Source: Hyphomicrobiales bacterium
GTDB lineage: Bacteria; Pseudomonadota; Alphaproteobacteria; Rhizobiales; Beijerinckiaceae
Reading direction: 5' to 3'
Assembly (NCBI GenBank): GCA_026400565.1
Contig: JAPLOV010000086.1
Location: forward strand, 1 to 47,163
DNA: 47,163 nucleotides
In this document: in pieces, positions 1-47,163 of the stretch
Position numbering within the stretch: the stretch's first letter is position 1
Layout of the letters: the number at the start of each line of letters is the position of its first letter
Translations under genes and position numbers: made by a program
Notes under the pieces: model-generated
The model's input: only the letters and a program-made list of their open reading frames with translations
What the model was told of the DNA's origin: nothing
Database searches by the model: none

Positions 1-1
1 A

Positions 2-403
2 CCAACGGATCGATCCTGTCTCTCGAAGCACGGCGTGCCTCTCAAGCAGATTGCCAAACGCACCGGCCATAGTCGGCAACTCGTCAGGCAAGTCGTGCGT
101 GGTCTTCGAACTGATGTCTTCCGTATCCGGGAGAGTTCGCTTGAGATGCATCTGCCTTGGCTGGATGCGCAGTGGGATGCTGGCGAACGCAATGCTGCCG
201 ACCTGTGGCGGCGTTTGAAGCACAAAGGCTTCAAAGGCTCACTGCGCGTCGTTGGCGAATGGGCCACCCGGCGTCGCCGGGCGGAGAAGGCTGATGCGAC
301 AAGCCTGCAGCGTGTCCCTTCTGCCCGTACCATTGCCCGGTTCCGGAATTGGGGGCTCAAGCCTGTGACTGCCGGAACCCGGGATAGACGAAGGCGCCTT
401 TGA
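2..403 (+). pseudogene. ISL3-family transposase remnant (truncated both ends)
   Basis: The reading frame is open from the left edge, so the window cuts the gene. Visible residues include 'GVPLKQIAKRTGHSRQLVRQ', a helix-turn-helix, and a following segment with 'LRVVGEWATRRRRAEK', typical of the middle of ISL3-type transposases. Similarity to the family seems to stop near position 343 ('SARTIAR'); the remaining codons overlap the 3' end of the convergent hipA gene and look unrelated. The C-terminal half with most of the DDE catalytic core is missing, so it cannot be an active transposase as seen. I read it as an insertion-sequence scar next to the hipBA module. Family assignment is from recognition of the motif style, not from a search. 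Confidence 0.7.
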
Positions 404-1631
404 GCAGGCCACAGTCTCGCTCCGATACACCCTCGGCCCGCATAACCTCGTACCAAGAGCCTCGAACAGCCGCTTCAATGTCCGTAATGATCGCCTCGGC
501 TTCGGCGCGGGTGAGCAGGAAACGCTCGCATTGGGAAAGCAGGTTGTTCGCGTTGGCGAAGCGGCCCTGGTCACCGCAAATGAGCGCGAGATCGCGTTGT
601 TCCAGGCTCACGGGGGCTGACGGCGTCAAGTCGTAGGCCGGGGAGAGCTTCCACTCCCGGGCCTTGGCAATGATCGCGTGGTTGCGCGGATGATCGTCCG
701 TGTTCGAGATGAGCGCGTTGAAGCACATGCGCCGGAACAGTTCCTGTGCCTGCTTTTTGGGCTCCGCACAGGCCCGGCGCAGTTCTTCGGCCAGGATCAC
801 ATAGGACCAGAGTTCCCGTGAGCGGTGGCTGTCTTCCGCGCGCAGCAAGGTCAACGCACTCACCATTCGGGCGCGCAAATAGCCTGCTTTCGTTTTCTCC
901 CGGTCAAACCGCTTCACGAGGAGAATGTCGCGTCCGCCAATGGTGACGACACGGCTTTCAGACGTCGTCAGTCCGCACCGCCGCCCGAGCACGAGCATGC
1001 TGTGCTCGACGCGTGCGTGATTCCACTTGTCATCGGTGCGGTTGAACTTCGCGATCCACAGGCCGGTGTCGTCCTCGACGACCGCCTTTGGCCGCGCGCC
1101 GCCCATGGACGTCCCGATCAGGAGAAGCTCTTCGACCTGGGCGGCGATGGGCGTCGCCGCCATGTCTTCTTCCTGCACGAGGTCATCCGCGATCTTCTGC
1201 AATTTCGCCAGATCAAGCGTTTGATTGAAGTCGCGCCGGGGTGCCGGCGGTTCGGCACCAAGGCCGAAGCCAAGCGCCCCCGCCCTGTCGTCCGGGGAGT
1301 GCAGCAGGTAATCGAGTTCGCCAAACTGGGCGATCCCCGCATGGCGCTCGATGACACGGCGGCCCCAGTAATCCGGGCCGGCATCGCGCAGCGCCCCGAA
1401 CACGCCCCCCATGCTCGCCGTCTCATAGGTCTTCGGCGCGAGTTTGAGTTCCACCGGATCGAGTTCGACGGCATCGGCCCGGTCGCGATAGCTCCGGCCA
1501 TAGACGAAACGGCCGATCGCGGTCCCGTGTCGGTCACGGTCGAGGACGAAACGGCCCGCCGTCACCGGCGCCGTTTGATCGGGAAGGGTGATGTAGACGT
1601 AGCATTCCTGGGGACGGGCATCAGAAGTCAT
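357..1631 (-). CDS. hipA: HipA-family serine/threonine kinase toxin (module 1)
   Basis: A 424-residue HipA-like kinase, full length for the family. The N-terminal part (about 1-125) matches the HipA N1 subdomain. The kinase part shows a glycine-rich loop 'GTSMGGARPK' (173-182), the ATP-site lysine in 'IAKFN' (K195), the catalytic loop 'NTDDHPRNH' (310-318, catalytic D312) and the metal-binding 'AYDL' (D334). In known systems HipA phosphorylates a translation-related target (GltX in E. coli) and is neutralised by HipB; the target here cannot be read from sequence. The start codon overlaps the last 11 bases of the upstream hipB-like gene, so the two are translationally coupled. Its 3' end abuts a transposase remnant but the C-terminus 'GAFVYPGF' looks complete. 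Confidence 0.9.
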   Translation of the reverse strand: MTSDARPQECYVYITLPDQTAPVTAGRFVLDRDRHGTAIGRFVYGRSYRDRADAVELDPVELKLAPKTYETASMGGVFGALRDAGPDYWGRRVIERHAGIAQFGELDYLLHSPDDRAGALGFGLGAEPPAPRRDFNQTLDLAKLQKIADDLVQEEDMAATPIAAQVEELLLIGTSMGGARPKAVVEDDTGLWIAKFNRTDDKWNHARVEHSMLVLGRRCGLTTSESRVVTIGGRDILLVKRFDREKTKAGYLRARMVSALTLLRAEDSHRSRELWSYVILAEELRRACAEPKKQAQELFRRMCFNALISNTDDHPRNHAIIAKAREWKLSPAYDLTPSAPVSLEQRDLALICGDQGRFANANNLLSQCERFLLTRAEAEAIITDIEAAVRGSWYEVMRAEGVSERDCGLLKGAFVYPGFRQSQA

Positions 1632-1962
1632 CGCTCAGCCCCTTCGATGTGCCGGCCTTGGCGCGCTCGCGGGCTTTCCCGAGCGTCTTTCCTTCTTCGT
1701 CCCGATCCGGATCGGCGACGTCAGACAGTTGGTCGATGAGGCCGAGGCTCCACAGCATGGCTGTGTAGATGGCGATCCCGGTGGACGGCTTTCCCTTTTC
1801 GGCCGCCGAGACGACATGGCGTTCCACGCCGATCTTCTCGGCGATTTCCTGAATCGACAGGTTGCGCCGTAGACGGGCCGTCCGCAGGTTTGCGCCCAAC
1901 CGTTTCAGGGCTTGTTCCACCTGATAGGGGGGGGCACTCAGAAGAGGGTTCCGCGCAATCAT
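1621..1962 (-). CDS. hipB: HipB-like XRE antitoxin (module 1)
   Basis: A 113-residue protein with a helix-turn-helix of the XRE type at about 24-75 ('LRTARLRRNLSIQEIAEKIG'). It precedes hipA and overlaps it by 11 bases, the usual antitoxin-first order. The chosen ATG has an AAGGAG Shine-Dalgarno about 12 bases upstream. The C-terminal 35 residues are charged and probably disordered, where antitoxins often contact the toxin. The family binds its own promoter and represses the operon; two or three palindromic repeats stand upstream at 1991-2091. Its role as HipA partner is inferred from position and fold. Confidence 0.85.
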   Translation of the reverse strand: MIARNPLLSAPPYQVEQALKRLGANLRTARLRRNLSIQEIAEKIGVERHVVSAAEKGKPSTGIAIYTAMLWSLGLIDQLSDVADPDRDEEGKTLGKARERAKAGTSKGLSDDF

Positions 1963-1990
1963 GGTCGCTCAAGGCTCCTTAATCTGTTAT

Positions 1991-2091
1991 TTTGGCATCT
2001 TAAGATACCATAGTGACTTTCTGATCAAATTTCAAGAGGGTGGAGCCTCAAGCGCCCAATATCGGCTTTTTTGGAGCTTCAAGATACCATA
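1991..2091. promoter_or_regulatory. Probable HipB operators, module 1
   Basis: Just upstream of hipB is the palindrome TGGCATCTTAAGATACCA (1993-2010; 8 of 9 base pairs symmetric). A second copy, TGGAGCTTCAAGATACCA (2072-2089), keeps the right half-site exactly including the following TA, and a degraded third copy, TGGAGCCTCAAGCGCCCA, lies at 2041-2058. Spacing is about 30-50 bases. HipB proteins of known systems bind repeated short palindromes to autorepress. The surrounding AT-rich DNA (1981-2040) is where the promoter should be, but I do not name exact -35/-10 boxes. Confidence 0.6.
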
Positions 2092-2119
2092 AGTCTCGAA
2101 ATAGACGGACCTGAGGCCG

Positions 2120-3304
2120 TCAGAGCTGGCTCGTCAGTATCTTGTCGTTCACCCGCTCGACCAGGTCTTTGACATGGCTTTCCGACAGGTGGGCGTAGCG
2201 CTTCACCATCTGGAGCGTCTTGTGTCCCAGCACTTCGGCGATCTCCACGAGGCTCGCGCCATTCATGGCGAGGTAGCTCGCCGTCGAATGCCGTAGGTCG
2301 TGAAACCGGAAATCCGAGATTTTCGCCTTCTCGCGCGGTGTCTCCCAGGCCGTGCGGATGTCGATCGGCGCCTGACCATCGGAACGCGGGAACACCCAGC
2401 GTTGCGGCGGGGCCTCTTCGAGCTCTTCGTACAGCGCCTTCACCTTTGCCAGATGATCCGTCAGGAGTCCGTGCAGGCTCTTCACGACGGGGACCGCCCG
2501 CGTCTCGCCGTTCTTGGTGTCTCGCAGGATGGCGGAACCCCGCTTCAGGTCGAGGTCGTTGAAGGTCAGGTCGAGGACTTCGCCTTTCCGCGCGCCCGTC
2601 GAGAGGGCGAACACGACGACAGGATAGAGGTGGGTGTTCTCGCTCGCCTTGCAGGCGGCGAGCAGGGCGGCCCGCTCGTCATCGCCCAAGAAGCGTGTCC
2701 GTTCGTTTCGGATTTTCGTGATCTTGTTGACGCCATCGACCGGGTTGCTGCCGGTCCAGCCCCATTGCCGCGCGTACTTGAAGAGCAGCGCGATCGAGTC
2801 CCGATAGTGCTTCATGGTCTTGGGGCTCTTCGGCGGCAGCTTCGCCGGCGCCGGCCACGTCGCCTTGCGACCGCGCTTCGGCTTGGCCTCGGCACCATCC
2901 GCCGTCGTGTCGTCCTTGGGCTTCCGCCGCTGGTCGCCGGCAGCTTCGAGTTCGCCGAGCTTCTTCGAGATCAGCTCGGCGTCGAAATAAGCGAGGGCGT
3001 ATTCGCCAAGCTCCCGCTCCCAATAGGCCAGGAAGGAGCCTTCGGCCCGCTTCGTCGTCTCCGCCTTCCGTAAGAAGACCTCCGTGCGGTAGCGATCGAC
3101 GACATCCTGGAGCGTCTTTGTCGCCGCCGTCTTGATGACGTTCTGGAACTCGCCCTTGCGGATGGCCGTCTCGGTTTCCTGTGCCCACGCCTTGGTGTCC
3201 GTCAGACGGTCGAAGCTCCGCGTCTGCGTCGGAAACCCCTTCATCCGCACTTGAACCCGATAGGTCGGGCCGCTCTTGCCCGCACGCTTCTGGATGTTTG
3301 CCAT
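2120..3304 (-). CDS. Tyrosine recombinase (site-specific integrase)
   Basis: A 394-residue phage-type integrase. The N-terminus has an AP2-like DNA-binding strand region (4-50: 'IQKRAGKSGPTYRVQVR'), then a SAM-like core-binding domain with a charged low-complexity insert (about 125-160), and a catalytic domain with all expected residues: R239 in 'STGARKGE', K264 in 'DTKNGETR', H335 and R338 in 'HDLRHS', H361 in 'LGHKT' and Y370 in 'KRYAHL'. An upstream in-frame extension to 3397 exists, but the ATG at 3304 fits the family's start. It lies 160 bases from a tRNA-fMet 3' fragment, as expected for the integrase of an element inserted in that tRNA. It appears intact and possibly active. Confidence 0.93.
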   Translation of the reverse strand: MANIQKRAGKSGPTYRVQVRMKGFPTQTRSFDRLTDTKAWAQETETAIRKGEFQNVIKTAATKTLQDVVDRYRTEVFLRKAETTKRAEGSFLAYWERELGEYALAYFDAELISKKLGELEAAGDQRRKPKDDTTADGAEAKPKRGRKATWPAPAKLPPKSPKTMKHYRDSIALLFKYARQWGWTGSNPVDGVNKITKIRNERTRFLGDDERAALLAACKASENTHLYPVVVFALSTGARKGEVLDLTFNDLDLKRGSAILRDTKNGETRAVPVVKSLHGLLTDHLAKVKALYEELEEAPPQRWVFPRSDGQAPIDIRTAWETPREKAKISDFRFHDLRHSTASYLAMNGASLVEIAEVLGHKTLQMVKRYAHLSESHVKDLVERVNDKILTSQL

Positions 3305-3461
3305 AAGGTTGCCCCGAGGAACGACCGCAGCGAAATTTGGCACACTGAACACAACAAATTCCAAGAACCGGCTCGATCCCTCAATTTCGTTAACCACCCA
3401 AAATCAATAAGTTACATCTTGGTCGCTGTTGGCGTTTGTTGCAAAATTTTCGTTCCCGCTT

Positions 3462-3508
3462 GGCTCATAACCTGAAGGTCGTCAGTTCAAATCTGGCCCC
3501 CGCAACCA
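3462..3508 (+). other. tRNA-fMet 3' fragment, probable attachment site (copy 1)
   Basis: These 47 bases match the 3' part of an initiator tRNA from the anticodon loop (GGCTCATAACC, anticodon CAT) through the T arm (GTCAG TTCAAAT CTGGC) to the acceptor end CCCCGCA plus ACCA. The 5' part of the tRNA is absent: the bases before it do not pair with the anticodon stem properly, so this is not a functional tRNA gene. The break in or next to the anticodon stem-loop is where tyrosine recombinases of tRNA-targeting elements usually cross over. An adjacent integrase gene supports the att reading. A second, shorter copy lies at 7323-7350. Confidence 0.8.
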
Positions 3509-3536
3509 AATAAACGCTGCAAAATCAGTGTCTTAT

Positions 3537-3570
3537 AAAAAAGCCCCGATCTTCGGATCGGGGCTTCTTT
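3537..3570. terminator. Bidirectional rho-independent terminator
   Basis: A perfect 11-bp stem, AAGCCCCGATC / GATCGGGGCTT, closes on a TTCG tetraloop (3541-3566). It is preceded by a run of A and followed by CTTTC, so on the minus strand the stem is followed by TTTTTT. It would stop transcription coming from hipA2 and also readthrough from the tRNA tail. Just beyond it are two direct repeats, TGGGGGCAGT (3576-3585) and TGGGGGGCAGT (3587-3597), of unknown role; they may be recombinase arm sites. Confidence 0.7.
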
Positions 3571-3767
3571 CGTCTTGGGGGCAGTTTGGGGGGCAGTAAT
3601 CCTCAACAGAGGCCGTCGCGCCTCAACATCTGCCAATAGCGATCTGCGCGCTCGAGGTAGAGGTTGCAGGCTCGGGAGCCGAGAGTCGGCGCCGTGAACT
3701 GCCGCTGCTGTTGATGGAAACCGCAGATTCTGGCTATTCTACCGCGCGTCCCGATTTGGGGAAGGCC

Positions 3768-4988
3768 TCATTTTCCCTGAACGATCGCGACCGTTCCGAA
3801 GAGCTCTTCGACGGCTGTGATCACCGCGTTCGCCAGCGGGAGATGTGCCTTCTCTGCCTCCCATACGGATCGGAAGCGATCCACTGTTTCTCGGGCGGTC
3901 GAAACGACGAGCTTTTCCGGAATGCGGGCTTTTGCCGCCATGTAGCGAAGCTCGTCGATCGATAGCTCGACCATCTTGCGTGTTCGGGCGTAATTCAGAG
4001 CTGCGCTATCGTCCTTGATGTAAGGGATGGTCGAGAGAAGGTCATAGGCCGGTGCGAGCATCGGCGTGCGCCCATCGGGATAAATCAGCGACCAGTTTTT
4101 AAGGTGCATATCGGCGTTGCCGATCAGCGTGCTGAACACGAGACGCCGGAAATACTCCGCAACATCGGCGTCCGTCGTTTCGATCGCCAGCACCTCGGCG
4201 ATGCTGCGGTAGTTCCGCTTCTTGTATTTGTCGTCCGGGAAAACGCCGAACACTTGCGCGAAGTCCTCAATATGAACGGGGCCGTTCTCCGTGCGGTCGA
4301 ACCTCTTGATCGCAAGGGCCTTACCGCGCAACTCACCGATACCTTCCGGAATGTTGGCGATCTCGCCAAGCTCCAGGAGACGGATTTCTGGCACGTCCAT
4401 GCCCATCTTCGAGGCGATCGTCATCATCGAAAATTCGTTCTCGGGCACGCCCGCAAACTGCTGGGATGGGAGTTTCACGATCCAGGAACCGCCGACGCCT
4501 TCGGCTGGAATCGTCAATCCACCTGCTTTGCCCACATTCTTGTAGGCTGAGAATTTGAGCTGCACACCAGCAAGCGAAAACCGCAACGCATTGCTGCCAT
4601 TGGCTGCGATTGCATCTGCGGCTTCCGGCGGCATGGCCTCACCTTCAGCTGGATGGATCGAGAGTGCGCCTGGTAAGTCCTGACCCAGCGCCCAGAGCAG
4701 GAAAAACTCGCGCTGCTGATTTACGCTGGCGCGTTCGGCAAGATATTTGCGGAGCGGACCCTCCGGCAGAAGGTTTGAAAAGAACGGCGGGATCACACGC
4801 TGCGTCGGCGCAATTCTGGTGAGGAGACCGCCCATGTCATCCTTGAACGACAGACTCAAGGTCGGGCGATTTTCATCTGCTACGTAGCTATCGTTGAAAG
4901 CGAAAATTGTCCTATCGCCCGGCAGAAGCGTCAGACTGCCAATCGATTGATTGTGAAGGCGAACATCGAGAATGGAGACGTCAGGCAT
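3768..4988 (-). CDS. hipA: HipA-family kinase toxin (module 2)
   Basis: A 406-residue HipA-like kinase of a subfamily different from the one at 357-1631. Key features are the HipA N1 motif 'PFFSNLLPEGPLRKYLAER' (about 68-86), the Gly-rich loop in 'RFSLAGVQLKFSA' (136-148), the ATP-site lysine in 'WIVKLP' (K172), the catalytic loop 'NADMHLKN' (291-298, D293) and the metal-binding 'PAYDL' (D316). The start chosen at 4988 overlaps the end of the upstream XRE gene by 8 bases and has AGG about 6 bases before it; in-frame ATGs at 4994 and 5000 are alternatives. The protein ends well before the terminator at 3541. The phosphorylation target is unknown. Confidence 0.9.
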   Translation of the reverse strand: MPDVSILDVRLHNQSIGSLTLLPGDRTIFAFNDSYVADENRPTLSLSFKDDMGGLLTRIAPTQRVIPPFFSNLLPEGPLRKYLAERASVNQQREFFLLWALGQDLPGALSIHPAEGEAMPPEAADAIAANGSNALRFSLAGVQLKFSAYKNVGKAGGLTIPAEGVGGSWIVKLPSQQFAGVPENEFSMMTIASKMGMDVPEIRLLELGEIANIPEGIGELRGKALAIKRFDRTENGPVHIEDFAQVFGVFPDDKYKKRNYRSIAEVLAIETTDADVAEYFRRLVFSTLIGNADMHLKNWSLIYPDGRTPMLAPAYDLLSTIPYIKDDSAALNYARTRKMVELSIDELRYMAAKARIPEKLVVSTARETVDRFRSVWEAEKAHLPLANAVITAVEELFGTVAIVQGK

Positions 4989-5559
4989 CGTCATCCTCAT
5001 CGATGGCATACGCCGGTCGCGGTCCGTCGCTCGGGCCGTGCACAAGCGTGTTGCGCCGTAATGTCCATTCTCTGGCGATATTTCGGAGTCGGCTGGAACT
5101 GGCTTCATCCGCCACAAGTGACTTGAGGCGATCAGCATCCCGCCTGATCATATTAAGATCAGCAGGAGACAGCCGTACGTGCCGGAAAGACTGCAGATCA
5201 CTCTGCATACGATCGAGGAATGCGCTGTCACCAAATTCTACCTGCTTCTTTTTTATTATGCGGGCCGCACGATTGAGCTCTTTCAACGCGAAGGTAGGCG
5301 ATTCTCGTTCCGGTCTTGATACGGCCGTGAGGTTTTTGATGGCCGGTATCATCTTTCTTGGCACGAGCACGAGTTCCAGATCGAGTGCTCGGGCTATCTG
5401 AATCAGTTTTGATAGTCCGGGCTCCAGCGTACCACTTTCGATCTGAGAGATATGGCTTTGGGATATCCCGGCTTTCTCACTCAAAGCGCGCTGGCTCAGG
5501 CCTGCCGAGCTGCGGGCCTCTTGGAGAAGGTTGATGACCTCTTCGCCGACGTAAGACAT
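4981..5559 (-). CDS. hipB: HipB-like XRE antitoxin with long C-terminal domain (module 2)
   Basis: A 192-residue protein. Residues 10-65 form an XRE helix-turn-helix ('SQRALSEKAGISQSHISQIE'). The remaining 120 or so residues form an extra, mainly helical domain of unknown function, which makes it about twice the size of classical HipB. Its end overlaps the start of the module-2 hipA, so it is the probable antitoxin. Upstream is a dense array of ATCAGAAT sites (5561-5674) that it most likely binds. The long C-terminal domain could serve for toxin contact or a further activity; I do not recognise it. Confidence 0.82.
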   Translation of the reverse strand: MSYVGEEVINLLQEARSSAGLSQRALSEKAGISQSHISQIESGTLEPGLSKLIQIARALDLELVLVPRKMIPAIKNLTAVSRPERESPTFALKELNRAARIIKKKQVEFGDSAFLDRMQSDLQSFRHVRLSPADLNMIRRDADRLKSLVADEASSSRLRNIAREWTLRRNTLVHGPSDGPRPAYAIDEDDDA

Positions 5560-5560
5560 G

Positions 5561-5674
5561 ATCAGAATACCGTATCAATTGCCAATTATTATCAGAATAA
5601 TATATCAGAAATAAAGTTCTGTCAAGAAATAATCAGAATGCTGATATTTCCTCGCTTAAAATCAGAATTCTGAT
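5561..5674. promoter_or_regulatory. Operator array for HipB module 2
   Basis: The AT-rich 110 bp upstream of hipB2 contain ATCAGAAT at 5561, 5591, 5632 and 5661 and a variant ATCAGAAA at 5604. Two of them are palindromes: ATCAGAATGCTGAT (5632-5645) and the perfect ATCAGAATTCTGAT (5661-5674). The first copy begins two bases from the start codon. Such a series of sites before an XRE antitoxin gene strongly suggests cooperative autorepression. The low G+C content contrasts with all neighbouring DNA. Confidence 0.72.
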
Positions 5675-5687
5675 TGATAAAGCGCAT

Positions 5688-6971
5688 TCATAGCATTGGA
5701 AGCCGCCGCCGCTGACGGACAAGACAGTGGAAGTTCGAAGCCACAGCGGGCTCGACCGACGGCCGGTGAAACACATTTCCACGTAAACGCTGAAGCGATT
5801 CGAGCTCCCGATCCAGACGTTTGTCGTGTTCCCGGATCTGACGGTGGAGCGATCGGCGTTCGTTCAACTGACGATCGATGAGCACCTGCCTCTCGCCGAC
5901 ATCGCGCTGCATAGCCGCTGAAAGCTCTTCCTCATTCTGGCGCCGGATCGCAGCGTGACGACCGGTGATCCGGTCCCAGATTCCTTTTAGCAAACCCTTG
6001 CTGAAGCGGTCATGTCGGATGCGCGTCTCTTCGACCTGGCGCACCGCCTGCAATTCCAGCTGGATCCGGCGTTCATGGCGCTGCCAGCTGACCAGCTTGC
6101 GCTTCTGCTCGTAGAGGCCGAGCCGTGCCTGCTCGAACTCGTTTCGTGCCTCCAAGGCGAAGCGCTGGAGTTTGGCATCGACCTGTTGCGCGAGGCGCGC
6201 CTTCACCTCATCAACGCTCGGAAATGTCTCGGGATGGCCGAGCCGCGCATTGACCTCTTTGGTTTTGACATCGGCCCAGCGCGCAATCGCATAGACCTCT
6301 CCCAGATGGTCGATGGCGACAAAGCTCCGGCGATCACCACGCGCGAGAGAATGGCCCCGCGCTTCCATCGACTGCGCAAACGCCTTCCCTGAATCCGAAA
6401 CGGCCCAGCAATCCTGGAAGATAGTTTTGATCGAACGCGGATCGCGCTCGATCCGCTTGGCCTGCTGCCACTCTTCGCGGGAGAAGTTGAGCGGGTTGCG
6501 TTCCTCGCTGTTCACGAGGCCGCGCGGCATCGTCCAGCCATGCTCGATAAAAGGCTCCCGCGAAATATCGCGTAGCTTCAGTTTGAAGTGCGGCAGGTTC
6601 ACTGCCCGCATCTCGTCGGCCTTGATACGTGACCAGACGCAGTGCGCATGACGTCGACCGTTCTTCTCGTGGAATACGATTACGCGTGGATGGCCGTTTA
6701 GGCCGTTGCGCTGCTCGATCGTTTCGATCGCGCGTTCGAAGGCGGCAACACCGACCTTCTCGGTTTCGGGTGGGCTGATTGAGACGCCAAAAAGGTACTG
6801 TCGGCACTTGGTGCCCTTGCTGATCGCGTAGGCCTCGCGAAACGCGCCGACCACGTCATCAGCGATAAAGCCGCGTATCTCATGGACCTGGACGTGATCG
6901 TTTTCGTCCTCACGCAAAAGATGGATCGCGAGGGCTTTGGCTCCTGCCCGCTGGCTGGCTTTAAGTATCAT
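5688..6971 (-). CDS. MobA/VirD2-type relaxase
   Basis: A 427-residue mobilization protein. The N-terminal relaxase domain (1-235) includes the histidine cluster in 'FHEKNGRRHAHCVWSRI' (H101, H108 and H110 counted from the ATG at 6971), which binds the metal for strand nicking at an origin of transfer. There is no tyrosine in the first 50 residues apart from 'AYAIS', so the position of the nicking residue differs from classical MobA or lies elsewhere. The C-terminal half (about 255-395) is rich in Arg, Glu and Gln and reads as a long coiled coil. A GTG three bases upstream could also start it. The start overlaps the end of a truncated upstream gene. No type IV secretion genes are present, so it would need a helper. 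Confidence 0.88.
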   Translation of the reverse strand: MILKASQRAGAKALAIHLLREDENDHVQVHEIRGFIADDVVGAFREAYAISKGTKCRQYLFGVSISPPETEKVGVAAFERAIETIEQRNGLNGHPRVIVFHEKNGRRHAHCVWSRIKADEMRAVNLPHFKLKLRDISREPFIEHGWTMPRGLVNSEERNPLNFSREEWQQAKRIERDPRSIKTIFQDCWAVSDSGKAFAQSMEARGHSLARGDRRSFVAIDHLGEVYAIARWADVKTKEVNARLGHPETFPSVDEVKARLAQQVDAKLQRFALEARNEFEQARLGLYEQKRKLVSWQRHERRIQLELQAVRQVEETRIRHDRFSKGLLKGIWDRITGRHAAIRRQNEEELSAAMQRDVGERQVLIDRQLNERRSLHRQIREHDKRLDRELESLQRLRGNVFHRPSVEPAVASNFHCLVRQRRRLPML

Positions 6972-7119
6972 CACCGCCCCCTTCGATCAGGCCGAGGGCG
7001 ACCATCAGGCGCTGGCGGATATCGAGCGTTGCACTGCACGCAGAACGGATTGCGGCTTCCGTCTCCGGTGTGACGGGCAGCGCGCCGACGCGTGCTGCCT
7101 TCAGCATCTCGCGCAGCAT
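6961..7119 (-). pseudogene. 3' remnant of a gene directly upstream of the relaxase (MobC position)
   Basis: A 52-codon frame, beginning at ATG 7119, ends 'ALGLIEGGGDDT' with its stop overlapping the relaxase start in a GGTGATGATACTTAA arrangement, so the two were translationally coupled. The protein is alanine/leucine-rich and helical ('AMLREMLKAARVGALPVTPE'). The frame runs only eight codons further upstream before a stop, at the point where IS3-like sequence begins. I read it as the C-terminal end of a relaxosome accessory gene cut by the IS. The function is assumed from position only; I do not recognise the sequence as MobC. Confidence 0.5.
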
Positions 7120-7129
7120 GGCGCCAATA

Positions 7130-7322
7130 CGTGATCTCGGTCACGCTGATCACTCGAACAGCTTCGGCAACGGATTTACCCTGACACCAGGACATCGACC
7201 TGACGTGTCCTTCGGATCGCGACGATCCCTTCGGGTTTGTGACGCCTTCTTGGCATGGATCAGATCCTCCTCGTCGCCAAAAGACATATTTCAAGGTGGA
7301 CCAGTCCATTGGGGGTGGATCA
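7130..7322 (-). mobile_element. IS3-family element remnant (left end and orfA start)
   Basis: On the minus strand, from ATG at 7256, the frame reads 'MPRRRHKPEGIVA', then 'RQVDVLVS', then, after a small frameshift, 'QGKSVAEAV' and 'VTEITYWR'. This is the characteristic N-terminus of IS3-type OrfA, with a degenerate middle and lost frame. Upstream of it lies the IS-end-like leader TGATCCACCCCCAATGGACT (complement of 7303-7322), which stops exactly where the second tRNA-fMet fragment starts. OrfB and the other end are absent. The piece therefore marks a decayed insertion that removed part of the gene upstream of the relaxase and part of the att repeat. Confidence 0.65.
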
Positions 7323-7350
7323 GTCAGTTCAGATCTGGCCTCCGCAACCA
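7323..7350 (+). other. tRNA-fMet 3' fragment, probable attachment site (copy 2)
   Basis: These 28 bases repeat the T-arm and acceptor end of the copy at 3481-3508 with two mismatches (A to G in the T loop, C to T in the acceptor), again ending CGCAACCA. The anticodon part present in copy 1 is missing here; instead IS3-end-like DNA abuts it. It is followed at once by a strong terminator, as expected downstream of an original tRNA gene, so this copy probably marks the old chromosome junction. Confidence 0.7.
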
Positions 7351-7357
7351 GATCAAG

Positions 7358-7382
7358 GCCCGGCCCAATGGCCGGGCTTTTT
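7358..7382 (+). terminator. Rho-independent terminator after tRNA-fMet fragment
   Basis: GCCCGGCC (7358-7365), loop CAAT, GGCCGGGC (7370-7377), followed by TTTTT. It is a canonical strong terminator on the + strand, seven bases after the tRNA tail. It is probably the native terminator of the initiator tRNA gene, kept on the chromosomal side of the insertion. Confidence 0.85.
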
Positions 7383-7568
7383 CGGTTTTGCTTCTGAAAA
7401 GAATCCAGCCTTTGCTTCGACGTGCTGATGTGGCTATCTTTTGTCGCCGGGCTGCCTGATCCGGCCTGCGCCTGTTCAGCCTCTTGCGATTTCCCGCCCC
7501 GCCATGGTTCGACGTCCTTCGATACCGCTCACCTCAGTCGGCTGCCAGATTCCTTCGGGGTTCTGGTC

Positions 7569-8312
7569 ATGAGGTTTGTTCGTCCCGCGCGGAGCCCCGG
7601 CAGGCAACCTGTCCTGATGATCCTGCATCAGGAGCATTCCACGCCCGGGCGCGTCGGGCGCTTCCTGATCGAGCGCGGTTATCCGCTCGACATCCGCCGC
7701 CCTCGCTATGGCGATCCGCTGCCGGCCACCATGGCGCACCACGCCGGAGCGATCATTTTTGGCGGCCCGATGAGCGCCAACGATCCTGATGATTTTGTCC
7801 GGCTCGAAACAGAGTGGATCGGCACGGTCCTGCGCGAGGCTGCGCCCTATCTGGGCATCTGCCTCGGTGCCCAGATGCTGGCCAGCCACCTTGGCGCGCG
7901 CGTCTATGCCCACCATGAGGGCAGGGCCGAGATCGGCTACTACCCGCTGACCATCACCGACCATGGCGCTGCGGCTGAGGCCAGGCTCAGCCGGCCCTGG
8001 CCGCGCCATGTCTACCAATGGCATCGTGAAGGCTTCGACTGTCCGACGGGAGCAATATGCCTCGCGACCGGCGGGGATTTCCCGATCCAGGCCATCCAGG
8101 CCGGCAATGCAGCCTATGGCATCCAGTTTCACCCTGAAGTCACGCCGGCCATGATGTATCGCTGGACCACGCGTGCGCATGAACGGATGGCCATGCCCGG
8201 CGCCCAACCGCGCGATGCTCACCTAGAAGGCTGGCACCTGCATGACGCGGCCGTCGCAGCGTGGCTCAACGCATTTCTGGATCATTGGCTTGCGCTCAAG
8301 GAGCCGGCCTGA
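7569..8312 (+). CDS. Class I glutamine amidotransferase (GMP synthase GATase-like)
   Basis: A 247-residue stand-alone class I glutamine amidotransferase domain. The nucleophile is the cysteine of 'YLGICLGAQ' (C98) and the other triad members are in 'GIQFHPEV' (H188, E190). These would release ammonia from glutamine. An oxyanion segment 'IIFGGPMSAND' is also seen. No synthase partner domain is attached or adjacent, as in many proteobacterial homologues annotated as GMP synthase-like or gamma-glutamyl hydrolase-like enzymes, so the acceptor is unknown. The start is uncertain: ATG 7569 is chosen; ATG 7617 or an upstream in-frame start at 7422 are possible. It is convergent with the tRNA-Ala gene. 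Confidence 0.85.
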   Translation: MRFVRPARSPGRQPVLMILHQEHSTPGRVGRFLIERGYPLDIRRPRYGDPLPATMAHHAGAIIFGGPMSANDPDDFVRLETEWIGTVLREAAPYLGICLGAQMLASHLGARVYAHHEGRAEIGYYPLTITDHGAAAEARLSRPWPRHVYQWHREGFDCPTGAICLATGGDFPIQAIQAGNAAYGIQFHPEVTPAMMYRWTTRAHERMAMPGAQPRDAHLEGWHLHDAAVAAWLNAFLDHWLALKEPA

Positions 8313-8371
8313 TGCCTCGATCGTTAAATCTGGCAAAAGCCGCAAACTGGCCGGATCTACGCGGGATGATC

Positions 8372-8447
<76 letters not shown>

Positions 8448-8657
8448 AGGAAGACGCGTTCTAGGCTGGCTAGGTCGAGGCTGTCAATTACCGCGCTGGC
8501 CGCGGGATGGCGCTCTGTCGCATAGGCGTTCGGGATCGGCTCTGAGAAACTGGCTGGCGAGGGCGGCATATATCCAGATCGTGCTTTCTTGCGGAGCAAA
8601 CGTCCGCGCCTCCGCGCAAGACCTCATTGACACACGCAACCTACCGGAAGATCCGCC

Positions 8658-8948
8658 ATGCAATCTGTTCTTGATGTCCTTGACCTCGCCCTCAACCTCT
8701 ACACCTGGCTGGTCATCGCCTCCGCCATCTTCAGCTGGCTGGTCGCTTTCAATGTCATCAATGCCAGCAACGACGTGGTGCGCATGGTCTGGGATTTCCT
8801 GTATCGCGTCACCGAGCCGGCCCTGAGGCCGATCCGGAAAGTCATGCCCAATCTGGGCGGGATCGACGTATCACCGATCATCCTGCTCCTGATCATCTTC
8901 TTCCTGCAAAGCGTGATTGCGCGCTACCTGAGGCCGCTCGTCTTCTGA
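8658..8948 (+). CDS. yggT: YggT family membrane protein
   Basis: A 96-residue integral membrane protein with two hydrophobic segments (about 8-30 and 68-92) and the family's central loop '[20 protein letters not shown]' followed by '[12 protein letters not shown]'. YggT proteins are short inner-membrane proteins implicated in osmotic or cation-related stress and membrane organisation; no enzymatic role is established. A GGAAG Shine-Dalgarno stands about 8 bases upstream. The gene appears to be a single unit with a convergent permease operon beyond it. Confidence 0.93.
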
Positions 8949-8967
8949 CGAAAGATCGGGCCTTCTC

Positions 8968-9468
8968 TCAGCGCCATTGCAAGGCGAGATAGACCAACCC
9001 TGCCGTGATGAACGGGAAAGGCAGGCTGACAAGAATCCTGAGGCGCACGAACCAGGATGGCATGAAGGGCAGTTCCCAGATCAGCATGCGGTTGAGGGTG
9101 TAGAGGGACCAGCCGGTGACAAAGCTCATGACCTGCGGCAGGCCGGCCCCGGCTTTCAGCGCAGCCGCTCCCAGCGCGAAGCCGACCACGGGCCCGCCAG
9201 GCGTGAGCGCCCCGGCCAGAGCAGCGAGTGCCACCCCCAAAATCCCCGATCCCGACCCAAAAAGGCCTAGGATCTGGTCCTGTGGCAGGGCTTTGGCGAT
9301 GAAACCCGAACCGATCACGCCCAAGGCCAGCCGGGGCAAAAGGTGCAGGATCTCCCGGGTTGCGGCCTGCAAGGACAGGCCGAGCGTTCCGTCGCGTCGT
9401 TGCCATGCGGTCAGCATCAGCCACGCCACAAGCGCATACAGGATGATGGTCAGTCCGATCAGGATCAT
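8968..9468 (-). CDS. Half-size permease-like membrane protein (second of pair)
   Basis: A 166-residue protein with about four to five membrane segments. It contains 'GALTPGGPVVGFALGAAAL', 'VTGWSLYTLNRMLIWELPF' and a basic C-terminal loop. These motifs recall one half of the YraQ/UPF0718 (DUF318) permeases, which are normally about 300-350 residues and contain two related halves. The preceding gene encodes a paralogue that shares 'LNRMLIWELPF' and the general layout; its stop overlaps this start by 4 bases (ATGA). The two probably form a heterodimer equal to one full permease. The substrate is unknown. Family assignment is from motif style only. Confidence 0.75.
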   Translation of the reverse strand: MILIGLTIILYALVAWLMLTAWQRRDGTLGLSLQAATREILHLLPRLALGVIGSGFIAKALPQDQILGLFGSGSGILGVALAALAGALTPGGPVVGFALGAAALKAGAGLPQVMSFVTGWSLYTLNRMLIWELPFMPSWFVRLRILVSLPFPFITAGLVYLALQWR

Positions 9469-10022
9469 GCCGGTGGCGTCCTGTCCGGGGCATCAGCCGG
9501 GATGGTTACCGGGATTTTGCGCGCCAGCCAGCCGGCTGCGAGCGGCATCCAGCACGACAGAACGGCCCGAAGCATGACGACGTCGGCCCCGAAGAACGGC
9601 AATTCCCAGATCAGCATGCGGTTGAGGCCGATCAGCAGCCAGGCCGTAACAAAGGCGACAGCAGCACCCCGGTCGGCCCCGATCACCAGCAGCGCCGCGG
9701 CCAGCGGAAACACCGTGAAGGGCCCGGCCGGAAAGACGAAGCCGACGAAGGCCGCGATCAGCAGGCCGCGAAAACCGGAGCCGGCACCAAGCCAGCGCAC
9801 GATCACCTCGCGTGGCACGAGGCGGCGGATCAGTTCACCGATGAGGGTGCCGGCGATAACCTTCGGGATGATCTCGATCAGCAGCCAAAGGTCATCGATG
9901 AAGATATGGCGGACGACCTCCGTGCCGTCACGCTGCCAGACGATCGCCAACGAGACGGACGTCAGGACAACGATGAGCCAGAAGCTCCAGTCGAACAATC
10001 GGCGTGGGGAGGCTTGCTGCAA
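9465..10022 (-). CDS. Half-size permease-like membrane protein (first of pair)
   Basis: A 185-residue membrane protein with a hydrophobic N-terminal segment (10-28) and about four more. It shares with its downstream neighbour the stretch 'LNRMLIWELPF' and the pattern of a Pro/Gly-rich loop ('FPAGPFTVFPLAAALLVIG') followed by 'AFVTAWLLIG'. Even at DNA level the two genes keep a near-identical run over the shared motif (9068-9098 against 9598-9628), showing an old tandem duplication. The ATGA overlap with the next gene implies coupled translation at a fixed ratio. A YraQ/DUF318-type permease role is inferred. Confidence 0.75.
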   Translation of the reverse strand: MQQASPRRLFDWSFWLIVVLTSVSLAIVWQRDGTEVVRHIFIDDLWLLIEIIPKVIAGTLIGELIRRLVPREVIVRWLGAGSGFRGLLIAAFVGFVFPAGPFTVFPLAAALLVIGADRGAAVAFVTAWLLIGLNRMLIWELPFFGADVVMLRAVLSCWMPLAAGWLARKIPVTIPADAPDRTPPA

Positions 10023-10042
10023 GGCTGGCTCGCGGGGACATG

Positions 10043-10070
10043 AAAAAAGGCCAGGCTGTGTTGCCTGACC
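10043..10070 (-). terminator. Rho-independent terminator after the DUF533 gene
   Basis: On the minus strand the sequence GTCAGGC, loop AACACA, GCCTGGC forms a 7-bp stem (one G-T pair) followed by CTTTTTT. It lies about 75 bases after the stop of the DUF533-like gene and just before the permease pair's first codon, so it separates the two transcription units. Confidence 0.7.
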
Positions 10071-10143
10071 TCTTCATTCTTGTCGCCGATCAAGGCTGCG
10101 CGCAACCGCAGCCTTCGCATGGCAGGCAGCAAGGCCTGCGCGG

Positions 10144-11103
10144 TCAGGCTTTGACGCCCGCTGCGGCCAGATCGATCTCGGCCACCAATTGCTGATCGAG
10201 ATTGAGGGAGGCACCGAGGTTGGCGAGAAAATCCACCTCGTGCTGCGTATCCGGCTCAATGGCGAGGCGTGCAGCCGTGTAGACCTGCGCTGCCAGTTCG
10301 GGCGTCGAGGCGGCAGCCGCGATGTCTTCGAAGGAGGCCGGATTGGCCATTTCGTGCTCGAGCCAGGCATTGCCTTCGGGATCGAAGCCGGCTTCCGTCA
10401 GCCCGCCTATGATCGCCTGGCGTTCTGCGGCATCGACAAGGCCGTCCGAAGCGGCGGCGGCGATCATCGCCCTGATCAGCAGGATCGCGGTCTCGTTGCT
10501 GGCGGCTTCCGGTTCGAAGCCGGAGCCCGTCGGTGCCGGCAGCGCCGGCGTGCTGGCATCGCCCATGATCGGGCTGCCAGCCTGATGGTTCTGGTAGGCC
10601 TTGTAGGCGAGGCCGCCGATCAGCGCGAGGCCGCCAAGCGCTGCTGCCGAGCCGACAACCGAACGGCCCGTCTTGGAGCCGAGCACGAGCGCTGCCAATC
10701 CGCCAAGCCCGGCGCCGGTGAGCATCTGGTTCTGACCTGCGAACTCGCGGGCCCGGTTGAGAAGGTCACCTGCCTGGGTGCCGGCGAGCCGCCCCTGCAA
10801 CTGGTCCATCGCGCCGCTGGCTGCCTGGCCGGCTTGCCCTGCGAGCCCCCCAGCCTGCTGGCCTGCATTCTGGGCACCCTGGCCAAGCTGGCCCAGCACG
10901 GAACCGAGCATGCCGCCCAACCCGCCGCCGGCACCGCCTGCTGTCTGGCCAGCGTTCTGCGCACCTTGTGTCACCTGTCCGAGCACGGAGCCGAGAAGGC
11001 CACCGAGGCCGCCACCGGCTGCGCCGCCCTGCTGCCCGGCCTGCGAAGTGGCTTGCGAGCCAGCACTGACCAAAGCATCGAGAAGCTTCTTTGCGTCAAA
11101 CAT
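10144..11103 (-). CDS. DUF533 / TerB-like protein with Gly-Gln-rich repeats
   Basis: A protein of about 319 residues. The first 110 residues are Gly/Ala/Gln-rich and contain two copies of a repeat of about 30 residues, each with 'GGGLGGLLGSVLGQ' or its variant 'GGGLGGMLGSVLGQ' followed by 'GAQNAGQ'. A hydrophobic stretch follows near 150-170 ('GSAAALGGLALIGGLAYKAY'). The C-terminal 130 residues form a helical TerB/DUF533 domain ('ASDGLVDAAERQAIIGGL'). The function is unknown; DUF533 proteins are linked to the inner membrane or periplasm. GGGAG precedes two adjacent ATGs, and the second, at 11103, has the better spacing. Confidence 0.85.
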   Translation of the reverse strand: MFDAKKLLDALVSAGSQATSQAGQQGGAAGGGLGGLLGSVLGQVTQGAQNAGQTAGGAGGGLGGMLGSVLGQLGQGAQNAGQQAGGLAGQAGQAASGAMDQLQGRLAGTQAGDLLNRAREFAGQNQMLTGAGLGGLAALVLGSKTGRSVVGSAAALGGLALIGGLAYKAYQNHQAGSPIMGDASTPALPAPTGSGFEPEAASNETAILLIRAMIAAAASDGLVDAAERQAIIGGLTEAGFDPEGNAWLEHEMANPASFEDIAAAASTPELAAQVYTAARLAIEPDTQHEVDFLANLGASLNLDQQLVAEIDLAAAGVKA

Positions 11104-11187
11104 CATGATCTCCCTGTTGTGCCGTCCCTGGCACCTTGTGGGTTCATGTAATCATTCAAAAACGTCATACCAGTGACGCGCTTCATC

Positions 11188-11838
11188 TCATGACGGCAAA
11201 ATTGCCGATGCGGCGCGCGCCAGCGCGGTGATCGCGGCAAAATCACGGCTCTTGACCAGCCCAGCGGGCGCGATCCAGGAGCCGCCGAGGCCGACGACGT
11301 TGGGCAAGGCGAGATAGGAAGGCGCCTTGCCGGCGTCGATGCCTCCCGTGGGGCAGAAGGCAATGTCCGGAAGCACCGGGTGGAAGCCCTTGAGCGCTGC
11401 GATTCCGCCAGAACTTTCCGCAGGGAAGAACTTCAGCGTCATGAAGCCCATTTCCCGCATCCGCATCGCCTCCGACACCGTGGCGATGCCCGGCAGGAAC
11501 GGCACAGGACAATTGGCCGCGACCTCCGCCAGCGCCGGCGTGACGCCGGGGCTGACGAGAAAGCGCGCACCCGCCTCCAGGGCTGCTGCCGCCTGCGCCC
11601 TGTCCATGACGGTGCCGACCCCGAGCACCGCGTCCGGCACAGCCTTGGCAATGGCCCTGATCACAGCCAGCGCATTGGGGCTGCGAAGGGTCATCTCCAC
11701 AATCGGCAGGCCTCCCGCCACCAGGGCACGGGCGAGGGCCACGCCATCCGCCGGATCATCGACGCTGACGACAGGCACGATCCGGGCAAGCTTGAACAGG
11801 TCGCGTGCGGCAAGCTGGGCCGGCGTGGAGGCGATCAT
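11188..11838 (-). CDS. eda: KDPG/KHG aldolase
   Basis: A 216-residue class I aldolase of the Entner-Doudoroff pathway that splits 2-keto-3-deoxy-6-phosphogluconate into pyruvate and glyceraldehyde 3-phosphate. The Schiff-base lysine is K136 in 'TLKFFPAE' and the catalytic glutamate is E48 in 'IVEMTLRS'; the phosphate-binding 'PTGGID' loop is also present. The length is normal. AGGAAGGAA precedes the ATG by about 7 bases. No edd or zwf gene is adjacent, so the pathway context is not shown here; a KHG or other 2-keto-3-deoxy sugar acid aldolase role is possible. Confidence 0.92.
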   Translation of the reverse strand: MIASTPAQLAARDLFKLARIVPVVSVDDPADGVALARALVAGGLPIVEMTLRSPNALAVIRAIAKAVPDAVLGVGTVMDRAQAAAALEAGARFLVSPGVTPALAEVAANCPVPFLPGIATVSEAMRMREMGFMTLKFFPAESSGGIAALKGFHPVLPDIAFCPTGGIDAGKAPSYLALPNVVGLGGSWIAPAGLVKSRDFAAITALARAASAILPS

Positions 11839-11858
11839 GGCTGGGTTCCTTCCTGGCT

Positions 11859-12353
11859 TCAGCGCCTCGGTCTTGCCTGTGCTGGCAAAGGCAGGCCTGA
11901 TGTCTGTTTGAGGGTTTCGAGCACGATCTCGGAACGAACGCGCGCGACGCTTTCATGGGGCAGGAAGACCTCGTTCACAAGTTCCGACAACTCGCGCAGG
12001 TCACGCACCACCAGTTTCAGCAGGTAGTCCGCCTCGCCGGTCAGGGCATGGGCTTCGAGGACAGCCGGCGTAAGCCGCACGAGATCACGGAAACGGCGGG
12101 CGTTGTCGCGCGAATGGGTATCGAGTGCAACGTGGATGAACACCGTGACGGCGAGGCCGATGCCATCAGGATCGATCAGAGCCCGGTAGCCCTTGATGAT
12201 GCCGGTTTCCTCGAGCCTTTGACGTCGCCGGGAGACCTGACTGGCGGAAAGCCCGATCTGATCGGCAAGGCTGGCATTGGTGAGCGAGGCCACATCCTGC
12301 AAGGCTGCCATCAGCCGCCAGTCGAAGCTATCCAGCGTGGTGATTTCCTGCAT
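11859..12353 (-). CDS. Lrp/AsnC family transcriptional regulator
   Basis: A protein of about 164 residues with an N-terminal AsnC-type helix-turn-helix ('[20 protein letters not shown]', about 25-45) and a C-terminal RAM effector domain ending '[16 protein letters not shown]'. These regulators sense amino acids. It is transcribed divergently from 4-hydroxyphenylpyruvate dioxygenase, so control of tyrosine breakdown in response to an aromatic amino acid or pathway intermediate is the natural inference. ATGs at 12365 and 12380 are alternative starts; none has a strong ribosome site. Confidence 0.88.
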
Positions 12354-12387
12354 ACAGGCACTCATCTTCGCACCAAACACGCATCAA

Positions 12388-12445
12388 ACAGGCAAAAGCC
12401 CTGTTCATCGCACGGTCTGTGCACCAGCAATGCGCTATCTTGCTG
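12388..12445. promoter_or_regulatory. Inverted repeats between lrp-like gene and hpd
   Basis: The short divergent region holds AACAGG-N7-CCTGTT (12388-12406) and CAGCAA-N9-TTGCTG (12425-12445). Both are plausible regulator half-site pairs placed between the two start codons. They are candidate binding sites for the Lrp-type protein; this is inferred from symmetry and position only. Confidence 0.4.
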
Positions 12446-12478
12446 TTCATGACAACGTCTGTCCAGAGGAGGACCGCC

Positions 12479-13606
12479 ATGGGACCGTTTCCGCACGATG
12501 CTGCGCCGCCGGCCATCACACCCGCCAACCCGATGGGCACCGACGGTTTCGAGTTCGTTGAATTCGCCCACCCGGAGCCCGAGGCGCTGAAGGGGCTGCT
12601 GGTAACGATGGGGTTCGTGCCCGTCGCCCGCCATCGCTCCAAGAACGTCACGCTCTATCGTCAGGGCGATGTCAATTTCGTCGTCAATGCCGAGCCCGAT
12701 TCGTTCGCACAGCATTTTGCCGCCGAACACGGCCCCTGCGCCTGCGCCATGGCCTTTCGCGTGGTCGATGCCAATTTCGCCTTCCAGCGCGCGATCGAAC
12801 TGGGTGCCGAGCCGTTCGAGGGCAAGGTCGGGCCGATGGAACTCAACATCCCGGCCGTGAAGGGCATCGGTGGGTCGCTGCTGTATTTCGTCGATCGCTA
12901 TGGCGACAAGGGATCAATCTGGGACATCGACTTCGTCTGGACAGGCGAGCGGGATCCCAGGCCGGAGCCCGCCGGCCTGTATTACCTCGACCACCTGACG
13001 CACAACGTCCATCGCGGCCGGATGGATTTCTGGGCGGGATTCTATGAGCAGCTGTTCAACTTCCGCGAGATCCGCTTCTTCAACATCGAGGGCAAGCTGA
13101 CGGGCCTGATAAGCCGTGCCCTGACCTCGCCGTGCGGCAAGATCCGCATTCCGATCAACGAGAGCCTCGATGACAAGAGCCAGATCGAGGAATATCTGCG
13201 CGCCTACAATGGGGAAGGCATCCAGCATGTCGCCATGGGCTCGCGCGACATCTACAGCTCGGTCGAGGCGCTGCGCGCGCGCGGCCTGCCATTCATGCCC
13301 CAGCCGCCGGACACCTACTATGCGCGTATCGACGGGCGTGTTCCCGGCCATGGCGAGGATGTGGCGCGGCTCCATGCCAATGGCATCCTGATCGATGGCG
13401 AAGGCGCGGTGGCGCTTGGCGACAAGGAAGGGCGGATGAGCAAGGTGCTCCTCCAGATCTTCTCCGGCACCGTGCTCGGTCCGATCTTCTTCGAGTTCAT
13501 CCAGCGCAAGGGCGACGAAGGTTTCGGCGAAGGCAATTTCCGGGCGTTGTTTGAATCGATCGAGGAAGATCAGGTCCGGCGCGGGGTTCTCAGCGCCGCC
13601 GGGTGA
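12479..13606 (+). CDS. hpd: 4-Hydroxyphenylpyruvate dioxygenase
   Basis: A 375-residue Fe(II) dioxygenase that converts 4-hydroxyphenylpyruvate to homogentisate in tyrosine catabolism. It has the two-domain VOC fold; the three iron ligands are in 'YLDHLTHNV' (H172), 'GIQHVAM' (H250) and 'IFFEFIQR' (E339). Substrate-contact sequences '[16 protein letters not shown]' and '[12 protein letters not shown]' are intact. The start at 12479 has a perfect AGAGGAGG ribosome site; an in-frame upstream start at 12419 would extend it into the promoter. It is divergent from an Lrp-type regulator. Homogentisate dioxygenase is not in the window. Confidence 0.96.
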
Positions 13607-13620
13607 GGACCGTCCCCGGG

Positions 13621-13743
13621 CCATGAATTCGGCGGCGTGCAGAAGCGCTCGAACAGCAGGTTGCCCGTCAGGCGCGGAGCGATGATTGAGCCTGCGCGGG
13701 CGAGTTGGCGGATGACCTGCAAACCGGGCTGTGCCCTCTGCAT
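13621..13743 (-). pseudogene. Possible N-terminal remnant of an alpha/beta hydrolase
   Basis: On the minus strand from ATG 13743 the frame reads 41 codons with 'ARAGSIIAPRLTGNLLFERF' and then 'CTPP', which resembles the N-terminus of alpha/beta hydrolases that lie divergently from marR genes in related bacteria. It then runs into the 3' end of hpd and stops near 13571, so the catalytic part is gone. The shared operator at 13751-13784 would have served both genes. This is a weak call made from memory of sequence style, not from an alignment. Confidence 0.3.
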
Positions 13744-13750
13744 CCCTGCT

Positions 13751-13784
13751 GTTCATGGTTGAACATGAGTGTTCAACCATGAAC
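13751..13784. promoter_or_regulatory. Paired palindromic operators upstream of broken marR
   Basis: Two 14-bp palindromes, GTTCATGGTTGAAC (13751-13764) and GTTCAACCATGAAC (13771-13784), both of form GTTCA-N4-TGAAC, face each other and together make a perfect 15-bp inverted repeat with a TGAG loop. Palindromes of this size before a marR gene are typical autoregulatory sites. As RNA the region would also form a strong hairpin. Confidence 0.6.
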
Positions 13785-13821
13785 GACAGTGCTCAGCCTT
13801 GAACAAAATCAAGAGGCGACT

Positions 13822-14350
13822 GTGCCGCAAAGCAGTGCGGTGACTGATTCACAGGGACATGGCGAAGACAGGTCGGGGCAGCAGACCGACGCTGGGCTGA
13901 TGCCTTGGGACATGCCGCGCTTTCGCAACTGGATCGCGGTCGCCAAGGTGCATGGGCTGGTTGAGAAGGCGATGGCTGCGGGCCTGGCGCCTTTGCTGTT
14001 CAAGCTGCCGCACGATGACATCACGATGACATCCTGTCCAATACCGACAGGTTTTCAGGCCTGACCCGGCAGGAACTGGCAAAGACGACATGCTGGTGGG
14101 CCGCTCCAACCTGTCGATGCTGCTGCCCGAGCCTGAGCGGCGGGGGCTGGTGAACCGTGTGATGGACAGCGAGGACCGGCGGGTGAGATGGCTTTCACTC
14201 ACCGGCAAGGGTGGGATGCTGACCTTGCGGGCCCTCAAGGTGCAGGTTCAGGTCATCGAAAACAGGATGGCAGCGTTCTCGGCTGAGGAATGCGAGGCTT
14301 CGGGCGACCATATGCGCCGGGATGGGCATCACATGCTGGCCAATCCGCTG
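13822..14350 (+). pseudogene. MarR-family regulator, broken by 11-bp duplication and further lesions
   Basis: The N-terminal part ('MPRFRNWIAVAKVHGLVEKA') and the winged-helix part ('LVGRSNLSMLLPEPERRGLV', 'VQVQVIENRMAAFSAEECEA', 'HMLANPL') of a MarR protein lie in different frames. At 14012-14033 the 11-mer ACGATGACATC occurs twice in tandem; removing one copy joins 'LPHDDI' to 'LSNTDRFSGLTRQELAKT' in a third frame. A second shift of 2 nt near 14086-14092 is then needed to reach the wing. The final frame has no stop at the expected place and runs on through the terminator. So at least two indels and a lost stop make it a pseudogene, or the sequence is faulty here. Confidence 0.8.
14012..14033. 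repeat. 11-bp tandem duplication inside marR
   Basis: ACGATGACATC is present twice head to tail (14012-14022 and 14023-14033). Removing one copy restores local MarR reading, so this is a recent duplication rather than an ancient repeat. Confidence 0.9.
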
Positions 14351-14380
14351 TCAGCGGATACAGCGCTCTGGCCGGAACAA

Positions 14381-14409
14381 AAGATGGCCGCCTGGAGGGC
14401 GGCCATCTT
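14381..14409. terminator. Bidirectional terminator between marR remnant and terC
   Basis: A perfect 12-bp stem AAGATGGCCGCC / GGCGGCCATCTT with a TGGAG loop. On the minus strand it ends ATCTTTTG and would terminate terC transcripts; on the + strand it ends ATCTTCTTG and would terminate the marR transcript. It lies between the two convergent genes. Confidence 0.75.
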
Positions 14410-14431
14410 CTTGTGCCTCAGCCCCGCGCCG

Positions 14432-15304
14432 TTACCGCGCGGGCTTTTCGTGTGGTGCATCGCCCCGGGTCTTCCAAAGCGAGTAGATGATCCCGGCGGC
14501 GATCAGCAGCACCGTGATGCCGAGCGAGTATTCCGGCGGAAACTTGCCGACCAGATTGTTCCAGAAGATCTTCAGGCCGATGAAGACCAGAACGATGGCC
14601 AGCGAGTATTTGAGATAGTGGAAGCGGTGGACCATGGCCGCCAGCGCGAAATACAGGGCGCGCAGACCGAGGATCGCCATGATGTTCGCCGTGTAGACAA
14701 TGAACGTGTCGGTGGTGATGGCGAAGATCGCCGGCACCGAATCCACCGCGAAGACCAGATCGGCGATGTTGATGACGACGAGCGCCGGATCGCCCTCCGG
14801 CACGAACAGCATCTTGATGCCGGTCGCGATCAGAAAGGCGCCGAAGAAGTAGAGGATCCAGCTGTAGTTCTGCACCAGAGCAGCCCCAACCGCGATCATG
14901 ATACCGCGCAGCACGATGACGGCCAGGATGCCCCAGACCAGTGCGCGATACTGATATTTGCGCGGGATGGCGAAGAAGCCGAAAATCAGTGAAATCACGA
15001 AGACATTGTCGATCGACAGCGCTTTTTCGATGAAGTAGCCGGTGAAGAAGGTGATGCCGGCATGCGTCTGGTCCGATGTGGTTATCACACCCGCTTCGTA
15101 GGCCCACCAGATGCCCGCGCCATAGATGATCGCAAAGCCAAAATAGAAAAGCGACAGCCACAGGCTTTCCGTGATGCCCATCTCCTTGTCTTCCTTGTGC
15201 CAGACTCCCAGGTCGAACACGAGCAGGGCGATGACGATGGACAGAAAACCCGCCCACATCCACAATGGTTTGCCGAGCCATTCGGCGATAAGCATGTCAG
15301 GCAT
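14432..15304 (-). CDS. terC: TerC family integral membrane protein
   Basis: A 290-residue membrane protein with about nine hydrophobic segments. It has the family's acidic signature in 'FIEKALSIDNVFVISLIFGF' and 'LVFAVDSVPAIFAITTDTF'. TerC/Alx proteins are associated with tellurite resistance, metal (manganese) export and metallation of secreted proteins. A start at ATG 15295 is an alternative. The upstream leader (15305-15430) was inspected for a yybP-ykoY manganese riboswitch core and none was convincing. It is followed by a bidirectional terminator. Confidence 0.94.
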   Translation of the reverse strand: MPDMLIAEWLGKPLWMWAGFLSIVIALLVFDLGVWHKEDKEMGITESLWLSLFYFGFAIIYGAGIWWAYEAGVITTSDQTHAGITFFTGYFIEKALSIDNVFVISLIFGFFAIPRKYQYRALVWGILAVIVLRGIMIAVGAALVQNYSWILYFFGAFLIATGIKMLFVPEGDPALVVINIADLVFAVDSVPAIFAITTDTFIVYTANIMAILGLRALYFALAAMVHRFHYLKYSLAIVLVFIGLKIFWNNLVGKFPPEYSLGITVLLIAAGIIYSLWKTRGDAPHEKPAR

Positions 15305-15859
15305 TTGCCGGATCCCGTGAGTTGAGTGAACGTCCGGTCCGGCCTGTCACCTGGACTTGCCGCATGGACGCATCAATGAAGCTACGTTGGCTCCGACATC
15401 ACGGGGCGTTCGGATGATATCAACGAACGCCTAGCCGCCAGAGGGGCCCGGTCACCAACTGTACTGATCTGGGGCGCTTCGCCGCAATGTCAAGGTTTCG
15501 CCACGATGTTGGGAATCGCATCGCCTGATTGTGGCGATACCGGCGAATGGAAACGCCAAGTGTGATGAACACAAGTATGATGAAGATCTGTGCAATCGCA
15601 CTAAAAATGTGCATCTGATGCCTGCTGCATCGATGGAGCCCGGCGCTGCAATGCCGGTCCCGTGGAGCTGACGCGCATCTGGAGCGATGCCGGGCGGCAC
15701 GGACCTTGCTACACTTGACCTGAGCCAGACTTGTGGTGTGATGTCCCGCACGCGAGAGCCAACCGATCCCGTGCGGCCTTTCCTGTCCGGTTAACAGACC
15801 TTTTCAGAAGCCAACCATCCTGATCATCCGGTCAGGCCTTGATGTGGAGTTGCCTGTCG
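15305..15859. other. Gene-poor stretch upstream of terC and the ABC transporter
   Basis: About 550 bases without a secure gene. A possible 64-residue minus-strand ORF (15420-15614) begins 'MHIFSAIAQIFIILVFITLG' and would have one membrane segment, but its C-terminal part is not protein-like and no good ribosome site precedes it. The region must contain the divergent promoters of terC and of the binding-protein gene. I see no strong hairpin, tRNA or repeat. Confidence 0.45.
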
Positions 15860-16921
15860 ATGACCTCCCTTGTGTCCCTTGCCCGCGCCAAGGCGGCGCG
15901 TTTCATCCGCCGGGCCGTGCTTGCCGGTGCCGGCGCAGCTGCGCTGCTCCTTGCTGCCGTGCCGCAGGCGAGCGCCCAGACCGCGATCCGGTTCACGCTG
16001 GACTGGCGGTTCGAAGGGCCGTCGGCACTGTTCCTGATGGCCATCGAGAAGGGCTACTTCAAGGCCGAGGGTCTCGATGTCACCATCGACACGGGCAACG
16101 GCTCGCGTGAGGCGATCCCGCGCGTAGCCTCCGGAACCTATGACATGGGCTTCGGCGACGTGAATTCGCTGATCCGCTTCCGCGACGAGAACCCCACCGT
16201 CGATCTGAAGTCCGTGATGATGATCTATGACAAGCCACCCTTCGCGATCGTCGGGCGCAAGTCGCGCGGAATCACCGCTGATGTGAAGAGCCTGGAAGGC
16301 AGGAAGTTCGGCGCGCCGGCTGCGGACGCAGCCTACGCCCAGTGGCCGATCTTCAGGGCCGTGAACAAGCTCAACGACGCCGCCATGAAGTTCGAGAACG
16401 TCGGCTTCCCGGTGCGCGAGCCGATGCTGGCCTCCGGTGAGGTGGACGCGGTGTTCGGCTTTGCCAATTCGTCCTACATCAATGTGAAGTCGCGCGGCGT
16501 GCCGGTCGATGACATCGTCACCATGCTGATGGCCGACTATGGCGTCGAGCTTTACGGCAACGTGATCATGGTCTCGCCGAAGTTCCTGGCCGAGAAGCCG
16601 GAGGCCGTGCGCGGGTTCCTGCGGGCCCTGACCAAGGGTGTGCGCGACACCGTCAAGGATCCGGCGGCAGGCGCTGCGCTGGTGATCAAGCGCAACGATG
16701 TTGCCCGCCTCGAGGTCGAGACCGAGCGACTGAAGATGACGGTAGACCAGAACGTGATCACGCCCTGGGTCAAGGCCAACGGGTTCGGCGGCATCGACAA
16801 GGGCCGCTGGAGCCGTGCCCTCGACCAGATCGGCCTGACCTTCACCTTCAAGGACAAGGCCAGGGCCGGCGATGCCTTTACCGATGCCTTCCTGCCCGGC
16901 GCAGCCGACCGCGCCATGTGA
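15860..16921 (+). CDS. ABC transporter substrate-binding protein (NMT1/TauT-NitT type)
   Basis: A 353-residue periplasmic binding protein. An N-terminal signal peptide 'FIRRAVLAGAGAAALLLAAV' ends in 'PQASAQ' (cleavage near residue 40). The mature part begins 'FTLDWRFEGPSALFLMAIEK' and contains 'GNGSREAIPRVASGTYDMGF', typical of the NMT1/SsuA-like family that binds sulfonates, nitrate, pyrimidines or similar. The start at ATG 15860 has GGAG about 9 bases upstream; in-frame ATG at 15842 is an alternative. ATPase and permease genes follow after a 190-base gap with a hairpin. The ligand cannot be told from sequence. Confidence 0.9.
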   Translation: MTSLVSLARAKAARFIRRAVLAGAGAAALLLAAVPQASAQTAIRFTLDWRFEGPSALFLMAIEKGYFKAEGLDVTIDTGNGSREAIPRVASGTYDMGFGDVNSLIRFRDENPTVDLKSVMMIYDKPPFAIVGRKSRGITADVKSLEGRKFGAPAADAAYAQWPIFRAVNKLNDAAMKFENVGFPVREPMLASGEVDAVFGFANSSYINVKSRGVPVDDIVTMLMADYGVELYGNVIMVSPKFLAEKPEAVRGFLRALTKGVRDTVKDPAAGAALVIKRNDVARLEVETERLKMTVDQNVITPWVKANGFGGIDKGRWSRALDQIGLTFTFKDKARAGDAFTDAFLPGAADRAM

Positions 16922-16959
16922 CCTGCCCCGTTATGAAGCGGGCTATCTGATCTTGATCT

Positions 16960-16997
16960 GGTGCCGGCCCGGTCTTGCGGGCCGGTGCCAGCCTTTT
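16960..16997 (+). terminator. Hairpin between binding-protein and ATPase genes
   Basis: A 12-bp stem (8 perfect bases CCGGCCCG / CGGGCCGG plus four flanking pairs with two wobbles) with loop GTCTTG, followed by CCTTTTGC. It lies 40 bases after the binding-protein stop. It is likely a partial terminator or 3' stabiliser that lets the binding protein be made in excess over the ATPase and permease. Confidence 0.55.
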
Positions 16998-17111
16998 GCT
17001 CCTTGTCAAGCATGGGTTGCCTTTCTGCCAGACAAAGCCCGTCTCCTCGCCCGCTCCTGCGGATCGGGGAAAGCCGATGGGTGATTGCGCCCTCAACCTG
17101 GACGGTGACCC

Positions 17112-17900
17112 ATGAGCTACTTCGTTGACGTGCAGAACGTCACCCATGTGTATGGCGGTGGTGACGGGACGCCGGCAGTCGAAGACCTGACAGTGCGCGT
17201 CCGCGAAGGCGAGTTTGCGGCGCTTGTCGGCCCGTCCGGATGCGGCAAGTCGACGATGATGAAACTGGCGACGGGCCTGCAATTCCCGAAGAGCGGAACG
17301 GTGATCGTGGATGGCGCCGAGGTGGCTGCCCCGTTGAAGATCACCGGCATGGCTTTCCAGAATCCCGTGATGCTGCCGTGGCGCACCGTGCTCGACAACC
17401 TGCGGTTGCCGCTGGAAATCGTCGAGCCCCATCGTTCGCGCTTCCGCGCCCACAAGCATGAATATGTGGCGCGTGCCGATAACCTGTTGCGCTCGGTCGG
17501 CCTTGCCGGCATGGGCGAGAAGTTCCCGTGGCAATTGTCGGGCGGCATGCAGCAGCGTGCGTCCTTGTGCCGGTCGCTGATCCATGAGCCGAAGCTCCTG
17601 ATGCTTGACGAGCCGTTCGGAGCGCTCGACACGTTCACGCGCGAGGAATTGTGGTGTGTGGTGCGTGACCTGCATGCGGAGCGCGGCTTCACGGTGATCC
17701 TGGTGACCCACGACCTGCGCGAGGCGGCGTTCCTGTCCGATCGCATCTACTGCATGAGTTCCCGCCCCGGGCGGATCATCGCCGAGCGCGAGGTCACCTT
17801 GCCGCGCCCGCGCGATCTCGACGTGACCTACACGCACGAATTCGCCGATATCGTCCAGGACCTGCGCAACCAGATCCGCAATGCGAGAGTGGCCGTCTGA
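17112..17900 (+). CDS. ABC transporter ATP-binding protein
   Basis: A 262-residue nucleotide-binding subunit. Walker A 'GPSGCGKST' (near 40-48), Q-loop 'MAFQNPVMLPWRTV', signature 'QLSGGMQQR', Walker B 'LLMLDEPFGALD' and H-loop 'VTHDLREA' are all present. The 'PWRTVLDN' form of the Q-loop region is typical of SsuB/TauB ATPases. Its stop overlaps the permease start by one base (TGATG), so the two are coupled. Together with the upstream binding protein it forms a TauT/NitT-type importer. Confidence 0.95.
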   Translation: MSYFVDVQNVTHVYGGGDGTPAVEDLTVRVREGEFAALVGPSGCGKSTMMKLATGLQFPKSGTVIVDGAEVAAPLKITGMAFQNPVMLPWRTVLDNLRLPLEIVEPHRSRFRAHKHEYVARADNLLRSVGLAGMGEKFPWQLSGGMQQRASLCRSLIHEPKLLMLDEPFGALDTFTREELWCVVRDLHAERGFTVILVTHDLREAAFLSDRIYCMSSRPGRIIAEREVTLPRPRDLDVTYTHEFADIVQDLRNQIRNARVAV

Positions 17901-18670
17901 TGGACCGCAAGACTTCCCTGAAGCTGGCGCCTTACCTGTTCACGATCGGATTTTTCATCCTCTGGGAGGTCGCGTGCCGGGTGCTGAAGGTCTCGACCTT
18001 CGTGCTGCCGCCACCGTCCGCCGTCTGGAGTGCGATGGTCCAATATCAGAGGCCACTTCTGATCAATGCCTTCCACACCCTGTGGATGACGACGGCCGGC
18101 TTCGGCCTTTCCGTGGTGTTCGGCATCGCGCTCGGGCTGATTGTCGGCTCATCACGGTTTCTCTATGCCGGCCTCAACCCGCTTCTGGTTGGCTTCAACT
18201 CGATTCCGAAGGTTGCCGTGGTGCCGATCCTGGTGATCTGGTTCGGAGTTGGCTGGCTGCCGCCGGTGCTGACCGCTTTCGTGATCTCGTTCTTTCCGAT
18301 CGTCGTCAACATGGCGACCGGGCTTGCCACGATCGAACCCGAAACCGAGGACGTGATGAAGGCTCTTGGCGCCAGCAGGCTCGACATCATGACCAAGGTC
18401 GGGATCCCGCGCTCGATGCCTTATCTGTTCGGCGCGCTGAAGGTCTCGATCACGCTGGCCTATGTCGGTTCGGTGATCGGCGAGCAGAATGCGTCGAACC
18501 TCGGCATCGGCAACCTGATCACGCGTGCCTCGGCCGATTTCAATGTGCCGCTGATCTTCGCGGCACTGATCGTCCTCGCCATTCTCGGTGTCTTCCTCGT
18601 CGTCATCGTCGACATGATCGAGGCGAGGACCACGAAGTGGGCGCGGCGCTCCCAGATGTCGAACGCCTGA
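17900..18670 (+). CDS. ABC transporter permease (SsuC/TauC-like)
   Basis: A 256-residue inner-membrane permease with about six membrane segments. The EAA-type cytoplasmic loop reads 'EDVMKALGASRLDIMTKVGI' followed by 'PRSMPYLFGALKVSI', the contact for the ATPase. It is of the BPD-type family that serves sulfonate, nitrate and pyrimidine importers. The start overlaps the ATPase stop. It is the last gene of the operon; the next gene is convergent. Confidence 0.93.
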   Translation: MDRKTSLKLAPYLFTIGFFILWEVACRVLKVSTFVLPPPSAVWSAMVQYQRPLLINAFHTLWMTTAGFGLSVVFGIALGLIVGSSRFLYAGLNPLLVGFNSIPKVAVVPILVIWFGVGWLPPVLTAFVISFFPIVVNMATGLATIEPETEDVMKALGASRLDIMTKVGIPRSMPYLFGALKVSITLAYVGSVIGEQNASNLGIGNLITRASADFNVPLIFAALIVLAILGVFLVVIVDMIEARTTKWARRSQMSNA

Positions 18671-18702
18671 GCCCTGTCGCAGCTGGGGGGCATCGATAGC
18701 CG

Positions 18703-19083
18703 TCACACTGCCCAGGCAGGGCTGGTGAGAATGGCGATCTGGGTCAGCCAGCCGATGATCCACAGCACCGAGCGGAGCGTGGCCGTATCGGCAACATAAG
18801 CGGCGGCATAGCCGATGCGGGCAGCCACGAACAGCACGGCAAGGGTATCGATCGTGCCTTGCGGCGCCTTCATCAGCATCGCTGCGAGCACGGCAGCGGC
18901 AAAGAAGGGAAAGGCTTCATAGCTGTTCTGGTGCGCGGCATAGGCGCGGCGGCGGTGCCCGACAAGGGTGTTGGCCCAATCCCGGGGATTGCGGTTGTCG
19001 AGGCCTGGACCCCATTTCGCCACACCGGCCATCACGACGGGCATGATCCCGGCCAAAAGAACGCACCACAGGGCAATCGGCAT
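18703..19083 (-). CDS. MAPEG family membrane protein
   Basis: A 126-residue protein with four hydrophobic helices and the MAPEG signature region 'RRAYAAHQNSYEAFPFFAAA'. MAPEG proteins are membrane enzymes of eicosanoid and glutathione metabolism in eukaryotes; bacterial members have largely unknown substrates. GAAGGAG stands about 7 bases before the ATG at 19083, which decides the start over the longer frame. It stands alone between convergent and same-strand neighbours. Confidence 0.88.
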   Translation of the reverse strand: MPIALWCVLLAGIMPVVMAGVAKWGPGLDNRNPRDWANTLVGHRRRAYAAHQNSYEAFPFFAAAVLAAMLMKAPQGTIDTLAVLFVAARIGYAAAYVADTATLRSVLWIIGWLTQIAILTSPAWAV

Positions 19084-19213
19084 CGTTCGGCTCCTTCGGC
19101 CCCGTGATGACAATACGCGGCCTGGCCAGGAATGGATCGAAAGCACCCTCCAGCAGGTTTCCGGTGCCCCGCTCTAGAGCGGAATCCGATGTGATTGCAT
19201 CAGGTCGTCCGCC

Positions 19214-19885
19214 CTAGCCCATTGTCTTGGCGTCATCTTTATCCACCAACCGGAGCCTGCCTGACGGGATGAGGCTCGAGCGCCGTGCATACCGGGTCTG
19301 GGCATCGAGGATCGCACCAAAGGCGCTGGCCGTGTTGGCGAGAGCCTCCGCCATTAGACTTGACGGTGTCGAGATATCGAGCCGGGCCAGTCCATGGGTC
19401 TCGCCATACAGACGCTGCAGCATCACGCCATGGCGTCTTGCCAGCGCCTTCATGGCGAGATTGTCGGGATGGCACATCACATCCAGCACCGACATGCCGC
19501 GGTTCCGCGCGGACAGGAGCACAGCCGCAAACAGGCGGCTGCCGATGCCTTGCCGGCGCCAGCCCTTCTCGACGCTGAAGGCCGCTTCGCCGTGCTGCCG
19601 GGGAAAGTCGAGAAGCCCCTGCAACTCACCAGTGGCCCGCACCACGCCATCGACGCAGCACGCATGGACCAGCCCGCCGACACAGAAGCTGCGGCCGGCG
19701 TAGGCGCGCAATGCCGCGTCGGTCATGGTCATGCCAAAGCGCCAGCGCCGTGCCTCCGGCTCCAGACGCAGCAGGTGTGCGACGTAGGCTTCGCGCTCAT
19801 GGGGCCAGAGCTTGCGCACGGTCACGCGCCCTGCAGCCGGCGCGGCCTCAGCGGCATATTCGATCATGGCGTCAGGATCAGTCAT
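19214..19885 (-). CDS. GNAT family N-acetyltransferase
   Basis: A 223-residue protein with a GNAT fold. The acetyl-CoA pyrophosphate-binding motif appears as 'KGWRRQGIGSRLFAAVL', followed by 'LDVMCHPDNLAMKALARRHG', the typical beta5-alpha4 region. The substrate is unknown. The C-terminal 50 residues are an extension rich in Ala/Ser. The start has AAGGAG about 10 bases upstream. The upstream intergenic space contains two sets of short tandem repeats (19995-20144). Confidence 0.88.
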   Translation of the reverse strand: MTDPDAMIEYAAEAAPAAGRVTVRKLWPHEREAYVAHLLRLEPEARRWRFGMTMTDAALRAYAGRSFCVGGLVHACCVDGVVRATGELQGLLDFPRQHGEAAFSVEKGWRRQGIGSRLFAAVLLSARNRGMSVLDVMCHPDNLAMKALARRHGVMLQRLYGETHGLARLDISTPSSLMAEALANTASAFGAILDAQTRYARRSSLIPSGRLRLVDKDDAKTMG

Positions 19886-19994
19886 GTCGTGTCGTCTCCT
19901 TCGCGGATTGCGATGCCTCGATGAGGTCAACGCCCAAGATGAAAAAACGACTCCCTAGACATCTGCATTATGCCGCATCGCAACATAAACGGCA

Positions 19995-20026
19995 ATGGTA
20001 ACACATGCCCATGGTAACACTTGCCC
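19995..20026. repeat. 16-bp tandem repeat, two copies
   Basis: ATGGTAACACATGCCC (19995-20010) and ATGGTAACACTTGCCC (20011-20026) differ at one base. They lie in the divergent promoter region and could be paired binding sites or slippage products. Confidence 0.85.
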
Positions 20027-20093
20027 ACGCCCTGTCGCCGCCGCCTGCCCGCTGCCGGGAGCGGTTTCCTGAGATGCCCATGCCGTCTCGCGC

Positions 20094-20144
20094 GGTCCTT
20101 TCTGTCACCCGGTCCTTTCTGTAACCCGGTCCTTTCTGTAACCC
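20094..20144. repeat. 17-bp tandem repeat, three copies
   Basis: GGTCCTTTCTGTCACCC (20094-20110) is followed by two identical copies of GGTCCTTTCTGTAACCC (20111-20127 and 20128-20144). The repeats end about 70 bases before the AhpD-like start codon. GGT and ACC at the ends of the unit are complementary, so each unit is weakly symmetric. Confidence 0.9.
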
Positions 20145-20216
20145 TTGCGCGCCAGGGCCGGTTCGCGGAATGTCGTCCATGAGGCCGGGCAAGAACGGGA
20201 CACGGGGAGACATGGC

Positions 20217-20654
20217 ATGTCGATGGTGAGATTGCTGGACGACGATGAACTGTCACCCGCCGCCGCTTCTGTGTTCGCGGACATCCGCGCCACACGCAAC
20301 ACGGCCTTTGTCGGCAATTTTTGGCGCGGGCTTGCCCATGACCCGGCCCTGCTCCGGCGGACCTGGGAGAGCGTCAAGGACGTGATGACGCCGGGTGCTC
20401 TCGATGCTCTGACCAAGGAAATGATCTATGTCGCCGTGTCGATGGCGAACAGTTGCGAGTATTGCATCCGTTCCCACACCGCGGCTGCCCGTGCCAGGGG
20501 CATGAGCGAGGCGCAACTGATGGAACTTGTTGCGGTGGTCGGCATGGCCAGCGAAACCAACAGGCTGGCGACAGGCCTTGTGATCCCGGTCGACGAGGCT
20601 TTCCGCGATCCGCCGCCGAAAGCCGCCGAAAGCCGCGAGCGGAGGCCGGCATGA
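20217..20654 (+). CDS. AhpD-like carboxymuconolactone decarboxylase family protein
   Basis: A 145-residue helical protein with the redox motif of AhpD in 'NSCEYCIRSHT' (C80, C83, H87). Members with this Cys-X2-Cys-X3-His motif act as alkylhydroperoxidase-like or related peroxide-reducing enzymes. GGGGAGA precedes the ATG by about 5 bases. It overlaps the next gene by 4 bases (ATGA), so both are co-translated. The specific substrate is unknown. Confidence 0.9.
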   Translation: MSMVRLLDDDELSPAAASVFADIRATRNTAFVGNFWRGLAHDPALLRRTWESVKDVMTPGALDALTKEMIYVAVSMANSCEYCIRSHTAAARARGMSEAQLMELVAVVGMASETNRLATGLVIPVDEAFRDPPPKAAESRERRPA

Positions 20655-21087
20655 GCGCGGATCGGCTGCCGCCATGCAAACAGGTCGTGCATTTGTTCTA
20701 CAAGGGCCCATGGGACCATGCTGACAGGAGCCTTATTCCGGAGATCTTCCATCCTGATCTCACGTTCCGGGGTTCGCTCGGGCCAGTTCTGGTCGGCCAT
20801 GAGGCCTTTGCCGGCCATGTCGACATGGTGACGACCGCCCTTGGCTCCTGCACCTGCGACATTCTCGAACTGGAGGAGGAGGGCGAGACCGTCTCGGGCA
20901 AGCTCAGGTTCCATGGCATTCATCGCGCGCCGCTGTTCGGGCATGCCCGTCCGGCCGGCATGGCTGGTGGTTTGGTGCACCGATCTTCCATTTCGAGGGC
21001 ATGAAGGTGCGCGAGCTATGGGTTCTGGGCGATATCCATGGATTGTTGGCACAGCTTCGCGGCGATTCCCCAACCCAGCCGGTCTGA
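20651..21087 (+). pseudogene. SnoaL-like / ester cyclase family protein, frameshifted
   Basis: The first frame encodes about 100 residues of a SnoaL-like cone-fold protein ('HPDLTFRGSLGPVLVGHEAF', 'GKLRFHGIHRAPLFGHA') and then goes off into an unrelated tail ending at 21004. A second frame continues with 'GRHGWWFGAPIFHFEG' and 'VRELWVLGDIHGLLAQL', the normal C-terminus, to a stop at 21085-21087. One extra base near 20948, in the run GCCCGT, would restore a 145-residue protein. Either a base was lost from a C run by mutation or the sequence has a single-base error. SnoaL-like proteins act on small hydrophobic substrates; the function here is unknown. Confidence 0.8.
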
Positions 21088-21166
21088 CCAGCAGATGCGT
21101 TGTCGTGGCCGGCAACACGCGCTATCAGGCGTCTGACCTCCGAAACTGCCGCTGCAAGGCCTGTTC

Positions 21167-22317
21167 GTGCCGAATTCTGCCGCCATTTCCCTGATCGACC
21201 ACTACGACGCGCTGGTCGCCACCGGTGCCATCGAACGCGATCCGGCGCAGGCGCTTCTTGTGCAGCAACTGGAAGACCTGGCGCTGCGACTTGGCGAGCG
21301 CGCGCTGGCCAGCAAGGGCCGGGCGCTGGGCTGGCTGTTTGCCAGGGGGCGGCCTGAGCCTGTTCCAATCAAGGGATTGTACATCTGGGGCTCGGTTGGT
21401 CGCGGCAAGACCATGCTGATGGACATGTTCTTTCGGCGCGTGAAGAACGTGACGAAACGGCGGGCGCACTTTCACACCTTCATGGCCGACGTGCATGCGC
21501 GCATCCATGCCTTCCGGCAACAGGTGAAGGCCGGCCAGATCAGGGATGGCGATCCGATCGCGCCAACCGCACGGGCCATCGCTGCGGAAGCGACCCTGCT
21601 GTGCTTCGACGAGTTCGCCGTCACGGACATCGCCGACGCGATGATCCTGGGCCGGCTGTTCAATGCCCTGTTCGCAGAAGGTGTGACGCTGGTGGCCACG
21701 TCGAACGTGGAGCCCTCTCGGCTGTATGAAGGCGGGCTCAACCGCACGCTGTTCATGCCGTTCATCGCCGAGCTTGGCCGTCAGGTTGTCGTGGCTCAGC
21801 TGGATGCCCGCACGGACTTCAGGCTGGAAAAGCTTGCTGGCGCTCTCGTCTATCACCAACCGCTCGGGCACGAGGCCACGGCTGCGCTCGATCAGGCCTT
21901 CGTGCGGCTGACCGGGCAGGCCGATGCGCCGCCGACCACGTTGACCGTGCTCGGCCACAGCCTCGATCTGCCGCATGCTGCCTTCGGCGTGGCACGGGCT
22001 TCCTTTTCGGATCTGTGCGGGCGCAGCTATGGCGCGCAGGATTTTCTTGCGCTGGCCCGCCAGTTCCATACGCTGGTTCTGGACAACGTGCCGTTGATGC
22101 AGGCGGAGAACCGCAACGAGGCCAAGCGCTGCTGATCGTGTCGGCGGCGGCGGAACCGCATCAGCTGTATCACGCCGACCACGGGCGCGAGGCCTTCGAG
22201 TTCGACCGGACGGCGTCGCGCCTGATCGAGATGCGCGGCGAGGACTACCTGACGCTGCCGCATGGACGCGGCGCGACCACGGCAAGCAGCAGTTCGACCG
22301 GGCTGGTGGAGACCTGA
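21167..22317 (+). pseudogene. zapE: Cell division ATPase ZapE (AFG1-like), broken by a ~40-nt deletion
   Basis: A ZapE/AFG1-type P-loop ATPase, the inner-membrane-associated FtsZ-ring regulator that usually precedes mdh in Rhizobiales. Walker A is 'GSVGRGKT' (75-82) and Walker B 'LLCFDEF'. The frame closes with TGA just after 'ENRNEAKR' at 22133, and a second frame resumes with 'LIVSAAAEPHQLYHADHGRE', 'AFEFDRTASRLIEMRGEDYL' to a stop at 22317. The missing part corresponds to the conserved segment between these motifs (about 14 residues); adding 40 nt would give about 396 residues, the normal size. The start at GTG 21167 is tentative. Its end overlaps the tetR start. Confidence 0.88.
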
Positions 22318-22928
22318 TGGCATTGATGCCGCAGACCAAGGAGCCGACCGACATGCGCCTTCTGGCGCTGGCGTCCGAGCACCTGAAGCTCATGGGTGCG
22401 CGGCGGCTGACCGTGGTGGCGATCGCGGAAGCGGCGGGCATGACACACGCCAATGTCTACCGCTATTTCCCGTCCAAGCAGGCCCTGATCGATGCGGTGG
22501 TCGATGCCTGGATCAAGTCCGTCGAGACGCGCCTGACCGACATTGCGGACGGCCCGGATCCTTCCGATGACAAGCTGGAGCGCATGATCCTTGCCCTGGC
22601 AAGGGCGAACCGCGATGGTCTGGGCGAGAATCCTGCGCTCTATGCGGCTTTCCGCGATGCCATGGTGAAGCGCCGGCCGGTGGCGAGACGGCACCGGTTG
22701 CGGGTGCGGACCCTGCTTGACCGTGTCATCGACGAAGGCATCAGCTCCGGCAGTTTCGAGCCACGTGACAAGGATCGGGCGGCCGTTTTCGTGCTCGATG
22801 CGTGTTTCCGTTTCGTGCATCCGGTTGCGGTGGAACTGGAAGGGGATGTTCCGCAGACCCAGTTCGACCAACGTCTGGCCGGCATCGTCAAGGTCATACT
22901 GAGAGCCCTCGCCAGCGGTGCGATCTGA
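22317..22928 (+). CDS. TetR family transcriptional regulator
   Basis: A 203-residue regulator. The N-terminal helix-turn-helix reads 'VVAIAEAAGMTHANVYRYFP' (about 34-53) followed by 'SKQALIDAVVDAW'. The C-terminal ligand domain is helical. The start codon overlaps the zapE frame's stop (TGATG) with GGAGA upstream, so it is coupled to zapE. The target is unknown; an unusual 13-bp inverted repeat lies 10 bases after its stop. Confidence 0.9.
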   Translation: MALMPQTKEPTDMRLLALASEHLKLMGARRLTVVAIAEAAGMTHANVYRYFPSKQALIDAVVDAWIKSVETRLTDIADGPDPSDDKLERMILALARANRDGLGENPALYAAFRDAMVKRRPVARRHRLRVRTLLDRVIDEGISSGSFEPRDKDRAAVFVLDACFRFVHPVAVELEGDVPQTQFDQRLAGIVKVILRALASGAI

Positions 22929-24241
<1,313 letters not shown>

Positions 24242-24349
24242 TTTGCCGCAGTCGGCGATCGGCCGTCGACCGTCGCAAGACGTGTCGGCCGGGACGGTTG
24301 AGCGACTGCCTCCTGCCCACTGACGATTGCCGTTCCAGAGGAACCCGAC

Positions 24350-25543
<1,194 letters not shown>

Positions 25544-25572
25544 ACGGGCTGCCGCTTGCGCTGATCTTTGCG

Positions 25573-25755
25573 TTGATCGTGTTCGTGATGGTGATCGCAA
25601 GGCGACAGTACAAGAGCTACTCCAGCCATCTCGCCGAGGTGACCCGGATCAATGAAAAGAACCGGGTACTGGGGCGCGAGAACCACGAAATCGCACGGCA
25701 TAGCCTGATTGTTCTGAAAGAAATCAAGACCTTACTGGAAGACAGGAAACCCTGA
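25573..25755 (+). CDS. Small single-pass membrane protein between sucC and sucD
   Basis: A 60-residue ORF with a hydrophobic N-terminus ('[16 protein letters not shown]', and if the frame is read further up, '[19 protein letters not shown]') followed by a charged helix ('[19 protein letters not shown]') likely to form a coiled coil. The start is uncertain: TTG 25573, GTG 25579 and ATG 25588 are in frame, and the frame is open back to 25507. Its stop overlaps the sucD start as TGATG, which argues for real, coupled translation. I do not recognise it. It may be a membrane tether or simply a conserved small protein of this lineage. Confidence 0.6.
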
Positions 25756-26655
25756 TGTCCATCCTCATCGACAAGAACACCAAGGTCATTTGCCAGGGCT
25801 TCACCGGCAAGAATGGGACCTTCCATTCCGAGCAGGCCATTGCCTATGGCACCGTGATGACCGGCGGCGTCTCGCCGGGCAAGGGCGGCTCGGTCCATCT
25901 CGGGCTGCCGGTCTTCGATACGGTGGCCGAGGCTGTCAGCGCCACCGGCGCGACGGCGACCGTGATCTACGTGCCGCCAGCAGGCGCCGCCGACTCGATC
26001 CTGGAAGCGATCGATGCGGAAGTGCCGCTCGCGGTCTGCATCGCTCGCGGTCTGCATCACCGAAGGCATTCCGGTCACTGACATGATCAAGGTCAAGCGC
26101 GCCCTGATCGGTTCGAAAACGCGGCTGATCGGACCGAACTGCCCTGGTATCGTCACCGCCGGCGAAAGCAAGATCGGCATCATGCCGGCCAACATTTTCA
26201 AGCCCGGCTCGGTCGGCATCGTCTCGCGCTCCGGCACGCTGACCTATGAGGCGGTGTTCCAGACAACGCGCGAAGGCCTTGGCCAGACCACGGCTGTCGG
26301 CATCGGCGGCGATCCGGTCAAGGGCACCGAGTTCATCGACATGCTGGAGATGTTCCTGGCCGATCCGCACACGACCTCGATCATCATGATCGGCGAAATC
26401 GGTGGCTCGGCCGAGGAAGATGCCGCGCAGTTCATCAAGGATGAGGCCAAGCGTGGCCGGAGCAAGCCAATGGTCGGCTTCATTGCCGGCCGGACCGCCC
26501 CCCCCGGTCGCCGCATGGGCCATGCCGGTGCCATCATCGCTGGTGGCAAGGGCGGCGCGGAAGACAAGATCGCAGCCATGGAAAGCGCCGGCATCAAGGT
26601 CTCGCCCTCGCCGGCACGCCTTGGAAAGACCTTGGTCGACGTGCTGAAGGGCTGA
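25755..26655 (+). pseudogene. sucD: Succinyl-CoA synthetase alpha subunit, frameshifted by a 16-bp duplication
   Basis: The N-terminal frame ('[20 protein letters not shown]', '[12 protein letters not shown]') shifts at 26026-26057, where the 16-mer CGCTCGCGGTCTGCAT is present twice in tandem. The other frame continues '[18 protein letters not shown]' through the phosphohistidine motif '[16 protein letters not shown]' to the stop at 26655. Removing one copy restores a 294-residue protein, the normal size, with no other lesion. As written, translation ends 26079-26081. The protein is the CoA-binding and phosphorylated half of succinyl-CoA synthetase. Whether the duplication is genuine is the key question. 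Confidence 0.92.
26026..26057. repeat. 16-bp tandem duplication inside sucD
   Basis: CGCTCGCGGTCTGCAT occurs twice head to tail (26026-26041 and 26042-26057) with no mismatch. It adds 16 bases to an otherwise normal sucD and so shifts the frame by one. Confidence 0.95.
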
Positions 26656-26668
26656 GAGGCTTGCTGCC

Positions 26669-27010
26669 GTGAAGATCAGCGACATTGCTTTCGTGACAAC
26701 GGACTGGGCCAGCCTCGCGCCGACCCAGCACTCCGGCGATGAAGGCGTGGCGCTCTGGCGAACGCAGACGTTCGGCCCTGAAGACAACAAGATCAGGGTG
26801 CGGATGGTGGACTATTCGCCGGGCTACGTCTCCGACCACTGGTGCCAGAAAGGGCATGTCCTGTTCTGCATGAGCGGAGACCTTGAAACGACACTTGCCG
26901 ACGGACGGGTCTACACGCTGTCCGCTGGCCAAAGCTACCAGGTCGCAGACGGGGCGGAGCCCCACCGTTCGCGCAGCGTCAGCGGCGCGAGACTGTTCAT
27001 CGTGGATTGA
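26669..27010 (+). CDS. DHCW-motif cupin protein
   Basis: A 113-residue small cupin. It carries the family motif 'SDHWCQKGHVLFCMSGDLE' (about 51-69) and the second cupin strand region 'LSAGQSYQVADGAEPHRSRS'. The metal ligands would be histidines in these motifs. The function of the DHCW cupin family is not known. It lies between sucD (13-base gap) and sucA (14-base gap), clearly inside the TCA operon, which is not its usual recorded place to my knowledge. The start is a reasonable ATG, with no strong ribosome site noted. Confidence 0.85.
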   Translation: MKISDIAFVTTDWASLAPTQHSGDEGVALWRTQTFGPEDNKIRVRMVDYSPGYVSDHWCQKGHVLFCMSGDLETTLADGRVYTLSAGQSYQVADGAEPHRSRSVSGARLFIVD

Positions 27011-27024
27011 TCCGGAGATATCCA

Positions 27025-29951
27025 ATGGGACGCCAGGACGCCAACGACGTTTTTGCCCAGACTTCGTTCCTCTACGGGGCCAATGCTGGCTACATTGAGG
27101 ATCTTTTTGCGCGCTACCAGGCCAATCCGGCCTCGGTCGATGCGGACTGGCAGGCTTTCTTCGGTGCGCTGAAGGACGATGCGAAGGACGCCACCACCGC
27201 GTCCGGCGGCGCTTCGTGGCAGCGCCCGAACTGGCCAATCCATGCCAATGGCGAGCTGATTTCGGCGCTCGATGGCAATTGGGCCCAGGTCGAGAAGAAT
27301 GTTGGCGACAAGCTCAAGGGCAAGGCGCAGACCAGGAGCGTCGAACTCAGCGAGGCGGATGTGCAGCAGGCGACGCGCGATTCGGTGCGCGCCCTGATGC
27401 TGATCCGCGCCTACCGCATGCGCGGCCATCTGCACGCCCAGCTCGATCCTCTCGGCATCGAGGCCAAGAAGGCCAACGAGGAGCTGGATCCGGCATCCTA
27501 TGGCTTCAGCGCCGCCGATATGGACCGCAAGATCTTCATCGACCATGTGCTCGGCATGGAGTTCGCGACCATCCGCGAGATGATTGCGGTGCTCGACCGG
27601 ACCTACTGCCAGACCATGGGCGTCGAATTCATGCACATCACAGATCCGGCCCAGAAAGGCTGGATCCAGGAACGCATCGAAGGCCCGGACAAGGAAATCG
27701 CCTTCACCCGCGAGGGCAAGCGCGCCATCCTCAACAAGCTGGTCGAGGCCGAGGGCTTCGAGAAGTTCATCGACCTCAAGTATACCGGCACCAAGCGCTT
27801 CGGCCTCGATGGCGGGGAATCGCTGATCCCGGCGCTTGAGCAGATCATCAAGCGCGGCGGCAACCTCGGCGTGAAGGACATCGTCCTGGGCATGGCCCAT
27901 CGCGGCCGCCTCAACGTGCTGACCCAGGTGATGAGCAAGCCGCACCGCGCGCTGTTCCACGAGTTCAAGGGCGGCTCCGCTGCGCCCGATGATGTGGAAG
28001 GCTCGGGCGACGTGAAGTATCACCTCGGGGCCTCATCGGACCGCGAGTTTGATGGCAACAAGGTTCACCTGTCGCTGACGCCCAACCCGTCGCATCTGGA
28101 AATCGTCGATCCGGTCGTGCTCGGCAAGGTCCGTGCCAAGCAGGACCAGCTGGCCGATGTGGTGGCGATGCCGCCTTTGCGGGCCAGGGCGTGGTGGCCG
28201 AGTGCCTCGGCCTGTCGGGGCTGAAGGGTCACCGCACCGGCGGTTCGATCCATTTCATCATCAACAACCAGATCGGCTTCACCACCTATCCGCGCTATTC
28301 GCGCTCCTCGCCCTATCCGTCCGATGTGGCAAAGATGGTGGAAGCACCGATCTTCCACGTCAACGGTGATGACCCGGAAGCGGTGGTGTTCGCCGCAAAG
28401 GTGGCGACCGAGTTCCGCCAGAAGTTCCACAAGCCGGTGGTCATCGACATGTGGTGCTATCGCCGCTTCGGCCACAACGAGGGCGACGAGCCGGGCTTCA
28501 CCCAGCCGCTGATGTACAAGAAGATCCGGGGCCACAGGTCGACGCTGGAGCTTTATGGCGCCAAGCTGGTCGCCGAAGGCACCGTCACCGAAGCTGAAAT
28601 CGACGCCATGAAGGCAGACTGGAAGAACCGGCTCGAAGCCGAGTTTGAGTCGACGCTCGGCTACAAGCCGAACAAGGCTGACTGGCTTGACGGCAAGTGG
28701 GCCGGTCTCAAGGCGATCAAGGAAGATACCGACGATCCGCGCTCCGGTGCGACCGGCGTGCCGGCGGCGGTGCTGCGCGAGATCGGCGAGAAGATTACTG
28801 CCGTTCCGGCCGGGTTCAGCGTGCACAAGACGATCCAGCGTTTCCTCGACAACCGCAAGAAGGCGGTCGAGACCGGCGAGGGCATCGATTGGGCAACCGG
28901 CGAGGCACTGGCGTTCTGCTCGCTGCTGCTGGAAGGGCACCCGGTGCGCCTCTCCGGCCAGGACTGCGAGCGCGGCACCTTCTCCAGCCGCCACTCGGTG
29001 CTGATCGACCAGGAAACCGAAGGCCGCCATACGTCGTTCAACCACATCCGCGAGGGCCAGCCGCGCTACGAGGTCATCAACTCGATGCTGTCGGAAGAGG
29101 CTGTCCTGGGCTTCGAGTATGGCTATTCGCTGTCGGAACCCAACGCGCTGGTGTGCTGGGAAGCCCAGTTCGGCGACTTTGCCAACGGCGCACAGGTGGT
29201 GTTCGACCAGTTCATCTCGTCGGGCGAGCGCAAGTGGCTGCGCATGTCGGGTCTCGTCTGCCTGCTGCCCCACGGCTATGAGGGCCAGGGACCGGAGCAT
29301 TCCTCCGCCCGTCTCGAGCGCTTCCTGCAGATGTGTGCCGAAGACAACATGCAGGTCGCGAACTGCTCGACGCCGGCCAACTACTTCCACATCCTGCGAC
29401 GCCAGCTCAAGCGCGAGTTCCGCAAGCCGCTGGTGCTGATGACGCCCAAGTCGCTGCTCAGGCACAAGCGCTGCGTGTCGGATCTGGCGGATCTCGCCGA
29501 AGGCTCGACCTTCCACCGGGTGCTGCGCGACGATGCCGAGACCAGGAAGGGCGAGGCCATCAAGCTCGCCAAGGATGCCAAGATCCGGCGCGTCGTGCTG
29601 TGCAGCGGCAAGGTCTACTACGATCTTTACGAAGACCGCGAGAAGCGCGGCATCGACGATGTCTACCTGCTGCGCGTCGAGCAGCTCTATCCGTTCCCGC
29701 TGAAGTCGCTGGCCAACGAACTGGCGCGCTTCAAGGGTGCCGACATCGTCTGGTGCCAGGAAGAGCCGAAGAACATGGGCTCGTGGAGCTTCGTCGAGCC
29801 CTATCTCGAATGGGTGCTCGGCCACTGCGGGGTCAAGGCCAAGCGCGCGCGCTATGTCGGACGCCCGGCATCGGCGGCCACGGCTACGGGCATGATGTCC
29901 AAGCATCTGGTCCAGCTCAAGGCATTCCTCGATGAGGCTTTCGCGGCCTGA
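27025..29951 (+). pseudogene. sucA: 2-Oxoglutarate dehydrogenase E1, frameshifted by a ~34-nt deletion
   Basis: The thiamine-diphosphate-dependent E1 of the 2-oxoglutarate dehydrogenase complex. N-terminal landmarks: 'MGRQDANDVFAQTSFLYGAN' and 'LGMAHRGRLNVLTQVM'. The first frame reads 'KVRAKQDQLADVV' and then goes wrong at about 28164-28167; another frame resumes with 'DAAFAGQGVVAECLGLSGLK' and 'FIINNQIGFTTYPRYS' and runs to the stop at 29951. Homologues have about 12 more residues at this junction (around 'ERTKVLPLLIHG'), so about 34 nt are missing. Restoring them gives about 986 residues, the usual size. GGAG precedes the ATG. As written the protein ends at 28224 and lacks the catalytic second half. 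Confidence 0.92.
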
Positions 29952-29990
29952 TCCTTTTCCTGACGCACACAGAAACGAAGGCTCACTGAC

Positions 29991-31223
29991 ATGGCCACTG
30001 AAATCCGCGTACCCACGCTCGGCGAATCGGTCACCGAGGCCACGATTGGCAAGTGGTTCAAGAAGCCCGGCGACGCCATCAAGGCCGATGAGCCGCTTGT
30101 CGAACTCGAAACCGACAAGGTTACGCTCGAAGTCAATGCTCCTGCGGCAGGTGTGCTCGGCGAGATCGTGGCTAGGGAAGGCGAGACCGTCGGTGTTGCA
30201 GCCCTGCTTGGCATGATCACGGCGGGCGGCGCTGCCGCTGCCCCCGCTTCCGCCCCGAAGGCGGAGCCTGCCAAGGCCGCAGCTCCTGCCCCTGTTTCCG
30301 CGCCTGCGCAGCCGGCGACGGCCAAGGCCGCCGATTCAGGCCCCGCCGTGTCGCGTCTGGCTGCCGAGAGCGGCATCAATCCGGCGACCATCGCCGCTTC
30401 CGGCAAGGACGGCCGCGTCACCAAGGGCGACATGCTGGCTGCGATCGCCGCCGGCCCCGGTGTTGCAGCCCCGGCAGCGCCAGCGCCCATCGTGGTGCGC
30501 GCGCCTGTCGCGGTGGATGACGCTTCGCGTGAAGAGCGCGTGAAGATGACCAAGCTGCGCCAAACGATCGCGCGTCGCCTGAAGGAAGCCCAGTCCAACG
30601 CCGCAATGCTGACCACGTTCAACGAGGTCGACATGGGCCCGGTCATGGCGCTGCGCAACCAGTACAAGGATCTGTTCGAGAAGAAGCACGGCGTGAAGCT
30701 CGGCTTCATGGGCTTCTTCGTGAAGGCCTGCGTGCAGGCGCTGAAGGAACTGCCGGCGGTCAACGGAGAAATCGACGGCACCGACATCATCTACAAGAAC
30801 TACTACCACATCGGCGTGGCCGTCGGCACGGACAAGGGCCTGGTCGTGCCCGTGGTGCGGGAGGCCGACCAGCTCGGTATCGCCGGTGTCGAAAAGACCA
30901 TCGCCGATTTGGGCAAGCGTGCCCGCGATGGCGCACTGCGCATCGACGAGATGCAGGGCGGCACCTTCACCATCTCCAATGGCGGGGTCTACGGCTCATT
31001 GATGTCGACGCCGATCCTCAATGCGCCGCAGTCGGCCATTCTCGGCATGCACAAGATCCAGGAACGGCCCATGGCCGTCGGTGGGCAGATTGTCGTGCGA
31101 CCGATGATGTATCTGGCGCTGAGCTACGATCACCGCATCATTGACGGCAAGGAAGCCGTGACGTTCCTCGTGCGCGTCAAGGAAAGCCTCGAGGACCCGG
31201 CGCGGCTGGTGATGGATCTGTGA
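29991..31223 (+). CDS. sucB: 2-Oxoglutarate dehydrogenase E2 (dihydrolipoyl succinyltransferase)
   Basis: A 410-residue E2 subunit. One lipoyl domain at the N-terminus has the lipoylated lysine K43 in '[11 protein letters not shown]'. An Ala/Pro-rich linker (80-115) leads to the E3-binding domain ('[20 protein letters not shown]'), a second linker and the catalytic domain, which ends with '[18 protein letters not shown]' containing the active-site histidine. GAAGG precedes the ATG. It is intact although the E1 gene upstream is not. Confidence 0.96.
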
Positions 31224-31278
31224 AGCGGCGAACGCGCGCGCCGCACCAATCTCACCTGACGTCTGCGGAGTTCCAGGC

Positions 31279-32676
31279 ATGTCCTACGATCTGATCATCA
31301 TCGGCACCGGCCCCGGCGGCTATGTCTGCGCCATCCGCGCGGCCCAACTCGGGCTCAAGGTCGCGGTGGTCGAGAAGCGCAAGACCCATGGCGGAACCTG
31401 CCTGAACGTGGGCTGCATCCCCTCAAAGGCGATGCTGCATGCGTCCGAGATGTTCGAGGAAGCGGGGCATGGCTTCGAGGCTCTCGGCATTCAGGTTTCG
31501 AAGCCCAAGCTCGACCTCAAGGCAATGATGGCCCACAAGCAGGACACGGTGGACGCCAACGTCAATGGCGTCGGCTTCCTGCTCAAGAAGAACAAGGTCG
31601 ACGCCTTTCACGGCCTCGGCACGATTCTCGCTGCCGGCAAGGTGCAGGTGAAGGCCGAGGACGGCACATCGCAGGTGCTGGAGACAAAGAACATCGTCAT
31701 CGCCACGGGCTCCGAACCGGCCAGCCTGCCGGGGATCGAGATCGACGAAAAGACCGTCGTAACCTCGACCGGCGCGCTCGAGCTTGGCAAGGTGCCGGGC
31801 AAGATGCTGATCATCGGTGCCGGCGTGATCGGGCTGGAACTCGGCTCGGTCTGGGGCCGGCTCGGTGCGAAGATCACCGTCGTCGAGTATCTGGACCGGA
31901 TTTTGCCGGGAATGGACACCGAGGTGGCCAAGTCCTTCCAGCGCATCCTGGAAAAGCAGGGCATGGCGTTTCATCTGTCCTCGAAGGTCACCAAGGTCCA
32001 GCAGGGCAAGGGCGGCGCCAAGGTCACGGTCGAGCCTGCTGCCGGTGGCGAGGCGACGGTGCTGGACACGGATGTCGTGCTCGTCGCCGTGGGGCGCAGG
32101 CCCAACACCGAAGGGCTTGGGCTGGACGCGGTCGGTGTTGCCATGGAACGCGGCAAGGTCACGATCGGACACCATTACGAAACGAATGTGGCCGGCATCT
32201 ATGCCATCGGCGACGTCGTCAAGGGTCCGATGCTGGCCCACAAGGCCGAGGACGAGGGCGTTGCCCTGGCCGAGATCCTTGCCGGCAAGGCAGGCCACGT
32301 GAACTATGACGTGATCCCCGGCGTGGTTTATACGATGCCGGAGGTCGCGTCCGTCGGCCATACCGAGGAAGAGCTGAAAGCGGCCGGCATTGCCTACAAG
32401 GCCGGGAAGTTCCCCTTCACAGCCAATGGCCGGGCCCGCGCCATGCGCGCCACCGACGGGTTCGTGAAGGTGCTGGCCGATGCGGCCACGGACCGGGTGC
32501 TGGGGGTTCACATCATCGGGCCGAATGCCGGCGACCTGATCCATGAATGCGCCGTGCTGATGGAATTCGGTGGATCGTCCGAGGATCTGGCACGCACCTG
32601 CCACGCTCACCCGACCCTTTCGGAGGCTGTCAAGGAAGCGGCGCTGGCGGTCGAGAAGCGTGCGCTGCACATGTGA
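31279..32676 (+). CDS. lpd: Dihydrolipoyl dehydrogenase (E3)
   Basis: A 465-residue flavoprotein disulfide reductase that reoxidises the lipoyl groups of the 2-oxoglutarate dehydrogenase complex. The FAD loop is '[10 protein letters not shown]', the redox-active disulfide is C41-C46 in '[13 protein letters not shown]', the NAD loop is '[15 protein letters not shown]' and the C-terminal '[15 protein letters not shown]' carries the catalytic histidine. GGAG precedes the ATG. It follows sucB after 55 bases and ends the TCA cluster. Confidence 0.97.
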
Positions 32677-32825
32677 GCCGGCCGCAAGGTCCGGTCCCGG
32701 GCGCCGGCCAAAGGCTCTTGGTTTCCATCAAGATTGCAAACACCATCGTCTGTTCCAAGGGTGCCTGTTCCCAAGGACTGGTCCCAGGGGTGACAGCGGC
32801 CATGGGCTATGGCTATACTCCAGCC

Positions 32826-33635
32826 ATGCCCAACACTGCTCGTCTTGCCGATGATGTTCTTTCTGCCCTCTCCAGCCGGCGGCAGATCCCCCCGCTGACC
32901 AGCACGGTCGGGCTTGATGTGGCGCAGGCCTACCGGGTCTCGCGCGCCGTCACCGCTCGGCGTGTGGCCCACGGCGAGGTCGTCGTTGGCCGCAAGATCG
33001 GGTTCACCAACCGCACGATCTGGGACGAATACGGGGTTCATAAGCCGATCTATGGCCCGGTCTATGACAGCACGCTGCGTGAGGTCGAGGGCATGATCGG
33101 TGGTGTTTCGCTGGCGGCACTGGTCGAGCCACGCATCGAGCCGGAGATCGTGCTGGGGCTGAGTTCAGCACCAGAAGCGGGCATGGACGCCGCCGCCCTG
33201 ATGGACTGTATCGGCTGGGTTGCCCACGGCTTCGAGATCGTGCAGTCGCTGTTCCCGGGCTGGGTCTTCAAGGTCGAGGACTGCATCGCTGCATTCGGCC
33301 TGCATGGGGCGTTGCTGCTCGGGCCGCGCCGCCTGCTCGCCGACCATGAGCGGGCGGACTGGCTCGTGCGGCTCGCGGACTTCAGTGTTCACCTGTCACG
33401 CGATGGTCTTGACGTCGATGTCGGCCATGCGTCCAACGTGTTGGACGGCCCGGTCCATGCGCTTCGCCATCTGGTCGAGACGCTGGCTGCGGATGCTGAT
33501 GCCAGCCCGCTCAGGGCTGGCGAGATGATCACCACCGGAACCGTGACGCGCGCTTTCCCGGTTCTGCCTGGCGAACGCTGGACGACCCGGCTTGTCGGCC
33601 TCGACCTGCCCGGCATGGATGTGACCTTCGCGTGA
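32826..33635 (+). CDS. 2-Keto-4-pentenoate hydratase / FAH-family protein
   Basis: A 269-residue protein of the fumarylacetoacetate hydrolase superfamily, MhpD-like branch. It has 'VVGRKIGFTNRTIWDEYGVH', the metal-binding 'EPRIEPEIVLGL' with its glutamates, and 'GHASNVLDGPVHALRHL'. Such enzymes hydrate or decarboxylate 2-keto acids from aromatic meta-cleavage. No other meta-cleavage genes are adjacent, so the substrate is open. ATG 32826 is chosen; ATG 32802 is an alternative. Confidence 0.85.
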   Translation: MPNTARLADDVLSALSSRRQIPPLTSTVGLDVAQAYRVSRAVTARRVAHGEVVVGRKIGFTNRTIWDEYGVHKPIYGPVYDSTLREVEGMIGGVSLAALVEPRIEPEIVLGLSSAPEAGMDAAALMDCIGWVAHGFEIVQSLFPGWVFKVEDCIAAFGLHGALLLGPRRLLADHERADWLVRLADFSVHLSRDGLDVDVGHASNVLDGPVHALRHLVETLAADADASPLRAGEMITTGTVTRAFPVLPGERWTTRLVGLDLPGMDVTFA

Positions 33636-33671
33636 TGCGGCCATTGCCAGCGACGCAAAGCCACCGTCGCC

Positions 33672-34856
33672 TCACCCCGCATTGCGCCGTGTCAGGAAAT
33701 CTCCCATCCGCTCAAGTGCCTGCTTGATGTTCGGCAGGGAACTGGCATAGCTGAGCCTGATGTAGCCTTCGCCGTGCACGCCGAAGTCCGGTCCGCCGAT
33801 GGTGGCGACGCCGGCATCTTCCAGCAATGCGGACGCCAGAGCCTTGGCTTTCCAGCCTGTCTTCGAGACGTTGGGAAAGGCGTAGAATGCCCCCTTCGGC
33901 GAAATGCAGGAGACGCCGGGCAGCTTGTTGAGCCCGGCCACGACCACGCCGCGCCGGCGGTCGAATTCGGCTGCCATGGCATGGACGGCATCCTGGGGGC
34001 CTTCGAGCGCTGCCAGACCAGCCCATTGAGCGGCAGCGTTGACGCAGGAATAGGAGTTCACGGCAAGCTTGCGGGCGGCTTCGTAGAGCGGCTTCGGCCA
34101 GACCGACCAGCCCATGCGCCAGCCGGTCATGGCATAGGTCTTGGACCAGCCGTTGAGCAGGATCAGACGGTCGCGGATGTCCGGATAGGACATCAGCGAG
34201 ACGTGGGACATCCCGTCATAGACCTGGGCATCGTAGATCTCGTCGGACATGATCGCCACATCGGGCCAGCGGGCGAGGCCGGCCACCAGCTTGTCGATCT
34301 CGGCCTTCGGGGTGACCCCGCCAGTCGGATTGGCGGGGGAATTGACGATGATCAGCCTCGTCCGGGGCGTGATCAGGCTAAGCAGCTCGTCGGCGGCGAA
34401 GGCAAAGCCGTTCTCTTCGCGGATCGGCACCGGCACCGGCGTGGCACCGGTGAACTCGATCATCGACCGGTAGATCGGAAAGCCGGGGTCGGGATAGAGG
34501 ATTTCCGCGCCAGGCTCGCCGAACATCAGGATGGCCATGTGCATGGTGATCTTGCCGCCGGGGACAATGAGCACGCTTTCCGGACTGACGGTGGCGCCTG
34601 CAGTGCGCTGCACATAGGCCGCCACGGCTTCGCGCAGCGGCAGGATGCCGGTCGCGGGGGTGTAACCATGGGCTCCGTCGCGCAACGCCTTGATGGCGGC
34701 CTCGACGATGTGGGGCGGCGTTGGAAAGTCCGGCTGGCCGATGCCCAGATTGATGATGTCCTTGCCGGCGCGCTGCAACTCGGTGGCGCGAGCCAGGACG
34801 GCAAAGGCATTCTCCTCTCCGATGCGGCCGAAGGAGTCGACAAGGTGGAGCGTCAT
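33672..34856 (-). CDS. Pyridoxal-phosphate aminotransferase, class I/II
   Basis: A 394-residue fold-type I aminotransferase. The PLP-binding lysine is K239 in 'LNGWSKTYAMTGWRMGW'; other cofactor contacts are 'NSPANPTGG' and 'SDEIYDAQVY'. The N-terminus 'LHLVDSFGRIGEENAFAVL' and 'INLGIGQPDFPTPPHIVEAA' match aspartate/alanine-type aminotransferases. The exact amino donor is not evident. GAGGAA lies before the ATG at 34856. vapC follows upstream on the same strand with a 26-base gap. Confidence 0.9.
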   Translation of the reverse strand: MTLHLVDSFGRIGEENAFAVLARATELQRAGKDIINLGIGQPDFPTPPHIVEAAIKALRDGAHGYTPATGILPLREAVAAYVQRTAGATVSPESVLIVPGGKITMHMAILMFGEPGAEILYPDPGFPIYRSMIEFTGATPVPVPIREENGFAFAADELLSLITPRTRLIIVNSPANPTGGVTPKAEIDKLVAGLARWPDVAIMSDEIYDAQVYDGMSHVSLMSYPDIRDRLILLNGWSKTYAMTGWRMGWSVWPKPLYEAARKLAVNSYSCVNAAAQWAGLAALEGPQDAVHAMAAEFDRRRGVVVAGLNKLPGVSCISPKGAFYAFPNVSKTGWKAKALASALLEDAGVATIGGPDFGVHGEGYIRLSYASSLPNIKQALERMGDFLTRRNAG

Positions 34857-34882
34857 GGGTGTTCCTCGGGACATCAAGCGGA

Positions 34883-35266
34883 TCAGAGCGCCCGCTTGAT
34901 GTCCGTATGCGGGAAATCGTCGCCCTTGAAAAGGAGTGGAAGCCTGAGTTTTGCGGCAACGCCATAGCTCATGCAGGCACCAAAATTCAGCCTCGCGCGG
35001 TGGCCGGAGCCACGCCCGAAGCGCTCGAACGCGTCGGCAGCCTCGCCGGCGACCCAGCTATCGATTGGATGGATTTCAGTCCGGAACACAGCGACAAATG
35101 TACCGATCCATCCGCGCGATCCGGCCCGCTCACTCGTCGCCATCACGAACTCGAGGTAGGCGGAGGCGGGAATGACATGCCGTTCAAAACGCCGGAGCGC
35201 CGCCCAAAGGGCCCCGGCATCGAGCTCGTCATCAAGCAACGCCACCAGCGCGGACGTGTCGATCAC
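34883..35266 (-). CDS. vapC: VapC-type PIN-domain ribonuclease toxin
   Basis: A 127-residue PIN domain. The acidic residues are in 'MIDTSALVALLDDE' (D3), 'PASAYLEFVMAT' (the conserved Glu), 'ARLNFGACMSYGVA' and 'LLFKGDDFPHTDI'. VapC proteins cut tRNA or rRNA; the target is unknown. It starts with GTG at 35266 (GTG at 35272 also in frame), 14 bases after the antitoxin stop. Confidence 0.9.
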   Translation of the reverse strand: MIDTSALVALLDDELDAGALWAALRRFERHVIPASAYLEFVMATSERAGSRGWIGTFVAVFRTEIHPIDSWVAGEAADAFERFGRGSGHRARLNFGACMSYGVAAKLRLPLLFKGDDFPHTDIKRAL

Positions 35267-35280
35267 ACACGCGGCGGGAC

Positions 35281-35547
35281 TTACCGTGGCAAGCCTCGCT
35301 CATCATACATCCTGTCGATACTCTGACGGAGTTTCCGTCGATCTTCGTCGGTCGTCCGCGCCGCTTCCGCCCTCAGTTCCGCAATCTTCCCTTCGCGCTC
35401 CGCACCCAAAGCACGTTCGTCGACCGGTTCGCGCATGATGTGTTCACGCAGAAGAAACCTCACTGTCTCTGTTGGGCCCTTGCGGTACTTGGCACCGAGC
35501 GCCTTGATCTCGGCCTCAAGCTGTTTGTTCCGGATCGTGATTGCCAT
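35281..35547 (-). CDS. vapB: VapB-type antitoxin
   Basis: An 88-residue protein with an N-terminal ribbon-helix-helix-like region 'MAITIRNKQLEAEIKALGAK' and 'GPTETVRFLLREHI', typical of the antitoxins paired with VapC (Rv0623-like). The C-terminal half is highly charged and probably wraps the toxin. Starts further upstream are in frame but the ATG at 35547 fits the family. A 14-bp palindrome just upstream is the likely operator. Confidence 0.88.
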   Translation of the reverse strand: MAITIRNKQLEAEIKALGAKYRKGPTETVRFLLREHIMREPVDERALGAEREGKIAELRAEAARTTDEDRRKLRQSIDRMYDERGLPR

Positions 35548-35575
35548 GGTGACCTTCACGACAGCCTTGAGAATA

Positions 35576-35589
35576 GCAGCATATGCTGC
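35576..35589. promoter_or_regulatory. Palindrome upstream of vapB
   Basis: GCAGCATATGCTGC is a perfect 14-bp palindrome about 30 bases before the vapB start. VapB-type proteins bind palindromes of this kind to repress their own operon. A partial repeat of the half-site (GGCTGCTGCATGC) follows at 35628-35640. Confidence 0.55.
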
Positions 35590-35728
35590 ATGCATCAATT
35601 TTGGCTCGCTCGTGCGCGTCGAAAACCGGCTGCTGCATGCCGCCGTGTGACCAAAACAGCTTTTCACCGTCTGCGAATGCGATAACCTGCAAGCAAGCAT
35701 AACAAGACCGCACATTCCGAGGAATCAC

Positions 35729-37540
35729 ATGGCCCGCAAACCTGCCCGTCGCATCAAGCCGTCCCAACTGCGTTCAAAGGCGTGGTTCGACAACCCGGCC
35801 AACATCGACATGACCGCGCTCTACATCGAGCGGACCATGAATTTCGGCCTGTCGCGGGACGAGCTTCAGTCGGGCAAGCCGATCATCGGCATCGCCCAGA
35901 CCGGCTCTGACATCGCGCCGTGCAACCGGCATCATCTGGAGCTGGCGCACCGGGTGCGCGACGGCATCCGCGAGATGGGCGGGGTGCCTTTCGAGTTTCC
36001 GATCCACCCGATCCAGGAAACCTGCAAGCGGCCGACCGCTGCGCTCGACCGGAACCTGCAGTATCTCAGCCTGGTGGAAATCCTCTATGGCTATCCGCTC
36101 GATGCGGTGGTGCTGACCACAGGCTGCGACAAGACCACGCCGGCCCAGATCATGGCCGCTGCAACCGTCGACATCCCGGCCATCGTGCTGTCGGGCGGAC
36201 CGATGCTGAATGGCTGGCATCAGGGCGAGAGAACCGGGTCCGGCACGATCGTGTGGAAGGCCCGGCAGATGCATGCGGCAGGACAGCTCGACGATGCGGG
36301 CTTTGTCGAACTGATTGCCTCATCGGCCCCATCCGCAGGCCATTGCAACACCATGGGCACCGCCTCGACGATGAACTCGCTGGCCGAGGCGCTCGGCATG
36401 TCGTTGCCAGGCTGCGCTGCCATTCCGGCCCCTTACCGCGACCGCTACGAGATGGCCTACCACACGGGCAAACGCATCGTGGAGATGGTCTGGGAGAACC
36501 TGACGCCATCGAAGATCCTGACGCGGGCGGCCTTCGAGAACACCATCGTCGTCAACTCGGCCATTGGCGGTTCGACCAATGCTCCCGTGCACATCAACGC
36601 CATCGCGCGGCACATCGGCGTCAAGCTCGACAATGACGACTGGCAGAAGCACGGCTACGAGGTGCCGCTCCTGGTCAACCTGCAGCCGGCCGGCGAATAT
36701 CTCGGCGAGGAATACTACCGCGCCGGCGGGGTGCCGGCCGTCGTCAACGAACTGATCAAGGCCGGGCTTATCAACGACGCCTCACTGACCGTGAACGGCA
36801 GGACGCTGCATGCCAACTGTCGCGGCCGCGAGACGATGGACGACCGCGTCATCAAGACGGTGGCCAAGCCGATGAAGGCCAAGGCCGGCTTCCTCAATAT
36901 CAAGGGCAACCTGTTTGATTCGGCGATCATGAAAACCAGCGTGATCTCGATGGAGTTCCGCGAACGCTATCTGGAGAACCCGAAGGATCCGAACGCGTTC
37001 GAGGGCACGGCGGTGGTGTTCGATGGGCCCGAGGACTATCACAAGCGCATCGATGATCCATCGCTGAAGCTGGATGCGAGCACGATGCTGTTCATCCGCG
37101 GCGTCGGGCCGATCGGCTATCCGGGGTCGGCAGAGGTGGTGAACATGCGCCCACCTGCCTACCTGATCAAGCAGGGCATCAACGCGCTGCCCTGCATCGG
37201 TGATGGCCGGCAATCCGGAACATCCGGTTCGCCATCGATCCTGAATGCCTCACCGGAAGCGGCCAGCGGTGGCGGGCTCGCCCTGCTCCGGACCGGCGAC
37301 CGGGTCAGGATCGACCTCAACGCCTGCACGGCGAACATCCTGATCGGCGAGGACGAACTGACTGCCCGCAAGGCCGCGCTGAAGAAGGCTGGCGGTTATC
37401 GCTATCCTGCCAGCCAGACGCCGTGGCAGGAAATCCAGCGCGGCATGGTCGACGAATTGAGCCATGGCATGGTTCTGAAGCCGGCCGTGAAGTACCAGCG
37501 CATCCACAAGACCAAGGGAATTCCGCGGGACAACCATTGA
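35729..37540 (+). CDS. IlvD/Edd family dehydratase
   Basis: A 603-residue iron-sulfur dehydratase. The three cluster cysteines are C65 ('DIAPCNRHH'), C133 ('TTGCDKTTP') and C206 ('[11 protein letters not shown]'), the arrangement of [2Fe-2S] members. Length and the opening '[20 protein letters not shown]' suggest the sugar-acid branch (xylonate/arabonate-type dehydratases) more than dihydroxy-acid dehydratase of branched-chain biosynthesis, but I cannot decide without alignment. AGGA precedes the ATG. It is the first of four tightly packed genes. A KDPG-type aldolase is encoded elsewhere in this window (11188-11838). Confidence 0.88.
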
Positions 37541-37573
37541 GGCGGGACAATCCTTGGGGAGGGACTTGCACCG

Positions 37574-37987
37574 ATGCCGGTCGAAGGGCTCTCGCACATC
37601 ACCCTGATCGTCGCCGACCTTGCGCGCACGGCGCGCCTGCTCGCCGACGTGCTCGGTGCGCGTCAGATCTATTCCTCCGGCAACAGGATGTTCTCCACGG
37701 CTCCGGAGATGTTCTTCGATGTGGGCGGGGTCTGGCTGGCGATCATGGAAGGCGAGCCCTTGCCGCAGCGCAGCTACAACCATGTGGCCTTCAAGATCCC
37801 TGATGCCGCATTCGACGAGTATCTGGCGCGGGTTCGGGCGGCCGGCGTCGCCATGCGAGAGCCGCGCACCCGGGTCCCGGGTGAGGGCCGCTCGATCTAT
37901 TTCCATGACTTCGACAATCATCTGTTCGAGCTTCACACGGGCACCTTGTCCGAGAGGCTGGAGCGATACGCGAAAGCCGGGCCATGA
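37574..37987 (+). CDS. fosX: FosX-family fosfomycin epoxide hydrolase
   Basis: A 137-residue VOC-superfamily metalloenzyme. It has the FosX pattern throughout: 'GLSHITLIVADL' (metal ligand H8), 'SYNHVAFKI' (H70), and 'GEGRSIYFHDFDNHLFELH' (E119 as third ligand). The glutamate E45 in 'STAPEMFF' sits where FosX enzymes carry their water-activating base, which distinguishes them from the glutathione-using FosA. It would open fosfomycin with Mn(II) and water. It follows the dehydratase by 33 bases with GGGAGGGA before the ATG and overlaps the next gene by 4 bases. Confidence 0.9.
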   Translation: MPVEGLSHITLIVADLARTARLLADVLGARQIYSSGNRMFSTAPEMFFDVGGVWLAIMEGEPLPQRSYNHVAFKIPDAAFDEYLARVRAAGVAMREPRTRVPGEGRSIYFHDFDNHLFELHTGTLSERLERYAKAGP

Positions 37988-38307
37988 GCGGCGAACTCCT
38001 GATCAAGCCGGGCGAGCCGGGCGATGCGGCGCTGTGGAGCACGGATGCGCGCGGTCGCAGCCATGCCACTGATGCCGACGAAGTCGGGCTGAGCGATGCG
38101 CTCGCAGACAGGCTGGAAGAGTGGCTCGATGCGCTGGATGGGCTGTTCGACGAGGATGTGCCCGGCCAGCGCGGTTTTGCCACGGACACTGAGCGCCGGG
38201 CCTTTGCCGCCGAGGGCCACGCCATCGCTGCCGCCATCCGCGAAGAACTGGGCGAGGACTGGGTCATCACGGTCGACTTCGCGCCATGGGACGGTGGTCC
38301 GGTGTGA
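37984..38307 (+). CDS. Hypothetical protein between fosX and GNAT gene
   Basis: A 107-residue acidic protein that I do not recognise. It contains a helical acidic centre ('LADRLEEWLDALDGLFDED') and ends 'EDWVITVDFAPWDGGPV'. It overlaps fosX by 4 bases (ATGA) and the following GNAT gene by one base (TGATG), so all three are translated together. No membrane segment or signal is present; it is probably cytoplasmic. Confidence 0.8.
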   Translation: MSGELLIKPGEPGDAALWSTDARGRSHATDADEVGLSDALADRLEEWLDALDGLFDEDVPGQRGFATDTERRAFAAEGHAIAAAIREELGEDWVITVDFAPWDGGPV

Positions 38308-38990
38308 TGACGGGCATGATCGCTGATCCGGCCCGCTGGAGCAGCCGACCGAAGCCCGCCCGGGTTGTGATGGACGGCCGCCATGTGCGGCTTGAGCCGC
38401 TCGATCCGGGCCGTCACGGCGAGGCGCTGTTCGCGGCGTCGATGGCACCGGGCGTCCAGGACCGGTTCCGCTATCTGTTTGATGACCGGATGGACCGGAC
38501 CGGGTTCGAGGGATGGCTGGAACGCAGCGCCGGCTCATCCGATCCACTTTTCTGGGCCGTGGTCGACAAGAGGACGGGCCGAGCCGAGGGCCGGCAGGCG
38601 CTGATGCGGATCGATGCCGGACACGGCGTCATCGAGATCGGCTCGATCCTGTGGGGCCCGGCCATGGCCGGCACGCGGCTCGCCACCGAAGCGCAGTTCC
38701 TGTTTGCCGGCCACGTTTTCGATGATCTCGGCTATCGCCGCTTCGAGTGGAAATGCGACGACCGGAACCTGGCTTCGAAGCGGGCTGCCTTGCGCTTCGG
38801 CTTTCGGTTCGAGGGGATGTTTCGCCAGCACATGGTGGTCAAGGGTCAGAACCGTGACACAGCCTGGTTCTCCATCATCGACCATGATTGGCCCGCTCTC
38901 AAGGCGCGCTACCTGGCTTGGCTCGATCCGGCCAATTTCGATGGCGAAGGCCGACAGCGACAACGCCTTCAGGACATCGACCCGGCCTGA
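38307..38990 (+). CDS. GNAT family acetyltransferase (RimJ/RimL-like)
   Basis: A 227-residue acetyltransferase of the RimJ/RimL type. The segments 'GRHVRLEPLDPGRHGEALFA', 'GTRLATEAQFLFAGHVFDDL' and 'RRFEWKCDDRNLASKRAALR' followed by 'FGFRFEGMFRQH' match that branch, which acetylates protein N-termini or small amines and sometimes confers drug resistance. It begins at the TGATG overlap with the unknown gene. Its 3' end overlaps the convergent ung gene by about 22 bases. Confidence 0.9.
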   Translation: MTGMIADPARWSSRPKPARVVMDGRHVRLEPLDPGRHGEALFAASMAPGVQDRFRYLFDDRMDRTGFEGWLERSAGSSDPLFWAVVDKRTGRAEGRQALMRIDAGHGVIEIGSILWGPAMAGTRLATEAQFLFAGHVFDDLGYRRFEWKCDDRNLASKRAALRFGFRFEGMFRQHMVVKGQNRDTAWFSIIDHDWPALKARYLAWLDPANFDGEGRQRQRLQDIDPA

Positions 38991-39703
38991 GCCTGGGTGC
39001 CGCCAGGCCAGTCGATCGGGGTAAGGCCCTTGCTGACCAGAAAGGCATTGGTGCGGCTGAACGGGCGCGAGCCGAGGAAATCGCCGCGAGCCGCCAGCGG
39101 CGAGGGATGGGCGCTCTCGATCAGCAGATGTCGCTCCCCGACCAGGGGTGCATAGGCTCGGGCCTTGTCCCCCCACAGGATGAAGACGGCGGGCTGCTGG
39201 GATGCAGCGACGGCGGTGATCGTCTGACGGGCCAGTGCCTGCCAGCCGAGGCCAAGGTGGCTTCCCGCCTTTCCGGCCTCGACGCTGAGGCTGGTGTTGA
39301 GCAGCAGAACGCCCTGCCGCGCCCAATCCGAGAGGTCGCCACGCTGGCGGGGTGCCGTTCCCAGATCAGCGCCGAGTTCGCGCAAGATGCGTTTCAGCGA
39401 CGCCGGCAGGAGGCCTTCGCCGGCCCGCGAGAAGGCAAGGCCGTGGGCATGCCCGGGTGTCGGATAGGGGTCCTGCCCGAGGATGACGACGCGCACCCGG
39501 TCTAGAGGGCACAGCCTGAGGGCTGCGAGCATCTGCTGCGGCGGGGGCAGCACCGGGTGCCCTGCGGCAAGGCGCAGGTCGAGGGCATGGCAGATGCGAT
39601 CTGCCTCCCCGTCAGTGAAGAACGGCAAGCTGCGCCATGCTGCGCTGGTGCTATCATCCAGAAAGGACGCAAGGGCACTCCTGCAGGGGCCCAGGTGCGA
39701 CAT
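38969..39703 (-). CDS. ung: Uracil-DNA glycosylase (family 1)
   Basis: A 244-residue DNA repair enzyme that removes uracil from DNA. Motif A 'GQDPYPTPGHAHGLAFS' holds the catalytic Asp, and motif B 'HPSPLAARGDF' the histidine and the Leu-type wedge region; 'GVLLLNTSLSV' is the uracil-recognition segment. A start at 39718 is an alternative. The 3' end overlaps that of the convergent acetyltransferase gene. Confidence 0.95.
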   Translation of the reverse strand: MSHLGPCRSALASFLDDSTSAAWRSLPFFTDGEADRICHALDLRLAAGHPVLPPPQQMLAALRLCPLDRVRVVILGQDPYPTPGHAHGLAFSRAGEGLLPASLKRILRELGADLGTAPRQRGDLSDWARQGVLLLNTSLSVEAGKAGSHLGLGWQALARQTITAVAASQQPAVFILWGDKARAYAPLVGERHLLIESAHPSPLAARGDFLGSRPFSRTNAFLVSKGLTPIDWPGGTQAQAGSMS

Positions 39704-39730
39704 TGCGGTGCCTGACATCGCTGATGGCTG

Positions 39731-41254
39731 TCAGTTCCGGGCCACGATGCGGCCTTCGACCCGCGCCGTGATGGTCCCAAGCCTTCGGGCATGGGTCATC
39801 ACATCATTGGCCATGAGCTTGCCCTGCACGTCGAGATCCTTGCCGCCGGGCGGGGTCAGGGCCGTGTAGCCATCGCCGCCACGCAGCATGAAGTCATTGG
39901 TGGCGACGCGGTAGGTCCGGGCCTCGTCGAGCGGCTGCCCTGCGACGAGGACCGAGACCACGCGAGAGCCAGCCGGCGCCTTGGGGTCATAGACCACCGT
40001 GAGGCCGGAGACCTGTGGAAAGCGCCCGGCGCGTTGCTCGACCTGGCTGAAGCCGTTCTCCAGCGCGGCGCGAACCGCCTTTCCGGTGATCTCGGTGACG
40101 ACGTTGCGGTTGCCGAAGGGCAATTCGCTGAGGATGTCGCGCCGGGTCAACCGGTGGCCAGCCGGATATTGCTTGTTGGCGCGGATGCCGCCGCCATTGG
40201 TGATGGCGATGTCGGCACCCGAGGTTTCCCGCAGCGCATCCGCCACGAGGTTGCCGAACGAGGTTTCTCCCGAGCGCACCGACGCGGTGCGCGAATCAAG
40301 GTCCGCTCCCAGCGTCGCGACATCGACATCCAGCTCGCGGGAGAGTTCGGCCTCATACTTGCGGACAATGGCCAGCATGTCCGGATCGGGCGTGACGGCC
40401 CGGCTGTCGTTGACACGGAAGGTCGGCGTCCAGGTCACCTGCCGCGATGCTCCCTCGCCGGTGATGGTGACGGTCAGGTCGATGGCCGTGACGTAGTTGC
40501 CCTCCTCGCTCGACTCGACCATCACCGTGCGGCCGTCATAGGCCACGCGCAGGTCATGGTCGTGGCCGGTCAGCAGCACGTCCACAAGGCGCGAGCGCAC
40601 GATCTCCTCATCGACGCGCTTGTCGGTGTGGGTCACGGCAACGATCAGGTCGGCACCCCCGCCCTTCAGGGCCTGAACCTGGGCACGCAGCGTCTCCATG
40701 ACTGGAAGGAACCGCAGGTCGCCGGAACTGGACACCTGCGGCGTGTTTTCGAGTGCGAGTCCGACCACGCCGACCTTGATCCCGTCAAACGCGATGATCT
40801 GGCTGTCCCGGTGGCCCGGCAGGATGTTGCCCGCCGCGTCACGGATGTTGGCGGCAAAGGTCGGGTAGGTCTGCTCGGAGATGCGTTTTGCATAAACCTC
40901 CTTGCCGAAATCGAACTCGTGATTGCCCGGTACGAACACGTCGATGCCGAGCTTGTTCTGCATCTCGACGATGTGGGCACCCTGGTCGAAGCCGGACATC
41001 AGCGAGGGCGAGTAGCAATCGCCGGCATGGGCGAAGAGCAACGGCACACCTCGGGCGCGCTCCTGCTTGACGATGGCGGCAAGGCGGGCATAGCCGCCCC
41101 GGCCGCGTTCCTCGCCGAGCTTGTAGATGTCGTTGACCAGCAGCAGCGTCAGCTTCGGCTGCGGGGCCTGCGCCAGCGCCTGGCCCGCGGTGACGGCGGC
41201 GGCGCCCGTGCCAGCGATCCAGCCCAGTGCCTTGCGGCGTGTCAGGTCAGTCAT
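39731..41254 (-). CDS. 5'-Nucleotidase / 2',3'-cyclic phosphodiesterase family, Tat-exported
   Basis: A 507-residue UshA-like metallophosphoesterase. A twin-arginine signal 'LTRRKALGWIAGTGAAAVTA' with 'GQALAQA' precedes the mature protein. The metallophosphatase domain has 'DIYKLGEERGRGGYARLAA', 'FAHAGDCYSP', 'VPGNHEFDFGKE' and 'VTHTDK', 'LTGHDHDL'. The C-terminal nucleotidase domain has 'ITNGGGIRANKQYPAG' and 'NDFMLRGGDGYTAL'. It would act in the periplasm on nucleotides. The motif normally seen as ND-H reads 'NDIYKL' here, a first metal-ligand region that departs from the usual H. ATG 41254 is chosen with AAGGGA upstream. Confidence 0.9.
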   Translation of the reverse strand: MTDLTRRKALGWIAGTGAAAVTAGQALAQAPQPKLTLLLVNDIYKLGEERGRGGYARLAAIVKQERARGVPLLFAHAGDCYSPSLMSGFDQGAHIVEMQNKLGIDVFVPGNHEFDFGKEVYAKRISEQTYPTFAANIRDAAGNILPGHRDSQIIAFDGIKVGVVGLALENTPQVSSSGDLRFLPVMETLRAQVQALKGGGADLIVAVTHTDKRVDEEIVRSRLVDVLLTGHDHDLRVAYDGRTVMVESSEEGNYVTAIDLTVTITGEGASRQVTWTPTFRVNDSRAVTPDPDMLAIVRKYEAELSRELDVDVATLGADLDSRTASVRSGETSFGNLVADALRETSGADIAITNGGGIRANKQYPAGHRLTRRDILSELPFGNRNVVTEITGKAVRAALENGFSQVEQRAGRFPQVSGLTVVYDPKAPAGSRVVSVLVAGQPLDEARTYRVATNDFMLRGGDGYTALTPPGGKDLDVQGKLMANDVMTHARRLGTITARVEGRIVARN

Positions 41255-41589
41255 CGGGTCCATCCCTTTTTCTTGCTGGTGGTGTTTGTGCAGGATGTCT
41301 GTGCAGGGTGCCTGTGCAAGGTGTCTGTGCAAGGTGTCTGTGCAGGGTGTCTGTCCGGGCAGCAACCCGGGGACGTCGCCTGGACACAGGCTCTTTGACC
41401 GGCGTGTCATCATCCGATTGTCGTGTGGCCTCGTAAAGACAATAAATGCGTCTCAAGCCGATGACGGCGTCGCTGTCGCAGGCGCGGACAGTGCTTAGAT
41501 TGCGCTGGACGGCGCCACGCCCAGATGACAATGACGGCAGATCATTTCCCGGCTTATCGCCCCGTGCGGACAGGTTTCGGACACGCGCC
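41255..41589. other. Divergent region between nucleotidase and hemH
   Basis: About 335 bases. The part next to the nucleotidase gene is a five-unit 13-bp tandem repeat (41288-41352). In-frame upstream extensions exist for both genes but cover the repeats and a promoter-like region, so I treat them as non-coding. I do not see a terminator or a small gene. Confidence 0.5.
41288..41352. repeat. 13-bp tandem repeat, five copies
   Basis: Units: GTGCAGGATGTCT (41288), GTGCAGGGTGCCT (41301), GTGCAAGGTGTCT (41314), GTGCAAGGTGTCT (41327), GTGCAGGGTGTCT (41340). Units 3 and 4 are identical and the others differ at one to three bases. The array lies 34 bases before the nucleotidase start codon, in its probable 5' leader. 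The unit length is not a multiple of three. Confidence 0.92.
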
Positions 41590-42654
41590 ATGAATATCAA
41601 TGTTCCCCTGGGAACGCAGACCAGCCCGGTGCGGCTGCCAGCGGACCACCGCCCGGTGAAGGCCGGACGCGTGGGTGTGCTGCTGATGAACCTCGGCACG
41701 CCGGAGGCGACCGACTACTGGTCGATGCGGCGCTATCTCAAGGAGTTCCTCTCCGACCGCCGCGTGATCGAGACGTCGCGCTGGATCTGGTGGCCGATCC
41801 TGAACCTGATCATCCTGACGATCCGCCCCGGCAAGAAGGGCAAGGATTATGACGCGATCTGGAACAAGGAACGCAACGAAGGTCCGCTGAAGACGATCAC
41901 CCGCAGTCAGGCCGAGCAGTTGCAGACGCGGATGACAGCGCTGGTGGGCGACAAGGTCGTGGTCGACTGGGGCATGCGTTATGGCTTTCCCGATGTGAAG
42001 GGCCGCCTGCAGGCGCTGCTCGATCAGGGTTGCGACCGCATCCTGCTGGTGCCGCTCTACCCCCAGTATGCCGCACCCACCTCGGCGACCGCCTGCGACC
42101 AGGCTTTCAAGGCCCTGATGGAGATGCGCTGGCAGCCGGCCGTTCGCGTCTCCCCGCCCTATCACGATGATCCGGTCTATATCCGCGCGCTGGCCGATTC
42201 GATCCGGGCGAAACTGGCCACGCTCGAATTCGAGCCGGAGGTGGTGCTGTGTTCGTTCCATGGTTCGCTGAAGGACTATCTGCTCAAGGGCGACCCGTAT
42301 TACTGCCATTGCCACAAGACCTGGCGGCTGCTGCTCGAAGAGCTGGGCTGGAAGCCCGATCGGTTGGTGATGACGTTCCAGTCGCGCTTCGGGCCGGACG
42401 AGTGGCTCAAGCCCTACACCGACGAGACGGTGGAAGCGCTGGCCAAACGCGGCATCAAGCGCATGGCCATCCTGGCACCGGGCTTCTCCGCCGATTGCCT
42501 CGAGACGCTGGAAGAGCTCGACGTCGAGAACCGCGAGATCTTCATGGAACATGGTGGTGAGCAGTTCGCCTATGTTCCTTGCCTCAACGACTCGCCCGAA
42601 GGCATGCAGGTGATCCAGGCCATTGCCGAGCGCGAGCTCAAGGGCTGGATCTAG
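41590..42654 (+). CDS. hemH: Ferrochelatase
   Basis: A 354-residue enzyme that inserts Fe(II) into protoporphyrin IX in heme synthesis. Family segments: 'VGVLLMNLGTPEATDYWSMR', 'LVPLYPQYAAPTSATACDQA', the catalytic histidine in 'VVLCSFHGSLKDYL', and 'MAILAPGFSADCLETLEELD' with the conserved glutamate. The start is taken at ATG 41590 ('MNINVPLG'), not at the in-frame ATG 41446. It is divergent from the 5'-nucleotidase gene. Confidence 0.96.
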   Translation: MNINVPLGTQTSPVRLPADHRPVKAGRVGVLLMNLGTPEATDYWSMRRYLKEFLSDRRVIETSRWIWWPILNLIILTIRPGKKGKDYDAIWNKERNEGPLKTITRSQAEQLQTRMTALVGDKVVVDWGMRYGFPDVKGRLQALLDQGCDRILLVPLYPQYAAPTSATACDQAFKALMEMRWQPAVRVSPPYHDDPVYIRALADSIRAKLATLEFEPEVVLCSFHGSLKDYLLKGDPYYCHCHKTWRLLLEELGWKPDRLVMTFQSRFGPDEWLKPYTDETVEALAKRGIKRMAILAPGFSADCLETLEELDVENREIFMEHGGEQFAYVPCLNDSPEGMQVIQAIAERELKGWI

Positions 42655-42795
42655 CCTCGCTGAAGGCAGGCTGGTGAGGCGGGGCCAGCACGGCCGCCCT
42701 TGTGCAATGAAGCACGGATGCCCAATGTAACGTCTGGTCGGCTGGCTCTGATCGCGCGACGCCCCGTCGCATGCCGGCCGTTTCTGGTGCGGCGC

Positions 42796-43827
42796 ATGAA
42801 CTTCCTGCTCTCCGGTTTCGAAATCGCGATCCTTGTCTTCGTGGCACTGGTGATTTTCACCATCGCGCGGGGCGTGCGCATCGTGCCGCAAGGCTTCAAC
42901 TACACGGTCGAAAGCTTCGGGCGCTATTCGCGCACGCTCGGCCCCGGCCTTGGCCTGATCGTTCCTTACGTCGAGCGCATCGGCCACAAGGTGAATGTGA
43001 TGGAGCAGGTGCTCGACGTGCCGAGCCAGGAGGCCATCACCAAGGACAATGCAGGGGTCAAGATCGACGCTGCTGCGTTCTTCAATGTGCTGGATGCCGC
43101 CAAGTCCTCCTATGAGGTTGCCGACCTCGAACTGGCGCTGATCACGCTGACCATGACGAACATCCGCACGGTGGTTGGTTCGATGGATCTCGACCAGCTC
43201 CTGTCGCACCGCGACGAGATCAACGAGCGGCTTTTGCGGGTGCTGGATGCCGCGGCCTCGCCATGGGGGATCAAGGTCAACCGCATCGAGATCAGGGACA
43301 TCCTTCCGCCTGCGGATCTTGCCGACGCCATGGCGCGGCAGATGAAAGCGGAACGCGAGAAGCGCGCCAACATCCTCGAGGCGGAAGGCAAGCGGCAGGC
43401 AGACATCCTGCGCGCCGAGGGCGAGAAGGCCTCGCAGATCCTCGCTGCGGAAGGCCGCAAGGAGTCTGCGTTCCGCGATGCAGAGGCGCGCGAGCGCTCG
43501 GCGGAGGCAGAGGCGAAGGCCACCAGCATGGTGTCGGAAGCCATCACCAAGGGCGATCTGGCCGCCGCTAACTTCCTGGTGGCCGAGAAATACATCGGGG
43601 CCATCCGCGAATTGGCAACGGCGCCGAACCAGAAGGTTGTGATCTTGCCGATCGAGATGGCCTCGCTCGCCGGCACGATCGGCGGCATCTCTGAGCTGAC
43701 CCGCGCGGTGTTCAACGACAGCGATGGCAAGAGTCTGGCCGCGCGGGCTCGGCCAGGACCGACTGTGCCGATCGTGCCATCGTCGAATGGGCCGAACACT
43801 GGCCGCAGCGGCGGGGGCGGCGCATGA
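42796..43827 (+). CDS. qmcA: SPFH/Band 7 membrane protein, QmcA-like
   Basis: A 343-residue stomatin-like protein. One membrane helix at 7-25 ('GFEIAILVFVALVIFTIARG') is followed by the SPFH domain ('RIVPQGFNYTVESFGRYSRT' to 'IRDILPPADLADAM') and a long coiled coil (about 175-245, 'ERSAEAEAKATSMVSEAIT'). Such proteins form large ring assemblies in the inner membrane. It overlaps the following nfeD-like gene by 4 bases, the usual SPFH-NfeD pairing. ATG 42796 is preferred over the in-frame 42700. Confidence 0.93.
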   Translation: MNFLLSGFEIAILVFVALVIFTIARGVRIVPQGFNYTVESFGRYSRTLGPGLGLIVPYVERIGHKVNVMEQVLDVPSQEAITKDNAGVKIDAAAFFNVLDAAKSSYEVADLELALITLTMTNIRTVVGSMDLDQLLSHRDEINERLLRVLDAAASPWGIKVNRIEIRDILPPADLADAMARQMKAEREKRANILEAEGKRQADILRAEGEKASQILAAEGRKESAFRDAEARERSAEAEAKATSMVSEAITKGDLAAANFLVAEKYIGAIRELATAPNQKVVILPIEMASLAGTIGGISELTRAVFNDSDGKSLAARARPGPTVPIVPSSNGPNTGRSGGGGA

Positions 43828-44270
43828 TCTCCGCGCTGGCCACCCTTGGGCCATGGGTCTGGATCATCATGGGCCTCCTGCTCATGCTGGTCGAGCTGCT
43901 GGTACCGGGCCTGTTCTTCATCTGGCTGGGGTTGGCCGCGCTGGCGACGGGGCTGGCTGTCGCGGCGCTTGGCCTTGGCTGGGCCAGTGCGGCGATGCTG
44001 TTCTGCGGCTTTGCTGTCGGCAGCGTGCTGGCCGGGCGTGCTGTGATGCGCCGCAAGGAAGCGGAGCCGGATGCCGCAACGAACCTCAATGCGCTGTCCC
44101 GTGACCTGATCGGCAAGACGGTCCGGCTCGATCAGCCTATCGAGAACGGCGAGGGCCGCATCCGGCTTGGCGATACGGTCTGGCGGGCGCAGGGCAAGGA
44201 TGCCGCTGCGGGCAGCAAGGTCCGGATCGTCGGGCTTGAGGGCTCTGCGCTCGTGGTCGAACCAGCCTGA
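43824..44270 (+). CDS. NfeD family membrane protein
   Basis: A 148-residue protein with two or three membrane segments ('IIMGLLLMLVELLVPGLFFI', 'AALATGLAVAALGLG') and a C-terminal OB-fold ('IGKTVRLDQPIENGEGRIRL', 'KVRIVGLEGSALVVEP'). NfeD proteins partner SPFH proteins in the membrane; this one starts within the last codons of qmcA (ATGA overlap). It belongs to the short NfeD type without a protease domain. Confidence 0.92.
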   Translation: MISALATLGPWVWIIMGLLLMLVELLVPGLFFIWLGLAALATGLAVAALGLGWASAAMLFCGFAVGSVLAGRAVMRRKEAEPDAATNLNALSRDLIGKTVRLDQPIENGEGRIRLGDTVWRAQGKDAAAGSKVRIVGLEGSALVVEPA

Positions 44271-44386
44271 TCGCAGGCCACCGCCTGGCACCGGTTACGG
44301 TCCATTAACCAACCTCATTTTATTTCTGTTAACCATGGTGGCCGTGCAATACGCCCAGCCCCTTCGATGTCGCGTGAACGGACGAG

Positions 44387-46201
44387 ATGGGCGGACGCCA
44401 GACAGTGCCTGATCAGAGCGCCACCCGCGCGGACGTCCGGCGACGACCGGGCGGCGTCAGCCTTGCGGCGCTGCTGGTCGGGCTGCTGGCAACTCAGACG
44501 GCACTGGCGCAGACTGCGAGTCTTCCCACAGCGGCCGGGCGCGGTCAGCAAGGCGCAGCCCGTGCCGCACCGCAGTCTGAGGCACTGCCAAGCTCCGAAT
44601 TGCGAGGCACAAGACCGTTTGATGCGCGCGACATCACCCTCGATCCCCGCTTTCTTGCCCCCGAGAACCCGTTTCAACCTGCCCCCCGGCCCGTGTCCGC
44701 CGGGTCGGTGCCGGTGCTTGCCGGCGCAGATCGCGATGCCGCGCAGGCTCCATCGGGTGGGTCGGTGACACGGCGAAGTCCGTCACGCGCCAGCCGCCCG
44801 GTCCAGGCGCGCATCAGGGGCCTGGCGCAGCGCCCGGTTCGTCCCGAGCGCCGGCAGGTCGTGGGCCTGCCGCCGGGCCTGACCGAAGCGCCCCGCACCG
44901 AGGCGGGCCAGCCTTCTGAATCTGGCCAGACATCCCGGTCCGGCCCGCAGATACCGAACCGGAGGGTGCTCACGACCGGAGCGCTCACATCGACGCGCGT
45001 GATCACACCAGCTTCGGATGGTCTGCAAAACGTTCCGAGGCAGCGTCCGGTTGTGGCGGAGGCCGATCCCTTTGCGCCGCTCGGGCTGAGGGTTGGCACC
45101 TTCGTTGTGACCCCTTCGATCACCCAGTCGGCCGGACATGACAGCAACCCGAACCGGGCACCGACAGGTGCGCGGGGCTCCGTCCTCAGCCGCACGGATG
45201 GCGAGGTGCAGGTCCGCTCGGACTGGTCGCAGCATTCCTTCACCAGCACGATGCGCGGCGGCTACTCGTTCTACCCAAATCAGCTCGATGCGAGCCGGCC
45301 CGACGCGACCGGGACTTCGAACTTCCGGCTCAACGTGTCGCGCGATACCGATATCGACATCGACTCGCGGCTTTCGCTGGAGACGCAGCGGCCGGGCTCG
45401 ATCAACTTCAACGTCGCCACGCGCGAGCGTCCGAACGTCTATGGCTATGGCACATCGGCGGGCGTGACGCAGCGCTTCAACCGGCTCTCGCTCAACCTGC
45501 GCGGGTCGGTCGACCGCACCACCTATGACGACGCCCGCGACCTGCTTGGCGGGCTCATCCGGCAGAGCTCGCGCGATGCCACGCAGCTTGGCGTCCGGGG
45601 ACGCATCGGCTACGAACTGACGCCCGGCATCGCACCGTTCGTCGAGGTTTCGACCGATACCCGCGTGTTCGACGAGAAGGCCGATCCACTGGGCTTCCGG
45701 CGAGGCTCGGTAGGCAGCGGTGCCCGCGTGGGCTCGACCTTCGAGCTGACGCGCCTGCTGACCGGCGAAGCGTCGGTCGGCTACCAGCAGCGTTCCTATG
45801 ATGATCCGCGGCTCAAGGAACTGCGCGGCATCGTTGGTGACGCCAGCCTGATCTGGAGTGCGACGCCGCTGACCACCGTGACCCTGCGCGGCTCGACCGA
45901 ACTGGCCGATACCACGGTGCCCGACGTCTCCGGCACGATCAATCGCAAGGTGAGCCTCGATGTCGCCCATGCCCTTCGCCGGAACTGGACCATCGGCGCC
46001 TTTGTGGAAGGCTTGCGCTCGAGCTTCGGTGGCGGCGGCACGACGGAGGATACGATCTCGGCCGGACTGCGCACCGAGTACAAGCTGACGCGCACAACGT
46101 CGGTTCGCGCCAGCTTTACCCACGAGCGGCTGCAATCGACGGCAGCCGGCGCCGACTACACGGCCAACATCTTCCTCGTCGGGCTGAGGCTCCAGCTCTG
46201 A
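44387..46201 (+). CDS. Outer-membrane beta-barrel protein (BBP2-like)
   Basis: A 604-residue protein. A signal peptide ('GGVSLAALLVGLLATQTALA', cleaved near Q42) leads to a Pro/Arg/Ser-rich, disordered segment (45-235). From about 240 the sequence alternates in short amphipathic strands ('LRVGTFVVTPSITQSAGHDS', 'TSSVRASFTHERLQST'-type repeats) and ends '...IFLVGLRLQL', with a terminal hydrophobic residue suited to outer-membrane insertion. It resembles the beta-barrel porin 2 type proteins seen near exopolysaccharide genes; galU is adjacent but convergent. The function is not established. Confidence 0.82.
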   Translation: MGGRQTVPDQSATRADVRRRPGGVSLAALLVGLLATQTALAQTASLPTAAGRGQQGAARAAPQSEALPSSELRGTRPFDARDITLDPRFLAPENPFQPAPRPVSAGSVPVLAGADRDAAQAPSGGSVTRRSPSRASRPVQARIRGLAQRPVRPERRQVVGLPPGLTEAPRTEAGQPSESGQTSRSGPQIPNRRVLTTGALTSTRVITPASDGLQNVPRQRPVVAEADPFAPLGLRVGTFVVTPSITQSAGHDSNPNRAPTGARGSVLSRTDGEVQVRSDWSQHSFTSTMRGGYSFYPNQLDASRPDATGTSNFRLNVSRDTDIDIDSRLSLETQRPGSINFNVATRERPNVYGYGTSAGVTQRFNRLSLNLRGSVDRTTYDDARDLLGGLIRQSSRDATQLGVRGRIGYELTPGIAPFVEVSTDTRVFDEKADPLGFRRGSVGSGARVGSTFELTRLLTGEASVGYQQRSYDDPRLKELRGIVGDASLIWSATPLTTVTLRGSTELADTTVPDVSGTINRKVSLDVAHALRRNWTIGAFVEGLRSSFGGGGTTEDTISAGLRTEYKLTRTTSVRASFTHERLQSTAAGADYTANIFLVGLRLQL

Positions 46202-46231
46202 TCAGGGCTGCCGGGATTGGCCCGGCCTGAT
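46201..46231. terminator. Weak hairpin between beta-barrel gene and galU
   Basis: ATCAGG...CCGGG, loop ATTGG, CCCGG...CCTGAT forms a stem with a 4-base bulge, starting at the last base of the stop codon. There is no T run, so it may act as a 3' stabiliser or rho-independent stop of low strength between two convergent genes. Confidence 0.35.
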
Positions 46232-46241
46232 CGTCGCCCGG

Positions 46242-47120
46242 TCAGCCAGCCATGATGCGGGCGATTTCCGCCTTGAGATCGCCGGCGAGGTCGGGCCTTG
46301 CCATGGCATAGGCGACATTGGCCGAAAGGAACCCGATCTTCGAGCCGGTATCGTAGATCGCGCCATCGAAACGCACCGCGAAGAAAGCCTCCGTCTGCGA
46401 CAGGCGGATCATCGAATCGGTGAGCTGGATTTCCCCGCCGGCACCCTTCTCCTGCTGGGCGAGCAGATCGAAGATGCTTGGCTGGAGGATGTAGCGCCCG
46501 GTGATGTGCAGGTTCGAGGGCGCAGTTCCCTTGGCCGGCTTCTCGACCATGGTGGTGATCTGCGAGACCTTGGCCGCCCGATCGGTAACACCGACAATGC
46601 CATACTGATGGGTCTGGTCGTCGGGAACAGGTGCGACCGCGATGTGGTTGCCGCCATGGCTGTCATAGGCCGCGATCATCTCGGCAAGGCAGCCCTTGCC
46701 CGCTGTATGGTGCAGCATGTCGGGAAGCAGCAGGGCGAACGGCTCGTCGCCGATGATGTCACGGGCGCACCAGACGGCATGGCCGAGCCCGAGCGGAGCC
46801 TGCTGGCGGGTGAAGCTGGCGCCGCCGGCCGGCAACATGTCGGCCTTCAGGCCGTTGAGCTCGCGTGTCTTGGCGCGGCGGGAAAGTGTGTCCTCCAGCT
46901 CGTAGGCATTGTCGAAGTGATCCTCGATCATGCCCTTGTTCCGGCCGGTGACGAAGACGAAATGCTCGATCCCGGCGGCGCGGGCCTCGTCGACGACGTG
47001 CTGGACCACGGGCCGGTCGACGATGGTCAGCATTTCCTTCGGGATCGCCTTGGTTGCCGGCAGGAAACGGGTGCCGAGACCGGCAACGGGCAGGACGGCC
47101 TTGCGAATGGGCTTGAGCAT
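46242..47120 (-). CDS. galU: UTP-glucose-1-phosphate uridylyltransferase
   Basis: A 292-residue nucleotidyltransferase that makes UDP-glucose for polysaccharide and lipid glycosylation. The N-terminal 'KAVLPVAGLGTRFLPATKAI' with 'PKEMLTIVDRP' is the nucleotide-binding signature; 'APLGLGHAVWCARDIIGDEP' and 'ITGRYILQPSIFDLL' are further family segments. ATG 47120 is taken; an in-frame ATG at 47162 lies at the window edge. It is complete within the window. Confidence 0.96.
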   Translation of the reverse strand: MLKPIRKAVLPVAGLGTRFLPATKAIPKEMLTIVDRPVVQHVVDEARAAGIEHFVFVTGRNKGMIEDHFDNAYELEDTLSRRAKTRELNGLKADMLPAGGASFTRQQAPLGLGHAVWCARDIIGDEPFALLLPDMLHHTAGKGCLAEMIAAYDSHGGNHIAVAPVPDDQTHQYGIVGVTDRAAKVSQITTMVEKPAKGTAPSNLHITGRYILQPSIFDLLAQQEKGAGGEIQLTDSMIRLSQTEAFFAVRFDGAIYDTGSKIGFLSANVAYAMARPDLAGDLKAEIARIMAG

Positions 47121-47163
47121 GACACGGGCTCTCGGAAGAGGGGGGCAAGAGAGGGGGGGCAAG

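Follow-up and report, generated by a model that had tools for sequence, protein, structure and literature searches.

Are five short, frame-disrupting indels within 14.2 kb of conserved genes a record of mutation in a living bacterium or a product of the way in which its genome was put together? The question is raised by a window of 47,163 nt, the whole stretch of DNA analysed here, which forms positions C58:1-47163 of a draft genome of 3.44 Mb in 267 contigs (completeness 94.0%, contamination 2.7%). The original prediction described indels in a marR gene, a SnoaL-like gene, zapE, sucD and sucA, and considered local contig errors, a library or assembly artefact, and true lesions that had built up in zapE and the TCA operon. 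It held the short duplications and the 30-40-nt deletions to be atypical of plain base-call errors, which brought a library or assembly artefact, or true mutation, into consideration.

The host genus is Bosea-like; the nearest named relatives of sucA are found in Bosea sp. ASV33 and B. caraganae (86% amino acid identity over the C-terminal part), and sucA shares 77-83% nucleotide identity with 24 genomes of the same genus. The gene order zapE - TetR - mdh - sucC - sucD - sucA - sucB - lpd is also present in one of these relatives, G010. With 3.44 Mb, the draft genome is smaller than all 24 (4.3-7.6 Mb), and many of the sampled contigs have few or no genes in common with the sampled relatives at an identity of at least 60%. 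A chimeric bin was considered and rejected, as sampled stretches of at least 5 kb match the core of the window in tetranucleotide make-up (r 0.83-0.99).

Frame Breaks in the Window

All five indels are present in the sequence (Table 1). zapE and sucD change frame relative to six of six same-genus references, and sucA, which is cut by stretch ends in the six-genome comparison, does so relative to the references that span the gene; pairwise alignment yields a loss of 40 nt in zapE, a gain of 16 nt in sucD and a loss of 34 nt in sucA. The TetR gene, mdh, sucC, sucB and lpd change frame relative to none of the six references. An intact second copy was not found by whole-genome DNA search for either zapE-sucD or sucA, the sole other matches being pieces of 43 and 40 nt, respectively. 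Read by eye, the MarR-like gene has its coding sense spread over three frames. For its last piece, PDB chains of the MarR family were retrieved (best E 5.9e-5), and the pieces that were tried reached no Pfam family. In the SnoaL-like gene, the upstream piece covers positions 2-88 of the 126 in the Pfam SnoaL profile; the remainder lies in another frame, where the downstream piece of 41 aa has no match by itself.

Table 1. Positions of the features discussed, given in window coordinates unless another locus or contig is named.
Feature	Position	Strand	Observation
MarR-like regulator gene	13822..14341	+	Three frames; perfect 11-nt tandem pair at 14011-14032; further frame change near 14080-14090
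SnoaL-like gene	20600..21087	+	Frame change near 20955-20990
zapE	21167..22317	+	Frame change at 22127-22131; about 40 nt short relative to references (one reference named ZapE)
sucD	25755..26655	+	Perfect 16-nt tandem pair at 26026-26057 shifts the frame
sucA	27025..29951	+	Frame change at 28164; 34 nt short relative to references
Window end	47163		Next contig base, C58:47164, is a single N (1-N run)
Tandem arrays between genes, window	41281-41354, 20093-20144, 19995-20027		Examples
Tandem arrays between genes, other loci	L169 886-963, L123 10362-10433, L124 320-371		Examples
valS, frame-change site	L248:1498-1507		5-nt tandem copy
polA	L146 13207 (contig C250)		Split within the polymerase domain
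Frame changes in relative G011	L187 11404, L227 12460, L238 11257		On N-runs of 3-4 nt

Several parts of the original description thus hold: both copies are perfect in the 11-bp and the 16-bp tandem duplication, the family-normal lengths expected after correction fit those of the references (zapE 392 aa, sucD 294 aa, sucA 985 aa), and the near absence of breaks from the rest of the window fits the testable genes, 18 of the 21 genes in the window for which a usable reference exists being unbroken.

Some of these genes might be read through by programmed frameshifting. We found no supporting evidence for this, the relatives encode zapE, sucD and sucA in a single frame, and a one-base slip cannot make up for 34-40 nt missing from conserved coding sequence. 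Hence, we regard programmed frameshifting as the least credible of the explanations.

Frame Breaks Across the Draft Genome

To look beyond the window, we trained a gene-calling model on verified same-genus genes and searched for breaks with tblastn, dropping rows of less than 60% reference identity or less than 80% coverage. In the sample taken of the 3.44-Mb genome, seven of 86 comparable genes are broken, namely sucA, sucD, zapE, gltB, a hisN-type gene, an acyl-CoA dehydrogenase gene and ubiB. By the same method, none of 130 genes is broken in the relatives (0/51 in G011, 0/52 in G016, 0/27 in five other genomes; Fisher p = 0.0014 for the draft genome against the pooled relatives). Looser controls flagged one of 288 relative genes in a six-genome run (a stop near the gene end) and, in a second run, two of 90 genes in G011 (an end-of-gene stop at 30% identity and a 60-N run), 0/83 in G016 and 0/73 in five other genomes; the second run flagged ten of 156 genes in the draft genome, one doubtful end-of-gene stop included.

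A homology-free scan points in the same direction, with 29 frame-switch junctions in 519 kb here vs four in 1.2 Mb of G011, although 29 overstates the true number. Pfam was used to check 21 of them. One family continues across the junction in seven (PutA, PolA, the acyl-CoA dehydrogenase already listed, a CysK-like enzyme, DctM, an SDR enzyme and a transposase), an eighth, in an M20 peptidase, is confirmed by PDB matches, and one more is probable (ComEC). Six are ordinary gene boundaries, and for the other six the check gave no decision either way. The broken genes lie on several contigs and are functionally unrelated, with roles in metabolism, division, transport, repair and translation.

These data bear on whether a local event struck the 14-kb region, be it a mutation shower or poor assembly of this one patch. 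Five lesions in 14.2 kb, next to 18 unbroken genes among the 21 testable ones of the window, would fit such an event. However, the four breaks among 65 genes outside the window are not significantly fewer than the three among 21 inside (p = 0.35), and family-confirmed breaks occur on many other contigs. A cluster confined to 14.2 kb, as originally described, is therefore rejected, and a local event is very improbable.

Runs of N and the Sizes of the Losses

The 504 kb of unmasked sequence contain 11 N-runs of 1, 4, 5, 17, 18, 20, 25, 44, 49, 63 and 82 nt, to which the loci of the core-gene search add runs of 2 and 8 nt. Seven small sampled contigs consist entirely of N, which suggests that the provider masked them; some of the short N-runs could thus be masks and not gaps. 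N-runs coincide with frame breaks in two genes: ubiB carries 20 N at its break and is 52 nt short of the reference, and lepA, named via its G011 counterpart, carries 2 N. By approximate profile alignment, a transporter gene with a 5-N run is about 21 nt short and an NdvA-like gene with a 49-N run is about 24 nt too long. The gap lengths are thus off in both directions and unreliable.

Most breaks lie away from any N. Only one of the 29 frame-switch junctions falls on an N-run, and six of the seven broken genes of the 86-gene comparison contain no N at all. If the breaks are joints, most joints must therefore have been closed without N. The measured N-free losses (34, 40, 44 and 71 nt) are of the same order as the errors of the N-run gaps, and profile coordinates give similar values for PolA (about 45 nt), PutA and DctM (about 51 nt each) and the CysK-like enzyme (about 66 nt). 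The break in gltB is smaller (1 nt). In G011, three of the four frame-switch junctions lie on N-runs (Table 1), so a similar joint error appears to occur in this public genome at a much lower rate.

Real Lesions as an Alternative

First, we focus on valS because this gene is essential to cells. A whole-genome search with PF00133 finds one ValS, and it is encoded in two frames, with a frame change at residue 144 relative to the G011 gene named valine--tRNA ligase. A second copy may sit in the missing 6% of the genome. Two more synthetases of the PF00133 family are divided between contigs, IleS and LeuS being judged by size and match. A MetG-like synthetase gene has an open frame, rpoC is open and intact, and several GTPase genes (EF-G-, EF-Tu- and IF-2-like) are intact, where the synthetase names IleS, LeuS and MetG-like and the GTPase names are our own assignments. 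Since the sole ValS found carries the same kind of break as the other genes, real lesions in a living cell are disfavoured.

Relaxed selection with gene loss by indels, as in early host restriction, would make the broken genes genuine recent pseudogenes. Their wide distribution and the small genome relative to the 24 same-genus genomes are consistent with this. Against it stand the broken ValS and the lack of nonsense changes in the 86 genes of the homology comparison; the homology-free scan finds no nonsense change here and one in G011, but detects just 14% of simulated cases. Moreover, the broken genes and their unbroken neighbours are conserved alike (sucD 88%, sucC and mdh 84%, the tested part of sucA 83%, lpd 81%, sucB 79%), and coding density is not lowered in stretches of at least 14 kb (0.817 here vs 0.810 in G011; 0.776 over the whole sample including masked contigs). 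Recent pseudogenes are thus unlikely. The original suggestion that zapE and the TCA operon have accumulated true lesions is not supported either, as genes of unrelated functions are broken, nonsense changes are absent from the 86 genes and the sole ValS is affected.

Short tandem arrays lie between genes, with units mostly of 11-17 bp and often diverged copies (Table 1). In noncoding DNA their density is about 4.5-fold that in G011 (36 in 101 kb vs 18 in 227 kb), and those with at least three copies number 16 here vs five in G011. Perfect-copy arrays alone amount to 33 in 116 kb here vs six in 227 kb of G011. Of the 36 arrays, 27 have a 5' end as the closest end of a gene, vs nine of 18 in G011. 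Because many copies are diverged, the arrays are real, which leaves some room for a real duplication-prone process that could account for some of the tandem copies in genes.

The arrays are one of two observations that would fit a real indel mutator, in which a defect of DNA maintenance produces short tandem duplications and deletions of 30-70 nt and the genes discussed here are casualties. The other is polA, which is split within the polymerase domain and about 45 nt short, with an intact 5'-nuclease part. In its full form this explanation would have a Bosea-type lineage whose DNA polymerase I lacks the polymerase half pile up both kinds of change in genes and minisatellites mostly upstream of genes, and live with split translation and TCA-cycle genes. 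Yet polA is broken in the same way as the other genes and could be just another artefact, and a broken sole ValS is not sustainable in a living cell. Furthermore, lesion sites (n = 15) differ from 300 random coding sites neither in GC (p = 0.50) nor in folding energy (p = 0.24), so nothing special marks them. We consider a mutator slightly less probable even than pseudogenes, and its full form just as improbable. Special sequence sites as the cause of the indels are rejected on the same grounds, the lesion sites being ordinary in both respects.

Joining Errors as the Most Likely Explanation

A break in the essential and only ValS found, together with breaks throughout the genome, makes errors at assembly joints likelier than mutations. 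We conclude, with a probability of roughly 0.85, that the indels arose as artefacts of assembly, at scaffold joints distributed over the whole draft genome, and are most likely not bacterial mutations. Hence, the artefact considered in the original prediction is favoured, whereas its restriction to local contig errors is not, as the errors are genome-wide.

In the simplest account, one joining step would have had three outcomes. Where the overlap between neighbouring contigs was too short to be merged, the contigs would have been set end to end and the overlap doubled; the 5-nt copy in valS, the 11-nt copy in the MarR-like gene and the 16-nt copy in sucD would be such doubled overlaps. Where a small stretch between contigs was uncovered, the contigs would have been abutted and 34-71 nt lost. 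Where the gap estimate was positive, an N-run of unreliable length would have been left in place. By inference, this one step produced the N-free indels as well as the N-runs.

Implications and Comparison With Known Genomes

The five indels are thus most likely not a real feature of the biology of this bacterium, and the loss of succinyl-CoA ligase, 2-oxoglutarate dehydrogenase or glutamate synthase should not be read from the draft genome. For joint errors in draft genomes, a practical signature is provided by tandem copies 5-16 nt long, missing stretches of 34-71 nt and short N-runs, and a break in the only tRNA ligase of its kind can serve as internal control. Should the indels be real after all, this strain would have to count as a strong indel mutator.

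Sodalis-type genomes, from the early stage of host restriction, are rich in pseudogenes. The draft genome resembles them in its many frame-broken genes and in being smaller than those of its relatives. It differs in the normal coding density of its long contigs, in having no nonsense change in 86 genes and in its broken sole ValS.

A published precedent is version 1.0 of the Vibrio fischeri ES114 genome, which held frameshift errors and in which, according to the passages of the report that describe these errors, contig ends had been set in tandem instead of being overlapped, giving artefactual expansions (Mandel et al., 2008; PMC2330054). There, the extra stretches measured 318-1264 bp and were proved by resequencing, whereas in the draft genome the extras are 5-16 nt long, losses of 34-71 nt are common and the artefact is inferred from sequence comparison. 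In both cases, as far as the same passages describe V. fischeri, comparison with one or more relatives revealed frame-broken conserved genes, and extra sequence is attributed to contig ends placed in tandem.
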